DNA of 61,990 nucleotides from a virus: positions 1-61,990 of the IMG/VR virus record IMGVR_UViG_3300042868_003570, one strand, 5' to 3'. Positions 1 to 61,990 of the stretch are shown piece by piece. The notes below the pieces were generated by a model that was not told where the DNA came from, did not search any database, and worked only from the letters and a program-made list of their open reading frames with translations. A program made the position numbers and the translations under genes. Within the stretch, counting starts at the first letter, position 1. Every line of letters begins with the position of its first letter.

Positions 1-668
1 CGTATCTTTATAGTATTGCATCACAAGCAATTCTTGGGACAGTTGGTTCAGTACCAATAACTTTTAACCCCAACGGCACAGAAAGCGTCCGTATTTCCTC
101 CGATGGCACATTCCGAGTTAAGGGCGCAGGAACTGCTGGCTCAACTGATGCTTTCCAAGTGGCGGGAACTGCGCCAGCGGATGCAGCCCGTATTGACTCC
201 AGCGGGAGGCTTGGTGTTGGTACTACTAGCACAACTGCCGCCCGTACAACTTCTGTTGGCGTTGCAGATGATTACCCTGCTTTTAGAGCCGAGACAGGAG
301 CGACAACAAGCCAACAGCAGATTTCTTTTGTAAATCCGAACGGCGTAGTTGGGACGATTACAACATCAGGCTCCGTCACCGCGTACAACACCACTTCAGA
401 CCAGCGCCTGAAAGAAAACGTCCAAGACGCTGCGCCTGCCTCTGCTCTGATTGATTCTTTGCAAGTGCGTCAATACGATTGGAAGGCTGATGGTAATCAC
501 CAGAGTTACGGCTTTGTTGCCCAAGAACTTGTAACCGTGGCCCCTGAAGCTGTCCACCAACCCGCTGACCCTGACGAAATGATGGCAGTGGACTACTCCA
601 AACTTGTACCCATGCTGGTCAAGGAAATCCAAGACCTTCGCAAACGCCTTGCAGCCGCAGGCATCTAA
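1..668 (+). CDS. Tail fibre 1, C-terminal part with S74 intramolecular chaperone
   Basis: The frame is open from base 3 to the stop at 666-668 with no start needed, so this is the 3-prime part of a gene. The Gly/Thr/Ser-rich stretch (for example SSGRLGVGTTS) is typical of fibre shafts. The C-terminus from about base 390 carries the peptidase S74 signature TSDQRLKENV: the presumed nucleophile Ser is codon 396-398 and Lys is 411-413. It is followed by YGFVAQEL and a coiled coil (LVKEIQDLRKRL). In this family the chaperone trimerises the fibre and then cuts itself off. The gene beginning at 61231 runs off the right end in the phase that joins this frame, so both are probably one 475-residue protein. 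Confidence 0.88.
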   Translation, partial: YLYSIASQAILGTVGSVPITFNPNGTESVRISSDGTFRVKGAGTAGSTDAFQVAGTAPADAARIDSSGRLGVGTTSTTAARTTSVGVADDYPAFRAETGATTSQQQISFVNPNGVVGTITTSGSVTAYNTTSDQRLKENVQDAAPASALIDSLQVRQYDWKADGNHQSYGFVAQELVTVAPEAVHQPADPDEMMAVDYSKLVPMLVKEIQDLRKRLAAAGI

Positions 669-685
669 CCTTAAAGGAAATCACC

Positions 686-1021
686 ATGACCACAATCACG
701 ACTTGGCAAATTGAGTGGATGAGCACCACTCCCACCACCGCAACCCCTCCTGAAGTCGTCCTGACCGCAGGCTGGCGCTGTTCTGGCGTTGACGGGCTGT
801 ACTCCGGCACTGTGTACTCCACTTGCTCTTTCCCGATGCCCACGGAAGGCGGCACGTTCACGCCCTACGCCGATTTGACGCAAGATCAGGTCTTGGGCTG
901 GTGCTGGGCCAACGGCGTCAACAAAGACGCTACAGAGGCCGCTGTGCAGGCTCAGATCGACAACCAGATCAACCCGCCCACGATCCAGCCGCCTTTGCCT
1001 TGGATCACTCCTTCGGCATAA
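686..1021 (+). CDS. DUF7936-like phage protein
   Basis: 111 residues; SD AAGGAAA lies 7 nt before the ATG. The pattern of hydrophobic strands, then FTPYADLTQDQVLGWCW and an acidic/Gln helix, matches the small DUF7936-type proteins often found beside phage fibre genes. No function is established. It sits between the fibre 1 end and a 59-residue ORF, in the fibre module. A tail-associated role is inferred from position only. Confidence 0.6.
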   Translation: MTTITTWQIEWMSTTPTTATPPEVVLTAGWRCSGVDGLYSGTVYSTCSFPMPTEGGTFTPYADLTQDQVLGWCWANGVNKDATEAAVQAQIDNQINPPTIQPPLPWITPSA

Positions 1022-1054
1022 TAGCCACTCCTTAACCACCACCCGGAGATACAC

Positions 1055-1234
1055 ATGGACGAGAAGAACATCAACATCGAACTCAAGCTGCCCCTGCCTG
1101 CTGTGAACTACATCATGTCGGTTCTGGCAAAGCAGCCGTTTGAGCAAGTTGCTGATCTGATCCAAGGCATCCGAGAGCAGGCAATGCCGCAGTTGCCCAT
1201 GCCCGAAGTGCCCCAGGCTGAGCAAGTCCAGTAA
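1055..1234 (+). CDS. Small hypothetical protein, 59 aa
   Basis: An ATG at 1055 preceded by GGAGAT (spacing 5) opens a 59-codon frame ending TAA 1232-1234. The protein begins MDEKNINIELKLPLPAVNYIM and ends in a Pro/Gln/Glu-rich tail (MPQLPMPEVPQAEQVQ). The spacing to both neighbours is tight and the SD is good, so it is probably a real gene of the fibre operon. I recognise no function. Confidence 0.65.
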   Translation: MDEKNINIELKLPLPAVNYIMSVLAKQPFEQVADLIQGIREQAMPQLPMPEVPQAEQVQ

Positions 1235-1243
1235 GGACGGCGC

Positions 1244-2173
1244 GTGTTTGCCGGATATGCGTTTGCAGAACAGCCCTTTGCCACCTCGGTAGGGTTTTAC
1301 TACAGCGCATTTACGGTAGACACCGCTACCGCCGCTGACGCGGCTTCAGTCCTCGCGGCCTTCCTTGCATCCATCTCAGAGACTGCCGCTGCACAAGATG
1401 CCGCCGCTACCACTGCGGCGTTTCTTTCTTCCGCATCAGACACCGCCACGGCCCAAGACGCAGCCCTTGGCAACACCGTCTACCTCAACTTTACGGTAGA
1501 ACAGGCCACGGCAATCGACGCCGCCTCGGCACTGCCGACCTATGTAACCAACACCGCAGACACCGCCACAGCAGCCGATCAAGCCTCTGCCCTGCCCACG
1601 TACGCAACGCAGGCCCAAGAAAGCGCCACAAGCCAAGACGCCGCCACATCGCTCTCAGTTTTCCTAGCCCTTGCGCAAGACACGGCCACAGGCTCGGATC
1701 AGGCTGACAGCACCCACTTCTTTGGTGTCCTGGCCGACGATGCCGCGTCCATTGCGGATACTGCCGCCTCGAACGTCACGTTCCTTGCTGCCGCCGACGA
1801 AGCCATCACTGCCTTTGATGCGGTCACAGTTAGCGTAAACGTCCCTGTCACTGCCGCTGAATCAGCCACGGCACTGGATGCCACACAAGCCAGCATCATT
1901 GCCCGTGCGTTTGTTTCTGAGTCAGCCATTGCCATTGACGCTACGTCCTTCCGGTACTTGTGGGAGCCCATCAACGACGATCAGTCGCCGGGTTGGACAG
2001 ACGTACTGCCATCCATCACAATAGCGGAAGTTGCAACTTTTGCGGGTGGCACATTTGGGGGCTTCCCGTTTGCGGGCACGTACAGCCGGACATTCACACC
2101 GTACGTCACAGTATGGGTTGAGATAAACAACGACCAGCCACCCGGATGGACCAACATTGATGCACCGTCTTAA
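1244..2173 (+). CDS. Virion-type protein built of ten 20-residue repeats
   Basis: 309 residues from a GTG start (SD AAGGA, 7 nt upstream, just after the previous stop). Residues 26-225 are ten uninterrupted 20-residue units of the form (D/E)xATAxDAAx plus a hydrophobic/aromatic half, with an eleventh partial unit after them; the DNA period is exactly 60 bp. After the array come two related motifs, WEPINDDQSPGWTDV and WVEINNDQPPGWTNI, separated by a Gly/Phe-rich segment. The layout suggests an elongated repetitive shaft with a duplicated tip. The position between two fibre genes supports a fibre or appendage role. No family is recognised. Confidence 0.7.
   Translation: MFAGYAFAEQPFATSVGFYYSAFTVDTATAADAASVLAAFLASISETAAAQDAAATTAAFLSSASDTATAQDAALGNTVYLNFTVEQATAIDAASALPTYVTNTADTATAADQASALPTYATQAQESATSQDAATSLSVFLALAQDTATGSDQADSTHFFGVLADDAASIADTAASNVTFLAAADEAITAFDAVTVSVNVPVTAAESATALDATQASIIARAFVSESAIAIDATSFRYLWEPINDDQSPGWTDVLPSITIAEVATFAGGTFGGFPFAGTYSRTFTPYVTVWVEINNDQPPGWTNIDAPS
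1319..1918 (+). repeat. Ten in-register 60-bp coding repeats
   Basis: Ten consecutive 60-bp units, each coding a 20-residue motif beginning (D/E)(T/S/Q)A(T/S) and with Asp-Ala near position 7. The first half of each unit is better conserved than the second. Units have diverged in third positions and in the second half, so the array is old rather than a recent slippage product. A partial eleventh unit follows to about 1950. Confidence 0.88.
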
Positions 2174-2191
2174 ATCAGGTAAGGAACCAAA

Positions 2192-4312
2192 ATGCCCACC
2201 TATTCTCCCAGTCTGCGTGTTGAGCTGATTACCTCCGGCGATCAAGCCGGTACGTGGGGCAACACGACCAACAGCAATTTTGAGTACATTTTTGACAGCG
2301 CAATTGCAGGGTATCAGACGGTCAGTGTCACCACGGCAAACCAAGCGCTCACGTACAACTCCGGCCCGACCAGCACTCCCGCGCTGAATCAGTCCATCTA
2401 CGCCATGCTGCGTTTGACCACAACAACGGCGGCGGCGTTTAACGTCTACGCACCGCCTAACCCCAAGCAGTACATCATATGGAACAACAGCGGGTTTGCC
2501 GCAACCATCTACAACTCGTCCGTCATCGGCAACACCACAGCGGCAGGCACGGGCATCACTATTGCCAACAACGACCGCGTAGTGGTCTTTTCTGACGGCA
2601 CTAACTTCTACGACGTTAAGGCCAGCAGCATCACCGGCACCTTGCCAATTGCCAACGGCGGCACCGGGCAGACCACACAACAAGCCGCCATCAACGCCTT
2701 GGTGGGCACACAAGTTGCCAACCGTGTGCTGCGCTCGGACGGAACGAACTCTGCCCTCGGCCAAGTGGCGCTTGCCACAGATGTGACGGGCACACTGCCT
2801 GTGGCCAACGGCGGCACGGGGGTTACATCTTCGACGGGCACAGGCAGTGTTGTCTTAAACAACGCTCCGACGTTGACCGCCCCAAGGTTTGTTGACCAAG
2901 GCTTCATTGCAGATACGGCGGGCAACCGAGTTCTGAATTTCACCACCAATTCAGCGTCTGTAAACTACATCAACATAACCGCTTCTGTATCCGGGCAAAA
3001 CCCAACGGTATCGGCAGTGGGTGCGGGCACCAATATATCCTTGATACTGGCCGCAAAAGGCACGGGCAAAGTTCGCACTAACGCAGACCTTCTCATTGGT
3101 GGGTTTGTTTCTGCCGGTAATGGTACTGGGAGTTTTTCTGCCAACACCATATTTGGTGAATCCGTCCTTAGCAGCAATGTATCTGGAGAATATATTACAG
3201 CAATGGGTACTAACGCCGCCGCCGGTGTTACTACGGCTCAATACCTTACTGCTTTTGGCAATGGCGCTGGGCAAACTATCACTACATCAAATAAGCACTC
3301 GGCTTTTGGATATCGTGCATTGTATTCTATGGCCACGATGGCAGATTCCGGCGACAACTGGAACGGCTGTACGGCGGTTGGTTTTAGGGCGCTGCAAAGC
3401 AATACTGGTAATGCCAGTGTGTCTGATTCTGTGGGTGTTGGTGCAGGGGCGTTGTATTCGTCTACAACGGGCACATTAAACGTGGCTTTGGGTAACGGAG
3501 CTTTGTACTCGGCTACCACCGCCTCCAGTAACGTGGCGGTGGGCTGGAAAGCGCTGTTCCTGCACAACAATACTGATGCGGTTGGCATTGGGTACAACGC
3601 CGCAGCCACCATGGTCAACAGCCCGATTACTGCGGTAGGCTCTGGCGCTGCAGAAGTAGCCACTGGAAGTTCTGTTACTGCCATTGGGTATAGAGCGCTT
3701 CGCCTCAGCACTACAGGCACAGACATTACTGTAGTAGGCTCTGGGGCATTTCAAAACTGTGTTACGGGATGCAACAACAATACGGTCATTGGAGCCAGTG
3801 CCGCAAACAACATGACCTTTGGCCTCAGCAATACGTATGTGGGCGCTGCTGTTGTAGCCAGCACGGCATCATCTACATCCAACGAGATTGCAATCGGCGC
3901 TTCCGTTACTGGCAAGGGTTCCAACACTGCGTTCATCGGCGGCACCAGCGGCGCGTACAACGGCAAGAATGTGACCACCTGGGAAACCACCTCCGACGAG
4001 CGTATCAAGCGCAACATTGTGGACTCCCCCAAAGGTCTTGCGGAGATCAACCAGCTCCGCGTGCGCAACTTCCAATACAAGGAAGAGGCCGATATGCCAA
4101 AAACTGAAGACGGCGCACCCGTAGTTGTCGGCCTGGACCCCAACAAGCAAGTTACCGGGTTCATTGCGCAAGAAATTCAACCAATTTTCCCTGAAGCCGT
4201 GGCAACGCACGCGCACGATATCTTGTCGGTTTCCGCTGATCCGGTGCTCTATGCAATGGTCAAAGCAATCCAAGAACTCACAGCGCGGCTTGAGGCGCTG
4301 GAAGCCAAGTAA
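2192..4312 (+). CDS. Tail fibre 2 with S74 intramolecular chaperone
   Basis: 706 residues; SD AAGGAACC before the ATG. The N-terminus (YSPSLRVELITSGDQAGTWGNTTN) matches a common phage fibre attachment region. The middle has LPIANGGTGQTT and LPVANGGTG repeats and many short Gly/Ala/Thr turns (VGSGAAE, AIGYRAL), suggesting a beta-structured shaft. The C-terminus from residue 601 has the S74 signature SDERIK (Ser601, Lys606), then FIAQEIQPIFPEAV and a terminal coiled coil. It follows the repeat protein and precedes the lysis genes. This is a second S74 fibre, distinct in sequence from fibre 1, and may bind a second receptor. Confidence 0.9.
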   Translation: MPTYSPSLRVELITSGDQAGTWGNTTNSNFEYIFDSAIAGYQTVSVTTANQALTYNSGPTSTPALNQSIYAMLRLTTTTAAAFNVYAPPNPKQYIIWNNSGFAATIYNSSVIGNTTAAGTGITIANNDRVVVFSDGTNFYDVKASSITGTLPIANGGTGQTTQQAAINALVGTQVANRVLRSDGTNSALGQVALATDVTGTLPVANGGTGVTSSTGTGSVVLNNAPTLTAPRFVDQGFIADTAGNRVLNFTTNSASVNYINITASVSGQNPTVSAVGAGTNISLILAAKGTGKVRTNADLLIGGFVSAGNGTGSFSANTIFGESVLSSNVSGEYITAMGTNAAAGVTTAQYLTAFGNGAGQTITTSNKHSAFGYRALYSMATMADSGDNWNGCTAVGFRALQSNTGNASVSDSVGVGAGALYSSTTGTLNVALGNGALYSATTASSNVAVGWKALFLHNNTDAVGIGYNAAATMVNSPITAVGSGAAEVATGSSVTAIGYRALRLSTTGTDITVVGSGAFQNCVTGCNNNTVIGASAANNMTFGLSNTYVGAAVVASTASSTSNEIAIGASVTGKGSNTAFIGGTSGAYNGKNVTTWETTSDERIKRNIVDSPKGLAEINQLRVRNFQYKEEADMPKTEDGAPVVVGLDPNKQVTGFIAQEIQPIFPEAVATHAHDILSVSADPVLYAMVKAIQELTARLEALEAK

Positions 4313-4323
4313 AGGAGCACATC

Positions 4324-4779
4324 ATGGCTGATCTCACCAAAGCCATCGGCGCAGTTGCTGCCAGTGTTGCCGCACTGGGCGGCAGTTACACCTTAGCCGA
4401 TAAATTTGGCTGGTTTGACCGTGCAATCATCGAATGGTCGCCTGAGAACTTCAAGATCACGGCTGAAGCTGGCAAACCGATCAACGTCACCGTTGCGCGA
4501 ATTAAAAAACGCGACGATTGCTCTGTTGAGAGCTTCACCCCAAGCATCCGAGACGCAGCAGGAATGGTTCATGCGGCCACAACAACTGCCAGTAAGTTTA
4601 GCGGCCCAGCAGGGCCAGAAGTTGACACCTTCACCTACCAATTGACCATGGTTCAGAAAGAGAAGATTGCTGCGGGTACGGCAACATTGCTTGCAACGAT
4701 CAAGTACAAGTGCCCGGAGGGTGAGCGCGTGGTTCAGTACCCGCGCCACCCCAACCTTAGTTTTGACCTGAAGGGGTAA
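4324..4779 (+). CDS. Hypothetical protein, possible membrane-anchored beta protein
   Basis: 151 residues; SD AAAGGAG at a good distance. The N-terminal 25 residues (AIGAVAASVAALGGSYTLADKFGWF) form one hydrophobic helix, then a predicted beta-rich body with two Cys in different parts. It lies directly before the holin and endolysin. It may be an accessory lysis or cell-envelope protein (inference from neighbours), but I recognise no family. Confidence 0.6.
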   Translation: MADLTKAIGAVAASVAALGGSYTLADKFGWFDRAIIEWSPENFKITAEAGKPINVTVARIKKRDDCSVESFTPSIRDAAGMVHAATTTASKFSGPAGPEVDTFTYQLTMVQKEKIAAGTATLLATIKYKCPEGERVVQYPRHPNLSFDLKG

Positions 4780-4781
4780 GC

Positions 4782-5273
4782 ATGGACTGGCTTAAACAAA
4801 TTGCACCCACCATCGCCACGGCACTTGGTGGGCCGCTTGCTGGCATGGCCGTGTCAGCTATCTCCAAAGCCATCGGCGTGGATGAAAACAAAGTCCAAGA
4901 CATGATCTCCAGCAACAAGCTGTCAGCCGATCAGATAGCTCAGGTCAAGCTGGCCGAGATTGAGTTGCAAAAGCAGGCGCAAGAGCTTGGCTTGAACTTT
5001 GAGAAACTGGAAGTTGAGGATCGCAAAAGCGCCAGGGAGATGCAGGCTACCACGCGCTCCATGATGCCCCCCATCTTGGCTGGCGCAGTCACGCTGGGCT
5101 TCTTCGGCATCATGGTGATGATGTTCTTCAACCAGATCGACAGCAGCAATCCGGCCATCCTGATGATGTTGGGCAGCTTGGGCACGGCGTGGACAGGCAT
5201 CATCGCCTACTACTTCGGCTCGTCTGCTGGCTCCCAAGCCAAGACTGATCTGTTATCAAAGGCTGCAAAATGA
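4782..5273 (+). CDS. Holin, GTA-holin 3TM-like
   Basis: 163 residues. The N-terminal amphipathic part (MDWLKQIAPTIATALGGPLAGMAVSAIS), a charged coiled central segment, and two strong membrane segments (about 100-121 PPILAGAVTLGFFGIMVMMFF and 129-148) end in a short Lys-containing tail. This resembles the holin family known from gene transfer agents and many podoviruses. It overlaps the endolysin start by 4 nt (ATGA), the standard lysis-cassette arrangement. Holins form lesions in the inner membrane that let the endolysin reach peptidoglycan. Confidence 0.8.
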   Translation: MDWLKQIAPTIATALGGPLAGMAVSAISKAIGVDENKVQDMISSNKLSADQIAQVKLAEIELQKQAQELGLNFEKLEVEDRKSAREMQATTRSMMPPILAGAVTLGFFGIMVMMFFNQIDSSNPAILMMLGSLGTAWTGIIAYYFGSSAGSQAKTDLLSKAAK

Positions 5274-5779
5274 AGCACAATTGGGAAGAAGCCCTGGCGC
5301 ACATCCTCAAGTACGAGGGCGGTTACGTCAACCATCCGTCTGACCCAGGCGGCATGACCAATCTAGGAGTGACAAAGCGTGTATGGGAAGAATGGACTGG
5401 CAAGCCTGCCACTGAAGCCGACATGCGTGCGCTCACACCTGCAATGGTTGGCCCGCTCTACAAGAAGCGCTACTGGGATGCTGTTCGCGGGGACGATCTA
5501 CCTAGTGGGGTTGATCTGTGCGTGTTCGATGCTTCTGTCAATGCTGGCGTTGGTCGCGCTAGTAAATTTCTTCAGCAAGCTGTTGGAGTGACCGCTGACG
5601 GGCAGATCGGACCCAAGACGATAAGTGCCGTGACAGCCAAGCCCGCAGATGAAATAATCGAGGCGTTTTGCGCTTTGCGCGAAGCCCACTACAAGAGCTT
5701 GAGCACCTTTGATACGTTTGGCAAAGGCTGGATGCGAAGGCTTGCAAGCGTCAAAGCTGAGTCAACAGACATGGCGTAA
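5270..5779 (+). CDS. Endolysin, glycoside hydrolase family 108
   Basis: 169 residues. The motif LKYEGGYVNHPSDPGGMTNLGV near the start is diagnostic of GH108 N-acetylmuramidases; Glu16 of EGGY is the expected catalytic acid. The C-terminal half (GVTADGQIGPKT) matches the peptidoglycan-binding part usual for this family. There is no signal peptide, so export depends on the holin encoded just upstream with a 4-nt overlap. The single-domain architecture is typical of phages of Gram-negative hosts. Confidence 0.93.
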   Translation: MKHNWEEALAHILKYEGGYVNHPSDPGGMTNLGVTKRVWEEWTGKPATEADMRALTPAMVGPLYKKRYWDAVRGDDLPSGVDLCVFDASVNAGVGRASKFLQQAVGVTADGQIGPKTISAVTAKPADEIIEAFCALREAHYKSLSTFDTFGKGWMRRLASVKAESTDMA

Positions 5780-5787
5780 GGTCCACA

Positions 5788-8010
5788 ATGCCGCTTCAAA
5801 AACTTCAACTGCGTCCCGGTGTCAACCGCGAATCGACCACGCTTGCCAACGAGGGTACGTGGTTTGAGATGGACAAGGTGCGGTTTCGCTCGGGCTATCC
5901 TGAAAAGTTGGGGGGCTGGGTTAAAGACAGCGGCCCCAACACATCCACGCTGCAGCCCAGCACAGGCACGCTGTGGGGAGTGTGCCGTTCCCTGTGGAAC
6001 TGGCTGAACCTTGTTGGTTTTAACTTGTTGGGGCTTGGCACCAACTTGAAATACTACATCCAAAACGGCACGGGCGGCGGCTTCTACGATATCACCCCGA
6101 TCAGAGACACGGCCACTGCGGTGGCCAATGCGTTTACAACCAACACCGCAACAAACACTGGCACGCAGACGACACTGGTCATTAACGATCCCGGACATGG
6201 CGCTCAGACCGGCGACTTTGTGACTATCTCGGCTACCTCTGGCCCAGTTAACGGCGTCCTTGCGGCCAACATAAACGGCGAGTACCGGATCACGTACCTG
6301 ACAACAGGCACCTACTCCATAGTTGTAATAGGCACAGCTTCGAGCAGCGGCACGCCAGCGGTCAGCGCTACGTTTGCCTACCAGATTACTACGGGCAGCG
6401 CGGTGTACACCGCAAACGTCGGTTGGGGCGCGGGGGGCTGGGGCGGCTCTTCTGGCCCGAGCGCTATAACCACAATAAACGGCGGCACCGCTGTTACTTC
6501 GAGTTCTACAACCCCTATCACTGTGGTGTCTACAACGGGCTTTGCTGCCAGCGGGACAATTTATATTGACACTGAAGGTATTTCATATACCGCAGTAACG
6601 GCAACCACATTTCAGGGCACCATAACGCGTGGTGTATCCGGCACTACTGCGGCTGCACACGCAAACGGTGCCAGTATTTATCAATATCCTTCGTCAGCTA
6701 CCGGGTGGGGTATAGCCGCTCCAACAGGTCTTGGTATCGGCCAACAGCTTCGTTTGTGGAGCGAGGCCAACTTTGGCCAGAACTTGGTGCTCAACCCACG
6801 AGGGGGTGCGTTGTACTATTGGGTGGTTGATAATACGCCAACGGTGTTTAATCGAGCGCAGGTGTTAAGTTCCACTAACACTAACACCCAAAACGGAATC
6901 CAGTACTGGCTAGCAGACGCTTACTGCCCCACCATATGCAACTTTGTGATGGTCTCTGATGCATCGCGGTTTGTCATTGCGTTTGGCTGCAACGTGCAGG
7001 GCTCAACAACACTTGACCCACTGCTTATCCGCTGGTCTGACGCAGAAGACATACTTGAGTGGGAGCCACTGGAGACCAACGACGCCGGGTTCTACCGGCT
7101 AAGCAACGGCTCCACAATTGTTGGTGCTATGCAGGCGCGGCAGGAAATATTAATCTGGACTGACGCAGCGCTGTACGCCATGCAGTTCGTTGGGCCACCG
7201 GATGCTTGGGGCTTTCAAATTCTGGCGGATAACATCTCGATTGCCGGTCCCAACGCCATGACATCTGCGGCCAACGTCACGTACTGGCTTGGCTTAGATA
7301 AGTTCTACATGTACTCAGGCCGCGTGGAAACGCTGTACTGCCCGCTTCGCCAGTACATTTTTGGCGATATCAACTTGCAGCAGCAGTACCAGTTTTTTGC
7401 AGGGACCAACGAAGGCTTCAACGAGATTTGGTGGTTCTACTGCTCGGCCAACTCTACCGTGATTGACCGCTACGTCATCTACAACCACTTGGAGCGCATT
7501 TGGTCGTACGGCAACTTAGGCCGCACAGCGTGGCTTGACACACCGCTGCGCAACTTTCCGTCAGCTACGGGAGAAACAGACACCAACGCCATACTGGTCT
7601 ACCACGAGAACGGCGTCAATGACGCGTCGGTGGACCCACCCGTGCCAATCAGCGCGTACATTCAGTCAGCGGACTTTGACATAGGTGACGGCCACAACTA
7701 CGGGTTTGCTTGGCGCATGATCCCGGACATCACGTTTGACGGCTCTACCGTCAACAACCCGCAGGTCACGTTCACGTTGCGTCCACGGCAGAACCCTGGT
7801 GCCAACTACAACACGGCAGATACGCCCACAGTGACCAGCGCCCAGAACTACCAAGGCCAGCGCAACTACACGGTGCAGCAGTTCACCCAGATTGTCTACA
7901 CCCGCATCCGTGGCAGGCAGATGGCGTTCAAAATTAGCTCGGACGGGCTGGGTGTGCAGTGGCAGTTGGGCGTGCCCTCGCTCGATGTGCGTCCTGATGG
8001 TCGTAGGTAA
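5788..8010 (+). CDS. Large virion structural protein, DNA-stabilising/tail hub type
   Basis: 740 residues; SD AAGG. The N-terminus (PLQKLQLRPGVNRESTTLANEGTWFEMDKVRFRSGYPEKLGGW) resembles a structural protein family of podovirus-like phages placed next to ejection genes. The remainder is beta-rich with Thr/Gly repeats in the first half and a conserved WYCSANS-like Trp/Tyr-rich core in the second (GFNEIWWFYCSANSTVIDRYVIYN). By position and look it may be the counterpart of P22 gp10 or the T7 nozzle. That specific equivalence is inference. Confidence 0.65.
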   Translation: MPLQKLQLRPGVNRESTTLANEGTWFEMDKVRFRSGYPEKLGGWVKDSGPNTSTLQPSTGTLWGVCRSLWNWLNLVGFNLLGLGTNLKYYIQNGTGGGFYDITPIRDTATAVANAFTTNTATNTGTQTTLVINDPGHGAQTGDFVTISATSGPVNGVLAANINGEYRITYLTTGTYSIVVIGTASSSGTPAVSATFAYQITTGSAVYTANVGWGAGGWGGSSGPSAITTINGGTAVTSSSTTPITVVSTTGFAASGTIYIDTEGISYTAVTATTFQGTITRGVSGTTAAAHANGASIYQYPSSATGWGIAAPTGLGIGQQLRLWSEANFGQNLVLNPRGGALYYWVVDNTPTVFNRAQVLSSTNTNTQNGIQYWLADAYCPTICNFVMVSDASRFVIAFGCNVQGSTTLDPLLIRWSDAEDILEWEPLETNDAGFYRLSNGSTIVGAMQARQEILIWTDAALYAMQFVGPPDAWGFQILADNISIAGPNAMTSAANVTYWLGLDKFYMYSGRVETLYCPLRQYIFGDINLQQQYQFFAGTNEGFNEIWWFYCSANSTVIDRYVIYNHLERIWSYGNLGRTAWLDTPLRNFPSATGETDTNAILVYHENGVNDASVDPPVPISAYIQSADFDIGDGHNYGFAWRMIPDITFDGSTVNNPQVTFTLRPRQNPGANYNTADTPTVTSAQNYQGQRNYTVQQFTQIVYTRIRGRQMAFKISSDGLGVQWQLGVPSLDVRPDGRR

Positions 8011-8018
8011 AAACCCGT

Positions 8019-8366
8019 ATGACACTGATCGTCACCTCTACCGCTGCGCTCACACGCGTTACGGCACCGCGCTTGCCTGCGGCTCCCACGGAGTACGAGT
8101 CGCGGTACCAGAACCAGTTTGCGGATACCCTACGCCTGTACTTTAATCAACTCGACAACACACTGCGCCAGTTTGGCGTGTCCAGTATTGTTCCGGCAGT
8201 AACGAACTTCACCGTAGCTGCGCTACCCAGTGCGGTTACATCAGGCGCGGGGGCAAGGGCTTTTGTGACCGACGCTTTGACACCCGTCTTTGGTGCTACG
8301 GTTGTTGGGGGCGGCGCTGTCTTCACGCCTGTGTACTCTGACGGGACCGACTGGAAAGTTGGCTAA
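8019..8366 (+). CDS. Hypothetical virion-module protein, 115 aa
   Basis: ATG at 8019, 8 nt after the previous stop. It contains a short helical segment (YESRYQNQFADTLRLYFNQLDNTLRQF) followed by a Gly/Ala beta region ending FTPVYSDGTDWKVG. That ending is common in small proteins between podovirus structural genes. It is co-transcribed with the flanking structural genes. The function is unknown. Confidence 0.6.
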   Translation: MTLIVTSTAALTRVTAPRLPAAPTEYESRYQNQFADTLRLYFNQLDNTLRQFGVSSIVPAVTNFTVAALPSAVTSGAGARAFVTDALTPVFGATVVGGGAVFTPVYSDGTDWKVG

Positions 8367-8415
8367 AAAACACCCCCATGATAGACTTGACCAACCCCTT
8401 CTTTGTGAGGCACCA

Positions 8416-9999
8416 ATGAGCCTTCAGCAACTAGCCGCACAGCGCATGGCAGCGCAAGGACGCGGCCCAGATTCACAGCTTGTCCACATGTCTCCCCGAG
8501 AAGTCGAGGGGCTGCAAGCGCTAGCTATGGCCGCTGGCGGATCACTGAGCATCAACCCCCAAACGGGCCTGCCTGAAGCGGGCTTCTTGGATAAGATGCT
8601 GCCGCTTTTGATTGGTGCTGGTATCACCGCCGCTACTGGCGGCGCTGCAACGCCCATGATGGTCGGTCTCGGCATGGGTGGCTTTGAAGCTGCTCGCACG
8701 GGCAGTTTGCAAAAAGGCTTGATGGCGGGCCTTGGCGCATACGGTGGCGCGGGGCTTGGTGCCGGTCTGATGGGTGCAGGCGCGGAAACGCTTGGCGCAA
8801 CCGCCAACGCAATGGGTGTCCCCGCAGCGACAGGGGCGGGATCGCAGGCAGCGATGCTAGCCGCACAGAACCAAGGTTTTGGTCAAGCCGGTTTAGAAGC
8901 CCTTGGGCAAAGCGCCGCTACAGCGCCGGGCGCATTTACCGACTTTGTAAAAACGCCTGTGCAGTCCATGACTTCTGGCGCAATGGGGTTGACAGAAGCT
9001 CCGGGGCGCACAGCGTTCATGAACGCGATTGGTGGGGGCAAAGAAGCGCTTAAATTTGGGGCAGCCGCCGCAGCGCCTATGCTGCTGGATCAGCCCAAGT
9101 TCACCCCACCCGCTCCTGACACGGAGCGCTACAACTACTCGTTTGATCCCGGACGCGTGGAAGACCCCGAAGCTGGGTATACCGGCCCGGTCAGTGGGCA
9201 GCGCAACTTTTTCAATCCAATTTTTAAACGCCAGTACGCCGAAGGCGGTCCCGTCGAGCAGATGTCGGAAAATAACATTTTTGATATGCAAAACGCCCGT
9301 GGCGGCGTCTCGGACATGGGCATCGACAGCTACACAGGCATGGAGCGCATGGCCGAAGGCGGCACTACGGACGAAAACAGGTACAGCGGGAACGCATACG
9401 CTTTTGCGCCTGTTGCACAAGCGGCCCCATCTCCGGGCAGGCGCAGGGTTGCGGCAGCACCAGCGCCCGTTGAGGACCCGGTGGCGCGTGGGCCAATGCC
9501 CGTTGAAGACCCGGTGGCGCGTGGGCCAATGCCTGTTGAACAACCCTACGTACCCCCAGTCGCAGCCGGTGAGTACACGTACGAGTACGACCCGGTAACA
9601 CAGACATACATAAATGTTGCGCCGCCTCCTGGCACAGTGCCGCAGCAACCGACAACGGTAGAGCCGGTGTACGAGAGTCTTGCATCTACAGGTTTTGCCG
9701 GTGGCGGCATCACTGACTTGGGCGGCTATTCTGACGGCGGCAGGCTCCTGCGCGGCCCTGGTGATGGCGTGAGTGACTCGATCCCTGCCATGATTGGCCG
9801 TAAGCAACCTGCCCGTCTCGCAGATGGTGAGTTTGTTGTGCCTGCCCGCATCGTCTCTGAGCTGGGCAACGGCTCGACCGAGGCTGGCGCTCGCAAGCTC
9901 TACGCCATGATGGACCGCGTGCAAAAAGCACGGCGCAAAACCGTGGGCAAGGGCAAAGTAGCCAACAACCCCCGCGCTGACAAGTACCTCCCTGCCTAA
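8416..9999 (+). CDS. Glycine-rich internal virion/ejection-type protein
   Basis: 527 residues from ATG 8416 (SD GTGAGG, spacing 5); the frame stays open upstream but no better start exists. Residues about 55-140 are Gly/Ala-rich and hydrophobic (LPLLIGAGITAATGGAATPMMVGLGMGGF), suggesting membrane insertion. Residues 351-372 are an exact 11-residue tandem duplication (PVEDPVARGPM). The C-terminus has GGRLLRGPGDGVSDSIPAMI and ARLADGEFVVPARIVSELGNGSTEAGA, a conserved module seen in many phage structural proteins. It heads a run of likely ejection proteins. Confidence 0.68.
   Translation: MSLQQLAAQRMAAQGRGPDSQLVHMSPREVEGLQALAMAAGGSLSINPQTGLPEAGFLDKMLPLLIGAGITAATGGAATPMMVGLGMGGFEAARTGSLQKGLMAGLGAYGGAGLGAGLMGAGAETLGATANAMGVPAATGAGSQAAMLAAQNQGFGQAGLEALGQSAATAPGAFTDFVKTPVQSMTSGAMGLTEAPGRTAFMNAIGGGKEALKFGAAAAAPMLLDQPKFTPPAPDTERYNYSFDPGRVEDPEAGYTGPVSGQRNFFNPIFKRQYAEGGPVEQMSENNIFDMQNARGGVSDMGIDSYTGMERMAEGGTTDENRYSGNAYAFAPVAQAAPSPGRRRVAAAPAPVEDPVARGPMPVEDPVARGPMPVEQPYVPPVAAGEYTYEYDPVTQTYINVAPPPGTVPQQPTTVEPVYESLASTGFAGGGITDLGGYSDGGRLLRGPGDGVSDSIPAMIGRKQPARLADGEFVVPARIVSELGNGSTEAGARKLYAMMDRVQKARRKTVGKGKVANNPRADKYLPA
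9466..9531 (+). repeat. 33-bp tandem duplication
   Basis: Two adjacent 33-bp units differing at one base (GAG/GAA) encode PVEDPVARGPM twice; a third unit is only begun (PVEQP). Near-identity at silent positions indicates a recent event. It lies in a Pro-rich linker of the internal virion protein, where length change is probably tolerated. Confidence 0.85.
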
Positions 10000-10001
10000 A
10001 C

Positions 10002-10409
10002 ATGCCTCTGTACCACATCACCCCCAACCAGTTGCCACAGGTTTGGCCCGTTGCCGCGCCGTTGCTGCAAAAAGCCATTGATCTTGACCCCAGCGCAATA
10101 ACGATTGAGCAAGTTGAGTACGCCGTGCGTACGGGCAAGACGTTTTTGCTGGTGTGGGAAGAGCCCGATGTGGGCGTCACGGGCGCGGTGACAGTGGAGT
10201 TTGTGGATTACCCACGAGAGCGCGTTGCACATGTCAATCTTATGGGCGGCAAGAGCATCGTCAGGACCCATGTTTTTGCAGAAGCTATGGACTGGATGCG
10301 GGCGTATGGCGCGACGAAAGCGCAGTGCTGGGCCAGAGGCACGCTCGTGCAGATGTATGAAAAGATGGGCATGGAAAACACCCATCAAGTGATGAGGATT
10401 ACGCTATGA
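10002..10409 (+). CDS. GNAT-fold-like small virion-module protein
   Basis: 135 residues, starting 3 nt after the previous stop and overlapping the next gene by 4 nt. The arrangement of strands and helices (TFLLVWEEPD, TGAVTVEFVD, RVAHVNLMGG, FAEAMDWMRAYGATKAQCWARG, MYEKMGM) resembles an acyltransferase (GNAT) fold as in T7 gp13, which also sits just before the internal virion proteins. Whether it binds acetyl-CoA is not visible. The T7 gp13 comparison is inference. Confidence 0.55.
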   Translation: MPLYHITPNQLPQVWPVAAPLLQKAIDLDPSAITIEQVEYAVRTGKTFLLVWEEPDVGVTGAVTVEFVDYPRERVAHVNLMGGKSIVRTHVFAEAMDWMRAYGATKAQCWARGTLVQMYEKMGMENTHQVMRITL

Positions 10410-12145
10410 ACTTGCTTAAATGGCTCTTCAGCCCCGAGTGGTTTATCTTCCGCATGGACGGCGGCGGGGGTGGAGGCGGCGCACCAGCTACGCAGACACA
10501 AATCTCGGATGTGCCAGATTGGGCCAAGCCGTACGCCAAAGAAATTCTTGGCAGAACAAGTGCGCTGACCGACATCAATAAAAACCCATACCAGCAGTAC
10601 GGGGGCGAGCGGACTGCGCAGTTTTCTCCTCTGCAGGAAAAAGCGTTTTCAAGCGTTGGCAACATGCAAGTCCCCGGCCAGACCGGGGAAGCGTCAAACA
10701 TTACCCAGCAAGCAGCGTACCGGGCGTTGAACTCGCAGTACCAGCCAGGGAATTTTCAAAACCAGTACCAAGCACCCACGCAGTACCGGCCCGAGCAGTT
10801 CAGCTACATGGGCATCAATGCGCCCGAGCTGCAGCAGTACCAGATGGGGCCTGCGCAGCAAGTGCGAGGCGGGCAATATGCCGCCCCTGAGATGCGTGCT
10901 GCGCAGACGGACTACAACCCCAATCTGCAGCAGTACCAGATGGGGCCTGCCGAGCGTGCCAGCACACAGAGCTTCACCCAACCCGGCAGCGCAGAAGCCT
11001 ATATGGACCCGTTTATGCAGAGCGTGGTTGCTAAGCAGACCCGCGAAGCCGAGCGCCAGTCAGCGCTTACCGGGCGGCAGCAGCGAGCGCAAGCTATCCA
11101 ACGGGGCTCCTTTGGCGGGGGGCGCACGGCAGTCACAGAGGCCGCGCAGGCGCGTGATCTTGCGCAGCTCAAGAGCGACATCTACGGCACCGGCCAGCAA
11201 GCGGCATTTCAAAACGCGCAGCAGCAGTTCAACACCGAGCAGCAGGCTCGGATGCAGGCGCAGCTTGCCAACCAGCAGGCAGGACTTACTGTCGGCGGGC
11301 AAAACCTCGCGGCCAAGCTCGGCATCCAGCAGTTGGGCACGCAGACAGGGGCGCAGACAGCGCTTGCCAACCTGTCCTCGCAGCAGCAAGCTAACGTCCA
11401 AAATCAAGCAGCGCAGCTTCAGACGCAGGGGCTTACCGCAAACCAAGCCATGCAGGCGGCACTTGCCAATCAGCAAGCGGGCTTGACCACAGGGCAGCAA
11501 AATCTTGCCGCGCAGCTTGGTGTCCAGCAGCTAGGTTCCGGGCAGAACATGCAGGCGCAGCTTGCCGAGCAGCAGGCATATCAGAACATGCTTCAGCAAC
11601 GCGAAGCATCGCGTCAGTTTGGCTACGGCCAAGACATGAACGCCGCTGGGCAACGCGCTCAGTACGGCCAGTCCGCGCAGCAGCTCGGTGAGCAGTCGCG
11701 TCAGTACGGCGCTGGCTACGGTCTCCAAGGGCTGCAGGCGGCGACACAGGGTGCCGGGCAACTGGGCAATCTGGGGCAGCAACAGTTTGGCCAGCAAAGA
11801 GACATCGCTGGGATGCAGGGGCAGTATGGCTCGCAGCAGCAACAGCAGCGCCAGCAGTTGCTCAACCAGCAGTACCAAGACTTCCTCAACCAAGAGCGCT
11901 ATCCGTACCAGCAGATGGAGTACATGTCGGGCATGATGCGCGGCACGCCGATGGGCACGGTGAACACGATGTACCAAGCCCCACCCAGCGCACTGTCTCA
12001 GGTGGCAGGTCTTGGCGTTGCAGGAGCAGGCGCATACGGCTTGATGAACCGCAAAAAAGGCGGTGCGATCAAGGACAAGGACAAGGACAAAGCCAAGACA
12101 CGCGCAGGTCTGAACGAGCTGGCACTTATGAAGATGGGGGCTTGA
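10406..12145 (+). CDS. Gln-rich internal virion/ejection-type protein
   Basis: 579 residues. After a Gly run (residues 19-25) and a conserved DVPDWAKPYAKEIL segment, the protein is Gln/Ala-rich, with repeated motifs NQQAGLT, QQNLAA(K/Q)LGIQQLG and a duplicated NLQQYQMGPA/ELQQYQMGPA. The C-terminus has a short hydrophobic helix (VAGLGVAGAGAYGLM) and a Lys tail. Gln/Ala helical repeats together with flanking ejection genes suggest a protein injected with the DNA, as with P22 gp7/16/20 or T7 gp14-16. No enzyme motif is visible. Confidence 0.62.
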   Translation: MNLLKWLFSPEWFIFRMDGGGGGGGAPATQTQISDVPDWAKPYAKEILGRTSALTDINKNPYQQYGGERTAQFSPLQEKAFSSVGNMQVPGQTGEASNITQQAAYRALNSQYQPGNFQNQYQAPTQYRPEQFSYMGINAPELQQYQMGPAQQVRGGQYAAPEMRAAQTDYNPNLQQYQMGPAERASTQSFTQPGSAEAYMDPFMQSVVAKQTREAERQSALTGRQQRAQAIQRGSFGGGRTAVTEAAQARDLAQLKSDIYGTGQQAAFQNAQQQFNTEQQARMQAQLANQQAGLTVGGQNLAAKLGIQQLGTQTGAQTALANLSSQQQANVQNQAAQLQTQGLTANQAMQAALANQQAGLTTGQQNLAAQLGVQQLGSGQNMQAQLAEQQAYQNMLQQREASRQFGYGQDMNAAGQRAQYGQSAQQLGEQSRQYGAGYGLQGLQAATQGAGQLGNLGQQQFGQQRDIAGMQGQYGSQQQQQRQQLLNQQYQDFLNQERYPYQQMEYMSGMMRGTPMGTVNTMYQAPPSALSQVAGLGVAGAGAYGLMNRKKGGAIKDKDKDKAKTRAGLNELALMKMGA

Positions 12146-12146
12146 G

Positions 12147-13856
12147 ATGATTAACGTCAACCAGATGACCTCGCAGCTTGCGCGGATGCCCGACCAAGCG
12201 TTGCAGCAGTACGCGCAGATGCACAAGAACGACCCGTACATCATGGCGCTGGCCATGTCGGAGTCCAACCGCCGCAAGAGTATGCGCACGGGTGCGCAGA
12301 TGAACGCGCCTGAAGAGCCCAAAGTTGTTGACCAAGCCATACAAAGCATGGCTTCTCCCATGCCCGAGGACGTCGGCATTGGCCAGCTCCCAGCAGGCGA
12401 GATGAATTTTGCTGGTGGTGGCATTGTGGCGTTCTCTGACGGCGGCGATGTGCCGAGGTATCAGGACCGGGGGCTGGTGCAAAGCTACGACCCGGAAGAA
12501 ATTAAAAAATTTGCCGAGCGCCGTTTAAAAATGGAGCAGGCGCGGGCAGCACTTAGCGCAGCGCCACCCGGCGCTGCAGCGGCCCCCGGCAGCCCCGGTT
12601 TTATGCAGTATCTGAAAGACACGCTGTCTCGTTTACGACCTGCAGGATTAGCCGGGTACGGTTTTGGTTTACATCACGGTAGCCTGAACGAGAATGAAGA
12701 AGCGGAGCTGCGCAAACGCCGTGAAATGGGCGCTACCATAGACACGCCGTCAGCAGTAGATCGCTTGAGTCCCGGCGACATGGCACTGCGCCAACAACCC
12801 GTACCGCTTGCACCTCCCGCACCTCCCCCTACCGCGTCCGGCCCCGGTGCTGGTGGCCCACGCCCCCTTGCTGCCGCAGCAGCAAAGCCCCCCGTAGACT
12901 CCGGCGCTGCTGCAACACCCCCACAAGGCGGTTTGCCTGATTTACAAAAAAAGTATGAAGAAATTCTGGCCAAGCAAAAGTACGAAGACCCAGCAAAAGC
13001 CAACTTGAGTGCGCTAACTGCCAAAGAGACTGCTGCCGCCCAAGACGAAAAAGCCGCGCTGGAGCGGGATCAGGCGCGTTTTGCTGAAGTGTTTAAGGGT
13101 CGCGAAGGGCGTATAGGTAAACGCGAAGCGGACATCAGCACGCAAAAAGACACCAACACCAGCTTGGCGCTGCTCAATGCGGGTTTTGCCATTATGTCTA
13201 CGCCCGGAGGGCTGGCTACTGCGTTGGGCAAAGGCGCTCAAGTAGGCACTGCGCAGTTTGCGGCAGGGCTGGACAAAATTCGCTCGGCGCAAGAGAAAAT
13301 AGACGATGCGCGTGACCGCCTTGAAGAACTGCGGCTTAACCGCGACGAGATGGGTGCCAAAGAAATTCGGGCAGCGGAAAGCAAAATTCGCAACGTCGGA
13401 GTTGAAGCTGAGAAACGCGTGATTGATGGTTTGCGGCAAGCTGGGCAAATTAACCGGGAAGCTGCCAAGACTGTTTTCACATCAACGGCGCAGCAGGGAA
13501 TTGCACAACTTGAAATTAGCGGACGAGAAAAAGTTGCAAATATTGGGCGTGAAGGCCAGATGGCCCAAGCGGCAGCAACTCGCGACAACGCTGCGGCTAC
13601 CCGTGCTCTGGCGGATAACGCTCGCATGGCCGCATTGGCGGAAAGCGTCCGCAAGAACATTGCAGACGAAGCGGTTAAGCGGTTTCCGTACAGCACAACC
13701 GACCAAGCAACCTACCAGCAACAGGCCATGCAAGCGGCTTTACGTAGCAACCCCGGTCTGTCACAATACTTGGGCGTTGCCGGGGGCGGCAACGCACCGT
13801 CTAAAGCCGACTTGCGGTTCAATGACAAGACGGGACAATTTGAACCAATGAGGTAA
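12147..13856 (+). CDS. Internal virion/ejection-type protein, 569 aa
   Basis: ATG 2 nt after the previous stop. The N-terminal region MTSQLARMPDQALQQYAQMHKNDPYIMALAMSES and a QLPAGEMNFAGGGIVAFSDGGDVPRY module are typical of podovirus internal proteins. A Pro/Ala linker (about 210-260) is followed by a long charged coiled coil (about 285-450, rich in Glu/Arg/Lys/Ala). It is in the same operon as the 3272-residue protein. A role in DNA ejection is inferred from context. Confidence 0.62.
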   Translation: MINVNQMTSQLARMPDQALQQYAQMHKNDPYIMALAMSESNRRKSMRTGAQMNAPEEPKVVDQAIQSMASPMPEDVGIGQLPAGEMNFAGGGIVAFSDGGDVPRYQDRGLVQSYDPEEIKKFAERRLKMEQARAALSAAPPGAAAAPGSPGFMQYLKDTLSRLRPAGLAGYGFGLHHGSLNENEEAELRKRREMGATIDTPSAVDRLSPGDMALRQQPVPLAPPAPPPTASGPGAGGPRPLAAAAAKPPVDSGAAATPPQGGLPDLQKKYEEILAKQKYEDPAKANLSALTAKETAAAQDEKAALERDQARFAEVFKGREGRIGKREADISTQKDTNTSLALLNAGFAIMSTPGGLATALGKGAQVGTAQFAAGLDKIRSAQEKIDDARDRLEELRLNRDEMGAKEIRAAESKIRNVGVEAEKRVIDGLRQAGQINREAAKTVFTSTAQQGIAQLEISGREKVANIGREGQMAQAAATRDNAAATRALADNARMAALAESVRKNIADEAVKRFPYSTTDQATYQQQAMQAALRSNPGLSQYLGVAGGGNAPSKADLRFNDKTGQFEPMR

Positions 13857-13859
13857 AAC

Positions 13860-16800
13860 ATGACGTATACCGTTGCTCTTCCAGATGGCCGCACTGTTGA
13901 ATTTCCAGACAGCGTACCAAAAGAAAGGGCAGCGGAACTGTTGCGGCAACAGTTTCCAGCACCAGAAGCCAAAGCCGCTGGTTTCTCGGTTAGCGACATC
14001 TTCACTTCTCTGGGGTTAGGAGCGCTTGGCGGCACTAAAGCCCTGACTGACGTTGCTGGTGCAGGCAACGTCGTTTCTGAAAAACTGGGACAAGCAAGCG
14101 AGTCCCTCCAGCAACGCCTGTCCCCTGAGCGACAAGCCGAAATCAGACGCCAGCAAGAACGCGCTGAGAAGGCCGCAACCAGCGGCAGCACACTTGAAGA
14201 GATTAAAGCTGGCGCACAAAGCGTTTTTGAAGCCCCGCTCCAGTCCACAGCGCAGGCACTGGGCTCCTTTGCCCCCATCCTTGCCACTCTGTTCCTTGGC
14301 CCCGGCGCTGCCGCGCTAGGTCTTGGCGCTAGGGCCACTGCCGTAGCCACCAACATTGCCAAAGCAGCGCCCGTTGCAATCGGTACCGCGCAGGGAGCCG
14401 GTGCAGTCAAAGGCGCTATCTACGAGGGCGTCTACAAAGCAGAGCGCAAAGACGGCGTATCTGAAGACGAGGCGAAGGAAAAAGCCACCGCAGCGCAGGA
14501 CTATTTTGGCCAGAACATCGACCAGATTCTGGTGGGCGCTGGCGCAGGTTATGTCTCAGGCAGGTTTGGTGCGGAGCGCCTGCTTACTCCCGGCGCTGCC
14601 GCTAAAGCTGAAGGCTCGATGCTGGGCCGTGTTGGCACGGCGTTGGCAACAGATGTGCCAACCGAAGCCTTTCAAGGCGGTCAGGAACAGTTTGCACAGA
14701 ACCTTGCGCTGCAGCGCGAAGGACGCGATGTACCCCTCTTCCAAGGGGTGGCTGCACAAGCCACGCAAGAAGGTCTCATGGGGGCACTGGGGTCAGGCCC
14801 CATCGCGGCTATACGCGGCCCCGGAGATGCCCGCCTGCGGGAAGAGCAAGATCGCCGAGCCGCAGAGTCCGCACAACTGCAAGCGCAAGCTGACGCCCAG
14901 CGTGCCGAGCAAGAGGCGTTTAAACAGACGCCTGAGTACCTTGATGACATTGAAAAACGGTTTGCGCAAATAAAAGCGCAGGAGAAGCAACTCAAAGACG
15001 CCGTTCCGGCAAGGGCTGACAAAGACGATCTGCTGGCTGTTGAAGAACGCCGCAGGGCAGTCGAGGCGCTCAATGAGTTTAAAAAGAGCGACGAGTACGT
15101 CAACACCATTGACGAGTACACGCAGGCGTACGACCAACTTCGCCCTCGCGCACAAGAGCGCAAAGCGGCAGAGGTTGAGAAGCAGCGTGTTGAGCGTGTG
15201 CAAGCTGCCCCTGAAGGAACTCAGCTTGACCTAGCAGGAGAACCGGGCGCGGCGCAGGACATGTCGCAGCAAGGGCAGGTCGAGTCTCTTAAACAATACA
15301 TTGCATCTTTCGACAAGCAGATCAAACAAGCGCAGGCGGCAGGCGACCGGAATCAAGTGCTGGCGTTGCAAAACAAGCAGTACGAGGCACAGCAGCAACT
15401 TGCCACTATCGCCATCTCTGAATCGCTGCCGGAGCAGATCAAGTCACTTTCGCAGGACTTTGGCGGTTTTACTGAAAAAATTAAGCAGGCTGCGGGCGAT
15501 GAGGAACAGGTGCGCAAGCTGCTGGTTGAGCAGTACAAGGTGCAGCAGCAGATCACATCGCTGTTGCCTGACGCGTCGATGCTGGACGAGGCTAAGGCGT
15601 TGGCCCAGCGCAATCTAGAAAATTACCAGACGCAAATTCAAACGCTTACAGAGCAGCCTAATAAAAAACCTGAGCAGTACCGCCAGCTTGAGCAGCTTAG
15701 CAACACCGCCAATCAGGTTCGACAGGCAATTGCGGGCATTGAGTCCACGCAAAAAACGGTTGAACAGTACGCGCCCGTCGAGAAGCAAAAAGCTATTGAC
15801 AAGCCGCGAGAGATAGCCAAACTCAATAAAAAACTGGAAGATCAAGCCGCGCTGGGTGAAGACATCGGCCCAACGCTGGAAAAACTCCGGGCGCTGGATA
15901 CCGTTGCAGAGCAGCCAGCCCTGTTCGGTGATGAAGACCTGCGGGATGTAGTTCCTCGTGACTTAGGCGACATCATGGCCGACGAACGCGAGCGTGTTAA
16001 AGCCTTGCGAGAAAAGCTTGACGCCGAGCGTGCCTCCTTGCAGCGCATGGCTGCGACACCGCAGACGCAGCTCACGGAAGAAGTGCAGCGCAGAAAGAAA
16101 GAGCTTACTGAAGAGGCGCGAAAGACGGCTCAAGAACTTCAGCAACGCAACAAAGACCTGTACGAGTTTGAGAAGAAGCAGACGCTGCTCGACAAGCTGC
16201 GTAAAGAAAAACGTACGCCGCTGGTTGCCCAAGGCATTGAGGCCATTCAGCAGCAGATCGCTGCGTTGCAGAAAAAACTACAAGCGCAAGAACCCAAGGT
16301 CCGCGTACAGCAGCCACGAACCAAGCTGCCTGAAGCCGCCCCTGAAGGGGAGTTTGCACCTCGCGTAACTGACGCTCAACTTACTGAGCAGCGCGACCGC
16401 GACATTGCGGCGCTGTTGGACAAGTTCTTGCCCGGTGCACTGGGCGTAACACCCACGCTAGAGGTACTGAAAGTGCAGGGGCCGGAGGGTCCGCGTGAAG
16501 TAAGACTGACCACGCTGGGTAGCACAAGCAGCAAAGCTTTGCGCCAAGAACTGGAAAACGTAAACCGCCGCCGTGATGACGCTGTTGTGGAGTTGTTTGA
16601 CTCTAGAGGCCCAACGGCTAACGCGTTGCGCAGCGAAATCGTCATGTTGGTCACGCGTGAGGTGGAGCTAAACCGTCAACTGAGCAAACTTGACCCGCTC
16701 AGTAATGAGTACCGAAAAGACTTGCAGTCGCTTGTTCGGCAGACGTTTACGCGCCCCAGCGCCATACCCAAAAACCGCACACCAAACCTTGCGGAACAGC

Positions 16801-19800
16801 AGTACCTTGACGCCGTTGACAACATGCAGCGCGTTGAAGACGCCACGCTGGACGACATTTATGCAATGAACAAGCTGGCGTATAACGCTAGGCAGCGTGG
16901 GGTTGTAGATATAACCGCTTTGGTGCAGAACAACCCCGTCATGCAAGCGGGGCGGGATGCTGAAGCGCGTTTGTCCGCCGCCCAAAAGCGTGTTGATGAA
17001 GCGGCTAAAAGAATGCCGCAACTGCCGGACCTCACTGAGCAGGCGCTTGAAGACAAGATTGACACGCTTGCGGCGGAGTTTTCTGAGGGCACACCCCAGC
17101 AACTCTCAACCGCAACTAAAGCACGGCGTGTGCCAGCCGCCGTGCGGCCCCCGGCTTTGTTGGGCGTGGACATCCCTGCACAAATTGCAGCCAATAACCG
17201 GCAGATTGAGCAGCTCAACAAAGACATTCAGTACGCGGGTAAACCGTCAGGTGCTGAGAAAGTGGCAGCGCTCAATAAGATGAAGGCGGAGCGTGACCAG
17301 CGCCGGGAAGAGAACCAACGGCTTGACGCACAACTGACAACAATACGCGGCAAACTAGGACAAGCCGCAGAGCCCGCAGCGCCCGCAGAAGAAATTGGTG
17401 AAGTTGCCGAGATGCGGCAAGAGCTTGCCACCATTGAGCGCACGCTTGCATCAGATAAAAAAGAACTTAAACAACTGCAAGAGCAGTTGCAAGAACAGCA
17501 GAAAAAAGAACAAACGCCCAAAATTCAAGAAGAAGTTGCCACTTTGGGGCGGCGGATAAAACAATTTGAGGCTAGAGCCAACATCACGCGTCAGCTTGAG
17601 GCTGCACGCGATGACCTTAAAGAACGGCTTCAGGCGCAGGGGGCAAAACCTGTAGAAACGCCTAGCACAGAAGAACAGTTGGGGTTTAGGACAGGCCCCG
17701 CGTCAAAATTTCAGTTAACAGAACTCAAACCTGTTACCGCAGAAATGACCAAAGCGCGTACCGCTATTGTTGCGGCTACGCAGCGCATTGAGGACATACA
17801 CAAAGCCGCAGGTCGTGTTAGCGACATGGGCGAGCAGTACTTCCGCGAAGTTGCAACGACGTACCAGCTACAACTGGACAAAGACAACAATGCGCTGAAC
17901 AACATTAAAGCCGCCATTGCACGCGTGTTGAAAGGACAGGAGGAAGCGCAGCTTGCCATCAACGCCGCACGTACACCTGAACAAAAGGCAACTGCGGTCA
18001 AAAACTTAGACGAGCTGCGGCAGCGAGAAGTCGACCTCAAAGATTTGCAAACGGTGCGCGAGCGCCGAAAAGCAGGGATGCGTGAAGCCATTGCCGAAGT
18101 GCAGCGGTTTCTGAATCTGTCGCGGTTGGCGGGCGTAAACAAAACCACCAGCCTGCGCGAAAGCCTTGCCCAAGCACTTGACCGCGCTTTGGCAGATAGG
18201 GAGAAAAAAGAAGCCGCGCTTGCAGAATTGCAGAAAAAGCAACGCATGTACGAGCAGCAAGAGGCTGCTAGGCGCGGGATCGACCTCGGCGAAGCTGAAG
18301 CTGAGAAGATTACTGCGGGTGAGGCTGAAGGGTTTGTGTCGGTGTCTGGTAAAGCACTGGGCGAGAAACCTAAAGCACAACGCAGCGGGGTCATCAGCAA
18401 AGACAGCAAAGTCAAGGTCATCAAACCTGACCAAAGCAAGAAGTTGGAAGAGGCTATTCAAACTGCTGCGGCTTTGGTTGGCGAAGCTCGGCGCGAGAAA
18501 GAGACCGCCAAGGAAGCATTGCAAGCGCAAACGCCTTCCGCAGAGCGCTTGGCTTCGCTTAAACAAGCACTCACAGCGCTTGAAAAGCAGGTCAACGCAC
18601 ATTACAACGCGACACAGATTGCAGAACTTCAAGCCGAGATTGGGCAGTTGCAAGCGCGGTTGGCGGCGCTTCCCGTTGCACCGGCAATTGCTGACGTAGC
18701 TGAGCAATACAACAAGGCCAGCACTGCCACAAAGGGTTTACCCGCACCAGAGCGCGTTGCGCAGTTGATGTTTGATAAAAGCAGCGCTGAACAAAAAGCC
18801 GCCGCGCAGTTCAAGGCCGCTGAGCAAGCCGTTGCTGCTGCCCAAGCCAAGTACGCCGCCGCCGGAAAAGCGCTGAGTCAGGCTGAGAAAAAAGTTGCGA
18901 AGACGCTACCTCAAGGGTTTAAGGTACGAAATCCGCAGAGACTTCAGGGCATCAAGCTGCAGATCAGCAATTTGCTTGCTTCCGCACCAAAACTGCGTGA
19001 TGACATTCAAAACGCTTTGTACGCGCAGAGCGAGGCAGAGAAGAACTACATGGCAGCTCGCCTTGAGCGGCTGCTGCTTAACCAGCAGATGGGCGAACAT
19101 GCCAAGCGTGATGCTGCCAGCATCACGGCACAGTTGGCAAGCGCTGCCGACGCCGTTGCAAACCTGCAGAAACAACTGAGCACCGCAACTGCCAATGAAG
19201 TTGCAATGCGAAGCAAGCTCGACAAGAGCAGCGCAGCGTTGGAAAAAGCCCTGGACGACGCAGAGATTGCACGGCAAGCCGCACGCAACGCAGAGCGTTT
19301 GGCGCAGGAGCAAGCGCAGACATCTGCACTGGATGCCGCCAAAGACGCGCAAGACCGCGCTGATGCTTTACGCACAGGGCTTGGGTTGCCCGGCAGGCGC
19401 GTCGAGCGCGACACCGCAGGCAAGGTGATGACGGCGGTTCAAGCTGACATTCGTCAGCGCATGGCTGCGGCAGAGACCAACCTGTCCAAAGCAATCAAGG
19501 CAGGCAACCCAGACGCTATCAGGAAGTACACCGCCGAAGTTGAAGCCACGACTAGAGAGCTGGCGCAGGTGTACAGCAAAGCCCCGCTTACTGTTTCCGA
19601 GGTCGGTGCTGCAGCGCAAGCACGCAAACGCTCCGCAGGGCTTACCGCTAAACAAAAAGAAAAAACGCTGGAGAGCGTACAAAAAGAACTGGACGAGGCG
19701 GTCATCGAATTGCGCGATGCAACTAATCGTAACGACACCGCAGCGATTAAAGCAGCGGACGCTAAAGTTGAAGAACTGATTACGCTGCGCGATGCGTACG

Positions 19801-22800
19801 CAGTTCAAACGGCAGCACAACCAGAAGTTGTCGAGGGTGTGCGCTCGACTTCACGCCGGGAAGGTCCGGCTGTTCGTTATGTTCGTGGCGGCAGCAAAGC
19901 CATCATGCAGGCTGGCGCGGTCAAGTTGCGTGCGGCAGGCATGTCGCAAGACGCGGCCAATGCGGTCAGTTTGTACGTGGCCAAGAGCAGAATCCGTGGC
20001 GCTAAAGACACGGCAAAAGTGGAAGAGCTGACGCAAGCCTTTGACGCGCTCACTGATGGCATGACCGAAGAGCAGATCAAAGCCGCAGTTGCAGAAGGCA
20101 AGCGCCTCATGGGCCTCGGCCCCACTGCTGAACTTATAGCCAAGCGTGTAACGTACCAAGAGGCGTTGGCAAACGTCAGTAAAGCAGAGCAGGACTTGCG
20201 CGAAGCCAAATCCAATGTGACCAAAGAACTTGCGCAAGATGCGTTGGATTTGGCAAAACAGCGCGTAGAGTCTGCTTCCAACTCGTACGACCAAGCCAAG
20301 GCGCTGTACGAAACGTCGCAAATCAGGACCGCCAAGAAAGCCGAGAAGGACGCGGTCGAGGCGCTGTTTGATGAGACAGAGATTGCGCAGGACACGAAAG
20401 GTGCCAAGCTCGGCAAGGGCGCAGGTCGTACCGCAGCGGCGATTGAGGGGAGCGTGTTCCGTACCACTGACACCGCTGGACCCGGCATGAAAGCGCAACG
20501 TGTCCGTGACGTAGCGCTTAAAGTTGCGTCTGAGTGGTCTGTTGTGCCGGACATTTTTGTTGTAGAAGACATTGACGGGTTGCCAGAGAACATCCGGGAG
20601 CAGGCAATAAAAGCAGGTGTTGCCGACAACATTCCGGGCGTGTACGACCCAGCAACCAAGACTGCTTATCTGGTTGCTAGCAACCTTAAAACAACTGAAG
20701 ATGTGTTGTTGACCCTTGCGCACGAGGTAGCCGGTCACTTTGGTTTGCGAGAAGTTTTGGGTAGTTCGTACGCACGCACTATGCAAAAGCTGTATGCGGG
20801 CAACAAACTTGTGCGTGACCGTGCCAACGAGAAGATGCAGGCGCAAAAGTTTCTTGACCAGAATACGGCGGTGGAAGAGGTGCTGGCGGATATGGCTGAG
20901 ACGGGGGCGTCACCACAAGAGCGCAATCTTTTGCAACGCGTGTATGACTTTGTCAAGCGCTGGCTCAAGGACACGTTTCCAAGCTTGAAAATTGACCGCG
21001 TTACTGACAACGATGTGCGGCAGGTTGTGGCCAACGCTCGGCGCTATGTGACCAACGCAGACAAGTCTTTGCTGGAAGGCGGCGCTGCTGCTACCAGCGG
21101 CGTGGTCTATCGCACAGCGCCCGAGTCCTCCATCGTTGGGCGTCCTGCCGGTACGCTGGCTACGCTGCACGGCAACTTCTTCGGTCTGGCGGGGCGTGTG
21201 CAGCTCGTTGACAGGCTGGCGGCGGCAGACAAGGCGTTTGTCGAGGGCCAGAAGGACGGGAAGCTGTCATCGCTGGAGGCGGAGAACGCGCAGTATTTCT
21301 TGCGTATGGGCGACATGACAACGCAAGCTGCGGGGCAGTTCATTACCAACGGGCCTGTGCGTATCATCAAAGACCGCATCGCTGATCGCGTGGAAGAGCG
21401 CTACGAGTCACAGAGCGGCGCAACACTTGTTCGCGTGACGGACTACATGGAGCGTGCAGGTCAAGAAGGGCTGGGCTCAGCGCAAGAGGTTGAGACGCTG
21501 CTCACCGTCAAGATTGCCGGTGATCGCGCCAACACCATCCCTCGTGGCTGGGAGCGCCTGTTCTCAGAGAACCCCGCAAAAGCCAAGGCCGAGTACGACG
21601 CCGCTGTTGCCAAGATCAACGCTAACCCTGCAGCCAAGAAGTTCATGGACGCAGCAGCCGTAGAGTACAAGGCGTACAACGACGGGCTGATGGATTTTGC
21701 CGAGCAGACCGGGTTCATCACGACAGAGGACGCTCGCCGCTTGAAGAAGACACCGTACGTGCCTTACTACCGAATTGATGGCGGCGTGGTCAAACTGTTT
21801 GTGGACCGTGAGACCCCGCTGGTCATTGGCAACATCAAAGACAACCCTGACTTGCAGCAACTGCTTGGCGACAACAAGCAGATCATGCCGCTGCTGACCA
21901 GCGCTGTGCAGAACACTTTCATGCTGACTCGCATGGGGCTGCGCAACAAGGCTACGCAAGAGACAGCGTCGGCACTGGAGAAGGCCGGGTTCGTGTCCAA
22001 GATGGGTGAAGGCATGGGGCTGGCCAACGTCGATACTGTGCACTACAAGTACAAGGGCAAGCCGTACTTTGCAACCATTGACGCAGATCAGTTTGGCATC
22101 CCCGCAGACCTGATCGTCAAGGGCATGGAGGGTATCAAGACAACGATCCCTGACATCGTGCGGTTGATGGGTGTACCGGCGAACTGGATTCGCACATTCG
22201 TGACGCGTTCCCCCGCGTACGTGCTGCGGCAGTTGATCCGTGACCCATTGAGCGCGGCTATTACCGGCGGTGTGGACGGCGTGCCTGTGCTCAACGCAAT
22301 GAAGCAGCTTGCCAAGATGAAAGCGGGCACAAACACTTCAGCCGACGCCTTGATGCGCGGCCTGACTGTGAGCAGCAACATCTACACCGGCAACGAGCAG
22401 GACATGCAAAAGTTCCTTGAGGCTGCGTCTGGTGGGCGCGGGAAGTGGAGCAAACTGATGGGCGTGTTTGACCAACTGGCGCTGGAGTCGGATGCGGCCA
22501 CGCGTACTGTTGTGTACGAGGACTCGTTGAAAAAGGGGTTGTCCGAGCGGCAAGCGCAGTTCCGCGCACTGGAGGTGCAGAACTTTGGACGCCGGGGCTT
22601 GTCGCCCAGCGTGCAGTACATGGCTACGCTGGTGCCGTTCTTTAACGCGCAGATTCAGGGTCTTGATGTGCTGTACCGCAGCTTCCGTGGCGACATGCCG
22701 TTCTCCGAGAAGCTGGAGATTCGCAAGAAGATTGTGTCTCGCGGCTTGCTGTTGACGGCTACCGCGCTGGGGTACGCGTTCATGATGCGTGACAACGAGG

Positions 22801-23678
22801 AGTACAAGAAGGCCACGCCTGAAGAGCGCTACAGCAACTTCTTTGTGCCAATTCCAGGCACCAAAGACATGTTCAAAATACCAATCCCCTACGAGGTTGG
22901 CCTGCTCTTCAAAGCGTTGCCCGAGGCGTTGCTCGACGCCATCATCGGCGACACCAAAGCCACGGAAGCTGCCAAGGGTATAGGCAAGTTGCTGTTGCAG
23001 TCGGCCCCCGGCGTGATCCCAGCGGCAGGCAAGCCGTTGATTGAGGCGGCTTATGGGCAGACGCTTATTGGGCCAATTGAATCCGAGCGCGAGAAGCGGC
23101 TTTTTGCGGGCCAGCGCTTTCGTGAAAACACACCGGAGGTGCTCAAGACTCTGGGCTCGTACACCGGCGCAATCGGTATCTCACCGCTGCTACTGGAACA
23201 CTTTGCTAGAGGCTACACCAGCACGCTTGGCGTGTCAGTGCTGCGGGCGCTGGACCCCATCATGGGCGAAGCCCTTGACAACAAGGCCACAACGCCCTTG
23301 AGCAAAACACCTTTTATTGGCGGCTTGTTCCAGACAGCCGATGGCAGGTTCCTGATCGAGCGTGCGTACAACCGCATGGAAGAAGTCACGCAGGCGGCTG
23401 ATAGTTACAAGGACTTGCAAAAGCGAGGCAAAAAAGCCGAGGCAGAAGCGTTTGCGCAGCGGCACGCGGACTTGCTTGCGGCATCGGACATGGCGGGTAC
23501 ATTTCGGCAGCGCTCTGGTCAGATGTTTGCAGACGAGCGAGCAGTACGTGCAGACCCAAGCCTGTCCCGCGAGCAGAAAGACGCGTTGCTCGCAAAAATC
23601 AAAGCAGCGCAGCAGATGGAGGCGAAGCAGTTCAGCGAAGCTTCCGATAAAACCACACGCCAAGCCGCCCGTCCCTGA
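13860..23678 (+). CDS. Giant polyvalent virion protein (3272 aa) with metallopeptidase-like and LPD38-like regions
   Basis: SD GAGG. The N-terminus (MTYTVALPDGRTVEFPDSVPKERAAELL) and a hydrophobic stretch near 130-190 suggest membrane contact. About 330-2180 is almost continuous charged coiled coil rich in Ala/Lys/Glu/Gln. Residues 2288-2293 read HEVAGH and 2339-2344 EEVLAD, a zinc-peptidase pattern with the spacing of M49-like gluzincins. From about 2560 on, sequence such as RSPAYVLRQLIRDPLSA (near 2780) and FFVPIPGTKDMFKIPIPYEVGLLF (near 2990) matches the LPD38 region of phage polyvalent proteins. These proteins are thought to be injected with DNA. No RNA polymerase motif or transglycosylase was seen. 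Confidence 0.75.
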   Translation: MTYTVALPDGRTVEFPDSVPKERAAELLRQQFPAPEAKAAGFSVSDIFTSLGLGALGGTKALTDVAGAGNVVSEKLGQASESLQQRLSPERQAEIRRQQERAEKAATSGSTLEEIKAGAQSVFEAPLQSTAQALGSFAPILATLFLGPGAAALGLGARATAVATNIAKAAPVAIGTAQGAGAVKGAIYEGVYKAERKDGVSEDEAKEKATAAQDYFGQNIDQILVGAGAGYVSGRFGAERLLTPGAAAKAEGSMLGRVGTALATDVPTEAFQGGQEQFAQNLALQREGRDVPLFQGVAAQATQEGLMGALGSGPIAAIRGPGDARLREEQDRRAAESAQLQAQADAQRAEQEAFKQTPEYLDDIEKRFAQIKAQEKQLKDAVPARADKDDLLAVEERRRAVEALNEFKKSDEYVNTIDEYTQAYDQLRPRAQERKAAEVEKQRVERVQAAPEGTQLDLAGEPGAAQDMSQQGQVESLKQYIASFDKQIKQAQAAGDRNQVLALQNKQYEAQQQLATIAISESLPEQIKSLSQDFGGFTEKIKQAAGDEEQVRKLLVEQYKVQQQITSLLPDASMLDEAKALAQRNLENYQTQIQTLTEQPNKKPEQYRQLEQLSNTANQVRQAIAGIESTQKTVEQYAPVEKQKAIDKPREIAKLNKKLEDQAALGEDIGPTLEKLRALDTVAEQPALFGDEDLRDVVPRDLGDIMADERERVKALREKLDAERASLQRMAATPQTQLTEEVQRRKKELTEEARKTAQELQQRNKDLYEFEKKQTLLDKLRKEKRTPLVAQGIEAIQQQIAALQKKLQAQEPKVRVQQPRTKLPEAAPEGEFAPRVTDAQLTEQRDRDIAALLDKFLPGALGVTPTLEVLKVQGPEGPREVRLTTLGSTSSKALRQELENVNRRRDDAVVELFDSRGPTANALRSEIVMLVTREVELNRQLSKLDPLSNEYRKDLQSLVRQTFTRPSAIPKNRTPNLAEQQYLDAVDNMQRVEDATLDDIYAMNKLAYNARQRGVVDITALVQNNPVMQAGRDAEARLSAAQKRVDEAAKRMPQLPDLTEQALEDKIDTLAAEFSEGTPQQLSTATKARRVPAAVRPPALLGVDIPAQIAANNRQIEQLNKDIQYAGKPSGAEKVAALNKMKAERDQRREENQRLDAQLTTIRGKLGQAAEPAAPAEEIGEVAEMRQELATIERTLASDKKELKQLQEQLQEQQKKEQTPKIQEEVATLGRRIKQFEARANITRQLEAARDDLKERLQAQGAKPVETPSTEEQLGFRTGPASKFQLTELKPVTAEMTKARTAIVAATQRIEDIHKAAGRVSDMGEQYFREVATTYQLQLDKDNNALNNIKAAIARVLKGQEEAQLAINAARTPEQKATAVKNLDELRQREVDLKDLQTVRERRKAGMREAIAEVQRFLNLSRLAGVNKTTSLRESLAQALDRALADREKKEAALAELQKKQRMYEQQEAARRGIDLGEAEAEKITAGEAEGFVSVSGKALGEKPKAQRSGVISKDSKVKVIKPDQSKKLEEAIQTAAALVGEARREKETAKEALQAQTPSAERLASLKQALTALEKQVNAHYNATQIAELQAEIGQLQARLAALPVAPAIADVAEQYNKASTATKGLPAPERVAQLMFDKSSAEQKAAAQFKAAEQAVAAAQAKYAAAGKALSQAEKKVAKTLPQGFKVRNPQRLQGIKLQISNLLASAPKLRDDIQNALYAQSEAEKNYMAARLERLLLNQQMGEHAKRDAASITAQLASAADAVANLQKQLSTATANEVAMRSKLDKSSAALEKALDDAEIARQAARNAERLAQEQAQTSALDAAKDAQDRADALRTGLGLPGRRVERDTAGKVMTAVQADIRQRMAAAETNLSKAIKAGNPDAIRKYTAEVEATTRELAQVYSKAPLTVSEVGAAAQARKRSAGLTAKQKEKTLESVQKELDEAVIELRDATNRNDTAAIKAADAKVEELITLRDAYAVQTAAQPEVVEGVRSTSRREGPAVRYVRGGSKAIMQAGAVKLRAAGMSQDAANAVSLYVAKSRIRGAKDTAKVEELTQAFDALTDGMTEEQIKAAVAEGKRLMGLGPTAELIAKRVTYQEALANVSKAEQDLREAKSNVTKELAQDALDLAKQRVESASNSYDQAKALYETSQIRTAKKAEKDAVEALFDETEIAQDTKGAKLGKGAGRTAAAIEGSVFRTTDTAGPGMKAQRVRDVALKVASEWSVVPDIFVVEDIDGLPENIREQAIKAGVADNIPGVYDPATKTAYLVASNLKTTEDVLLTLAHEVAGHFGLREVLGSSYARTMQKLYAGNKLVRDRANEKMQAQKFLDQNTAVEEVLADMAETGASPQERNLLQRVYDFVKRWLKDTFPSLKIDRVTDNDVRQVVANARRYVTNADKSLLEGGAAATSGVVYRTAPESSIVGRPAGTLATLHGNFFGLAGRVQLVDRLAAADKAFVEGQKDGKLSSLEAENAQYFLRMGDMTTQAAGQFITNGPVRIIKDRIADRVEERYESQSGATLVRVTDYMERAGQEGLGSAQEVETLLTVKIAGDRANTIPRGWERLFSENPAKAKAEYDAAVAKINANPAAKKFMDAAAVEYKAYNDGLMDFAEQTGFITTEDARRLKKTPYVPYYRIDGGVVKLFVDRETPLVIGNIKDNPDLQQLLGDNKQIMPLLTSAVQNTFMLTRMGLRNKATQETASALEKAGFVSKMGEGMGLANVDTVHYKYKGKPYFATIDADQFGIPADLIVKGMEGIKTTIPDIVRLMGVPANWIRTFVTRSPAYVLRQLIRDPLSAAITGGVDGVPVLNAMKQLAKMKAGTNTSADALMRGLTVSSNIYTGNEQDMQKFLEAASGGRGKWSKLMGVFDQLALESDAATRTVVYEDSLKKGLSERQAQFRALEVQNFGRRGLSPSVQYMATLVPFFNAQIQGLDVLYRSFRGDMPFSEKLEIRKKIVSRGLLLTATALGYAFMMRDNEEYKKATPEERYSNFFVPIPGTKDMFKIPIPYEVGLLFKALPEALLDAIIGDTKATEAAKGIGKLLLQSAPGVIPAAGKPLIEAAYGQTLIGPIESEREKRLFAGQRFRENTPEVLKTLGSYTGAIGISPLLLEHFARGYTSTLGVSVLRALDPIMGEALDNKATTPLSKTPFIGGLFQTADGRFLIERAYNRMEEVTQAADSYKDLQKRGKKAEAEAFAQRHADLLAASDMAGTFRQRSGQMFADERAVRADPSLSREQKDALLAKIKAAQQMEAKQFSEASDKTTRQAARP

Positions 23679-23760
23679 TACTGGGGCGGGCCTGAGCGTC
23701 GAGGATGCGGCAGCGCAGGGCTTCCTTGAGACCTGCTTGCCGCACCTCTTCTGTGTCGAT

Positions 23761-23782
23761 GCAGGGGATGAAAAACCCCTGC
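23761..23782. terminator. Possible bidirectional stem-loop between convergent genes
   Basis: A perfect 7-bp stem (GCAGGGG/CCCCTGC) with an 8-nt loop lies in the 110-bp gap where the late + operon and early - operon converge. There is no T-run on either side, so it would be a weak intrinsic terminator. It is called on position and stem only. Nothing else is visible in the gap. Confidence 0.35.
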
Positions 23783-23788
23783 CCTCGC

Positions 23789-26770
23789 TCAACGGATCGC
23801 CACGGGAACAAGCGGCTGTAGGATGACATCGTCTACGTCTTCTGCGCGTCTGGTGATCTTGACGGCACTGACCCGCATGGGCGGGCCGTCCGTCTTGGCC
23901 AGCATGTCCTTGCGCTGCATGAAGCTGACGATGAACTGCGCGGATATCTGCTCGCGGAACGTGTTGTAGCTAAAGCTCATGGCCGAGCAGTACGCCCGCA
24001 GCAGCCGCTCCTCTATGAAGAAGTCCACACCACCGCCACCAACGCCGTGCTCGACGCGGCCCATGATCTCTGTGCGCGTGGTGTTCTTGCCGACGATAGA
24101 GCCGTCGCTGAACGCGGCCAGGACACCCGCCTTCTCGCCAAACTTGACCACTACGAACTTGCCCTGGTACTCCTGAATGTAGGCGTTGAGCACATCCTCT
24201 GCCGTACGCTTGCCGCCCGCAATGCTGCGGCGCTGCTCCTCAAACGTGGCGTTGAGCACCTTGATGATCTCTTGCATTGGGATGTCCACGAGCCCCGTGT
24301 GCTGGCTATTGCACAGCACACCAGCGGCAACGATGACCCCGGCACCAGCCATCCAAAACCGCTCATCGTTCGGCGCGTTAAACGTCTTATACATCTGCGC
24401 CACGGTCTGCGGCACAAGCGTCTTGAGGTAGCCGATGTTGTTCACAAAGTACCGCGACAGCACATCCCCTGCAAGGCCGTAATTGCCTTGCAAAGACTTG
24501 ATGATCTCGATCTCTTCTTCACTCCACTCCAGCTTCTCGTCCATCGCCATCTCAATCAAGCGGCGAAGCTCACCCTCAGATGAGTGCTGCCGCACGCTTG
24601 TCAGGTAGTCAACCGCTGGCCTGTTCGATGACATCAGCGCCAGTGCTGCCCAAGTTGACAGGTTCAGCCGCTCACGGTTGGTGCCCGACTCCATCCTTTC
24701 TTTGCCGCGCCCCTCGGACATACTAAAGAGGAATGCAGGGAACCACTCGAAGTCTTTGCGGTTGTTGGTGGTGATCTCGTCGGTCACAAGCGGCAAGCTG
24801 CGCAGGTGCCCCAAGCGCTGCTGCATGGCCACGCCCGATGTGCCAGAGCCGGTACGATAGTGGACCGGGTGCCCCCACACAGATGCCGCAGTGTCCAGCG
24901 CCAAGGACTTACCCGTGCCGGACTCTGCCGAGGCGCAGTGGACGGTCAGGCCGAACAGGCCCGTGAAGCGCATGAGAGGCGAGCCCACACCGACCAAGAA
25001 GATCGTTAAGTGCTTCCACAGTTTGCGGCGCACAAGCATGTTGATGACCGCCTGCCACGCATCCAACGAACCTGCGGGCTTGGTGTTGCTGACAATGTTC
25101 TCCAGCCCCGCCATAGGCACGAACACGGGCTCGGCACCGGGCTTGTAGATGGAGCTGTTGAAGACGAAGCTGTCGTCTTCTTGCCAGCCATACGCCGAGG
25201 GGATGCGTATAGGCTCCCTCTCAGTGCTCATCTTCTCCACACTTGCGCGGACATACTCATACAGGTTCTTGTCATTGCCCGAGCCGAACGCGGCCAAGAT
25301 GTTCTGGTTAGCCAGATGCTTGAGCGCATCGTCCCTAGCGGCCATGCTCCTTTGCGGCAGCAGCACTTCTTGAACTTGGTTGTTGCGCACGGCCAGAAAG
25401 TGAACATCGTGTGTGCCGTTGTTGTTCAGGATGTCCACGGGGAACAAGTCGTAGGGCAGCAGCATGTGCTGGCGCTTTTGCGTGTTGCCGTCCCCGTCTT
25501 CTTCTTCCTTCTCGATGAACACGCCGCCGTACTTGCCAAACGCATACCCCCGAGGGGGCTCTGGGCGGTACATTTTCTGCGGTGCAGCATCAGCAACCTG
25601 CACCTCAATCTCGACTGCCTCGGTCACAGAGTTGACCTCGCGCCCCCAGCCCAGCGGGTTTGTGATCTTGCCCCTGTGCTGGCACTTATTACACACGCCG
25701 GGGTTGGCATCGTTCATGGCCTCGCACGAGTACGGCCCCTTGATCTCGTGCAGCTTCCTGTACATCCTGTCGTGGTCGTACGGGTGCATGTCGCTCAACC
25801 ACACCGCCGCTTTCGGGCCATCTACGCAGACCTTGGTCCAGCTCAGCAGCCCACGCCACAGCGGCTCCGTGCCATCCTCATCAGCGTTCTCGATGTAGTG
25901 GGCAATCTGCCCGCAGCCTGTGCCGTCACGGGTCTTGAGCAAGATTTTCTTGAAGCGCGTGATGCTGTTGCCAATGATGGCCTGCGCCGTGGGCGACAGT
26001 GCTTTGACACTGGTCGGACGCTGCCCTGGCAACGTTAGCGTGTTGATGGTGGTGGGTGGGGGCGGTGGTGCTGTTTTGTCAATGCCTTCAGCCGTCAAGA
26101 TAGCGTCGATGTCGTCCACGGCGAAGCGGTTGCCCTCAGTGATGAAGCGAACCTTGGTGGCTTCGCGCACACGCTTGCCGTTCTTGACCCCGGTATTGGT
26201 CGTATCAAACACACGCAGCACCCTGGACGCGTCCCCCGTCACAGCGTTGTCGATCTTCAAGCCATGCTTGTGGCACAGCTCCTTGAACCGCTTGGCCACG
26301 GGGAACCAGTCCTCCTTGAACATCATCTCGCTTAGCGGCCAGTAGGCGTGTATGCCGCCGCCCGAGTGCACTATCCACGGATCACCCAGTGCTGCGAGCC
26401 CCGTGTCCTCACAGAACTTTTGCAATGCCTGCGCGGCAGCTTTGGCGCTTGGGTATGCCTTGGGCTTGATGACCATCTCGCCCGTGTCTTTGTCGGGTTG
26501 CGGGATGTCCTTGGGGTGGTTGCAGTCAAGGTCAACTGCCAGCACTTGGCTGGCGTGCATGTTGTCCTTGGTGCGGTCTTTGCTCGTGCCGAACGTGCCC
26601 AGCGCAAAGTACGTGTCGTAGCCCTTGGCGGACCAGCGCTCAATTGTTGGAAGTAGCTCTTCGAGTGTCTCCTTGAAAACGTGTTCTTTTTTGTTTGTAA
26701 GCTCAGCGGCGCAGTAATACCCATTACCCGGCGACGGCAGAACCTCCGCTAGAAACTCAAGCGGTGTCAT
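23789..26770 (-). CDS. PrimPol-like primase fused to DUF927-type helicase
   Basis: 993 residues; SD GGAG. The N-terminal archaeo-eukaryotic primase pattern is: metal-binding DLD at 80-82 (VLAVDLDCNH), HSGGGIHAYW at 135-144, and an Asp/Arg motif near 180-186. A Cys group (C349, C360, C363) may bind zinc. The C-terminal DUF927/superfamily 3-like ATPase has Walker A SAESGTGKS (614-622) and Walker B LPLVTDEI (659-666). Such proteins prime and unwind at the replication fork. With the family A polymerase in the same operon this makes a compact replisome. It is the last gene of the - strand unit. Confidence 0.85.
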   Translation of the reverse strand: MTPLEFLAEVLPSPGNGYYCAAELTNKKEHVFKETLEELLPTIERWSAKGYDTYFALGTFGTSKDRTKDNMHASQVLAVDLDCNHPKDIPQPDKDTGEMVIKPKAYPSAKAAAQALQKFCEDTGLAALGDPWIVHSGGGIHAYWPLSEMMFKEDWFPVAKRFKELCHKHGLKIDNAVTGDASRVLRVFDTTNTGVKNGKRVREATKVRFITEGNRFAVDDIDAILTAEGIDKTAPPPPPTTINTLTLPGQRPTSVKALSPTAQAIIGNSITRFKKILLKTRDGTGCGQIAHYIENADEDGTEPLWRGLLSWTKVCVDGPKAAVWLSDMHPYDHDRMYRKLHEIKGPYSCEAMNDANPGVCNKCQHRGKITNPLGWGREVNSVTEAVEIEVQVADAAPQKMYRPEPPRGYAFGKYGGVFIEKEEEDGDGNTQKRQHMLLPYDLFPVDILNNNGTHDVHFLAVRNNQVQEVLLPQRSMAARDDALKHLANQNILAAFGSGNDKNLYEYVRASVEKMSTEREPIRIPSAYGWQEDDSFVFNSSIYKPGAEPVFVPMAGLENIVSNTKPAGSLDAWQAVINMLVRRKLWKHLTIFLVGVGSPLMRFTGLFGLTVHCASAESGTGKSLALDTAASVWGHPVHYRTGSGTSGVAMQQRLGHLRSLPLVTDEITTNNRKDFEWFPAFLFSMSEGRGKERMESGTNRERLNLSTWAALALMSSNRPAVDYLTSVRQHSSEGELRRLIEMAMDEKLEWSEEEIEIIKSLQGNYGLAGDVLSRYFVNNIGYLKTLVPQTVAQMYKTFNAPNDERFWMAGAGVIVAAGVLCNSQHTGLVDIPMQEIIKVLNATFEEQRRSIAGGKRTAEDVLNAYIQEYQGKFVVVKFGEKAGVLAAFSDGSIVGKNTTRTEIMGRVEHGVGGGGVDFFIEERLLRAYCSAMSFSYNTFREQISAQFIVSFMQRKDMLAKTDGPPMRVSAVKITRRAEDVDDVILQPLVPVAIR

Positions 26771-26791
26771 AAGGCTCCTTAGCGCTGGGGG

Positions 26792-26944
26792 TTAGGCTGT
26801 CAGTTGGGCTTTGAGTTCGGCGTTCTCATCAATGAGTTGGGCCACACGGGCGCACAGCTCCTGCACCAGCGGGTCGTCCTTTTCCATGTACGCGTGGCGC
26901 AGGATTTCTTCCGTGGTCATGTTGGCAAGTTGTACTCGTGACAT
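26792..26944 (-). CDS. Small coiled-coil protein, 50 aa
   Basis: The - strand ATG at 26944 has SD GGAGAAA and opens 50 codons ending TAA at 26794-26792. The protein reads MSRVQLANMTTEEILRHAYM and then a heptad-like Leu/Val helix (VQELCARVAQLIDENAELKAQL). It overlaps the end of the HTH gene by 28 nt and is followed by the primase-helicase after 21 nt. It is probably real. The function is unknown, possibly a dimerising partner. Confidence 0.62.
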   Translation of the reverse strand: MSRVQLANMTTEEILRHAYMEKDDPLVQELCARVAQLIDENAELKAQLTA

Positions 26945-27195
26945 ATTTTTCTCCATGCCTCATCCGCTGTGCGTGAGGACTTCATGATTGTTAGTAAAAG
27001 CTCCACGCGATTTTGATACGCGATGAAAACGTCTTTGCCGAAGAACCAGTTGTATACGGTCTGTCGGGTAACGCCAAGTGCTATCGCAATTTTGGTCACG
27101 GGAAAATCAAGGTGGACAGCCCATCGCCCCAACTGGTTGCCGGGGGTCTTGGGCGCTGACATTACAGCGTCAACAACTTTTTGGGAATAGGGCAT
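26917..27195 (-). CDS. Helix-turn-helix DNA-binding protein
   Basis: 92 residues with a clear HTH at about residues 32-52 (VTKIAIALGVTRQTVYNWFFG), like those of XRE/CII-type regulators. There is no obvious SD before the ATG, and no better start exists. It lies next to the replication protein and downstream of a 129-bp gap. It may regulate early genes or act at the origin. It is also a candidate reader of the dyads described elsewhere here (inference). Confidence 0.75.
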   Translation of the reverse strand: MPYSQKVVDAVMSAPKTPGNQLGRWAVHLDFPVTKIAIALGVTRQTVYNWFFGKDVFIAYQNRVELLLTIMKSSRTADEAWRKICHEYNLPT

Positions 27196-27231
27196 TGTGA
27201 TAGGTGGGGGTACTCGCTGCGTCTGCGGCTA

Positions 27232-27265
27232 TAGCTGGCTATACGGCTGCTTCTTTATCCAGCTA
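27232..27265. other. Inverted repeat upstream of HTH gene
   Basis: TAGCTGG (27232-27238) and CCAGCTA (27259-27265) form 7-bp arms with a 20-nt loop in the gap between the SSB-like gene and the HTH gene. They could be an operator for the HTH protein or a weak terminator for the gene upstream. No T-run follows on the - strand. Confidence 0.3.
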
Positions 27266-27324
27266 GGTGAGCATCCTTGCGGTCTGGCCGACCCGCCGCA
27301 GCATCCGCTTTCCCCCCGAACTCC

Positions 27325-28299
27325 TTACTCGTCGTCCCAGTCGCTCACGATGTCAGCGAGCTTGGACTTCTTGGCGGGCACCGCAGTCTCCTTGGAGGGA
27401 GTCTTGCGCACTTCTGGCTCGTCGTCCTCGGACGCCACGGGCTTGGTCTTGGGGGCCTTGGCGGGCTTGGGCGGTGGAGCCTCTTCCTCCTCGGCTTCAG
27501 GCTCGACCTTGGGCGCGGCACGGGCTTGCGTGGGCTTGCCGGGGATGGCCATCGGCGGGGCCTTGACGCCATCAGCTTGCGCCACGGTCATCACCACAGC
27601 ACGTTTGGCATCGTCGCTGTCGGCCTGCGTCATGACGGTCTCGTACTCCGCGTCCTCCAACCAGCGCACGGGCGTGAAGAACAGCTTGGGGCTCTCGGCC
27701 TTGGTGTCAAACTTCATGCGGGTGATGATCTGCTCGGGGTTAACTGGCGGGGTCTGCGCGGCCAAGAAGCGGGCGTATGCCTGCAGTGGGCGCTTGTCGC
27801 CGTCCTCCTTGCCGAAGATCGACGTTGCGGGCAGCGTGAGCTGCAGCACATCACCTTCTGGGTTGTTGGCCAGCACCACCGCCAAGCGCTGCTGGTAGCG
27901 ACAGGCGCGGCTATTGCCGTTGCCCGACCCGGCTTCGTTCTGGGGGCAACCCATGCAGGTGGCGTTCTGCGGCTCCTTGAGGGATGCGTCGGGCTTCTCG
28001 CCGTCGTTGCTCCAGCAGTTGGGCGCAGCAGCGGCAGCGTCCTTGTCATACGCGCCTGCGTAGAAGATACGGCTGACCTTGGGCGCGGCCTTAACGATCA
28101 CCACATCGAGGTGGCGGTCTTCGATGGCTGCGATCTCCTTGCCACCAGAGACCAGACGAAACACGCCGCCCTTGATGGAGATGCGCTTGGTGGACAGGCC
28201 CGTGCCGCCACCCGTCAGGGCCTTGGCGGTTTCAGACAGCTCGTTGTTGCGAGCGAAGGCGGGGACGTTGGATGCGCTAAAAAGTGTGATATTGCTCAT
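27325..28299 (-). CDS. Probable single-stranded DNA-binding protein with acidic tail
   Basis: 324 residues. The N-terminal two thirds (RISIKGGVFRLVSGGKEIA, VIVKAAPKVSRIFYAG, CRYQQRLAVVL) look like an OB-type beta core, with four Cys (CWSNDG, CMGCPQN, CRY) able to bind a metal. The last 90 residues are a Pro/Lys/Glu linker ending in DIVSDWDDE, the acidic aromatic tail typical of SSB and T7 gp2.5, which recruits replication partners. It is placed between the replicative enzymes. The SSB assignment is inferred from architecture, not from a named family match. Confidence 0.6.
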   Translation of the reverse strand: MSNITLFSASNVPAFARNNELSETAKALTGGGTGLSTKRISIKGGVFRLVSGGKEIAAIEDRHLDVVIVKAAPKVSRIFYAGAYDKDAAAAAPNCWSNDGEKPDASLKEPQNATCMGCPQNEAGSGNGNSRACRYQQRLAVVLANNPEGDVLQLTLPATSIFGKEDGDKRPLQAYARFLAAQTPPVNPEQIITRMKFDTKAESPKLFFTPVRWLEDAEYETVMTQADSDDAKRAVVMTVAQADGVKAPPMAIPGKPTQARAAPKVEPEAEEEEAPPPKPAKAPKTKPVASEDDEPEVRKTPSKETAVPAKKSKLADIVSDWDDE

Positions 28300-28306
28300 G
28301 GTTAAC

Positions 28307-28717
28307 TCATTTGGATTTAGTTACACGAATCTCGAACTCGGTGTACGAGTTCAGTCCGGGTGGCACGGCCCCCGGATTCTCTTGCAGGAAGGTCGCCATG
28401 TTCGTCTGTGCGATGCGTTTTTCCAGCAGGTCAACGACTTGGTGCTCAAGAATGAACTTCTTGAACGAGTCCCAGTCCTGCGTGTTGTAGCGCGTCTTGG
28501 TCGAGAGGGAGACCGTCCCGTAGGAGGTATTGACAGACTTCAGGCCGAGCGCCTTCATCTTGTCTTTGATGGCAAAGCGCACCTCGTCTTGCTGTGCCTT
28601 GAGTTGCTCCACCGCAGTGTCGTACTCCTTGGTCAGCGCGTCGATGCGCCCTTTAATCCTGCTGTGGATTTTCACGAGGAGGTCAATTGGAACCACCTCA
28701 TCTTCAGTTTCGTTCAT
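28307..28717 (-). CDS. Gp157-like coiled-coil protein
   Basis: 136 residues; SD AGGAG. A helical N-terminal half (KIHSRIKGRIDALTKEYDTAVEQLKAQQDEVRFAIKDKMKALG) is followed by a small beta unit (KSVNTSYGTVSLSTKTRYN) and a terminal helical part. This resembles the siphophage Gp157/host-nuclease-inhibitor-like family. The stop is 7 nt from the SSB-like start, so they are coupled. A candidate promoter lies in the 72-bp gap upstream. The function is uncertain. Confidence 0.6.
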   Translation of the reverse strand: MNETEDEVVPIDLLVKIHSRIKGRIDALTKEYDTAVEQLKAQQDEVRFAIKDKMKALGLKSVNTSYGTVSLSTKTRYNTQDWDSFKKFILEHQVVDLLEKRIAQTNMATFLQENPGAVPPGLNSYTEFEIRVTKSK

Positions 28718-28736
28718 GTGCTTTCTCCTGTTGTTT

Positions 28737-28752
28737 TGTCAAGCGTTGGACA
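28737..28752. promoter_or_regulatory. 16-bp dyad, copy 1 (candidate operator)
   Basis: TGTCAAGCGTTGGACA (+ strand). The arms TGTC/GACA are perfect and 12 of 16 bases are palindromic. The same 16-mer occurs at 37228-37243, and a close, better palindrome at 44720-44735. It sits across the expected start of transcription of a - strand promoter, a position suited to repression. Confidence 0.55.
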
Positions 28753-28779
28753 GTGTACATGGGTTTTTGGGTTGTGCAA
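28752..28779 (-). promoter_or_regulatory. Candidate early promoter upstream of Gp157-like gene
   Basis: On the - strand, TTGCAC (28779-28774), a 16-nt spacer and TACACT (28757-28752, preceded by TG) read as a weak sigma70-type promoter with extended -10. It lies in the gap after the helicase gene. The 16-bp dyad (28737-28752) begins at the last base of the -10. Confidence 0.45.
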
Positions 28780-28789
28780 GTGCCTCCTT

Positions 28790-30349
28790 TTAAGATTTAA
28801 TTTCTGCCTCGAACATGGCCGTGAGCAGGTCGTTGTCAGTGACGCGGGCCGTCAGCGCCTTGAACATCTTGCGCTCGATGGGGGAGCCTTGGATGTGCAG
28901 CACCGTCACCTTGTCGCTGTTCTGGCCCTTGCGGTCAGCCCGTGCAATGCACTGGATGTACTGCTCGACCGACATCAACGGGCCGTAGAAGACCACCGTG
29001 TCGGCAGCGGTTAGGGTAATCCCGTGTGCCGTTGCTTGCGGCTGCATGACAAGCAGCCGTGGGTCGGGCTGGGTCTGGAACCTGTGGATGATGTCAGCGC
29101 GTTTTGTCGCGCTCACACCGCCGTGGATGACCTCGGCCTTGATGCCCTTTTTGGTCAGGTGCGTGTGGATGGCGTCAATGGTGGAGCGAAACAGCGCGAA
29201 GACGATGACCTTGCGCTCGGTCTCCTCCAGTATCTCTTCGAGCACGCCCAAGCGCGGCGCTGAGTCGAACTCGACCACCGCCTTCTCGTCTGTGTAGGCC
29301 GCACCACAACTGATCTGCAGCAGCTTGCTGACGCCCGCAGCGGCGTTGACCGCAGTGATGGTCGTTCCGGCTGTGTGCACCAGCATCTGATCCTTGAGCA
29401 AGTTGTAGTACTTGGTCTGCTGCGGCGTGAGCGGCACCTCGCGCACCAGCGTCATGACAGGCGGCAGGTCAAGGCACTGCTCCTTGGTGAACCTGATGGC
29501 GGGCTGCAACGCGTTGAACACATCGTCCTTGGCCGTGGGCTTAGGCCCCCACTTGAACATGGTGAGCTTCATCATCACCAGATCACGCCATGCTGTGAAG
29601 AACTGCGGCACGCCTTGTGGGTTGACCAGCTTGGCCAGACCATACGCATCAGCAGGCGACTGCGAAGCAGGTGTGCCCGTCATCATCCACAGGTACGTGT
29701 CAGGCTTGATGATGGCCTTGAGCGTCTTCCACCGCCTAGTGGTCATGGTCTTGTAGGCGTTGGCCTCATCGACGATCACAAGGTCGAACCTGCCGTCTGC
29801 GTTGATCTCATCTGCGATCAGGTTGAGCCCGTCGTAGTTGCAGATCACAAACTCGTAGTCCGACTGAATCATCTCGATGCGCTTGGCAGACTGCGCATGG
29901 TGCGCGACGATGGCCGAGCGATGAATGATTGAGTTGTTGAGATCACTCATCCACGCTGCGTGCATGATCGACAGTGGGCACAGTATCAGCACACGGCGCA
30001 CAAGCCCACGGTTCATCAGGTAGTCAGCCGCCCACAGCGCTGCAAGCGTCTTGCCAGTGCCGGGGTCGTTAAAGACGAAGGCTTTGCGGTTGACGGTGAG
30101 GAACGATGCAGTATCGACTTGGTGCGCCATAGGCTTGTAGCGCCCCGGCCAGTTGTAGCGCCGCGTGATGGGCGAGGGCACATCTTTGACGCCGAGGTTG
30201 CGCAGCACCCGCACCTCTTCGAGCCCCCAGTACACCGCGATTTTGTACGTGTCACCCTCGCGCTCAAGTATCTTGTGCTTGGGGATTAGGTTGTATCTTT
30301 GCGGGTTACGCGTTCGAAAGACGAGCGCCTTGTCTTCAACTATCTCCAT
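28790..30349 (-). CDS. SNF2/DEAD-like superfamily 2 helicase
   Basis: 519 residues; SD AGGAGG. Motif I is NDPGTGKT (94-101), motif II DEAN (194-197), motif III TGTP (224-227), motif VI QYIQCIARADRKGQ (463-476). A helicase-C domain follows the first RecA-like domain. The length and motif spelling match phage SNF2-type ATPases, which translocate on duplex DNA and act in replication, recombination or fork repair. It neighbours the PrimPol helicase and the Cas4-like nuclease. Confidence 0.9.
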   Translation of the reverse strand: MEIVEDKALVFRTRNPQRYNLIPKHKILEREGDTYKIAVYWGLEEVRVLRNLGVKDVPSPITRRYNWPGRYKPMAHQVDTASFLTVNRKAFVFNDPGTGKTLAALWAADYLMNRGLVRRVLILCPLSIMHAAWMSDLNNSIIHRSAIVAHHAQSAKRIEMIQSDYEFVICNYDGLNLIADEINADGRFDLVIVDEANAYKTMTTRRWKTLKAIIKPDTYLWMMTGTPASQSPADAYGLAKLVNPQGVPQFFTAWRDLVMMKLTMFKWGPKPTAKDDVFNALQPAIRFTKEQCLDLPPVMTLVREVPLTPQQTKYYNLLKDQMLVHTAGTTITAVNAAAGVSKLLQISCGAAYTDEKAVVEFDSAPRLGVLEEILEETERKVIVFALFRSTIDAIHTHLTKKGIKAEVIHGGVSATKRADIIHRFQTQPDPRLLVMQPQATAHGITLTAADTVVFYGPLMSVEQYIQCIARADRKGQNSDKVTVLHIQGSPIERKMFKALTARVTDNDLLTAMFEAEIKS

Positions 30350-30367
30350 TTACTTCCTCCTTGTGTT

Positions 30368-30550
30368 TTAAAAATTCTTATTGAAGAACTCGTTGACGAC
30401 CGCATCGAACGCTGCAATATCGAAGAGGCCCCCTTCTCCTTTGCCCGGCCCCTCCGTGCGTATGATGATTACTCGGTCTTTTGAGCACGACACAATGAAG
30501 CTTGGCAGTGCAATAACTGCGTTTGCTTGTGTGGGTAGAGGATCGCTCAC
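30368..30550 (-). CDS. Small hypothetical protein, 60 aa
   Basis: A GTG start (30550) overlaps the HNH stop as GTGA, indicating translational coupling. The sequence has a beta-like core (VIALPSFIVSCSKDRVIIIRTEG) and a C-terminal helix (FDIAAFDAVVNEFFNKNF). It is followed by the helicase SD. It is probably a gene because of the coupling. The function is unknown. Confidence 0.55.
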   Translation of the reverse strand: MSDPLPTQANAVIALPSFIVSCSKDRVIIIRTEGPGKGEGGLFDIAAFDAVVNEFFNKNF

Positions 30551-30807
30551 TTGTTGTCTCCTTGGTTGGCGCTCTTGTTGCGCAGCCGCAGGTTGCCCGG
30601 TGTGGACTTGCCGCCCTTGCGCAGTGGTTTGATGTGGTCGATGTCCTTGCCAGCCCGCTCGATGCCTTTTGCATCGTACTCACGCCGAGCACGTTGGCGC
30701 TCGACTTGGTCCTTGGTCTCGCCTGTTGCTTTTTGTAGCTTGTAGGCGTGCTTGTAATCGCGCTTGCCGTTCGTCTGCATATCAGCCTCTCTTTCGGTTG
30801 TGTTCAC
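30547..30807 (-). CDS. Small HNH endonuclease
   Basis: 86 residues. The HNH core IDHIKPLRKGGKSTPGNLRL has Asp57-His58, a central Asn72 and a final Asn81, preceded by a basic helix. Length and motif match the short HNH proteins of many phages. These can aid packaging or nick DNA. It overlaps the Cas4-like gene by 26 nt. There is no zinc-finger Cys pair. Confidence 0.8.
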   Translation of the reverse strand: MNTTEREADMQTNGKRDYKHAYKLQKATGETKDQVERQRARREYDAKGIERAGKDIDHIKPLRKGGKSTPGNLRLRNKSANQGDNK

Positions 30808-31450
30808 ATGAATTAACAGGGCACCAGCCGCACAGCGGCGTGGGCTTGGGGTTCCACACGCCTGATGCGTGGGCTCTCTCGATGCGGGCTACGCGCTCTC
30901 TGTAGTCCCACCAGTACTCCGTGGCCTCCCCACTCATGAAGCTGGCCGTGGCCATGTCCTCCTTGACCACGAACAGCAGTGCGCCAGCAACGCGCCTGAT
31001 GTGCGGGAAGTGGGCGAACACCATGAGCGCCATCAACCTTAACTGCTCGCGGTCTGGGTACTTGTTGTTGCCCGACTTGTAGTCCACCACCTTGGCCGTG
31101 AGGTTGTCGTCGTCAATGATGAGCAGGTCAGCGATGCCGCGCACCCACACATCTTTGGCCATGAACCCGCAGGGCTTTAAGTCCTTGGTCACGCCCATCT
31201 CGTGCTCGCACAGTTTGCGTCCGGGCTTGGCTTTGAGCGCATCGAGCGTGTCCTTGAGGAACGCGAACTGCGCAGGCAGCGGCGTGTCGTCCTTGATGTA
31301 CAACTCAGCCGCTGTGTGCAGCTCCTTGCCGTAAAGCGTTGCGTCGGTGTCCTTGAACGGGTAGTTCTTGAGCACCTTGACCTCGTGGTAGCGGCGAGGG
31401 CAGCCCTCGTAGTCTTTGAGTGCGCTGTGTGACCAAGTGATTGGCTTCAT
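30782..31450 (-). CDS. Cas4/RecB-like PD-(D/E)XK nuclease with probable Fe-S cluster
   Basis: 222 residues. Motifs: GKELH (His45), Glu82/84, GIADLLII (Asp108), VVDYKSG (Asp123, Lys125) and QLRLM (Gln136), the RecB/Cas4 order. Cys17 at the N-terminus with Cys207, Cys210 and Cys215 at the C-terminus gives the four-Cys layout that holds a 4Fe-4S cluster in Cas4 and AddB. It probably acts as a single-strand exonuclease in replication or recombination. It is joined to the metallopeptidase gene by a 1-nt TAATG overlap. Confidence 0.88.
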   Translation of the reverse strand: MKPITWSHSALKDYEGCPRRYHEVKVLKNYPFKDTDATLYGKELHTAAELYIKDDTPLPAQFAFLKDTLDALKAKPGRKLCEHEMGVTKDLKPCGFMAKDVWVRGIADLLIIDDDNLTAKVVDYKSGNNKYPDREQLRLMALMVFAHFPHIRRVAGALLFVVKEDMATASFMSGEATEYWWDYRERVARIERAHASGVWNPKPTPLCGWCPVNSCEHNRKRG

Positions 31451-31758
31451 TAAAACCTCGCTGTTCGTATTGCTCGGGCCAGTCGTTGCGCGAACTCTTC
31501 GACAAAGTTCTCGCGGTTATTGAGTGCGTGCTCACCCATGTCGTGCAGTATTGCGTGCGTCAGCTCGTGCCAGAAGGTCTCCTCCAGCGCTGTCAGTTTG
31601 AGCGGTATGCCGTGATGCGTGCGCCGTGCAAGCTCGATCTTTTGCGTGTCATAAGTTACGCGTCCGACCTCACTCTTTCTGCGCATCGACTCAACGACAT
31701 CGACGCTGTACCACTTGCTGCCCACCTGCACTTTCTTGGGCAGTACCAGTTGCTTCAT
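31450..31758 (-). CDS. Small zinc metallopeptidase-like protein
   Basis: 102 residues; SD AGGAG. HELTHAILHDMGE is a complete HExxH helix, followed by NFVEEFAQRLARAI, whose Glu is a plausible third zinc ligand. The layout resembles SprT/ImmA-like minimal gluzincins found in phages. It lies between polymerase and Cas4-like nuclease, so a substrate on or near replicating DNA, or a host repressor, is possible. Neither can be chosen from sequence. Confidence 0.75.
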   Translation of the reverse strand: MKQLVLPKKVQVGSKWYSVDVVESMRRKSEVGRVTYDTQKIELARRTHHGIPLKLTALEETFWHELTHAILHDMGEHALNNRENFVEEFAQRLARAIRTARF

Positions 31759-31769
31759 GCTTTCTCCTT

Positions 31770-33740
31770 TTACTTCTTTGCCAGTCCATAGCGGCGATGT
31801 GCGCCGCCCTCAACAGCCAGTGGAACCCCCGGCATATATCTAGGCTCCACGGTCATCTGCGCCAAGACCCAAGTCTTAGCGTCATCCACCTCATCGTCGG
31901 GCACCACAACGATCTGTTCATCATGCACTGTGCCTGCCACAAAGTACTTCTTCGAAGTACGTAGCATCCCGTCCGTCATCACGATCCTAGCCAGTGCCTG
32001 CGTCACGTTGTTCGTGATCTTGCCAGCATAGAGCTTGGTCGCGTCCTCGCCGTACACCCAGCTCTTTTGCCGGGTCTCCTTGTCGGTGACTTGGCGCAGG
32101 TTGGGGTACAAGAGCTTCATCCCATTGGGCAGCTCAATCTCGTCCTTGCGGAAGGTCAGGCATTTATACACGACCTCTTCGCCGCCTGCAAGAGATGACA
32201 CCAGCAACTTGCTGCACATGTCCCAGAAGCTCACCACGGGGTGCGCTGTGGCCCGGTAGATGTCGATGATCTTCTTGGCTGCGACACAGTGGATGAGCAG
32301 CTCACGCTCGGTGCAGGTGTGCGGTATCTCCTGCATCTTGGTGACGTTATCCTCCCAGCCCACGAACCGTTCGATGTACTCAATCGTCACGCCCAGCTTC
32401 TTGGCAAAGTCCTTGCTGTAGCGCACGGGTGGAGCGCCCAGGAACCCCACCAGAAGCTGCGAGGCGAAGCTCGCCCACCCCAGGCCATACCCACACCCCA
32501 GCAACGCGCTCTTGGCGCTCTGGCGCAGGTCCGGGTGGCTGTCCTTGGTCATGCCGGGAACGCCGAACATCTGTGCGCCGAACTGTGCGTATGCGTCCTG
32601 GCCCGAGCGGAAGATGTCGAGCAGGTCATCGTAGTCAGCTAGCCACGCCAACACACGCGGCTCAATCTGCGAGAGGTCGCCCACCAAGAGCTGGTGTCCC
32701 TCCGGGGCCATGATGGCTTTGCGCAGGAAGCTGCCGCGCTTTAGGTTCTGCATGTTGATGGCGCTGCCCTTAGACGCCGTCCAGCGGCCCGACTTGGCAC
32801 CGTAGTAGGACAGGGGCACGGGCAGCTTGCCGCGCTGGGAGATGTCCAGGAACCGCTGCGCACGGGTGCGCTCGGTGGTGGACTTGACCTTGAGCCGTGC
32901 CTCGCACAGCAGCGACACATCCTCGTTGTCCCCGTTGAGCAGGGCTTGGAACATGGCGTCGTTCTTGGCCAGCGCCAGTGCGGGCTTGCCCGTGGTCTTG
33001 CTCACCTTGGTGGGGGCCACAACACCCAGGCTCTCCAAGAGAGCTGCGAACTTGGGGTTCGATGCAAGCTCGCTTTCGTCCACGCCCAGCTTGGCCAGCA
33101 AGCCTTCGCGCTTTTGGCTCTCCTCGGACAGCGCCTCGATCAGCATCTTCTGGTCAAGCTCCAGCACGGGGCGTGTGTACATCTTGAGCGTCATGTCGAT
33201 GAGCCGCAGCTCCGACTTGGGGTAGCCTTCTACAAGCCGCTCGAATATCTGCTCGCACAGGTACACATCGTGTTTGCAGTACTCGGCAAGCTCAGCCTCC
33301 AGCTCTGCTTCGATCTCTTCAAGACCGTCTGTGCTATGTACGGCTCGCCCTTTTGCGGGAAGACCAAAATCTGCTGCAAGTTTGGCGAGACTGTTGCCAA
33401 CCTCCACGCCGCGAAGAGCACGCGCCATTGATAGCGTGTCGAAGATGAAGCACGGGTGTACTCCGTAGCGCCACCCAAGGATTGAAACGTCGAACTGTGC
33501 GTTATGGGCGAGGATGGCTGTCTTGCTCCAGTCGTAAGTCCCCAAGATTCTAGGAAGCTCATCTCCTCGATACCACTGGGTGACGGCCTCACTTCCGTAC
33601 TCTCGTATACATGCCCCGAATGCCTTGAATCTCTTGTCACGGATGTACTCCTCGGTGGTCATCTTGGACAAGGTGTAGTCGTTCTTGTCCCAGCGGGTTT
33701 CAAAGTCAATGCTGACGATGCGTTGGTATGGTGCTGACAT
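31770..33740 (-). CDS. Family A DNA polymerase with 3-5 exonuclease
   Basis: 656 residues from ATG 33740, which overlaps the upstream stop (TGATG) and has AAAGGT before it; a GTG 30 nt earlier lacks an SD. Exonuclease motifs: SIDFET (Asp12, Glu14), AHNAQFD (Asp84), YCKHD (Asp158). Polymerase motif A VGDLSQIEPR (Asp355, Glu360), motif B RQSAKSALLGCGYG (Arg406, Lys410, Tyr418), motif C VHDE (606-608). All catalytic residues are present, so it should be an active proofreading replicative polymerase. Confidence 0.95.
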   Translation of the reverse strand: MSAPYQRIVSIDFETRWDKNDYTLSKMTTEEYIRDKRFKAFGACIREYGSEAVTQWYRGDELPRILGTYDWSKTAILAHNAQFDVSILGWRYGVHPCFIFDTLSMARALRGVEVGNSLAKLAADFGLPAKGRAVHSTDGLEEIEAELEAELAEYCKHDVYLCEQIFERLVEGYPKSELRLIDMTLKMYTRPVLELDQKMLIEALSEESQKREGLLAKLGVDESELASNPKFAALLESLGVVAPTKVSKTTGKPALALAKNDAMFQALLNGDNEDVSLLCEARLKVKSTTERTRAQRFLDISQRGKLPVPLSYYGAKSGRWTASKGSAINMQNLKRGSFLRKAIMAPEGHQLLVGDLSQIEPRVLAWLADYDDLLDIFRSGQDAYAQFGAQMFGVPGMTKDSHPDLRQSAKSALLGCGYGLGWASFASQLLVGFLGAPPVRYSKDFAKKLGVTIEYIERFVGWEDNVTKMQEIPHTCTERELLIHCVAAKKIIDIYRATAHPVVSFWDMCSKLLVSSLAGGEEVVYKCLTFRKDEIELPNGMKLLYPNLRQVTDKETRQKSWVYGEDATKLYAGKITNNVTQALARIVMTDGMLRTSKKYFVAGTVHDEQIVVVPDDEVDDAKTWVLAQMTVEPRYMPGVPLAVEGGAHRRYGLAKK

Positions 33741-34072
33741 CAGATACCTTTTAGGCTTTTTTCTTGCCACATAAAGAGCGCGATCTCAAATGCCTCTTCA
33801 GCAAGCAGCTCGCCCCATGCGTACTTGCCGTCGCCGTCTTTGTGCAGTTCTATCTCGGCGTGCACACCGCTATAAACGCTGTGCGTAAACAACTCTCCGT
33901 CTTGTTCAGGCCCATCGCGTTGCGTGCCTTGTTGCTCATCTTGCAACCTGCTGTCTGACAGGTTCCGCGCTTGCGCGGCCTCCGTAATAGCACGGGCTTG
34001 GATCATGGCTTGCATTGCAGCAATAGCTGCTTGCGTGATGAAGTCCCTGTCTTTGTAGTTCAGTTGGTACAT
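33740..34072 (-). CDS. Hypothetical protein, 110 aa
   Basis: The ATG at 34072 has SD GGAG at 7 nt, better than the ATG two codons upstream. The N-terminal helix MYQLNYKDRDFITQAAIAAMQAMIQARAITEAAQAR is followed by a polar linker and an acidic helix (GELLAEEAFEIALFMWQEKSLKG). It overlaps the polymerase start and is in the same operon. No family is recognised. Confidence 0.6.
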   Translation of the reverse strand: MYQLNYKDRDFITQAAIAAMQAMIQARAITEAAQARNLSDSRLQDEQQGTQRDGPEQDGELFTHSVYSGVHAEIELHKDGDGKYAWGELLAEEAFEIALFMWQEKSLKGI

Positions 34073-34085
34073 ACCCATTCTCCTT

Positions 34086-34379
34086 TCAGTTAAACATCTC
34101 TTTTGGTGGTGCGTCTTTGGTGTTGACATAGCTTAGAAAATCATTGGCCCCTTGCAGCAAGTTGGCGGCAACCATGCTGTCGCAGTTAAGCGAGACGAAG
34201 CTGTCGATGGACGCGTCGCTGCCAAAGATAATCAAGGCGCAGTCCGAGTTGTCAGTGGCGTAGCACCTGACGATGGCGTAGATGATGCCCCGCAGGTGTG
34301 CGCGTTCAATATCGGGTAGCCCCGCGACGATGCGCTCCATCTCGGCCTCTTGTTGTTTGCCTGTCATGGCGGTGTTCAT
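34086..34379 (-). CDS. Hypothetical protein, 97 aa
   Basis: Starts at ATG 34379 (SD AAAGGAAC), overlapping the VRR-NUC stop as ATGA. It is mixed alpha/beta: an N-terminal helix (EMERIVAGLPDIERAHLRGIIYAIVRCYATDN), a strand (CALIIFGSD), then polar helices. There is no motif. The gene order suggests a small replication accessory protein (inference). Confidence 0.58.
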   Translation of the reverse strand: MNTAMTGKQQEAEMERIVAGLPDIERAHLRGIIYAIVRCYATDNSDCALIIFGSDASIDSFVSLNCDSMVAANLLQGANDFLSYVNTKDAPPKEMFN

Positions 34380-34660
34380 GAGAGTTCCTTTCGTAGTGTG
34401 TCCATGTTGTCTTCGTTGATTACAAGTGCGACACCGCCTGCTGCGCGTATCTTGGCCAAGTGCATCTCTTGCAGTGCTGTTGGCTTGTTGCTGCCTGCCT
34501 TGGCTTCGACCGCGATGAAGCGGCCCTTGTGGCACAGCAAGAAGTCGGGCACGCCTGAGTTGCCGTAGCCCGTGCCGATGGGCATGGCGTAGTAAGCGCC
34601 CGCCTCATCGAGCAGCTTCCTGAGTTGCTTCTTGACTTTTACTTCCGGTGTTGCTGCCAT
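34376..34660 (-). CDS. VRR-NUC nuclease
   Basis: 94 residues from ATG 34660 (SD AGGA). GTGYGNSGVPDFLLCHKGRFIAVEAKAG gives the PD-(D/E)XK core of stand-alone phage VRR-NUC proteins: Asp of GVPDF and Glu-x-Lys of VEAK. They cut branched or damaged DNA and may process recombination intermediates. Tightly coupled to both neighbours. Confidence 0.88.
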   Translation of the reverse strand: MAATPEVKVKKQLRKLLDEAGAYYAMPIGTGYGNSGVPDFLLCHKGRFIAVEAKAGSNKPTALQEMHLAKIRAAGGVALVINEDNMDTLRKELS

Positions 34661-34862
34661 CGTTTTTCCTGTTCTCTCTGTCTCGCGCCAGTACAAGCGT
34701 GAGTCTGTTGGGGTAGCCGTTGGCAAGCATGGCCTTGGCCACGTAGTTCTCGATTGATCTGCGGTTCTTGTTGAGCCGCCTTGCGGCAAGGTCTGTCTGG
34801 CCAAACTCGCACAGTGCATCAAGTGCTGCCGCTTGGCCGGGTGTCAGTATGAGTGGCTTCAT
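34605..34862 (-). CDS. HTH protein, LuxR/sigma4-like
   Basis: 85 residues from ATG 34862 (SD AGGAAC). LTPGQAAALDALCEFGQTDLAARRLNKNRRSIENYVAKAM is a tetrahelical HTH like GerE/LuxR or sigma region 4. The C-terminal tail is basic and polar. It overlaps the VRR-NUC start by 56 nt. It is probably a DNA-binding regulator and a second candidate for controlling phage promoters. Confidence 0.7.
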   Translation of the reverse strand: MKPLILTPGQAAALDALCEFGQTDLAARRLNKNRRSIENYVAKAMLANGYPNRLTLVLARDRENRKNDGSNTGSKSQEATQEAAR

Positions 34863-35058
34863 TTGTTCCTGCTTTGTATCCGTCTGCGAACCCGGCATCC
34901 CATGCCTTTGACCAGCACTGACACCATAGCTCGTAGTATCCCCGGTCAAGCGGGAACTTGAACTCCTGCGGGAACATCTCTTTCACATGCTTGCGTTTAA
35001 TAAACGCAGCCCAAGCCTTGTCGCGGGCAGTGTTTTGGATGGGTATGTCGTCAAGCAT
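34819..35058 (-). CDS. Hypothetical protein, 79 aa
   Basis: Starts in the end of the previous gene (8-nt overlap). ARDKAWAAFIKRKHVKEMFP and YYELWCQCWSKAWDAGFADGYKAG are aromatic amphipathic helices common in small phage early proteins. The C-terminus overlaps the HTH start by 44 nt. The function is unknown. Confidence 0.58.
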   Translation of the reverse strand: MLDDIPIQNTARDKAWAAFIKRKHVKEMFPQEFKFPLDRGYYELWCQCWSKAWDAGFADGYKAGTNEATHTDTRPSGST

Positions 35059-35233
35059 TTAGTTTGTCCCAGTGTGTGCCATAGATGTCCTCCACCATAG
35101 CGTAGTAAAAGAGTTGCAGCCACATGGATCGGTCGTTACCTAGCTGGTGATGTACCTCGGCCCAGTGCAGATGTTCAGCGGCCTGCCTGCGGGCGTAAGA
35201 TTCTCGCGTTTCGTTGTTGTAGGGGATGCTCAT
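35051..35233 (-). CDS. Hypothetical protein, 60 aa
   Basis: ATG 35233 follows AAGGGGGC and overlaps the upstream stop as ATGA. It is helical and His/Tyr/Trp-rich (SYARRQAAEHLHWAEVHHQLGND, WLQLFYYAMVEDIYG). It belongs to the chain of overlapping small genes. No family is recognised. Confidence 0.58.
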   Translation of the reverse strand: MSIPYNNETRESYARRQAAEHLHWAEVHHQLGNDRSMWLQLFYYAMVEDIYGTHWDKLNA

Positions 35234-35517
35234 GATGCTTGCCCCCTTGCTCTGATCTGTGCCGCCACCCCCACACGGGGTGCCCCATTGCAGTTCCAGT
35301 TTTCTGCGATGTCTGCACACGCCTCACGCTCGGCTTGTATCAAGTTTTTTATGTGGGCATCCAACGTATTGATAACGTGCTGTGCGGCTTCGTCAAGGGC
35401 CATCTCTGGGTTAACAGTCACGCCGTTCTTATGAATGCGCATGACCTCCACGCTTGCGCCTGCCAGGAAGGTGAAGTTTGGCTCAATGGCTCCACGAATA
35501 CGTATGTCTTGGGTCAT
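35230..35517 (-). CDS. Hypothetical protein, 95 aa
   Basis: SD AAGGAGC, ATGA overlaps at both ends. The C-terminal half (AEREACADIAENWN...AAQIRARG) matches the end of the next gene upstream (AEREACAKVCDRM...AIRARS), so the two share a small helical module that is common in phage accessory genes. Its function is unknown. Confidence 0.6.
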   Translation of the reverse strand: MTQDIRIRGAIEPNFTFLAGASVEVMRIHKNGVTVNPEMALDEAAQHVINTLDAHIKNLIQAEREACADIAENWNCNGAPRVGVAAQIRARGQAS

Positions 35518-35804
35518 TTGTCGCTCCTTGCTCGGATGGCGTGAGCGCAGTCAGCGGGCGTGGGCCATTTGCAGCATTCCGTGCCTTCTGCCTCTTGTTC
35601 CATCCGGTCACACACCTTTGCACACGCCTCACGCTCGGCAAGCACATAAGCGTTCTCACGCGTAGCACGATCACGCTCGTCAGCACGTACAAGGGTGGCG
35701 AAGCGTTGAAGTTGCCCCTCCTCTGAAAACACCCATGCGTCACCCATAGGGAGTTCCGCAAACTCAGCCCCTGCCTCCCGCGCCATTGCGATGATGTCAT
35801 CCAT
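35514..35804 (-). CDS. Hypothetical protein, 96 aa, with shared helical module
   Basis: SD AAGGAGAAG. The central helix RATRENAYVLAEREACAKVCDRMEQEAEG and the Cys-containing ending (ECCKWPTPADCAHAIRARS) resemble small phage proteins of unknown role. Six Cys in 96 residues may bind metal. It shares AEREACA and IRAR with the neighbouring 95-aa product, consistent with local duplication. Confidence 0.6.
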   Translation of the reverse strand: MDDIIAMAREAGAEFAELPMGDAWVFSEEGQLQRFATLVRADERDRATRENAYVLAEREACAKVCDRMEQEAEGTECCKWPTPADCAHAIRARSDK

Positions 35805-35982
35805 TGTTCTTCTCCTTAATCATCCTTGCAACGTCAGCCACAGTGATCCCAAGCGCCTCTAAATCTGCCGGTCGAACCATAAAGTAAGTTGGTATTGCAG
35901 AGATTTTTTCGCCGCTCTCATCCATGTGCTCACGGATTTTTATGAGCATGGCCTCCAAGCTGGCCTGTGATAATTCAGTCAT
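35797..35982 (-). CDS. Hypothetical protein, 61 aa
   Basis: Starts at ATG 35982 (SD AAGGAGAAG). It is mostly helical: LSQASLEAMLIKIREHMDESGEKI, then MVRPADLEALGITVADVARMIKEK. It overlaps the next gene by 8 nt and the previous by 4. It is a plausible small regulatory or adaptor protein, with no recognised family. Confidence 0.58.
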   Translation of the reverse strand: MTELSQASLEAMLIKIREHMDESGEKISAIPTYFMVRPADLEALGITVADVARMIKEKNNG

Positions 35983-36311
35983 GTGTTCTTCTCCTTTAGT
36001 CGTTGCTCGATGGCCCTGTACAAATCCTTTGTCTCGTAGCATCCTCGGAGTTTGACCATTAGCGTGGCGTGCATGTCAACCAATTCAGCATCCGTCAGCC
36101 CAACCCATGTGCGCTGCGCTGCGGGTGGGGTGGTGTAAACGTTGGTCGGTTCAAGGCGCTTTCCATCCCGTACCCAAGCCGACCCGATGGTCAACGCGTC
36201 CCACATCATGTCCTGCGTCTGTTTTGCAGCACGTAAAGCTGTAAGCTCACCCAGGTATTCGTAGCACAGATTAGTCAGTCGCTCAATTTCGTCATGTTGG
36301 CGGTCAGTCAT
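35979..36311 (-). CDS. Hypothetical protein, 110 aa
   Basis: ATG 36311 overlaps the upstream stop (ATGA) with AAGGAG 7 nt away, better placed than the ATG at 36317. The N-terminal coiled helix is followed by GSAWVRDGKRLEPTNVYTTPPAAQRTWVGLTDAELVDMHATL, a segment frequent in phage accessory proteins. The function is unknown. Confidence 0.6.
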   Translation of the reverse strand: MTDRQHDEIERLTNLCYEYLGELTALRAAKQTQDMMWDALTIGSAWVRDGKRLEPTNVYTTPPAAQRTWVGLTDAELVDMHATLMVKLRGCYETKDLYRAIEQRLKEKNT

Positions 36312-36490
36312 TCCCATGCTCCTTCATCAAACGCGCCTTCATGTGCCATTGCAAACTCCAGCAGCTTCTTAACCACTCGTGGCGTAATCTTCACGGATGC
36401 ACCCTCGCCATCAGTGAACTTGATCCAGTCACCGTAGACTTCCATGTTGGTCGCGCCGTCAATCTCAGAGCCATCATCGTTAATAATCAT
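36308..36490 (-). CDS. Hypothetical protein, 60 aa
   Basis: SD GGAGGTGGGAA; ATGA overlap with the upstream gene. It is a small beta unit (MIINDDGSEIDGATNMEVYGDWIKFTDGEGASVKITP) plus a C-terminal helix, acidic overall. It could be a small SH3-like or inhibitor protein. No family is recognised. Confidence 0.58.
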   Translation of the reverse strand: MIINDDGSEIDGATNMEVYGDWIKFTDGEGASVKITPRVVKKLLEFAMAHEGAFDEGAWE

Positions 36491-37029
36491 TTCCCACCTC
36501 CAAAGATTTTGTGCAGCGCATCGTACAGCTCACGGGCCTGCTTGATGGGCAGGGTGTTCAGCAGGTAGTCCACATCGTTGGTAGTCACTACAGGAGCTGG
36601 CGCAGGCGCAAATGCAAATGTGGGTTCGGCTTTGGGGGCCTTGGCGGGCTTGGCGGGCTTGTTGGTGAGGTGTTTGACGGACTTGTGGTTGGATTTCGCA
36701 GCCGCCTTCATGGGCCTGTATTCAGTGCCCACTGCCGTGTACCTGTCATCGGCGTCTCGCACGAGCAGGCCAGCCCTGCGCATCTGTGAGAAGAGGGCGG
36801 TGATCGAATTCTCTTTGAACCCTTGTGCTGTGAGCGCGTAAAGGGCCTGCCTATACATGACGCCGGGGTTGTCGCGCACGAACTCGAACGTGGCGCGTGT
36901 GACGTTATTGGTGACACTGAAAGGTGACTTTGGCATAGGTGCTTTCTCTTGGGGTTGTTGTTGTTGGTCTGGCTCGTCCTTTGACCACTCGGTCAAGGCG
37001 CGGCTAAGGGCAGTCTGAATATCAGGCAT
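36487..37029 (-). CDS. Winged-helix-like protein, 180 aa
   Basis: ATG 37029 (SD AGAGGAAG). Residues about 40-95 (TRATFEFVRDNPGVMYRQALYALTAQGFKENSITALFSQMRRAGLLVRDADDRYTAVG) fit a winged helix-turn-helix. A basic, Pro/Lys/Ala linker follows, then a short C-terminal helix (VDYLLNTLPIKQARELYDALHKIF). It is a probable DNA-binding protein of the early region. Overlaps the 53-aa gene upstream by 8 nt. Confidence 0.65.
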   Translation of the reverse strand: MPDIQTALSRALTEWSKDEPDQQQQPQEKAPMPKSPFSVTNNVTRATFEFVRDNPGVMYRQALYALTAQGFKENSITALFSQMRRAGLLVRDADDRYTAVGTEYRPMKAAAKSNHKSVKHLTNKPAKPAKAPKAEPTFAFAPAPAPVVTTNDVDYLLNTLPIKQARELYDALHKIFGGGK

Positions 37030-37183
37030 GGGTCTTCCTCTGGATGTGTTGTGCAAGCAGCCACTTGTCTCCCAAGAGCCGCACAGACCTCACCCACTTG
37101 CGTTGGTTGGCCCGATTAGTCTCAAGCGATACGTGCTCTACGTTCCATAACTCGCGCACATGGCGCAGCATTCTTACGTTCAT
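37022..37183 (-). CDS. Small basic protein, 53 aa
   Basis: ATG 37183 with strong SD AAGGAGAAAG; 53 codons ending TGA 37024-37022. The product (MNVRMLRHVRELWNVEHVSL...) is Arg/Lys/Trp-rich and ends HIQRKTHA. It is the first gene after the promoter and hairpin at 37213-37272. A nucleic-acid role is plausible by charge only. Confidence 0.65.
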   Translation of the reverse strand: MNVRMLRHVRELWNVEHVSLETNRANQRKWVRSVRLLGDKWLLAQHIQRKTHA

Positions 37184-37212
37184 TTTGCTTTCTCCTTGTT
37201 GTGAATGGTGCC

Positions 37213-37232
37213 TGACAACCCGAAGGTTGTCA
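37213..37232. other. Stem-loop with UUCG-type tetraloop
   Basis: TGACAACC/GGTTGTCA is a perfect 8-bp stem. On the - strand transcript the loop reads C(UUCG)G, an extra-stable tetraloop. There is no T-run, so it is a 5-prime leader structure of the 53-aa gene or a 3-prime end stabiliser rather than an intrinsic terminator. It shares its outer bases with the dyad copy 2. Confidence 0.6.
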
Positions 37233-37243
37233 AGCGTTGGACA
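37228..37243. promoter_or_regulatory. 16-bp dyad, copy 2 (candidate operator)
   Basis: Identical over all 16 bases to 28737-28752 (TGTCAAGCGTTGGACA on +). It starts at the last base of a good - strand -10 box, just as copy 1 does. This repeated geometry argues for a functional element rather than chance. Confidence 0.6.
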
Positions 37244-37272
37244 TTATTACACCTCTGCGTACGCCTCGTCAA
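37243..37272 (-). promoter_or_regulatory. Candidate sigma70-type promoter
   Basis: On the - strand TTGACG (37272-37267), 18-nt spacer, AATAAT (37248-37243): 5/6 matches in both boxes. The -35 box is inside the last codons of the M20/M28-like gene. It would drive the 53-aa gene and the operon below it. Confidence 0.6.
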
Positions 37273-38359
37273 ACAGTCGTGCAAGCACTGCGTCAGCCCC
37301 GTAGGTGAACAGGTCGGCGAGGTGCTCTTTGAGCAGGTCTGGGTCGCGCAGCTTGCTTGTGCGTATGTAGCGCCGTGCAAGCTCGGGGTCTTCTGGGTAC
37401 GCCGACTCGCAGATCAGCTCCACAAGGTAGCCTGGGTAGCCTGCTAGCGCGTCGTGGATGGCCTCCTTGACATCGTCCTCCCCCGTCCAGCCGTCCACGT
37501 ACTTCTGCGTGCTGCCAGGGTACGCACTGACACTGGTCGTCAGGGCCGATGCCTCCCACGCGTTGTCCCAGACGGTGTCCCACTTGGTGTCGATCACCAG
37601 CGGGTCACGCGAGGTGGGCAGCTCGTCCCACTTGATCTGCACCACACGGTCAGCCAGCGCCATGAAGTGGTAGGTGTCGAGCGACTCCTTGTCCGAGTGC
37701 TCGTGGTCATACCCTACGCTCACGTTGGTGCACTCAGGGATGATGTCCGTGAACTCGGCAGTGTCGGTATACACACCTGTGTCGTCGGGCAGGTACATGA
37801 GTCTGTCGTCCCCGTTGAGGGCATCAGACAGCGCCTGGGCAAACGCATCAGAGCAGCAGCGGCCATACCCTTGGTGCGTGATGACCGAGTCGATGCCGCG
37901 TCTGTCGAACGCGATGGCACGGTCGAACTGCGCAAGCAAGTCAGCGTGCTCTGCTGCAAGATGCTTGGCACCGATGCCGCCCACCTCCTCGCCCTGCGTG
38001 AAGATGTAGTACCCAGGCACACCGCTGTGAAGCAGGTGCATGAGCAGCGCACAGCCAGCGCCATCGTCAGCACCGAGCGGCGCGTCCTTGGCGAACCACT
38101 TGCCGTGTGCCTTGATGAACTTGTTGGGGCCATCAGCGCGGTGCACGGTGTCAACGTGTGCGACAAAGAGAGTCCTGTTCGCTGCCCCACGACGCGCATC
38201 TACATGGATATTACCCGCTACGTCGATGGTCAGGTCAAGGTGGCGCGGCACGTTGTCGCACAGCCAGCCCATGAAGAGCGATGCACCCTCACCGTAATGG
38301 GGGCGTTTGAGGGACAGCGCACGGCACAGGGTCTTGTACAGGATAGATGATTTACGCAT
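37247..38359 (-). CDS. M20/M28-like zinc aminopeptidase
   Basis: 370 residues; SD AAGGAA. The first 235 residues carry the co-catalytic zinc peptidase pattern: HVDTVH (His68, Asp70), GADDGAG (Asp98), TQGEEVGGIG (Glu124/125), FDRRG (Asp152) and YDHEHSDKESLD (a His near 219-221). Cellular relatives are aminopeptidases, carboxypeptidases or deacylases. The last 90 residues (helical, charged) are extra and unrecognised. A phage early gene of this class is unusual. The substrate is unknown; it could release amino acids or process a host peptide. Confidence 0.82.
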   Translation of the reverse strand: MRKSSILYKTLCRALSLKRPHYGEGASLFMGWLCDNVPRHLDLTIDVAGNIHVDARRGAANRTLFVAHVDTVHRADGPNKFIKAHGKWFAKDAPLGADDGAGCALLMHLLHSGVPGYYIFTQGEEVGGIGAKHLAAEHADLLAQFDRAIAFDRRGIDSVITHQGYGRCCSDAFAQALSDALNGDDRLMYLPDDTGVYTDTAEFTDIIPECTNVSVGYDHEHSDKESLDTYHFMALADRVVQIKWDELPTSRDPLVIDTKWDTVWDNAWEASALTTSVSAYPGSTQKYVDGWTGEDDVKEAIHDALAGYPGYLVELICESAYPEDPELARRYIRTSKLRDPDLLKEHLADLFTYGADAVLARLFDEAYAEV

Positions 38360-38364
38360 GGTGA

Positions 38365-39747
38365 TTATTCCTTAGTGGTTGTGGTTTCAGTTTCTTCGAT
38401 CTCGGGCACATGGTCAGGGTGGTACATCAGGTCATCGACCGTCACGAAGTCCGTGCTGTCGCTGTACCAGTTGTTGCTGCCCTCGCACTGCCACGCATCG
38501 TCCTCGTGCACCCAGCCTTTGTCCTGGGTCTCTACGCAGTTGTCGATGTGGTGGTAGTTGTCGTCGTACTCGCAGTACACAATGCTGTCGTCATCGTTGC
38601 GGTACCACTCGTCATCGTCCACGCACAGCACAGCGTTGTCACGGTGCGTGTAGTCGCCGCAAGACAACTCCACGATGCCGTTGCGGTCAAGGTAGTTCTC
38701 GTCATAGTAGTCACCATCGACCTCGACAGCGCAGTCGTTGCTCACGTAGTACGAGTCACCTGCACGGCCCGTGACGTACGTGTAGTCGTTCTCGATGCAG
38801 CTCGAACAGGCGCTGTCATCGCCGTGGTAGCCGATGCTTGACATATCGTCCACATCGACACGATCACCGCACTGAGGGCAGGTGTGCCTGCTGGTCTCCT
38901 CGGCATAGCCGTCCTGCCTGCGCAGCTCGTAGTCGCCGTCTGAGTCGAGGAACATCTTGAGGCCGTCGCCCCGGTCTTCTATCCGCGCTGTGTACAGGTC
39001 GCCGTCAACGTATGGCCCGAGGAAGTCGCAGCGATTGACCTTGTAGCACGCAAGCTGCGCATCGTCATGCCATTGGCCATACTTGACATACCCCCGCTCC
39101 TTGAGCCACGCTTCCAGCTTCTCGTCGGTGTACGAGTAGCTGCTCCCCGGCTTGTAGCCGAACGATCTGACCCAGTACAGCGTGTCGTCAGTGTCGTCGT
39201 TGTTGAGCAGCGCACGGCCCACGATCTCACCCTCCGGTGATATGCGCACCGCCATGTGCCAGCCATACTGCGGGTCATACGCGGCGTAGGGATGGCGCTC
39301 GTAGCCGTCAGCGCAGTGCACGTTGTCACGACACGACCACTTCATGCACGAGTGCGGCCCGCTGTTGACCGCATCCACCATCGCCGCGACCGTGCGCAGT
39401 ATCTCGTACCTGTCCACGTTGCCGATGTAGCTGGCTACAGCGTCCCGGATGATGTGGTCAGGCAGGTCGAAGTGGCGAGACAAGTACTTGCCCACCGTCG
39501 TGATCGTCTGCCTGTCGGCCTCACCTGAGCGCTCATCGCGGGTGTATGCGATGCGCTCACGGTCAGTGTCAGAGACATGGGGCCACTCAAGCAAGAGACG
39601 CTGCCAGTAGACGGGACGGTGGTCACGCTCAAGCAGGCGCTTGACTGCGGGGTGCAGCTCGCTGCGCAGCCTCTCGCGGTCGAACCACGGGCGGTGCTTG
39701 CTGACGATTTGCGATGCGGGGGCGAAGGTGTTGTTGTAAAAACTCAT
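38365..39747 (-). CDS. Asp/Tyr/Cys-rich protein of unknown function, 460 aa
   Basis: SD AGGAG. Residues about 1-130 are helical and basic. About 130-270 is mixed, with LLNNDDTDDTLYWVRSFGYKPGSSYSYTDEKLEAWLKERGY. From about 288 a zinc ribbon (CPQCG...CSSC) leads into a segment dense in Asp/Tyr with spaced Cys (DGDYYDENYLDRNGIVELSCGDYTHRDN, SIVYCEYDDNYHHIDNCVE). The C-terminus is acidic and Thr-rich. It is the longest early gene without a recognisable family. The repeating D-x-x-Y/C pattern may bind metal ions. Confidence 0.6.
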   Translation of the reverse strand: MSFYNNTFAPASQIVSKHRPWFDRERLRSELHPAVKRLLERDHRPVYWQRLLLEWPHVSDTDRERIAYTRDERSGEADRQTITTVGKYLSRHFDLPDHIIRDAVASYIGNVDRYEILRTVAAMVDAVNSGPHSCMKWSCRDNVHCADGYERHPYAAYDPQYGWHMAVRISPEGEIVGRALLNNDDTDDTLYWVRSFGYKPGSSYSYTDEKLEAWLKERGYVKYGQWHDDAQLACYKVNRCDFLGPYVDGDLYTARIEDRGDGLKMFLDSDGDYELRRQDGYAEETSRHTCPQCGDRVDVDDMSSIGYHGDDSACSSCIENDYTYVTGRAGDSYYVSNDCAVEVDGDYYDENYLDRNGIVELSCGDYTHRDNAVLCVDDDEWYRNDDDSIVYCEYDDNYHHIDNCVETQDKGWVHEDDAWQCEGSNNWYSDSTDFVTVDDLMYHPDHVPEIEETETTTTKE

Positions 39748-39772
39748 GACTGCTTTCTCCTAGTTTGCTAGT

Positions 39773-39823
39773 GCCGGGCATTGGCGCTGCCCGGCGATGC
39801 GCTGGTGGGACACGGTGTCCCAC
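39773..39823. other. Tandem stem-loops in early intercistronic gap
   Basis: Two perfect inverted repeats: GCCGGGCA/TGCCCGGC (39773-39780, 39788-39795, 7-nt loop) and GTGGGACAC/GTGTCCCAC (39805-39823, one central base). They lie between the 74-aa gene and the 460-aa gene, in the 82-bp leader of the latter. No T-run follows, so RNA processing, pausing or protein binding is more likely than termination. Confidence 0.55.
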
Positions 39824-39829
39824 GCTTTC

Positions 39830-40054
39830 TTACTCGGTAACTGTCCAGCCCATCGCCTTGATGACGCGGGCCAGCGATGGGTCTGGCACGATGCCCTGCG
39901 CAAGCAAGACACGGCGCTCTGACTTGTAGACTCGCAGTATGGTCATCGAGCGCGGCACTACCCACACCCCACCATCCTTCATGTTCTCGAACAGGTTGCG
40001 CGTCCACTCGACGGCGCGGTTCATGCCACCCACGGTGTTGAGGTCGTAGTTCAT
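39830..40054 (-). CDS. Hypothetical protein, 74 aa
   Basis: SD AGAGGAGC; overlaps the NinX-like stop as ATGA. A compact alpha/beta unit: MNRAVEWTRNLFENMKDGGVWVVPRSMTILRVYKSERRVLL, then IVPDPSLARVIKAMGWTVTE. It looks like a folded domain. No family is recognised. Confidence 0.6.
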   Translation of the reverse strand: MNYDLNTVGGMNRAVEWTRNLFENMKDGGVWVVPRSMTILRVYKSERRVLLAQGIVPDPSLARVIKAMGWTVTE

Positions 40055-40392
40055 GTCAGCTCCTCTGGTACATCAACGGTGTCGCCCAGCTTGCTGGCAA
40101 CGTAGCAGCGCATGGCTGCGATGAGGGGCGTTGGGCCATCATGCGGGATGTGTTGATTTCTGTACATGGCTTCCCACAAGGCAGGGCTTTGCGGTACAAG
40201 CTCAATCATCTCCCGCTCAATGATCGGGCCAGCTTGATCCCATTTCATGGTCGGTATGAAGTACTCGGCCTCACCTGTTGACAGGGTTATCAGCAGTAGC
40301 CCCCCGTCATCCTTGTAGCCGTAGGCTAAAAGCCCCTCACACTTCGCCACTACCCAATCAAGAGTAATGTCCGTTAGTTCACTCGTTTTCAT
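40051..40392 (-). CDS. NinX-like protein (DUF2591 family)
   Basis: 113 residues; SD GGAG. KTSELTDITLDWVVAKCEG at the start, WDQAGPIIEREMIELVP in the middle and GPTPLIAAMRCYVASKLGDTVDVPEEL at the end are hallmark segments of the P22 NinX/DUF2591 family found in many phage early operons. The biochemical role is not established. Confidence 0.88.
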   Translation of the reverse strand: MKTSELTDITLDWVVAKCEGLLAYGYKDDGGLLLITLSTGEAEYFIPTMKWDQAGPIIEREMIELVPQSPALWEAMYRNQHIPHDGPTPLIAAMRCYVASKLGDTVDVPEELT

Positions 40393-40553
40393 CTGCCATC
40401 TCCTTCTTTACGGTTGAGAAAATACTCGTCGGCCTTGCGGTCTTGCTCTTGGTCGTAGGCGTCCGATGCCCAGTCCATAACCTGCTGCTCGGCCTCGTCC
40501 CATGTGTAGCCCTGCTCCATGAGCCGGTTGCGTAGCTGCTGTGGGTTATTCAT
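40389..40553 (-). CDS. Small hypothetical protein, 54 aa
   Basis: ATG 40553 with GAGAGGT upstream; ATGA overlap with NinX-like and 8-nt overlap with the 58-aa gene. NPQQLRNRLMEQGYTWDEAEQQVMDWASDAYDQEQDRKADEYF is a helical, acidic small protein. No motif. Confidence 0.58.
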   Translation of the reverse strand: MNNPQQLRNRLMEQGYTWDEAEQQVMDWASDAYDQEQDRKADEYFLNRKEGDGR

Positions 40554-40722
40554 GTGCGTACCTCTCGAACAGATGCCCGAAGGCGTTGACCAACAGCACT
40601 TGGTTGGTGCTGTCTGCACGGAAGAATGCCAGTGCTATCGCAGAGGCAAAGCCTCCGCCTTCGCGCTCCATCCTGCGTGCTGCTATCAACAGCTCGTCTT
40701 CACTCATATCGTTTGCTTTCAT
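40546..40722 (-). CDS. Small hypothetical protein, 58 aa
   Basis: ATG 40722 (SD AAAGGAG) to TAA 40548-40546. MSEDELLIAARRMEREGGGFASAIALAFFRADSTNQVLLVNAFGHLF is a compact helical protein of a kind often seen beside NinX-like genes in phages. Overlaps are 4 nt upstream and 8 nt downstream. Confidence 0.62.
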   Translation of the reverse strand: MKANDMSEDELLIAARRMEREGGGFASAIALAFFRADSTNQVLLVNAFGHLFERYAHE

Positions 40723-41006
40723 TTGGTTTCTCCTTTGGTTGACTTACGTTTGGGTGCGACCTCGTCCAGCACGAAGCTGCCCTCGACCTGCGGTTGGTAG
40801 AAGCTGATTTCGTAGCTTGCGGACTTGTCACCCGGCACATACCACACCCAATAGAGCATGGGCTTTTTGTTGTAGCGCAGCTTGTCCATCGTCTGCATCA
40901 GGGCGTGTAAGTCCGTGCCTGAGCGCCACTCGAACACGTTGACGAGCAGGTAGTGGAACTCGGGCTGGGTGTGCTTCATTAAGCGTTCTGTCATGTCGAT
41001 CTTCAT
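40719..41006 (-). CDS. Hypothetical protein, 95 aa
   Basis: ATG 41006 with SD AAAGGAGC, ATGA overlap with the upstream gene. Alpha/beta sequence (FHYLLVNVFEWRSGTDLHALMQTMDKLRYNKKPMLYWVWYVPG) with a basic tail (APKRKSTKGETK). It looks like a small single-domain protein. No family is recognised. Confidence 0.58.
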   Translation of the reverse strand: MKIDMTERLMKHTQPEFHYLLVNVFEWRSGTDLHALMQTMDKLRYNKKPMLYWVWYVPGDKSASYEISFYQPQVEGSFVLDEVAPKRKSTKGETK

Positions 41007-41299
41007 TTGTGTAGCTCCTTTGGTTGAAGTGCGCAGTACCAGCGATTGACGCCGATGCGTCGAGACACGACTTTCAGGCGTGGGGTTTGTTTTTGGTTGT
41101 GCACGTATGCCACCAGACACTTAACCAGCACAGACTCTGCGCCACCGCTGGGCGTTTTGCGTAGCTGGTCACTCTCGATAACCACAAAACCCTGCGCTTT
41201 TATCGTCTCGCAGAGTGCGGCCCAGTCGTACACAACCTTGGTCGGCACCGTGGTAGGTTCCGCAGTCCATCCGTTATGGTGTATGTCTTCAACCTTCAT
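41003..41299 (-). CDS. Hypothetical protein, 98 aa
   Basis: SD AAAGGAGAAAG. The body is VYDWAALCETIKAQGFVVIESDQL, then a beta hairpin region (ESVLVKCLVAYVHNQKQTPRLKVVSRRIGVNRWYCALQP). It may be a DNA- or RNA-binding single domain, judged by its basic second half only. Confidence 0.58.
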   Translation of the reverse strand: MKVEDIHHNGWTAEPTTVPTKVVYDWAALCETIKAQGFVVIESDQLRKTPSGGAESVLVKCLVAYVHNQKQTPRLKVVSRRIGVNRWYCALQPKELHK

Positions 41300-41315
41300 T
41301 TGCTTTCTCCTTTGG

Positions 41316-41633
41316 TTATGCTGCTACTAAGCGCAGGGGTTGGGGGTTACTTCGGATAGCTGCGGCTGCAATCGTTCTTCGTGCGTTGTCGCACTTGACC
41401 TCGTGGTTATCAAAGTCGGTCTGGTAGTCCGCTATATCCCGGTTAAAGGCCAGTGAGTGCGCGGCCAGCGCCTCTTTGAACTCAACTTCAGCCTTTTCTA
41501 CGTCATCGGGGTGTTGGTCAAGGTCACAAACCATGCAGGTCTTGTACCAATCCAGCCCCGCAACACGCTCCAGCGACTTCTCAAAAGGCGTCAATGTGGC
41601 TTTGAATTCTTTCCATGCGATTTCGGTGTCCAT
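41316..41633 (-). CDS. Hypothetical coiled-coil protein, 105 aa
   Basis: ATG 41633 (SD AAAGGAG); the longer upstream frame lacks an SD. It is mostly helical: WKEFKATLTPFEKSLERVAG, then EKAEVEFKEALAAHSLAFNRDIADYQTDFDNHEVKCDNARRTIAAAAI. Two Cys (CMVC) sit near residue 35. No family. Confidence 0.58.
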   Translation of the reverse strand: MDTEIAWKEFKATLTPFEKSLERVAGLDWYKTCMVCDLDQHPDDVEKAEVEFKEALAAHSLAFNRDIADYQTDFDNHEVKCDNARRTIAAAAIRSNPQPLRLVAA

Positions 41634-41635
41634 TT

Positions 41636-41857
41636 TCACTCTCCTTTGATGTTGTGTATCTGACCGACGGTCGAGACAAGCTCTCGGTTCACCTTGGCTA
41701 AGTTGTGGTGGATAACTTCTAGCTGGTGCTGCACCAAGGTATTGCCCGCCTCGTGCGCGGCCTCGCCGATGCGCATGATGGCTGCGTTGAGCGTATCGAG
41801 TGCTACCCACGCTTGGGCCACCCTTGCGATGGCGTGCTGCTTTTCTTCGTTCGTCAT
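41636..41857 (-). CDS. Hypothetical helical protein, 73 aa
   Basis: SD AAGGA, 2 nt gap to the next gene and 3 nt to the previous. An all-helical protein with heptad-like spacing (IARVAQAWVALDTLNAAIMRIGEAAHEAGNTLVQHQLEVIHHNLAKVNRELV). Possibly a dimeric coiled coil. The function is unknown. Confidence 0.58.
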   Translation of the reverse strand: MTNEEKQHAIARVAQAWVALDTLNAAIMRIGEAAHEAGNTLVQHQLEVIHHNLAKVNRELVSTVGQIHNIKGE

Positions 41858-41860
41858 TTT

Positions 41861-42124
41861 TTATCCTTCCAGCTTTTCTTCGTTGATGAACATCTGGCCA
41901 AACTGCTCCCACAGGGGGATGTACCCGCTGTCTTCGACGGGCTCATCTTCAGCAAGCTCAAACATTTCACGGTACTCACGCTCACATTCTTTGGTGTGCT
42001 CATCGACTACAGCCTGCGCTGCTTCGCGGGTGCGGTATGCCCCATAGAAAGATGCGCTGGCTTGGTAGTACGGGTCGTCGCAGATGTAGAGTTTGGTGAC
42101 GATGTAAACGATGGTTGACTTCAT
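41861..42124 (-). CDS. Hypothetical protein, 87 aa
   Basis: ATG 42124 with SD AAAAAGGAGAAAG. N-terminal strand-helix (STIVYIVTKLYICDD...ASASFYGAYRTREAAQAVVDEHTKECEREY) and an acidic C-terminus. Its 120-bp leader contains a hairpin and the compound palindrome at 42146-42229, so its expression may be controlled there. Confidence 0.6.
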   Translation of the reverse strand: MKSTIVYIVTKLYICDDPYYQASASFYGAYRTREAAQAVVDEHTKECEREYREMFELAEDEPVEDSGYIPLWEQFGQMFINEEKLEG

Positions 42125-42145
42125 TTGCTTTCTCCTTTTTACAAG

Positions 42146-42174
42146 TGCCGCACATTTGTCATGGCTGTGCGGCA
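42146..42174. other. Stem-loop in 87-aa gene leader
   Basis: TGCCGCACA/TGTGCGGCA, a perfect 9-bp stem with an 11-nt loop, about 20 nt before the start codon of the 87-aa gene on the - strand, just ahead of its SD. It could influence translation or RNA stability. There is no T-run for termination. Confidence 0.55.
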
Positions 42175-42190
42175 TGGCCATATTTGAAAA

Positions 42191-42229
42191 CTGGGGTGAA
42201 CTTTCACCCCAGAGAGATATCTCTCTGGG
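42191..42229. promoter_or_regulatory. Compound palindrome: GGGGTGAA dyad plus AGAGAGA dyad (copy a)
   Basis: Two overlapping perfect palindromes. 42191-42212: arms CTGGGGTGAA/TTCACCCCAG with 2 central bases. 42208-42229: a 22-bp perfect palindrome built on AGAGAGATATCTCTCT flanked by CCC/GGG. The first is related to 43624-43650, and the second to four more copies at 43557, 43963, 44204 and 44425. Most likely a binding site for a dimeric protein. Confidence 0.65.
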
Positions 42230-42244
42230 CGTGTTTGACACTGG

Positions 42245-42892
42245 TCATGTCAGCTCTGCCCAGTGGTTGGGTATGTGTGCGTTAGTTGGCAGCGCCCTGA
42301 GTGCGTCCCGCGCTGCTTTGAGCTTGTGCACCTTGTCCGTGTCGTCCGAGGAAACGGCAGAGTCAAGCTCACTGTTGATGTGCCTGAGCAGTCGCCCTCG
42401 TCTGCGGTTGTGGATAACGGCTGGCACCGTGCGGGTGAACGGCTCTTTGAACTTGGCCTTGGCGCGTATGGGGACGAGGCTGGCCTCCACAATGAACGCG
42501 TCTTTGATGCGCTCGGGCACGTAGTCCGTCCAGTGACTGTGCGCTGGCAGTGTGTCCCTGGCATCGCGCATGGATGCGAGCTTGGTGTACGCCTTGTTCA
42601 GCAGGTCGTAGTAATCTTGAACGAACACCTCGCGTTCTGGCGCTGGTGTGCTCGGCTTGTACTTGACCATCGAGCGCACTATGCGCCTCTCGTGCTGCAA
42701 CGGGGCGATCAGCTCGTCCCATGCCTGCCTGTGTGCGGTGCGTTGGCGCTTGGCTGTGCTGATGGCACGGCGTTGCTCCTTGATCGCCTCGATGGTGCGG
42801 TCGATGATTACTTCGGGCATCTCCTCACGGCGCAAGACCCAAATGATCTCGCGGTACGTTTTGTTGGCGAAGCGGCGGTGTGGATCACGCAT
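42245..42892 (-). CDS. Hypothetical basic helical protein, 215 aa
   Basis: SD GGAGG. The N-terminal part (RDPHRRFANKTYREIIWVLRREEMPEVIIDRTIEAI) resembles a small helical DNA-binding unit, and the rest is a long Arg/Lys-rich helical protein (EQRRAISTAKRQRTAHRQAWDELIAPLQHERRIV). It is strongly basic overall, so nucleic-acid binding is plausible but not shown. It lies immediately downstream of the large inverted repeat. Confidence 0.6.
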   Translation of the reverse strand: MRDPHRRFANKTYREIIWVLRREEMPEVIIDRTIEAIKEQRRAISTAKRQRTAHRQAWDELIAPLQHERRIVRSMVKYKPSTPAPEREVFVQDYYDLLNKAYTKLASMRDARDTLPAHSHWTDYVPERIKDAFIVEASLVPIRAKAKFKEPFTRTVPAVIHNRRRGRLLRHINSELDSAVSSDDTDKVHKLKAARDALRALPTNAHIPNHWAELT

Positions 42893-42934
42893 GATTCCTC
42901 CGGTGTGGTTGCAAGTTCTGCCATTTTACCATAG

Positions 42935-43013
42935 ATTACTACGCGAGTACCGCGTTTGAGTGTGCGTAAGTCGTTGATGTGTAAGGTGATTTGCGGGTTG
43001 TGTCCCCTCTATC
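42935..43013 (+). repeat. Inverted repeat, left arm
   Basis: Blocks ATTACTACG (42935-42943), TACCGCGTT (42948-42956), TGCGTAAGTCGTTGAT (42963-42978), GTTGTGTCCCCTCTATC (42997-43013). Confidence 0.9.
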
Positions 43014-43125
43014 AGTATTTTTTCCAGCTTCCGTGCGCCAGAGATTCTCAAAGAGATTACAGAAAGATGGAAAAAGATGGAGAGAAAATTTCTTTCTTCT
43101 TTCTTTAAAAGTTTATTTATATATA

Positions 43126-43204
43126 GATAGAGGGGACACAACATGGACAACGCCATATGAATCAACGACTTACGCAACCTTGAACGCGGTACGGTCGTAG
43201 TAAT
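43126..43204 (-). repeat. Inverted repeat, right arm
   Basis: Reverse complements of the left-arm blocks at 43196-43204, 43183-43191, 43161-43176 and 43126-43142, in the same order and with the same spacer lengths. Confidence 0.9.
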
Positions 43205-43230
43205 CACTGGCGAGCTCGAAGGCGTAGTAA

Positions 43231-43404
43231 TCATGGAGATTCCTCCGCACTAAAGTGATTTCGCCACAGTGGGAGGTTGCGCCAGTCGAGGCGGGCTTGT
43301 CGGGCCTCGTCGATACGCCGCTGCTCTTGTGGGGGCAGCTTGGCGTACAGCTCAGAGCGCAGCTTGTGGAGCTGCGCTAGGTGATACCGTTTAACGGCGG
43401 TCAT
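43231..43404 (-). CDS. Small basic hypothetical protein, 57 aa
   Basis: ATG 43404 lies 14 nt inside the end of the preceding gene; the SD is poor, so translation is probably coupled. Helical and basic: MTAVKRYHLAQLHKLRSELYAKLPPQEQRRIDEARQARLDWRNLPLW. It ends just before the inverted-repeat region. The function is unknown. Confidence 0.55.
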   Translation of the reverse strand: MTAVKRYHLAQLHKLRSELYAKLPPQEQRRIDEARQARLDWRNLPLWRNHFSAEESP

Positions 43405-43609
43405 GTGTCCCACGCAGAGCAGCCATCGCCTGCTGGCCCACGAACCAGCCCTCAAGGGCGTTGACGGATGCCAGCACGGTCTCCTCGCCAGTGCTGGCGA
43501 CAACGCGCCAGATGCAGAACTCGGGCCGCGTCTCGCCAAGGGGCAGCTCCTCGTAAAGAGAGAATTCTCTCTGGCCGATTTGAACAGTGCCGGTGTGCTT
43601 AGTTGTCAT
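43391..43609 (-). CDS. Hypothetical protein, 72 aa, containing palindrome copy b
   Basis: ATG 43609 with SD AGAGGAGAAAC. Beta-rich: TGTVQIGQREFSLYEELPLGE, EFCIWRVVASTGEETVLASVNALEGWFVGQQAMAAL. The AGAGAGAATTCTCTCT palindrome falls within its codons for Q-R-E-F-S-L, so the DNA element is maintained inside coding sequence. No family is recognised. Confidence 0.58.
   Translation of the reverse strand: MTTKHTGTVQIGQREFSLYEELPLGETRPEFCIWRVVASTGEETVLASVNALEGWFVGQQAMAALRGTHDRR
43557..43572. promoter_or_regulatory. AGAGAGA palindrome, copy b
   Basis: AGAGAGAATTCTCTCT, a perfect 16-bp palindrome inside the 72-aa gene, followed by GG as in copies a, d and e. Confidence 0.65.
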
Positions 43610-43623
43610 GGAAGTTTCTCCTC

Positions 43624-43650
43624 TGAAACTGGGGTGAAAGTTAACCCCAG
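43624..43650. promoter_or_regulatory. GGGGTGAA-type palindrome, second copy
   Basis: AACTGGGGT ... ACCCCAGTT, 9-bp perfect arms with an 8-nt centre, related in sequence (AACTGGGGTGAA) to 42189-42200. It lies in the leader of the 72-aa gene, 15-40 nt upstream of its start. Confidence 0.6.
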
Positions 43651-43708
43651 TTGGTTCGGGCAAGATCGCCCCCACAACCCACGCTACGCATGGGCTGGGA
43701 GAGTTGAC

Positions 43709-43888
43709 TTACTGCCAGACGACAGTGCCTACGCCAGAAGCGCCGAAGTGCTCGACGGTGTGGTTCTTGCCAAGGCCGTTGGCTAGCTCGATGGCGAGCG
43801 TTCGGGCACGTTGCCAATCTCTGCCCTCGCGCTCGTAGGGGAAGACGCGGATTTTGATTGCTTTATGGAAGACTGCGTAGCAAAACAT
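43709..43888 (-). CDS. Hypothetical protein, 59 aa
   Basis: ATG 43888 has SD AGGAAC at a usable distance, better than upstream starts. Small alpha/beta: MFCYAVFHKAIKIRVFPYEREGRDWQRARTLAIELANGLGKNHTVEHFGASGVGTVVW. Looks like a single folded domain. Not recognised. Confidence 0.58.
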   Translation of the reverse strand: MFCYAVFHKAIKIRVFPYEREGRDWQRARTLAIELANGLGKNHTVEHFGASGVGTVVWQ

Positions 43889-43932
43889 GTTGATTGTTCC
43901 TGTTGGTGGAAAACTGTTAGACATGGGATGCA

Positions 43933-43957
43933 ACAGCGGGCCGGACAGACCCGCTGT
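43933..43957. other. Stem-loop beside palindrome copy c
   Basis: ACAGCGGG/CCCGCTGT, a perfect 8-bp stem with a 9-nt loop, between the stop of the 140-aa gene and the 59-aa gene on the - strand. There is no T-run. Confidence 0.5.
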
Positions 43958-43962
43958 GATCG

Positions 43963-43978
43963 AGAGAGATTTCTCTCT
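43963..43978. promoter_or_regulatory. AGAGAGA palindrome, copy c
   Basis: AGAGAGATTTCTCTCT: 7-bp perfect arms with central TT. It lies 3 nt after the stop of the 140-aa gene. It is the one copy whose centre breaks the dyad and whose flank is GA, not GG. Confidence 0.6.
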
Positions 43979-43981
43979 GAG

Positions 43982-44404
43982 TTACTTGGCAACAGCTTCG
44001 AGAGCAGCGATGGCAGCGGCCAAGCTGTCGAACTGCTCAAGGTAAGCCTTGGCTGCTGCCCTGTGCTGCTTGCTGATGCGAGCGTGGGCCTTGGGCTGAG
44101 CCACCACCGCTTTCACAGGGCGCACCACGCAGTACCTGAAGTCACTGCTGGCCCTGTCAATCGCCTGTACGTGCTCAATCTTTGCGCCATCGCCTTTGCC
44201 CCTAGAGAGAATTCTCTCTGGGACACCCTTGATGGCCTTGCACTCTACCTGCCCTTCAAGATAACCCAGCATCCACCTACGGCGAAGGTCTGACTGCTGC
44301 TCGGCAGTAGCGCCGACATAAGCCACATGAAAGGCATCGGCGCCGTTGCGCATCTCATGCCGTGTGCGGCCCACACGGGCTGCATATTGTTGAATCGAGA
44401 TCAT
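43982..44404 (-). CDS. Hypothetical protein, 140 aa, first gene of early operon
   Basis: ATG 44404 with SD TAGGAGC; the longer frame to 44617 lacks an SD and its extension is repeat- and regulator-derived. The N-terminus ISIQQYAARVGRTRHEMRNGADAFHVAYVG may be HTH-like. The C-terminus is Ala-rich helical. As the promoter-proximal gene of the - strand unit it may be a takeover or regulatory protein. Palindrome copy d is within it and copy e is in its leader. Confidence 0.6.
   Translation of the reverse strand: MISIQQYAARVGRTRHEMRNGADAFHVAYVGATAEQQSDLRRRWMLGYLEGQVECKAIKGVPERILSRGKGDGAKIEHVQAIDRASSDFRYCVVRPVKAVVAQPKAHARISKQHRAAAKAYLEQFDSLAAAIAALEAVAK
44204..44219. promoter_or_regulatory. AGAGAGA palindrome, copy d
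   Basis: AGAGAGAATTCTCTCT followed by GGG, inside the 140-aa gene. Its codons there are P-E-R-I-L-S-R, a different frame from copy b, so conservation acts on DNA and not on protein. Confidence 0.65.
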
Positions 44405-44424
44405 GGAAGTTGCTCCTACGAACG

Positions 44425-44440
44425 AGAGAGAATTCTCTCT
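44425..44440. promoter_or_regulatory. AGAGAGA palindrome, copy e
   Basis: AGAGAGAATTCTCTCT followed by GGG, 20 nt upstream of the start of the first early gene (44404). Confidence 0.65.
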
Positions 44441-44675
44441 GGGTTGATGACCACTACACGTATGTGCAGTGGGTTGATCGGGCTGCTGTTGCTGCTCCGA
44501 TATCTCTATTTGACTTATGGGGGGTTTGGGGAAGGTCATGGCAGACCCCCTTCTTCGACCCCCACCGTACCCCCACCCACCATATATAGGCATGACGGGA
44601 CGCTGCCACACGAACACTGTTTCACACCTACCCCCACAACTTCCGTAACACTTAGCTACTACTTCCCTAATACCT

Positions 44676-44703
44676 TTTACATACCCCCCTAAATTTTTAT
44701 AAA
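44676..44703 (+). promoter_or_regulatory. Candidate sigma70 promoter for leader ORF and terminase operon
   Basis: TTTACA (44676-44681), 16-nt spacer, TATAAA (44698-44703): 5/6 matches in both boxes, inside an AT-rich stretch. Transcription would start near 44710, ten bases before the dyad copy 3. Confidence 0.65.
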
Positions 44704-44719
44704 AATTACAGACAATCTG

Positions 44720-44735
44720 TGTCTAACGCTAGACA
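44720..44735. promoter_or_regulatory. 16-bp dyad, copy 3 (candidate operator)
   Basis: TGTCTAACGCTAGACA: arms TGTCTA/TAGACA perfect, 14/16 palindromic, and closely related to the - strand reading of copies 1 and 2 (TGTCCAACGCTTGACA). It lies just downstream of the predicted start of the late-operon promoter. Confidence 0.6.
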
Positions 44736-44740
44736 ACATC

Positions 44741-44776
44741 AGGCAAAAAAATGCCCCCGGTTGCAACCGGGGGCAT
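44741..44776 (-). terminator. Strong stem-loop with T-run on the minus strand
   Basis: 44751-44776 is a perfect 26-bp GC-rich palindrome (practical stem 11 bp, loop TGCA). On the - strand it is followed by at least six T (A-run 44745-44750 on +). This fits an intrinsic terminator facing the early operon, shielding it from antisense reading out of the late region. In the + direction there is no T-run, so late transcripts should pass. Confidence 0.75.
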
Positions 44777-44808
44777 AAAGGAAACTTCCATTCCCAAGGA
44801 GAAAGCAA

Positions 44809-44877
44809 ATGTCTTGCGACAACTGCTGCACTAAGTGTATAGTCCGCAGCATCGGTAAGCAAGGGCTTCGCGCCTAA
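44809..44877 (+). CDS. Cys-rich 22-residue leader ORF
   Basis: ATG 44809 with an excellent SD (AAGGAG at 44796-44801, spacing 7) opens 22 codons to TAA 44875-44877. The product starts MSCDNCCTKC, a CxxCCxxC cluster, then a basic tail (RSIGKQGLRA). The terminase small subunit start is 8 nt after the stop and has no SD of its own. The ORF therefore probably couples translation of the terminase and may act as a metal-binding micro-protein. Confidence 0.6.
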   Translation: MSCDNCCTKCIVRSIGKQGLRA

Positions 44878-44885
44878 ACCCGCAC

Positions 44886-45494
44886 ATGCTTGAACACTTG
44901 TTGGATTTTGAACCAGACGTTCTCACAGAGGATGGGCAAGCACGCGCTGTCGAAAAGCACAGCGCCGCGCAAGTGATAGACGCGCAGGTCTCGACCGCAG
45001 ACTTTCTTGCGTCTTTAGGATGCCCCGACACCAACGCCGCTGTCTCAGCGCTGGAGCAGCAGGCCGCACGCACCGCCTTTAACGCGGTCGTCACGCACGA
45101 GGACAGCACCCACCACAAACTCGCCCAGATACAAACGCCTGCAGCCGTGCGCCATCTTGTAGGGATGCTGACCGCCTATGACTGGGAGTTTGTGCAGCAA
45201 GCCAAGGAGCTGCGCGGCTATACGGTGGCCAAGTTGGTGGAGGAATCTCAGAACCCCAACGCCAATATAAGGCTCAAAGCGCTGGGCCTGCTGGGCAAGG
45301 TCACAGAGGTGGGGCTCTTTACTGACAAGATCGAGGTCAAAAAGACAGACCTCACGGAAGACGAGATCGACAAAAAGCTTAAAGAAAAGCTGGCCAAGTT
45401 CATGGGCGTGACGGATGTTGCGCACGAAGACATTGAAGATGTGATCCCTCTTGGGGAAAACCCTAATGACGAACAGCCCGACACTGACGCCTGA
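44886..45494 (+). CDS. terS: Terminase small subunit
   Basis: 202 residues directly upstream of and overlapping the large subunit by 29 nt. Helical with an Ala/Gln-rich centre and an HEAT-like region (IRLKALGLLGKVTEVGLFTDKIEVKK); the KALGLLGKVTEVGLFTDKIEV segment is typical of phage TerS proteins of this class. It should recognise the packaging site. No HTH is obvious. Start is at ATG 44886, with translation likely coupled to the leader ORF. Confidence 0.75.
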   Translation: MLEHLLDFEPDVLTEDGQARAVEKHSAAQVIDAQVSTADFLASLGCPDTNAAVSALEQQAARTAFNAVVTHEDSTHHKLAQIQTPAAVRHLVGMLTAYDWEFVQQAKELRGYTVAKLVEESQNPNANIRLKALGLLGKVTEVGLFTDKIEVKKTDLTEDEIDKKLKEKLAKFMGVTDVAHEDIEDVIPLGENPNDEQPDTDA

Positions 45495-46998
45495 GCAGGC
45501 CAAAGCGATGCTCATGCACATGGGCAAGCTGTCCTTGGAGGAAAAGCTCGAAGCGCTGGAGCTGCTCGATAAGGCCGAGGATCAGAAAAAGCGCACGCTG
45601 GCAAGAACTGACATGATCGAGTTTGCCAAGTCCGTGTACCCTGGCTTTAAGGTGGGGCCGCATCACAAAAAACTGGCGCGTATATTCGGTGATGTGATCT
45701 CGGGCAAGAAAAAGCGCGTCATCATCAACATCGCCCCGCGTATGGGCAAGTCCGAGTTCAGCTCGTACCTGTTCCCGTCTTTCTTTCTAGGTAGTTTCCC
45801 GGAGAAAAAGATCATCATGGCCACGCACACCGCAGGCTTGTCCGAGGACTTTGGACGCCGGGTCAGGAACTTGATCGACAGCGAGGACTACAAAGACCTG
45901 TTTGCCACCAAAATAGCCGATGACCAAAAAGCTGCGGGCAAGTGGAGCACTTCTGCTGGTGGGCAGTACTACGCGGCAGGTGTCGGTGGCGCTCTTGCCG
46001 GTCGTGGCGCTGATCTATTCGTTATCGACGATCCTCACTCGGAGCAAGACGTAAAGGCCAACAGCCGCTTGGCGTTTGATACAGCGTGGTCGTGGTTCCA
46101 GACCGGCCCGCTGCAGCGCTTGATGCCTGGGGGCGCGATCATTATCATCATGACGCGCTGGGGCAAGCTCGACCTTACAGGACGCTTGCTGGACTACCAG
46201 ACCAAGAACCCCGAGGCCGATCCGTGGGAGGTGGTGGAGCTGCCTGCCATACTGCACGAGGACACGGCCAACGAGAAAAGCCTGTGGCCCGAGCAGTGGC
46301 CGCTGGAGTCGCTCAAGCAAAAGAAAATGTCGCTGGACCCGCAGTACTGGAACGCGCAGTACATGCAAAACCCAGTATCTAATACTGCGGCCATCGTCAG
46401 CCGCAAGTCTTGGCGCATATGGCTTGCGGAAGAGCCGCCCCGCTGCGACTACATCATCCAGTCGTGGGACACGGCCTTTGAAGCCAAAACCAGCGCCGAC
46501 TATTCGGCGTGCACCACCTGGGGCGTGTTCTACAACGAGGAAGAAAACGACGCCGCTCAGATTATCTTGCTCGACGCGTTCAAAGACCGGATGCAGTTCC
46601 CGGAGTTAAAGGCCGCAGCGCTCAAGCACTATAAAGAGTGGGAGCCCGATGCGTTCATTGTGGAGAAAAAGGCCGCTGGCGCTCCGCTGATACAAGAACT
46701 CAGGCGCATGGGCATACCCGTGCAAGAGACCAACCCCAGCCGGGGCAACGACAAGATCGTGCGCCTGAACGCGGTTGCTGATTTATTTGCATCAAGTACA
46801 GTGTGGGCTCCAGATACTCGCTGGGCACGCGAGGTCATTGAGGAAGTTGCATCCTTTCCCAACGGCGAGAATGACGACTTCGTGGACACGACCTCCCAAG
46901 CACTACTCAGGTTCAGGCAAGGCGGGTTCATCTCGCTGGCAACGGACGAGCAAGATGCACCACGATTTTTTCGACGCCGCAGCGCGGCGTACTACTAA
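45466..46998 (+). CDS. terL: Terminase large subunit
   Basis: 510 residues from ATG 45466 (GGGG upstream). Walker A-like APRMGKSE (90-97), Walker B LFVIDDP (184-190) and a coupling motif IIMTRW (228-233) make the packaging ATPase. The nuclease half has Asp335 (SWDTAF), Glu400 (FIVEKK) and Asp471/474 (NDDFVD), the RNase H-like set. All catalytic positions look intact. It moves DNA into the prohead and cuts at termination. This Terminase_6-type layout is common in headful-packaging phages. Confidence 0.95.
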   Translation: MTNSPTLTPEQAKAMLMHMGKLSLEEKLEALELLDKAEDQKKRTLARTDMIEFAKSVYPGFKVGPHHKKLARIFGDVISGKKKRVIINIAPRMGKSEFSSYLFPSFFLGSFPEKKIIMATHTAGLSEDFGRRVRNLIDSEDYKDLFATKIADDQKAAGKWSTSAGGQYYAAGVGGALAGRGADLFVIDDPHSEQDVKANSRLAFDTAWSWFQTGPLQRLMPGGAIIIIMTRWGKLDLTGRLLDYQTKNPEADPWEVVELPAILHEDTANEKSLWPEQWPLESLKQKKMSLDPQYWNAQYMQNPVSNTAAIVSRKSWRIWLAEEPPRCDYIIQSWDTAFEAKTSADYSACTTWGVFYNEEENDAAQIILLDAFKDRMQFPELKAAALKHYKEWEPDAFIVEKKAAGAPLIQELRRMGIPVQETNPSRGNDKIVRLNAVADLFASSTVWAPDTRWAREVIEEVASFPNGENDDFVDTTSQALLRFRQGGFISLATDEQDAPRFFRRRSAAYY

Positions 46999-47007
46999 GG
47001 ACACGAC

Positions 47008-49518
47008 ATGGCTACAAACATCGACAAAGCGCTGTACCAGCAGCCCAAGGGCATCGAGACGCTTGCGCAGGACGAAGAACCCATTGAGATCGAGATTATT
47101 GACCCCGAGGAGGTCAACATCCACGCAGGCGACATGGAGCTGTCCATACGCCCAGGTGAGGACGACGAGGACACGTTTGGCCAGAACCTTGCAGAAGAAC
47201 TCACGGAAAGCGAGCTGACCACGCTGGCAGGCGAGCTGTCCGAAGATATTATTAATGACCTGGGCTCACGCCGTGAGTGGGAGAAGTCCTACGTGCAGGG
47301 CATCAAGCTGCTGGGCCTGCAGTACGAGGAGCGCACAGAGCCGTGGGACGGCGCGTGTGGGGTGTTTCATCCCATGATTACAGAAGCCGTGGTCAGGTTC
47401 CAGTCAGAGTCGATCACGGAGACCTTCCCCGCGCAGGGGCCGGTCAAGACCAAGATACTGGGCAAGCAGACGCCGGAGAAGGACGAGGCGGCAGACCGGG
47501 TGCAGGACGACATGAACTACGAGCTGACCGAGGTCATGCGCGAGTTTCGCCCAGAGCACGAGAGGATGCTCTGGAGCCTGCCCGCCACGGGCTCTGCGTT
47601 CAAGAAGGTCTACTACGACCCCGGCCTGGGCCGTCAGGTCAGCATGTTCATACCGGCTGAAGACATCATCTTGCCGTACGGGGCGACGGACCTTGACACC
47701 TGCTACCGCGTCACGCACACGTTGAGAAAAACCAAGAGCGAGATCATCAAGCTCCAGCAAGCTGGGTTCTACCGCGACATCGAGCTGCCAGAGCCCGACA
47801 AGAGCAAGACCGACATCCAGCAGGCCAAGGACAAGGAGACGGGGTTCTCGGACTTGAACGATGACCGCTACACCCTGTACGAGAGCCACGTTGCGTTGGT
47901 GGTCAAGGGTGACGAGCACACCGAGATGGACGATGACGGCCAGCCCCTTGGCGTTACGCTGCCATACGTGATGACCATACTAAAGGGCAGCAACGAGGTG
48001 CTGTCCCTGCGCAGGAACTGGAGCGAGGACGACAAGCTGTGCCTCAAGCGCCAGCACTTTGTGCACTACCAGTACATCCCCGGCTTCGGAGCGTACGGGT
48101 TCGGGCTGTTCCACCTGATCGGTGGCTACGCCAAGAGCGCCACAAGCATCATGCGCCAGTTGGTGGATGCGGGCACGCTGTCTAACCTGCCGGGGGGTCT
48201 GAAGACCCGTGGCCTGCGGATCAAGGGAGATGACACTCCCATCGCGCCGGGTGAGTTCCGGGACGTAGACATCGGCTCAGGAGCGCTGCGCGACAACATC
48301 CTGCCGCTGCCCTACAAAGAGCCCTCTGCCGTGCTGGCAGCGCTCATGGACAAGATCGTCGAGGAGGGCCGCAGGTTCGCCGCTACGGCTGACATGAAGG
48401 TCTCGGACATGTCCGCGCAGGCCCCTGTGGGCACCACGCTTGCGCTGCTGGAGCGCCAGCTCAAGGTGATGACAGCAGTCTCAGCGCGTCTGCACTTCTC
48501 GTTCAAACAAGAGTTAAAACTTTTGGCGGGGCTCATTAGGGATTACACGGAGGACAGCTATGACTACGACCCGGTCGATGCCCCTCGTAAAGCCAAGAAG
48601 GCCGACTACAGCCACGTAGAGATCATCCCCGTGAGCGACCCCAACGCGGCCACCATGAGCCAGCGCGTGGTGCAGTACCAAGCGGTGATCCAGATGGCGC
48701 AGATGGCCCCTGACATCTACGACCTGCCCAAGCTGCACCGGGGAATGCTGGAGGTGTTGGGCATCAAGAACGCGGCTGATCTGGTGCCGCTGGAGGATGA
48801 CCAGAAACCCAAGGACCCCGTCTCCGAGAACATGGCAGCGCTCAAGGGCGAGCCGCTCAAGGCGTTCCAGTACCAAGACCACGAGTCCCACATTAAGGTG
48901 CACAGCTCGGCCATGCAGGACCCGATCATCATGCAGCTCGTCGGGCAGAACCCCAAAGCGCCGCAGATTCAAGCGGCCATGATGGCCCACATTGCCGAGC
49001 ACGTTGGCTTTGGCTACCGCCAAAAGATCGAGCAGCAGCTCGGGATGCCCCTGCCGCCGCAAGACGAGAAGCTGCCGCCCGAGATCGAGCTGCAGCTCAG
49101 CGCCATGATGGCGCAGGCCGCGCAGCAGGTCCTGCAGCAAAACCAAGCGATGGCTGCGCAGCAGCAAGCGCAGCAGCAACAGCAAGACCCGCTCATCCAG
49201 ATGCAGCAGCAAGAGCTTCAGATTCGCACGCAAGAGGTGCAGATCAAGGCCCAGGAGGTGCAGATCAAGGAGAAACAGATGGCCATCGACGCCGCTGCTC
49301 GGGCAGACGAGCTGGCGCTCAAGCGCGAGGACTTGACCACACGTATGCAGCTCGAAGGCACAAAGGTCGCGGCCAAGATGCGCTACGACAACGAGCGGCT
49401 GGCCGCTGAACAGCAGCGCGACGGTGCACGCATGGGCATTGATATTGCCAAAAGCAAAGACCAGATGGCGCAGCAGCAGCGGATGCAGCAACAGCAAAAA
49501 GGAAAGACCACCAAATGA
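47008..49518 (+). CDS. Portal protein
   Basis: 836 residues; ACACGAC before the ATG is a weak SD. The core TEPWDGACGVFHPMITEAVVRFQSESITETFPAQGPVKTKILG, LPATGSAFKKVYYDP, PAEDIILPYGATDL and GFGLFHLIGGYAKSATSIMRQLVDAGTLSNLPGGLKTRG matches large podovirus portals. The C-terminal 200 residues are Gln/Ala-rich helical (a barrel-like extension, as in P22). Dodecameric portals form the DNA channel and dock the terminase. It follows terL by 10 nt. Confidence 0.92.
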   Translation: MATNIDKALYQQPKGIETLAQDEEPIEIEIIDPEEVNIHAGDMELSIRPGEDDEDTFGQNLAEELTESELTTLAGELSEDIINDLGSRREWEKSYVQGIKLLGLQYEERTEPWDGACGVFHPMITEAVVRFQSESITETFPAQGPVKTKILGKQTPEKDEAADRVQDDMNYELTEVMREFRPEHERMLWSLPATGSAFKKVYYDPGLGRQVSMFIPAEDIILPYGATDLDTCYRVTHTLRKTKSEIIKLQQAGFYRDIELPEPDKSKTDIQQAKDKETGFSDLNDDRYTLYESHVALVVKGDEHTEMDDDGQPLGVTLPYVMTILKGSNEVLSLRRNWSEDDKLCLKRQHFVHYQYIPGFGAYGFGLFHLIGGYAKSATSIMRQLVDAGTLSNLPGGLKTRGLRIKGDDTPIAPGEFRDVDIGSGALRDNILPLPYKEPSAVLAALMDKIVEEGRRFAATADMKVSDMSAQAPVGTTLALLERQLKVMTAVSARLHFSFKQELKLLAGLIRDYTEDSYDYDPVDAPRKAKKADYSHVEIIPVSDPNAATMSQRVVQYQAVIQMAQMAPDIYDLPKLHRGMLEVLGIKNAADLVPLEDDQKPKDPVSENMAALKGEPLKAFQYQDHESHIKVHSSAMQDPIIMQLVGQNPKAPQIQAAMMAHIAEHVGFGYRQKIEQQLGMPLPPQDEKLPPEIELQLSAMMAQAAQQVLQQNQAMAAQQQAQQQQQDPLIQMQQQELQIRTQEVQIKAQEVQIKEKQMAIDAAARADELALKREDLTTRMQLEGTKVAAKMRYDNERLAAEQQRDGARMGIDIAKSKDQMAQQQRMQQQQKGKTTK

Positions 49519-49709
49519 TCCAAGATTTCACACGCGTGCTGCGCGAAAAACTACGTGCCGACATGAACAACTACGCCGATGACTTGGCGGGGGGAGGCTG
49601 TCGCACTTTTGAGGAGTACCAAAAACTTTGCGGGGTAATTCAGGGTCTTGCTACCGCAGAGCGCCATCTACTTGACCTTGCAGAGAAAGTTGAAAAAGCC
49701 CATGAGTGA
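49515..49709 (+). CDS. Small hypothetical protein, 64 aa
   Basis: Starts in an ATGA overlap with the portal stop. DFTRVLREKLRADMNNYADDLAGGGCRTFEEYQKLCGVIQGLATAERHLLDLAEKV is a helical protein often found between portal and head genes of related phages. Its function is unknown; perhaps a head-module adaptor. Confidence 0.62.
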   Translation: MIQDFTRVLREKLRADMNNYADDLAGGGCRTFEEYQKLCGVIQGLATAERHLLDLAEKVEKAHE

Positions 49710-50136
49710 AATCCTCCTGCCTCCCGGCATTAGTCTGCCGCCCACTATTCAGCCAAAGCACGCGCCTGCACCAGAGGCAGCGGCAGAGGAGAAAGCAACA
49801 AGCTTGCCTATCCCCACTGGCTGGAAACTGCTGTGTATCGTGCCCGATGTGTCCGAAAAACTCGACGGTACGGAGCTTGACTTGGTCAAACCAACGTCAT
49901 TTCTCAAACAAGAAGAGCACGCGACCACCGTGTTGTTCGTCTTGGATGTTGGCCCTGATGCATATAAAGATCAGGCTAAGTTCCCCAACGGCGCTTGGTG
50001 CAAAAAAGGCGACTTCGTCTTGGTCCGTACGTACTCCGGTACCCGGTTTAAGATTTTTGGCAAAGAGTTTCGCTTGATTAATGACGATCAGGTGGACGCA
50101 GTAGTGCAAGACCCTCGCGGCGTAACCCGCGCATAA
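49702..50136 (+). CDS. GroES-like co-chaperonin
   Basis: 144 residues from ATG 49702, overlapping the previous stop by 8 nt. After a Pro/Ala linker (about 1-40) the body LPIPTGWKLLCIVPDVSEKLDGTELDLVKP, ATTVLFVLDVGPDAYKDQAKFPNGAWCKKGDFVLVRTYSGTRFKIFGKEFRLINDDQVDAVVQDP is a GroES-fold (Cpn10) sequence, as in T4 gp31-like phage proteins. It should cap host GroEL to fold the capsid protein. The position between portal and scaffold supports this. Confidence 0.82.
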   Translation: MSEILLPPGISLPPTIQPKHAPAPEAAAEEKATSLPIPTGWKLLCIVPDVSEKLDGTELDLVKPTSFLKQEEHATTVLFVLDVGPDAYKDQAKFPNGAWCKKGDFVLVRTYSGTRFKIFGKEFRLINDDQVDAVVQDPRGVTRA

Positions 50137-50145
50137 GGAGCGATC

Positions 50146-51102
50146 ATGGCAAACGAGTTTAAATTTCCTGACGAAAAGGAAAATGACGAGTCCAAGATTG
50201 AGATCACGACAGCCGGTGAGAGCGATGTCGAGATTGATATTGTTGACGACACCCCAGAGCGTGACAGAGGCCGCAGGCCGCTGGACCGTGAGGTAAACGA
50301 CCCGACCGATGAGGAGTTGGACAGCTACACCGACGGCGTTAAAAAGCGCCTCAAAGAGCTGACGCACGCACGCCACGACGAGCGCAGGGCAAAAGAGTCC
50401 CTGGCACGGGAGAAAGCGGAGCTTGAGCGCTTGGCCTACGCAATGGTGGACGAGAACAACCGGCTCAAGCAGTACGTGCAGGCGGGCACTCAGCAGTACA
50501 TGTCGCTTACTCAGGAGGCTGCAGAGGCCAAACTGGAGAAAGCCCGCCGAGAACTTAAAGCGGCGCAAGAAGCGTTTGATACTGACGCCATTATTGCCGC
50601 CCAAGAGGCGCTGGCTGAAGCTAAGTGGGACTCGCAAAGTGCAAAAAATATGCGTGCACCCACTTTACAACAGTCGCAAGACCGTGTACAAACTCAGCAA
50701 CCGCAACCAGAACCTGTGCGGGCCGACGAGAAAACACTGCGCTGGCAGGCAAAAAACCAGTGGTTCGGCTCTGATGGTTTTGAGGAAGTCACCAGCTACG
50801 CACTAGGGCTGCATCAAAAGCTAGTCAATAACGGGGTTGATCCCCGCAGTGATGAATATTTCGAGCAGATCAATGCTCGCGTACAGTCCAAGTTCCCTGA
50901 AGTTTTTGGGGAAGACAGGCAACGGTCACAAGGTTCTTCCACGGCGAGAAAACCTACATCTGTTGTGGCTCCCGCCAGTCGTTCGACAGGCAAGAGACGG
51001 GTTGAATTTACGCCCACGCAAGCCGCGTTGGTTAAGAGGTTCAATCTCGATCCGCAAAAGTATGCACAGGAAGTTTTAAAACTGGAGTCCCAAAATGGCT
51101 GA
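50146..51102 (+). CDS. Scaffolding protein
   Basis: 318 residues; SD AAGGAG. An acidic N-terminus (IEITTAGESDVEIDIVDD), then a coiled coil rich in Glu/Lys/Arg/Ala (about 60-190) and a C-terminal HTH-like basic end (RRVEFTPTQAALVKRFNLDPQKYAQEVLKLES). It lies between portal/GroES and capsid. Length, charge pattern and location all fit an internal prohead scaffold. No protease motif was seen, so removal may be by exit from the head. Confidence 0.82.
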   Translation: MANEFKFPDEKENDESKIEITTAGESDVEIDIVDDTPERDRGRRPLDREVNDPTDEELDSYTDGVKKRLKELTHARHDERRAKESLAREKAELERLAYAMVDENNRLKQYVQAGTQQYMSLTQEAAEAKLEKARRELKAAQEAFDTDAIIAAQEALAEAKWDSQSAKNMRAPTLQQSQDRVQTQQPQPEPVRADEKTLRWQAKNQWFGSDGFEEVTSYALGLHQKLVNNGVDPRSDEYFEQINARVQSKFPEVFGEDRQRSQGSSTARKPTSVVAPASRSTGKRRVEFTPTQAALVKRFNLDPQKYAQEVLKLESQNG

Positions 51103-51553
51103 ACTACAAGACCGTACCAATCGTGACCTGAAGTCACGCGAAAAATCTGCTCGTGCTGTGTATACACCGCCGAGTAACTTGCCTGATCCGACACCTGAGC
51201 CGGGGTGGGTTTACCATTGGGTTGGTACTCATATCCTCGGGCAGTCAAACCCCACCAACGTGTCCCAAAAGATGCGTGAAGGCTGGGAGCCGGTAAAGGC
51301 CGTGGACCATCCAGAACTGATGCTTATGGGCAGTGAGAAGACTGGCAATGTGGAAATTGGTGGCTTGATGCTTTGCAAAATGCCCACCGAGCGTTTCCGC
51401 TCCCGCCAGGACTACTACAACAACCAAGCTCAGGGACAGATGGACTCAGTGGACAACCACTTTTTGCGTAATAACGACCCCCGTATGCCCTTGTTTGCGG
51501 AGAAGAAATCTTCCACGACACGCGGCGTCGGATTTGGTTCTGGTTCAAAGTAA
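51095..51553 (+). CDS. Hypothetical head-module protein, 152 aa
   Basis: Overlaps the scaffold end by 8 nt. Contains GWVYHWVGTHILGQSNPTNVSQKMREGWEPVKAVDHPELML and FRSRQDYYNNQAQGQMDSVDNHFLRNNDPRMPLFAEKKSS, segments typical of a conserved protein between scaffold and capsid genes in related phages. The role is not established; a minor head protein is likely. Confidence 0.68.
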   Translation: MAELQDRTNRDLKSREKSARAVYTPPSNLPDPTPEPGWVYHWVGTHILGQSNPTNVSQKMREGWEPVKAVDHPELMLMGSEKTGNVEIGGLMLCKMPTERFRSRQDYYNNQAQGQMDSVDNHFLRNNDPRMPLFAEKKSSTTRGVGFGSGSK

Positions 51554-51566
51554 CAAGGAGTCTTAA

Positions 51567-52193
51567 ATGGCATCAGTAGCAGCCCCTTACGGTCTCAAAC
51601 CCGTAAATCAGTTGGGTGGCACCCCATATGCAGGTGCAACCCGTTCCTATCTCATTGACCCCGCAGGCACCGCCTCAAACATTTTCAACGGCTCGCCCGT
51701 GTACGTAAATGCAAGCGGCTACTTGGCTGTGGCAACTGCAACCGGCGCTGACGCGACGACCAACGGCTTTCCTGTCGGTACCGCTAACACGGGTATCGTG
51801 GGTGTGTTTGTTGGCTGCTCGTTCTTCAACGCTCAAGGGCAGTTGATTTTCTCGCAGTACTACCCCACGGGTACCACTGGCGTTATCCAAGCGTCGGTTG
51901 TTGACGATCCCAACGTGGTGTTTCAGGTCCAGTCCGCTGGCTCTGTGACGCAAGCCGCTGTGGGCGCGAACTTGTTCTTCACCACAAGCGCTGTGGCAAC
52001 TGGTAGCACAACCACGGGTAACTCTACGGCTTCTGTCGTAGCAGGCTCCTCGGCTGTGACCACCACTGCAGCCTTCCGTGTTGTCGGGTTTCCCAACGTG
52101 CAGGGATTTTCGGTTGTGGGCGACGCCTTCACTGATGTCTATGTGAAGATCAACCCCGGCTATCACAGCTTCACCAACGCCGTTGGTCTGTAA
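51567..52193 (+). CDS. Capsid-associated (decoration-like) protein
   Basis: 208 residues; SD AAGGAG. N-terminal MASVAAPYGLKPVNQLGGTPYAGATRSY is conserved among phage head proteins preceding the major capsid gene. The rest is a Thr/Ser/Ala/Val-rich beta protein. It may be a capsid decoration or head-stabilising protein (position). No enzyme motif. Confidence 0.65.
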   Translation: MASVAAPYGLKPVNQLGGTPYAGATRSYLIDPAGTASNIFNGSPVYVNASGYLAVATATGADATTNGFPVGTANTGIVGVFVGCSFFNAQGQLIFSQYYPTGTTGVIQASVVDDPNVVFQVQSAGSVTQAAVGANLFFTTSAVATGSTTTGNSTASVVAGSSAVTTTAAFRVVGFPNVQGFSVVGDAFTDVYVKINPGYHSFTNAVGL

Positions 52194-52206
52194 GGAGTAT
52201 TAAAAA

Positions 52207-53139
52207 ATGGCTATTTCACGCGCACAACTGCTCAAAGAGCTGCTCCCCGGTCTGAACGCCCTGTTTGGCATGGAGTACTCTCGTTACGGCGAAGAGCACA
52301 AGGAACTCTACGAGACCGAGAAATCGGAGCGTAGCTTTGAAGAAGAGACCAAGCTGGCTGGCTTCAGCGCTGCACCTGTCAAGAGCGAGGGTTCTGCCAT
52401 CGCTTATGACAATGCGCAAGAGGCGTTCACTGCCCGCTACACCCACGAGACCATTGCTCTGGGCTTCTCGATCACCGAAGAGGCGGTTGAGGACAACCTG
52501 TACGACAGCCTGTCTGCTCGTTACACCAAAGCTCTGGCCCGCGCCATGTCCTACACCAAGCAGGTCAAGGCTGCAGCCGTTGTCAACAACGGTTTCAACG
52601 GCTCGTATCTCGGCGGTGACGGTGTCACGTTGTTTGGCAACAACAGCTCCAACACTCGTGTTGGCCACCCGCTCGTTGGCGGCGGTGTCAACTTCAACAG
52701 CCCAACCACGGGCGTTGACTTGAACGAGACTGCTCTGGAAAACGCTGTGATTCAAATCGCTGCGTGGACCGATGAGCGTGGTCTGCTGATTGCTGCCAAG
52801 CCGCGCAAGATGGTGATCCCTCCGGCCCTGATGTTCGTTGCCAAGCGTCTGCTTGACACTGAGCTGCGGGTTTCCACTGCTGATAACGACATCAACGCGA
52901 TCAAGCAGATGGGCGCTATCCCAGAAGGCTACACGGTCAACCACTTCTTCACCGATCCGAACGCATGGTTCCTGTGCACTGACGTTCCCAACGGCATGAA
53001 GCACTTTGAGCGTATGCCTTTGTCAAACTCAATGGACGGTGATTTTGATACTGGCAACGTGCGCTACAAGGCCCGCGAGCGTTACAGTTTTGGCTGGTCT
53101 GACCCCCTCGGCATGTGGGGTTCGTCAGGTTCGTCCTGA
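52207..53139 (+). CDS. Major capsid protein
   Basis: 310 residues; SD AAGGAG. The core LPGLNALFGMEYSRYGEEHKELYETEKSERSFEEETKLAGFSAAPVKSEGSAIAYDNAQEAFTARYTHETIALGFSITEEAVEDNLYDSL and MSYTKQVKAAAVVNNGFN match the Mu-like/HK97-fold capsid family of such phages. It is followed directly by a strong terminator, consistent with being the most expressed gene. Confidence 0.9.
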   Translation: MAISRAQLLKELLPGLNALFGMEYSRYGEEHKELYETEKSERSFEEETKLAGFSAAPVKSEGSAIAYDNAQEAFTARYTHETIALGFSITEEAVEDNLYDSLSARYTKALARAMSYTKQVKAAAVVNNGFNGSYLGGDGVTLFGNNSSNTRVGHPLVGGGVNFNSPTTGVDLNETALENAVIQIAAWTDERGLLIAAKPRKMVIPPALMFVAKRLLDTELRVSTADNDINAIKQMGAIPEGYTVNHFFTDPNAWFLCTDVPNGMKHFERMPLSNSMDGDFDTGNVRYKARERYSFGWSDPLGMWGSSGSS

Positions 53140-53160
53140 TTTTGTAGGGTAATCCCTAGT

Positions 53161-53190
53161 AAAAACGGCCCTTCGGGGCCGTTTTTCTTT
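53161..53190 (+). terminator. Intrinsic terminator after major capsid gene
   Basis: An 11-bp stem (AAAAACGGCCC/GGGCCGTTTTT) closes a C(TTCG)G tetraloop (53172-53175) and runs into CTTT. The GC stem, stable loop and T-run make a textbook terminator 21 nt after the capsid stop. Confidence 0.92.
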
Positions 53191-53240
53191 GCCTGCGTAC
53201 GGTGTACACTGTTACCTGTGTCAAACCACAGGAGCACCAC

Positions 53241-53861
53241 ATGGACACCGCAACACTACCCAAGACCCGTGCCGATGCAAAGGCGACGGGGGCATCGCAC
53301 TACTTCACTGGAGAGCCCTGCAAGCACGGCCACATTGCCCCCCGCAAAACCAAAGGCGCGTGTGTTGAGTGCCTCAAGGTTGAGTGGGCTCTCGGCAACA
53401 CAGAGCGGGCGGAGTACTTCCGTGAGTACAACCGTTCAGACGCAGGTAAGGAGGCAAAACAGCGGTACTACGAGGCTAACAAACCAGCCGTAGTTGCTAA
53501 AGCGCGGGCAACCCCCAACGCACTGAAGAACGCGTATCGAAAGAGGTGGAAAGAAGAAAACACGTTGCAAGTTTTGGCGGATAACAAGGTGCGTCGGCGT
53601 AAACACCGGACAGCTACACCCCCGTGGATGACGCGCAGGCAAAAAAGTGAGATACGCTCCATGTACCAAGCCGCTATTCTGTCGTCCAAGATTACGGGGG
53701 AGAAGTACGTTGTGGACCACATCTACCCGTTGCGCTCAGAAGTCGTTTGTGGGCTGCATGTGCCGTGGAACTTGCGCATCATTACGCAGCAACAGAATTT
53801 GCAAAAATCAAACGCCATGCCGGGAGACGAAGAAGCGCTTGCGTTCCCCCCAAAGCCGTGA
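53241..53861 (+). CDS. Free-standing HNH endonuclease
   Basis: 206 residues from ATG 53241 (SD AGGAGC); a longer frame has no SD. Zinc finger-like CKHGH...CVEC (Cys27, Cys41, Cys44) at the N-terminus, basic helical middle, and HNH core VVDHIYPLRSEVVCGLHVPWNLRIITQQQNLQKSN (Asp159-His160, Asn177, Asn191). It is inserted between the capsid terminator and the next structural gene, and faces the same way. This is typical of a homing endonuclease. A weak TACACT box upstream (53205) may be its promoter. Confidence 0.88.
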   Translation: MDTATLPKTRADAKATGASHYFTGEPCKHGHIAPRKTKGACVECLKVEWALGNTERAEYFREYNRSDAGKEAKQRYYEANKPAVVAKARATPNALKNAYRKRWKEENTLQVLADNKVRRRKHRTATPPWMTRRQKSEIRSMYQAAILSSKITGEKYVVDHIYPLRSEVVCGLHVPWNLRIITQQQNLQKSNAMPGDEEALAFPPKP

Positions 53862-53887
53862 TACAAACACCGTATTCCGGGGTTCCC

Positions 53888-53930
53888 GGCGTTCTGACAG
53901 TCCCGGCTGACGACATGCAGACAGAACGCC
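53888..53930. other. Inverted repeat after HNH gene
   Basis: GGCGTTCTG (53888-53896) and CAGAACGCC (53922-53930), 9-bp perfect arms with a 25-nt loop, in the 94-bp gap after the HNH gene. No T-run follows, so it is only a possible terminator or a boundary left by HNH insertion. Confidence 0.4.
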
Positions 53931-53955
53931 CACAATACTCGCATGTGAGGAAATC

Positions 53956-54474
53956 ATGGCTAATACCACCTTCAACGGCCCAGTTCGTTCCGAGAATGGC
54001 TTTCAAACCATCTCCACCAACGCTACAACGGGTGCGGTTACTGTCACCAGCACGCTTGGCGTCACCACCAGCGTGACCAACTTGACTGCGACGAACTTGG
54101 TCTTCACCGACCAAAACCACCCAACGACAGCCGCAATTAACGCCACTGCAACAGCCACTGCTGCTGAAGTTGCCACTGGCTACATCACCTCCACCTCGGC
54201 TGCCGCAACGACCATCACGCTGCCTACGGGCACGGCGCTTGGTGCTGCTATTAGTGCTGTTAAAGGTACCGTTCTCGATCTGTACGTGGACAACACTGGG
54301 GGCGCATCGACCGTGACCATTGCGGTTGCTACCAACGGCATCTTGTCCAGCGCTGCTGCGGACACTCCAGGCTCGTTTGGTGACTTGACCATTGCCGCTG
54401 GTGCCACGGGCCTTGCCCGGTTCACCATCATGTTCTCCAGTGCCACCGCCTACGTGTTTACCCGTACGGCTTAA
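53956..54474 (+). CDS. Beta-rich virion protein, 172 aa
   Basis: SD GAGG. Thr/Ala/Gly-rich (MANTTFNGPVRSENGFQTISTNATTGAVTVTSTLG), looks like a repeated beta sandwich, ending TIMFSSATAYVFTRTA. Such proteins accompany capsid genes in related phages as head-fibre or decoration proteins. The assignment is by context. Confidence 0.62.
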   Translation: MANTTFNGPVRSENGFQTISTNATTGAVTVTSTLGVTTSVTNLTATNLVFTDQNHPTTAAINATATATAAEVATGYITSTSAAATTITLPTGTALGAAISAVKGTVLDLYVDNTGGASTVTIAVATNGILSSAAADTPGSFGDLTIAAGATGLARFTIMFSSATAYVFTRTA

Positions 54475-54486
54475 TAGGAGCGCATC

Positions 54487-54768
54487 ATGACGATGCAAAC
54501 AGACGTTAAGGCGGCGCACGCCGAAGCCACAGGCACAATTGTCTCTGGACGAAACCGCCTGAAGGGGTATCAGTGCATATCGGGCGGGACGGCGGGCGAT
54601 ATTATTTTTAGAGACGGGGGAGCTTCCGGCACTATCCGTCTGCAATTTAACATTGGTACAGGCACGCAGCCAATTGGGCTACCAATTCCGGGCGAGGGCA
54701 TCCTGTACTACACAGACATTCACGTTACGCTTCCAACAAGCGCGAAAGTGACGGTGTTTTATGGCTAA
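54487..54768 (+). CDS. Small virion-module protein, 93 aa
   Basis: SD TAGGAGC. Beta-rich: ATGTIVSGRNRLKGYQCISGGTAGDIIFRDGGASGTIRLQFNIG, ending TSAKVTVFYG. A short jelly-roll-like domain seen in phage head/neck operons. Overlaps the next gene by 8 nt. Its role is unknown. Confidence 0.6.
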   Translation: MTMQTDVKAAHAEATGTIVSGRNRLKGYQCISGGTAGDIIFRDGGASGTIRLQFNIGTGTQPIGLPIPGEGILYYTDIHVTLPTSAKVTVFYG

Positions 54769-55015
54769 GTCACCCGCATGGACACGCAAAGAAGGCAAGT
54801 CGGAAAAGGGTGGCTTGAACGCCAAGGGGCGGGCGTCCTACAACAAGGCCAATCCGGGAAAACCCGGACTGAAAGCCCCCCAGCCCGAGGGCGGCAGCAG
54901 GCGCGACTCTTTCTGTGCCCGTATGACCGGCATGAAAAAGAAGTTGACCAGCGAGAAGACTGCCAAAGACCCCAACAGCCGCATCAACAAGAGCCTTCGG
55001 GCGTGGAAATGCTGA
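54761..55015 (+). CDS. DUF6321-like small basic protein
   Basis: 84 residues; GTGTTTT precedes the ATG, so expression is likely coupled. KSPAWTRKEGKSEKGGLNAKGRASYNKANPGKPGLKAPQPEGGSRRDSFCARMTGMKKKLTSEKTAKDPNSRINKSLRAWKC is a hallmark of the small DUF6321-type phage family. It is strongly basic. The role is unknown; it may bind DNA or the capsid interior. Confidence 0.8.
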   Translation: MAKSPAWTRKEGKSEKGGLNAKGRASYNKANPGKPGLKAPQPEGGSRRDSFCARMTGMKKKLTSEKTAKDPNSRINKSLRAWKC

Positions 55016-55016
55016 C

Positions 55017-55214
55017 ATGAGCCAGAACACAGACCTTGTAAAAAACACCGTGGATATTGTCTCGGTGTTTGCGGCCATTGGCTCGTTCTTGGAGCTGCTC
55101 ACGCCCGTGTTTGGCTTGATTGGTGCGGTGTGGACGCTGATGCGGATTATTGAGATGGTTTCCGGTAAGCCTTTTGCGGAGTTGATCCGCAAGGGCAATT
55201 CAAAGCAAGAGTAA
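55017..55214 (+). CDS. Small membrane protein, second holin candidate
   Basis: 65 residues, 1 nt after the previous stop. Two hydrophobic segments (VDIVSVFAAIGSFLELLTPVFGLIGAVWTLMRIIEMV) and a polar Lys-rich end. Size and layout resemble class II holins, although the holin-endolysin pair is far away at 4782-5779. It could be an antiholin or a membrane-associated neck protein. Undecided. Confidence 0.6.
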   Translation: MSQNTDLVKNTVDIVSVFAAIGSFLELLTPVFGLIGAVWTLMRIIEMVSGKPFAELIRKGNSKQE

Positions 55215-55232
55215 TTTTTAAAAGGTGACACT

Positions 55233-55451
55233 ATGGCTTCCAAAATGAACCCTGGTTTTATGGCAATGATGGCCAAGAAAAAAGGCGCACCGGCTAAGAA
55301 GATGGCTGGTGGCGGCATGTCCAGCATGGGCTCGGTTCGCACCGCAGCTCCTAGCAAAGACGGTCTTTCTAGCGTCAAGACCAAGGGCAAGATGGTCAAA
55401 ATGTCGGGCAGCAAACCTCTGGGCATGAAGTCCGGCGGCAAAACTTGCTGA
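55233..55451 (+). CDS. Small basic Lys/Gly/Met-rich protein, 72 aa
   Basis: SD AAAGGTG. MASKMNPGFMAMMAKKKGAPAKKMAGGGMSS... ends GMKSGGKTC. Almost no hydrophobic core, so likely unstructured and DNA- or capsid-associated. It is the first of several basic products with the K-x-GGK signature in this stretch (also 55453, 58976). Confidence 0.62.
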   Translation: MASKMNPGFMAMMAKKKGAPAKKMAGGGMSSMGSVRTAAPSKDGLSSVKTKGKMVKMSGSKPLGMKSGGKTC

Positions 55452-55452
55452 T

Positions 55453-55728
55453 ATGAGAGCGAGTCGCGGGATGGGGGACATCAACCCCTCCAAAATGCCC
55501 GGTGGAGTCAAGAAGGCTCGCAGGGACGACACCGACTTCACGCAGTACGCTGAAGGCGGCAAGGTCAACGCGGCTGGCAACTACACCAAGCCTGAGTTGC
55601 GCAAGCGCATCTTGTCGCAAGTCAAGGCCGCTGCCACACAAGGCACGGGCGCTGGGCAGTGGAGCGCGAGAAAAGCACAGCTTGTTGCCAAAAAGTACAA
55701 AGCCGCAGGGGGTTCTTACCGTGACTGA
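55453..55728 (+). CDS. Small basic protein, 91 aa, GGK-NYTKPELRKR type
   Basis: ATG 1 nt after the preceding stop. GGVKKARRDDTDFTQYAEGGKVNAAGNYTKPELRKRILSQVKAAATQGTGAGQWSARKAQLVAKKYKAAGGSYRD is a conserved small phage protein; the NYTKPELRKR...GQWSARKAQLLAKKYKAAGG part is the recognisable core. Function unknown; the basic helices suggest nucleic-acid binding. Confidence 0.72.
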   Translation: MRASRGMGDINPSKMPGGVKKARRDDTDFTQYAEGGKVNAAGNYTKPELRKRILSQVKAAATQGTGAGQWSARKAQLVAKKYKAAGGSYRD

Positions 55729-56101
55729 TAGCGCAACACAAAAGCAAACTCAGCAGAGCAGAGAAGCCGACATAGCTAAGTTGGCGCTTGAGTTGAAGAA
55801 ACTCAATGAAGCGCACAAACAGGCGGGAGTTGAACGCCTGTCTAAGTCCGCCAGTAAAGCTGACCGTGAGTTGGCAGATTCGTGGAAAAAAAGTCTTTCC
55901 AGCGGCACAGCAACGATGATTCAGGACAAAGACGGCGCTGGGCGTCGGATTGGTCCAGATGGTCGCCCCATAGGCCCGGAACTTAAAAAAGTTGACGGCG
56001 AGTACAAAACTGAGACCAAGAAAAAAGGCGGCGTTGTATCTGCTTCCAAACGTGCAGACGGCATCGCCCAACGTGGCAAAACTCGCGGTCAAATGAGATG
56101 A
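55721..56101 (+). CDS. Small basic protein, 126 aa, RGKTRGQMR ending
   Basis: GTG 55721 with AGGGGG upstream, overlapping the previous stop by 8 nt. A helical N-terminal half (EADIAKLALELKKLNEAHKQAGVERLSKSASKADRELADSWKK) and a basic end (KKKGGVVSASKRADGIAQRGKTRGQMR). The last 18 residues are repeated in the next gene, part of a local duplication. Confidence 0.6.
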   Translation: MTDSATQKQTQQSREADIAKLALELKKLNEAHKQAGVERLSKSASKADRELADSWKKSLSSGTATMIQDKDGAGRRIGPDGRPIGPELKKVDGEYKTETKKKGGVVSASKRADGIAQRGKTRGQMR

Positions 56102-56106
56102 AAGCC
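56045..56106 (+). repeat. Duplicated segment, copy 1
   Basis: 62 nt covering the SKRADGIAQRGKTRGQMR codons, the stop and the following ATGAAAGCC. It recurs with few differences at 56434-56495. Confidence 0.85.
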
Positions 56107-56107
56107 A

Positions 56108-56147
56108 CCCAAAGTGGCAGCAAAAACGGCGAGGTACAGATAATGGC
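56108..56147 (+). repeat. Deletion-scar repeat, copy A
   Basis: 40 nt from CCCAAAGTGGC to TAATGGC, with one mismatch to 56685-56724. In copy B this is the end of the 77-aa gene and the start of the next. Here the 77-aa gene body is missing and ATGAAAGCC is joined straight to its tail. Confidence 0.85.
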
Positions 56148-56490
56148 TAACGAAGAACTCTTGCCAGAAGGCGAAATGAGCAGCGGGGATGGAGCGCAGC
56201 TTAAAAAAGACATTGCCCGCATGGACAAATTCAACAAAGTTGCCTCCAAAAAAGGAGTCAATAATGTGCCCTTAAAGCTGCGCAAATACGCCCCGGTGTC
56301 GGGGGATTTATCAGACCCCAAGACTATGGCCGCGTATCAAGCCGGTGAGTACATGGCCGGTGCAGGCCGGGGTAAGCAGGGTGGCCCTACGGCCAAGGAA
56401 GTCCAAGGATATAAGGTGGGCGGTACGGTTGCGTCCAAACGCGCAGACGGCATTGCCCAGCGCGGCAAGACTCGCGGTCAAATGAGATGA
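56143..56490 (+). CDS. Small basic protein, 115 aa, RGKTRGQMR ending
   Basis: ATG 56143 (GAGGT upstream) is preferred to 56098, since the extra 15 codons are a frame-shifted scar of a 77-aa-like gene. The product MANEELLPEGEMSSGDGAQLKKDIARMDKFNKVASKKGVNNVPLKLRKYAPVSGDLSD...GGPTAKEVQGYKVGGTVASKRADGIAQRGKTRGQMR shares its last 18 residues with the previous gene. The function is unknown. Confidence 0.6.
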   Translation: MANEELLPEGEMSSGDGAQLKKDIARMDKFNKVASKKGVNNVPLKLRKYAPVSGDLSDPKTMAAYQAGEYMAGAGRGKQGGPTAKEVQGYKVGGTVASKRADGIAQRGKTRGQMR

Positions 56491-56495
56491 AAGCC
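56434..56495 (+). repeat. Duplicated segment, copy 2
   Basis: Second copy of 56045-56106, at the end of the 115-aa gene and the start of the 77-aa gene. Confidence 0.85.
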
Positions 56496-56720
56496 CCGCA
56501 GAAATCGCTCAAGGACTGGGGGGACCAGAAATGGCGCACCAAGTCCGGCAAACCGTCGAGTAAGACGGGGGAGCGGTATCTGCCCGAGGCAGCGATCAAG
56601 TCTTTGAGCCCTGCGGAGTACGCGGCTACCACAAAGGCCAAGCGGGCTGGGAAAGCCGCAGGCAAGCAGTTCGTGAAACAGCCCCCCAAAGTGGCCGCAA
56701 AAACGGCGAGGTACAGATAA
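56487..56720 (+). CDS. Small basic protein, 77 aa
   Basis: Overlaps the previous stop as ATGA. APQKSLKDWGDQKWRTKSGKPSSKTGERYLPEAAIKSLSPAEYAATTKAKRAGKAAGKQFVKQPPKVAAKTARYR is Lys-rich and matches a recurrent small phage protein (KSLxxWxxQxWRTKSGKxSxxTGERYLP). Its start and stop sequences recur at 56098-56147 with the body deleted. The role is unknown, perhaps DNA-binding. Confidence 0.7.
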   Translation: MKAPQKSLKDWGDQKWRTKSGKPSSKTGERYLPEAAIKSLSPAEYAATTKAKRAGKAAGKQFVKQPPKVAAKTARYR

Positions 56721-56724
56721 TGGC
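56685..56724 (+). repeat. Deletion-scar repeat, copy B
   Basis: Intact counterpart of 56108-56147: the 3-prime end of the 77-aa gene, its stop, and the first codons of the next gene (TAATG overlap). Confidence 0.85.
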
Positions 56725-57586
56725 AAACGGCGCAGGCACCCCAGCGGCAACACCCAACCCTTTTGGGCCGCAACAGCAACCCCCATCAACTCCTATGGGC
56801 GGCGGCGCTTCGCCGTTGAACACTGGCGGCGGCATGGGCGGTCAGAACCAAATGGTTGGCACTATGGGCGGCTTTGGCGGCAACCTCGGAACTGCAGGGA
56901 CTCTGGGCGGTCAGCAGAACACCATTGGGACTATGGGCGGCTTTGGTGGCAACCTTGGAACTGCTGGAACTTTGGGCGGGCAGCAGAACAACGTCCCCCA
57001 GTTTGCGCAGAACTACTTGCAAAATCAACAGCCCGCGCTGACCATGATGCCGCAGAATCAGGGACCGTACACAGGGCCTACTGACCCATCGGCGGTGCTT
57101 AATCGGGCGGGCAACATGGGCGGCTTTTTTCAACAGCAGCAGATGGGGCTGCAGCCGCAACAGCAGCAACAGCAACCTCTGCAGCCCCCGCAACAAGTTG
57201 CGCAACCGATACCGCTGCCCCAGCAACAGCCAGACATGTCCACCGCTATTGGTCAGCTCAAGGGGGGCGATCAGTTTGCCGCACAGAACACGATGCGGCA
57301 GCTCGTTGGCTTACCACCGCTGCAGGCCCCGGCCTACAACGCGAACCCCACAATGTCTGACGTTCAGCAGTTGCTGCAGTCGGGCGACAAAGCCAGTGCG
57401 CAAGAGATGATGCAGCGTATGGTGGGCCTGCCTGCCACGGGAGTGCCAAATCAAAGAACGAGCCCAGCCCCAGCAGTCCCACAAGGGATTCAGCGTTTGA
57501 TGCAAGCTCGCCCAACGCTCCCCACAAACGCCATGCAGGGGGCTCGCGTTCCCCCACAGTTTCGTAGGTCTTTTGGACGCAGGTAA
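56720..57586 (+). CDS. Gly/Gln-rich structural protein, 288 aa, with 23-residue repeats
   Basis: ATG overlaps the preceding stop by 1 nt. Residues 48-70 and 71-93 are near-identical 23-residue repeats (TMGGFGGNLGTAGTLGGQQN), coded by a 69-bp tandem repeat. Further on it is Gln/Pro-rich, with MLQQLLQSGDKASAQEMMQRMVGLPATG-like segments found twice (FAAQNTMRQLVGLPPL and ASAQEMMQRMVGLPATG). Likely a flexible virion protein. No family is recognised. Confidence 0.6.
   Translation: MANGAGTPAATPNPFGPQQQPPSTPMGGGASPLNTGGGMGGQNQMVGTMGGFGGNLGTAGTLGGQQNTIGTMGGFGGNLGTAGTLGGQQNNVPQFAQNYLQNQQPALTMMPQNQGPYTGPTDPSAVLNRAGNMGGFFQQQQMGLQPQQQQQQPLQPPQQVAQPIPLPQQQPDMSTAIGQLKGGDQFAAQNTMRQLVGLPPLQAPAYNANPTMSDVQQLLQSGDKASAQEMMQRMVGLPATGVPNQRTSPAPAVPQGIQRLMQARPTLPTNAMQGARVPPQFRRSFGRR
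56861..56998 (+). repeat. Two 69-bp tandem repeats
   Basis: Units 56861-56929 and 56930-56998 differ at scattered, mostly silent bases, so the duplication is older than that at 9466 but still clear. Confidence 0.85.
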
Positions 57587-57592
57587 AAAACA

Positions 57593-58537
57593 ATGGCCAC
57601 CACATCTGGAGCAGCCGGTTTCAACCTCGATCTGACTGAGATCGTCGAGGAGGCGTTCGAGCGCGTGGGCTCAGAGATGCGCACGGGGTACGACCTCAGA
57701 ACAGCGCGTCGCTCCATGAACTTGATGTTTGCCGACTGGGCCAATCGCGGCATCAACATGTGGACCTTCGAGCAGGGCACGATCCCGCTGGTCCAAGGCA
57801 TAAACACATACGCGCTGCCCACCGACACGGTGGACCTGCTCGATCATGTGATCCGCACCCAACCCAACCAGCAGTCCAATCAGGCCGACCTGACCATCAC
57901 GCGTATTAGTGTTTCTACCTACGCCACGATCCCCAACAAGCTAACGCAGGCCCGGCCAATCCAGCTCTGGGTGCAGCGGTTGGATGGCCAAGTCTCCCCC
58001 ACGGGTTACACATTTCAAAGTGCTGACACTGGTGCTCAGACCATCACGCTGTCTTCTACGGCCAACCTGCCCACGTTGGGCTACCTGAACATCGGCACTG
58101 AGACCATCTACTACGGCTGGATCAACAGCGCAACGCAGCTCGGTGGGGTGTTCCGTGCGCAAAATGGCACCAGCCAGACTACCCCCACCGTGGGCACTGC
58201 GGTCTACATCAACAACACGCCTCGGGTCACAGTGTGGCCCACGCCGGACCAGGGCACCGTGGGCAACCCCACATACCAGTTCGTGTACTGGCGTATGCGC
58301 CGTGTGCAGGACGCAGGAGGCGGCGTCAACGTCATGGATGTGCCGTTCCGGTTTATCCCCTGCATGGTGGCAGGGCTGTCGTACTACATGGCGCTCAAGG
58401 TGCCAGGGGCGATGGAGCGGTTGCCGATCCTCAAACAGCAGTATGACGAGGCTTGGGACTTGGCCTCGCAGGAAGACCATGAGAAGGCAGCAGTGCGGTT
58501 TGTGCCGCGCAGACAGTACATCGCCGGGGGGTTCTAA
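57593..58537 (+). CDS. Neck/tail connector protein
   Basis: 314 residues. N-terminal FNLDLTEIVEEAFERVGSEMRTGYDLRTARRSMNLMFADWANRGINMWTFEQGTIPLVQGINTYALPTDTVDLLDHVIRT, a helical adaptor-like start, is followed by a beta insert and a helical end (MVAGLSYYMALKVPGAMERLPILKQQYDEAWDLA). The pattern of helices, YALP-x-D and strands is that of podovirus head-tail connector/gatekeeper proteins. SD is weak (TAAAAAACA). It may form the tail tube top. Confidence 0.7.
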   Translation: MATTSGAAGFNLDLTEIVEEAFERVGSEMRTGYDLRTARRSMNLMFADWANRGINMWTFEQGTIPLVQGINTYALPTDTVDLLDHVIRTQPNQQSNQADLTITRISVSTYATIPNKLTQARPIQLWVQRLDGQVSPTGYTFQSADTGAQTITLSSTANLPTLGYLNIGTETIYYGWINSATQLGGVFRAQNGTSQTTPTVGTAVYINNTPRVTVWPTPDQGTVGNPTYQFVYWRMRRVQDAGGGVNVMDVPFRFIPCMVAGLSYYMALKVPGAMERLPILKQQYDEAWDLASQEDHEKAAVRFVPRRQYIAGGF

Positions 58538-58965
58538 TGCCCAATCGTTTTTCGTCTGGCAAGTTTGCGATTGCGCAGTGTGATCGCTGCGGCTTTCGGT
58601 TCAAGCTCAAGGAGCTGAAGACCTACACGCTCAAGACCAAAAACGTGAACATGCTGGTGTGCACCGTTTGCTGGGACCCCGACCATCCGCAGTTGCAGCT
58701 TGGCATGTATCCGGTGGAAGACCCACAGGCTGTGCGCAACCCAAGGCCCGACACAACGTACCAACTGGGCGGTAACAGCGGGCTGCAGATTGCACCGAAC
58801 AGCGGCACAGACCCAGACGAGGACGGCACGGCTACAGGCGGTAGCCGGGTGTTTCAGTGGGGGTGGAGCCCAGTGGGGGGATCGAGCTTCTTTGACGCGG
58901 CGCTCACCCCAAATAATTTGGTTTTGACCGTGAACCTTGGTACAGTAACAATTGCAACGACATAA
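58537..58965 (+). CDS. Zinc-ribbon virion-module protein, 142 aa
   Basis: Start overlaps the previous stop (TAATG). CDRCGFRF (Cys15, Cys18) and CTVCWDP (about Cys42, Cys45) form a zinc ribbon, then DHPQLQLGMYPVEDPQAVRNPRPDT, a conserved segment of this small phage family. The C-terminal half is Gly/Thr-rich. It probably belongs to the neck. No biochemical role is known. Confidence 0.72.
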   Translation: MPNRFSSGKFAIAQCDRCGFRFKLKELKTYTLKTKNVNMLVCTVCWDPDHPQLQLGMYPVEDPQAVRNPRPDTTYQLGGNSGLQIAPNSGTDPDEDGTATGGSRVFQWGWSPVGGSSFFDAALTPNNLVLTVNLGTVTIATT

Positions 58966-58975
58966 GGAGTCGATC

Positions 58976-59143
58976 ATGATGGACGCAAAAAAAGCAGTAC
59001 ATACGCACGAGAAAGCACTGCACCCCGGCAAGCCCCTGACCAAAATGAAGGCTGGCGGCAAAACCAACAGCGACATGCTGAAGATGGGTCGCAATCTGGC
59101 CAAGGTGGCAAATCAAAAGTCGCCCGGTCGCAAAGGAGCTTGA
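58976..59143 (+). CDS. Small basic protein, 55 aa, AGGKT type
   Basis: ATG 58976 (SD AAGGAG). MMDAKKAVHTHEKALHPGKPLTKMKAGGKTNSDMLKMGRNLAKVANQKSPGRKGA is Lys-rich; it shares the HxHEKxxHPGKPLTKMK-type core with small phage proteins. Probably unstructured. Confidence 0.62.
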   Translation: MMDAKKAVHTHEKALHPGKPLTKMKAGGKTNSDMLKMGRNLAKVANQKSPGRKGA

Positions 59144-59144
59144 T

Positions 59145-59345
59145 ATGGCCACGTACAAACAACCTACAAAAGTAGCGTCGGTTGTGGTGGGCGAGGAGCC
59201 CGCTAAGACAACCATGCGTAAAGCCAATGTGGCTGTGGCCAACACCCGCAGTCAAGACTACCCGCCCATGAAGACCAGCGGCATCAAAATCCGTGGTACG
59301 GGTTGTGCGACCAAAGGCGTGACGGCTAGAGGCCCGATGGCATGA
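59145..59345 (+). CDS. Small basic protein, 66 aa
   Basis: ATG 1 nt after the previous stop (GGAGCTTGATATG). ATYKQPTKVASVVVGEEPAKTTMRKANVAVANTRSQDYPPMKTSGIKIRGTGCATKGVTARGPMA ends with a segment common in phage neck operons (MKTSGIKIRGTGCATKGxxARGPMA). Function unknown. Overlaps the adaptor gene by 4 nt. Confidence 0.68.
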   Translation: MATYKQPTKVASVVVGEEPAKTTMRKANVAVANTRSQDYPPMKTSGIKIRGTGCATKGVTARGPMA

Positions 59346-60019
59346 ACTACGCCGCGTTGTCTGCTGCGATTCAGGATTACACCCAGAACTACGAGCAAGA
59401 GTTCGTGGCGAATATCCCTGTCTTCGTCAAACAGGCGGAGCAGCGCATCTACAACACGGTCCAGTTCCCATCACTGCGCAAAAACGTCACGGGCAATTTC
59501 ACACCCAACAACAAGTATCTGTCGTGCCCGGATGACTTTTTGTCGGTGTACTCAATTGCGGTGGTTGATACCACAGGCGCGTACGAGTACCTGCTCAACA
59601 AGGATGTGAACTTCATCCGGCAGGCGTACCCCACGCCAACAGATACGGGTACCCCCAAGTACTACGCGCTGTTTGGCCCCACATTCAGTGCTAGCACGGA
59701 GCTGTCGTTTATTTTGGGGCCAACCCCGGACCTCAACTACCAAGTTGAGCTGCACTACTTCTTCTATCCAGCATCAATTGTCACGGCCAACAATACATGG
59801 CTGGGTGACAACTTCGACACCGTGTTGCTCTACGGCTCGTTGGTGGAGGCGTACACCTTCATGAAGGGGGAGCAAGACATGATGGCGCTGTACGACGGCA
59901 AGTACAAAGAAGCGCTCATGCAGGCTAAACGTCTGGGCGATGGGCTGGAGCGCAGCGATGCGTACCGCAGCGGGCAGGCGCGTGTCGCGCCCCTGCCGCA
60001 GAATAACGGGGTGCAGTGA
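59342..60019 (+). CDS. SU10-like head-tail adaptor
   Basis: 225 residues, ATGA overlap with the previous gene. LSAAIQDYTQNYEQEFVANIPVFVKQAEQRIYNTVQFPSLRKNVTGNFTPNNKYLSCPDDFLSVYSIAVV and the C-terminal FDTVLLYGSLVEAYTFMKGEQDMMALYDGKYKEALMQAKRLGDG are the recognisable ends of the SU10-type adaptor family of podoviruses. Located downstream of other neck genes. It bridges portal and tail. Confidence 0.85.
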   Translation: MNYAALSAAIQDYTQNYEQEFVANIPVFVKQAEQRIYNTVQFPSLRKNVTGNFTPNNKYLSCPDDFLSVYSIAVVDTTGAYEYLLNKDVNFIRQAYPTPTDTGTPKYYALFGPTFSASTELSFILGPTPDLNYQVELHYFFYPASIVTANNTWLGDNFDTVLLYGSLVEAYTFMKGEQDMMALYDGKYKEALMQAKRLGDGLERSDAYRSGQARVAPLPQNNGVQ

Positions 60020-60441
60020 TGGCCTTTACCGGCAACTACTCCTGCAACACGCTGCGCTCGGGCCTTGTCAACGGCACGATCAACTTCGCCACGGACACGT
60101 TCTACTTGGCGCTGTACACCAACTCGGCAACGCTGGACTCGACAACCACCGAGTACACGACACTTGGCGAGGCCACGGGCGGTAACTACAGCCCCACGGG
60201 CCTGCCCGTCACGGCAACGATCTCCAGCGCGGTTGTGGGTGCAGGCAGCACTACATACGTCAGCTTCTCATCTCCCGCATGGACGGGCGTTATCACGGCT
60301 CGTGGGGCGCTGATCTACACGCCCGGTGCCAATGGGGCTGTCTGCGTGCTGGACTTCGGCTCCGACAAGACCTCGGCCAACACTTTCACTGTGCAGATGC
60401 CTGCAAACACCAGCACATCCGCACTCATCCGTCTCGTTTAA
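60019..60441 (+). CDS. Virion beta protein, 140 aa
   Basis: ATG 60019 overlaps the previous stop (TGATG). AFTGNYSCNTLRSGLVNGTINFATDTFYLALYTNSATLDSTTTEYTT begins a family of small phage virion proteins; the rest is Thr/Val/Gly-rich (SPAWTGVITARGALIYTPGANGAVCVLDFGSDKTS). It is a likely tail-associated or head-fibre protein. Function unknown. Confidence 0.7.
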   Translation: MAFTGNYSCNTLRSGLVNGTINFATDTFYLALYTNSATLDSTTTEYTTLGEATGGNYSPTGLPVTATISSAVVGAGSTTYVSFSSPAWTGVITARGALIYTPGANGAVCVLDFGSDKTSANTFTVQMPANTSTSALIRLV

Positions 60442-60450
60442 GGAGCAACC

Positions 60451-61035
60451 ATGTTGAACGACAAAGCAAAATCCACGGACACCGCTATCGCTGCCGCATC
60501 CGTTGGTGCAACCCCTCAAGCCGCTGCCAAAGCAGGTGGCGTGTTCCATGTTCAGTGCCATGACGCTCAGGGCAACCTGAAGTGGGAAGTCGAGGAGCAC
60601 AACCTCGTGGTCAATGTCGGCTTGCAAGACATGAACACCAAGTACTTCTCGGGCTCTAGCTACACGGCAACGTGGTATCTGGGTTTGTATGGTGCCTCGG
60701 GAACTAACAACCCCGCTGCTGGTGACACGATGGCTTCGCACGCTGGCTGGACTGAGGTTACAGATTACAGCCAAGCAACTCGCCCGCAGGCGGTGTTTGG
60801 CACGGCCACCACGGCTGACCCCTCAGTAATTAGCAACTCGGGCTCCCCGGCTGTGTACACCATCAACGCAACCACAACTGTGGGCGGGGCGTTCCTGACC
60901 AGCAGCAACGTTAAGGTGCCCGGCAACACGGGCACGTTGTTTTCGGCGGTGGACTTCTCAGCTCCTGGGGATCGCGCCGTTGTTGCCAACGACACGGTCA
61001 CAGTGACCTATACCTTCAGCCTTGACGCAGCATAA
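60451..61035 (+). CDS. Virion protein, 194 aa
   Basis: SD AAGGAG. Ala-rich start, then AGGVFHVQCHDAQGNLKWEVEEHNLVVNVGLQDMNTKYFSGSSYTATWYLGLYG, a core shared by phage tail-associated proteins, and a Thr/Val-rich beta end with VTYTFSLDAA. Lies between the 140-aa protein and the SH3-like gene. A tail or fibre-base role is inferred. Confidence 0.7.
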   Translation: MLNDKAKSTDTAIAAASVGATPQAAAKAGGVFHVQCHDAQGNLKWEVEEHNLVVNVGLQDMNTKYFSGSSYTATWYLGLYGASGTNNPAAGDTMASHAGWTEVTDYSQATRPQAVFGTATTADPSVISNSGSPAVYTINATTTVGGAFLTSSNVKVPGNTGTLFSAVDFSAPGDRAVVANDTVTVTYTFSLDAA

Positions 61036-61046
61036 GGAGCCACATC

Positions 61047-61229
61047 ATGGCAACGATGTTTAAAAAAGGTGATGTGGTCAAGGTCAACACCGTGGTCCCA
61101 CACGGCCCGGTCAAGGCTTTGCGCATGGACGAGGATGGCAATGTGTATTGCCTGATTGAGTGGACTGATGTGAACGGTTCAACGCAAGAACGCTGGATTG
61201 ATGAGTCACTGCTGACTTCTGGAGATTGA
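61047..61229 (+). CDS. Small SH3-like protein, 60 aa
   Basis: SD AAGGAGCC. FKKGDVVKVNTVVPHGPVKALRMDEDGNVYCLIEWTDVNGSTQERWIDESLLTSGD matches the DUF2158/YodC-like SH3 barrel pattern (KGDxV...G...V..i..dG.v.c.w.D..G). Position just before the fibre suggests an attachment or assembly role (inference). Confidence 0.75.
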   Translation: MATMFKKGDVVKVNTVVPHGPVKALRMDEDGNVYCLIEWTDVNGSTQERWIDESLLTSGD

Positions 61230-61230
61230 T

Positions 61231-61990
61231 ATGGCATTAGTACTGGCGGATCGCGTACGGGAGACTACAACCACCACAGGCACGGGAACAATCTCGCTGG
61301 GTGGCCCGGTTTCGGGCTTCCAGGGCTTCAGCACGGCCATTGGCAACGCAAACACCACGTACTACACGATTGCTGACGCCGCCACGGGCGCGTGGGAGGT
61401 GGGCCTTGGCACGTACACATCTTCGGGCAGCACACTGGCCCGCACGACCATCCTGTCGTCCAGCAACGCTGGGGCAGCGGTTAACTTCGCCGCAGGCACA
61501 AAAGATGTGTTTGTCACCCAGCCCGCAGAAAGGGCTCTTTACCTGAATGGCGCAGGCACAGGTGTTGACGCCGGGGCGGCAGCGTTTACAGCCAACGGTG
61601 TTGTGTACGCAAGCTCTACAAGTGCGTTGGCTACTGGCTCTGCGCTGACGTTTGATGGGACGAATTTGGGTGTTGGCGGCACTGCTACTGCACTTAGCAC
61701 TTATCGTGGTGCAGAGTTTGCAGGAACAAGCACAACAACTGGCGGCTTCTTGAGAATGCGAAGCAGCAATTCAAGCGTAAACAGCCTTGATTTTTTGGAT
61801 GAAAATGGTAGAGGTATTTTTACAACTACAAATCACCCAATCCGTCTTGGTGTAAACGACACAGAACAAGCCCGCCTTACCGCTGATGGTCTAGAAATCA
61901 AGCAATCCCAACTGATCGGATATTCCTCCTACGCAGGCATCGGCACAAACGGCTTGGCTGTTGCTGGTAATGTGGGGATTGGGACTGCTT
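61231..61990 (+). CDS. Tail fibre 1, N-terminal part (continues at base 1)
   Basis: ATG 61231 (GGAG upstream), no stop before the window end. ALVLADRVRETTTTTGTGTISLGGPVSGFQGFSTAIGNANTTYYTIADAATGAWEVGLGTYTSSGSTLARTTILSSSNAGAAVNFAAGTKDVFVTQPAERA is a common phage fibre N-terminus that attaches to the tail. The last base of the window is the first of a codon that bases 1-2 complete, and the frame is then open to 668 and ends in the S74 chaperone. Together they make a 475-residue fibre. This is the strongest sign of circular permutation. Confidence 0.88.
   Translation, partial: MALVLADRVRETTTTTGTGTISLGGPVSGFQGFSTAIGNANTTYYTIADAATGAWEVGLGTYTSSGSTLARTTILSSSNAGAAVNFAAGTKDVFVTQPAERALYLNGAGTGVDAGAAAFTANGVVYASSTSALATGSALTFDGTNLGVGGTATALSTYRGAEFAGTSTTTGGFLRMRSSNSSVNSLDFLDENGRGIFTTTNHPIRLGVNDTEQARLTADGLEIKQSQLIGYSSYAGIGTNGLAVAGNVGIGTA

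Follow-up and report, generated by a model that had tools for sequence, protein, structure and literature searches.

A twin-arm inverted repeat as a candidate origin of replication in a 62-kb phage, and a sequence module that it shares with other replicons

The window analyzed here, a stretch of 61,990 nt of viral DNA (positions 1 to 61,990 of IMG/VR record IMGVR_UViG_3300042868_003570), carries a long inverted repeat around an AT-rich core in an intergenic region bounded by the leftward genes 42245-42892 (215 aa) and 43231-43404. This locus raises the question of what a pair of outward-facing sequences does for the phage. Three answers had been suggested in an earlier note made from the letters of the sequence, namely an origin, a double promoter and a transposon-like end pair; the first of these is the best supported, and the last is without support. 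With a little better than even confidence, we regard the element as a double-stranded DNA site that serves as the phage's origin of DNA replication. This reading is favored because of the twofold symmetry of the element around its core and because the DUF927 helicase that the phage encodes has relatives among the proteins of the staphylococcal islands.

The arms, each 90 nt long and separated by 102 nt, were delimited in the window by a repeat search and in-register alignment (Table 1), and match as reverse complements at 69 of 90 positions (77%) without gaps. Their match includes four perfect blocks of 10, 10, 16 and 17 nt separated by spacers of 3, 6 and 18 nt; the outer two lie at 42934-42943/43196-43205 and 42947-42956/43183-43192, while the inner two are the type-1 module and the inner block of Table 1. 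The earlier note had recognized the inverted repeat with its AT-rich core, the blocks of 16 and 17 nt and the spacers of 6 and 18 nt, all of which were recovered, but its arms of 79 nt, core of 112 nt, outer blocks of 9 nt each and first spacer of 4 nt have to be replaced by the values given here. The equal spacing of the blocks in the two arms is expected from their ungapped homology. The repeat itself is real and far above chance: the element aligns to itself with a score of 96, as against at most 28 in 20 shuffles, and in a BLAST search against its own genome the arms match each other with E = 4e-14, with no second copy of the element elsewhere in that genome. It is the sole inverted repeat of such size in the window, the runner-up being 25 nt long. 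The sequence TATATATA at 43118-43125 spans the right edge of the core. Among smaller repeats, the leftward operon has five copies of a palindrome near AGAGAGAATTCTCTCT (42211-42229, 43557-43575, 43963-43981, 44204-44222 and 44425-44443), and relatives carry other small palindromes at gene ends; the structural region has segments duplicated at 89-94% identity around gene ends (56041-56111/56430-56500 and 56103-56152/56680-56729).

Table 1. Features of the element and two genes of the window discussed with it
Feature	Position	Strand	Description	Basis
Left arm	42929..43018	-	reads outward, same direction as the leftward early operon	repeat search, in-register alignment
Right arm	43121..43210	+	reads outward	repeat search, in-register alignment
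Core	43019..43120	.	102 nt, AT-rich, purine/pyrimidine tracts	sequence
Type-1 module, left arm	42963..42978	-	ATCAACGACTTACGCA; IHF consensus WATCAANNNNTTR matched except first base	alignment; recurrence in viral contigs
Type-1 module, right arm	43161..43176	+	inverted copy; AATCAACGACTTA from 43160 is the full IHF consensus	
Inner block, left arm	42997..43013	-	GATAGAGGGGACACAAC, contains GGACA site	GGACA/TGTCC enrichment in element family
Inner block, right arm	43126..43142	+	GATAGAGGGGACACAAC, contains GGACA site	GGACA/TGTCC enrichment in element family
Outer blocks, left arm	42934..42956	-	AACGCGGTAC + CGTAGTAATC	in-register alignment
Outer blocks, right arm	43183..43205	+	AACGCGGTAC + CGTAGTAATC	in-register alignment
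215-aa gene beside element	42245..42892	-	linked neighbor	
DUF927 primase/helicase	23789..26770	-	candidate initiator, would bind the arms	DUF927 E 2e-23

Searching with the 215-aa neighbor identified 11 viral loci at first and 30 later, the former being contained in the latter, and 24 of the 30 were examined in detail. An intergenic element precedes the gene in all 30 loci, always at the same genomic place, and such conservation of a non-coding element supports its being an origin. When the arms of 25 elements (the window and 24 relatives) were scored, they matched each other above the cut-off in 19, the match being weak or lost in the remainder (e.g. L010, L027, L034 and L046). The arm sequence diverges strongly among distant relatives, though the two arms of one phage mostly still match: in 143 of 171 pairs, the arms of one genome score higher against each other than either does against its counterpart in the other genome. 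Hence, the two arms turn over together, which is a further point in support of an origin. Close relatives differ in this respect, with the window and L004/L008 resembling one another arm by arm. The gap between the arms measures 81-127 nt in 18 of the 19 scored loci (38 nt in L042), and the core is AT-rich across this element family. Since small gaps are needed to align the arms of L004, L011, L012 and L014, the block spacing is not absolutely fixed. The earlier note's idea of spacers strictly kept in every relative has thus to be given up, while its central picture, of two outward copies of a contact-like set of sites that are retained around an AT-rich core in related phages as the rest diverges, is borne out. 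The exact block pattern of the window's element found no match in viral contigs, nor did the whole region as a DNA query among annotated phages. In the nearest named phage by terminase, DSL-LC04 (L015 13478-13680), a long non-coding region includes an inverted repeat whose core measures 131 nt and whose sequence differs from that of the window's element. The competing possibility, an open reading frame across the element (42926-43234), was rejected: in the nearest relatives, L004 and L008, the frame ends after 21 codons, making it very unlikely that the region is coding. Arms descended from paralogous reading frames were likewise rejected, there being no usable start codon in that frame in either arm.

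Within the family, the pentamer GGACA/TGTCC is strongly enriched in both arms, with 70 occurrences in 22 elements as against 11.5 expected and a maximum of 19 in 200 shuffles. The GGACA and TGTCC sites of one arm have opposite orientations and lie about four helical turns apart, at a distance that is nearly fixed in the relatives: of 12 pairs, 10 are spaced by 41-43 nt, and the remaining two, which come from L029, are wider by a helical turn (54 nt). Between the paired sites of the relatives' arms sits a module of 18-21 nt. The enrichment, the spacing and the interposed module together support the origin reading, which is weakened in turn by the scarcity of exact sites in some members relative to classical iteron arrays: the window has just three, and L012, L013, L014, L031, L032 and L046 have none or one.

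The module comes in two kinds, CCTTATAAATCAACGACTTAC or AACCCGCATGGATACTGG, either of which may stand in either orientation. It recurs in hundreds of further viral contigs, often amid repeats particular to the phage. The consensus site of IHF is WATCAANNNNTTR; the type-1 module, AATCAACGACTTACGC, fits it, whereas the type-2 module, of the CCCGCATGGNTNCTGG type, occupies the same place and does not. Viral contigs contain the exact 21-mer GTAAGTCGTTGATTTATAAGG 38 times, where chance would give far fewer than one match by a rough estimate that assumes a collection of about 45 billion bases; a looser type-1 form and the 18-mer of the second kind each have at least 120. The four free bases of the looser form are mostly CGAC, TGAC, CAAC or TAAC among the matches listed, and the conservation therefore exceeds the IHF consensus. 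From the matches listed we collected 244 non-redundant viral loci by module sequence alone, some of which are related, so that the counts drawn from them are not fully independent. Among these matches, the module lies upstream of the large terminase gene in 76 of the 81 loci with a detectable terL (within 4 kb in 71), and in 92 of 97 with three more terminase-like seeds; terminase large-subunit families dominate the nearby open reading frames (phrog_38 in 34 of 100 near versus 5 of 90 far). A primase-helicase gene was detected in 41 module loci and is less than 1 kb from the module in 22, a proximity which supports an origin; in 19 of the latter the module lies behind the 3' end of the gene. 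Three of the module-adjacent primase-helicases carry VapE, DUF5906 or PriCT_2 domains. Among the matches listed, an inverted repeat above the cut-off occurs near the module in 69 of the 244 loci, with the module inside an arm in 45. Further support comes from unrelated phages that have the same twin-arm layout built with strong repeats of their own: CGTCTAAC nine times in L334, TGTAGGAA nine times in L289, and AGGTTGG 11 times in L314, which is among the clearest such cases (own repeat AGGTTGGAC). In this wider set some cores (L314, L242) are rich in GC, a poor composition for a melting region and a point against an origin.

Beyond phages, the module occurs on plasmids and beside integrase genes. 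In a two-gene plasmid of 2.67 kb that lacks a terminase, it abuts long direct repeats (two copies of GGTCACCAGCTATGTCCGCACCCCC) and lies upstream of a winged-helix gene, and this also supports a role in replication. With the type-1 query, 5,426 E. coli genomes gave two matches only, both on small plasmids. Module-like copies on plasmids (L353, NZ_CP166711.1, 79-102; L072, 1501-1532; L071, 1501-1536) are placed about 140-165 nt upstream of genes for a winged-helix protein, an HTH protein and a member of the H-NS family. Elsewhere the type-1 module adjoins tRNA genes or tRNA-like ends (L345 4001-4099, Curvibacter phage PCA1; L068 1501-1760, Pseudomonas phage USP_25; L123 105-145), with an integrase or recombinase gene alongside in two of the three. 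A search for the module sequences in the literature library returned only a PCR primer from an ICEclc paper, which contains the type-1 module, and no description of the modules. We tentatively raise the possibility that CCTTATAAATCAACGACTTAC and AACCCGCATGGATACTGG are hitherto undescribed, interchangeable parts of phage and plasmid origins, shared by hundreds of unrelated replicons whose own repeats differ, and that a common host factor, not simply IHF, reads them.

As to the proteins that could act at the element, the 215-aa neighbor has an all-helical predicted model (pLDDT 91) whose fold has no significant match in the PDB, and the family found no match in the bacterial genome collection. 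A different gene takes its place in other lineages; hence, it need not be the binding protein. The DUF927 protein, encoded about 16 kb from the element, matches 8tch ("Pathogenicity island protein", E 3.6e-6) and 5dgk ("Active helicase", E 0.0015), and on the strength of such similarity it is related to the self-loading helicases of SaPIs and SCCmec. SaPIbov1 Rep is a relative of the DUF927 helicases, as is the SCCmec helicase Cch, and SaPI Rep binds the iterons of its origin, apparently as two hexamers (PMC7581432). Elsewhere in the window, 13860-23678 is a single open reading frame of 3272 aa with LPD38, near its end, as the sole Pfam match.

From these parts we infer a mode of action in which each arm, in the relatives, would present initiator-like GGACA/TGTCC sites flanking a module that probably bends the DNA or binds a helper protein. 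With the two arms facing away from the AT-rich core, an initiator, for which the phage's own DUF927 helicase is the best candidate, would assemble on both; the core would then melt between them, and two helicases would travel outward as replication starts. The distance of the helicase gene, unlike the adjacent gene of the SaPIs, weakens this reading. Moreover, the locus carries no skew signal: neither GC skew nor third-position skew (the latter in four full-length genomes) has a cusp at the element, and skew follows gene direction only.

The strong link of the module to the region upstream of the terminase also weakens the origin reading, as it fits a packaging initiation site (pac or cos) too. 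Here, the small terminase would bind the short repeats and the module would bend the DNA separating them, the part played by IHF between R3 and R2 of lambda cosB. The fit of the type-1 module to the IHF consensus adds to the resemblance, the IHF site of cosB being located between terminase sites (PMC4856287). Of whole contigs, 14% have an end no more than 250 nt from the module as against 7% expected, a weak excess (KS p = 0.02); the record of Vibrio phage 1.021.A starts 10 nt from the module, and in phage Mansfield the module falls within the terminal repeat, whose end is about 250 nt away. However, the inverted symmetry of the twin arms fits two-way initiation rather than one-way packaging, and the module is present on plasmids and beside integrase genes too. 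The window's element, moreover, is about 1.7 kb from a terS-like gene and about 2.3 kb upstream of terL, but within an operon directed oppositely, with oppositely directed genes in between. The breaks of the four full-length relatives fall at different places, none of them at the element, which would speak against a fixed cos, though not against a pac site; this is expected of permuted genomes without a fixed cos, and breaks in an assembly are not mapped termini. An origin, too, would sit naturally at the early/late boundary upstream of terS. A packaging site is the strongest rival of the origin reading but unlikely, and the two functions are not mutually exclusive.

It is still less probable that the element is a divergent regulatory site, with operators and two outward promoters for the early operon and an antisense transcript. 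Many relatives do have -10-like motifs (TAAAAT, TATAAT) at the operon-side outer end, shortly before the 215-aa gene, and in L038 each of the two outer ends bears a near-copy of CTGTCC-ATTTGACACAC-ATAATCAYGGA. Yet scanning the element for consensus promoters gave no hit, the flanking genes run the same way, so that a rightward promoter would serve no gene, and operators need neither 90-nt arms nor an AT-rich core of near-constant length.

A structured RNA, i.e. a transcript folding into a long hairpin as an attenuator, processing site or non-coding RNA, appears very improbable, even though either strand is predicted to fold very stably (z -10.0 and -9.0). On the strand opposite the operon, arm mismatches in 16 loci are G-T in 101 cases versus A-C in 57, a ratio of 1.77 where composition predicts 1.24. 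The operon strand has the opposite bias (57 to 101), which runs against RNA pairing, and a hairpin selected on the operon transcript was accordingly rejected. The primase-adjacent set has no significant bias (49 to 35, p = 0.16), and the element has no Rfam match. Locus by locus, G-T exceeds A-C on the strand opposite the operon in all 14 loci that differ (arms of L008-L045 and the window), composition explaining only part of this. Transposon ends, finally, were rejected, as the element stays at a single locus in all relatives with one copy per genome.

For most environmental phages the origin is not known, and protein annotation is unable to locate it. The twin-arm layout and the two modules offer a sequence handle for predicting origins in hundreds of viral contigs. 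If the origin reading is true, a SaPI-like start of replication would be common in large phages as well as in satellites, and the factor reading the shared modules would become a testable target.

Among known systems, the origins of PICIs and SaPIs (SaPIbov1, EcCICFT073) are comparable in that an AT-rich region has a set of short repeats on either side and the initiator or candidate initiator is a self-loading helicase, DUF927 or D5 in type. Here, the flanking repeat sets are apparent over the family more than in the window alone. The element differs in that the two sets are joined into a single long quasi-palindrome, each arm of which contains an 18-21-nt module, and in belonging to a 62-kb phage rather than a satellite. 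Unlike the module in 19 other loci, which is within 1 kb behind a primase-helicase gene, the site does not lie directly downstream of the helicase gene in the window, and we therefore do not class the element as a PICI/SaPI-type origin. With lambda cosB (R3-I1-R2-R1) it shares short protein sites, putative here, on both sides of an IHF-fitting module, and the location upstream of the terminase genes. In contrast to the single unit beside cosN, it has two inverted units around a core, no fixed genome ends are seen in the four full-length contigs, and the module is interchangeable with one lacking the IHF consensus. Satellite P4 offers a lead for comparison: its ori and crr, which are separate sites, have 8-bp repeats in both orientations that are bound by its primase-helicase, the alpha protein. 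What would be new here is a quasi-palindromic, twin-arm origin built with a shared module.
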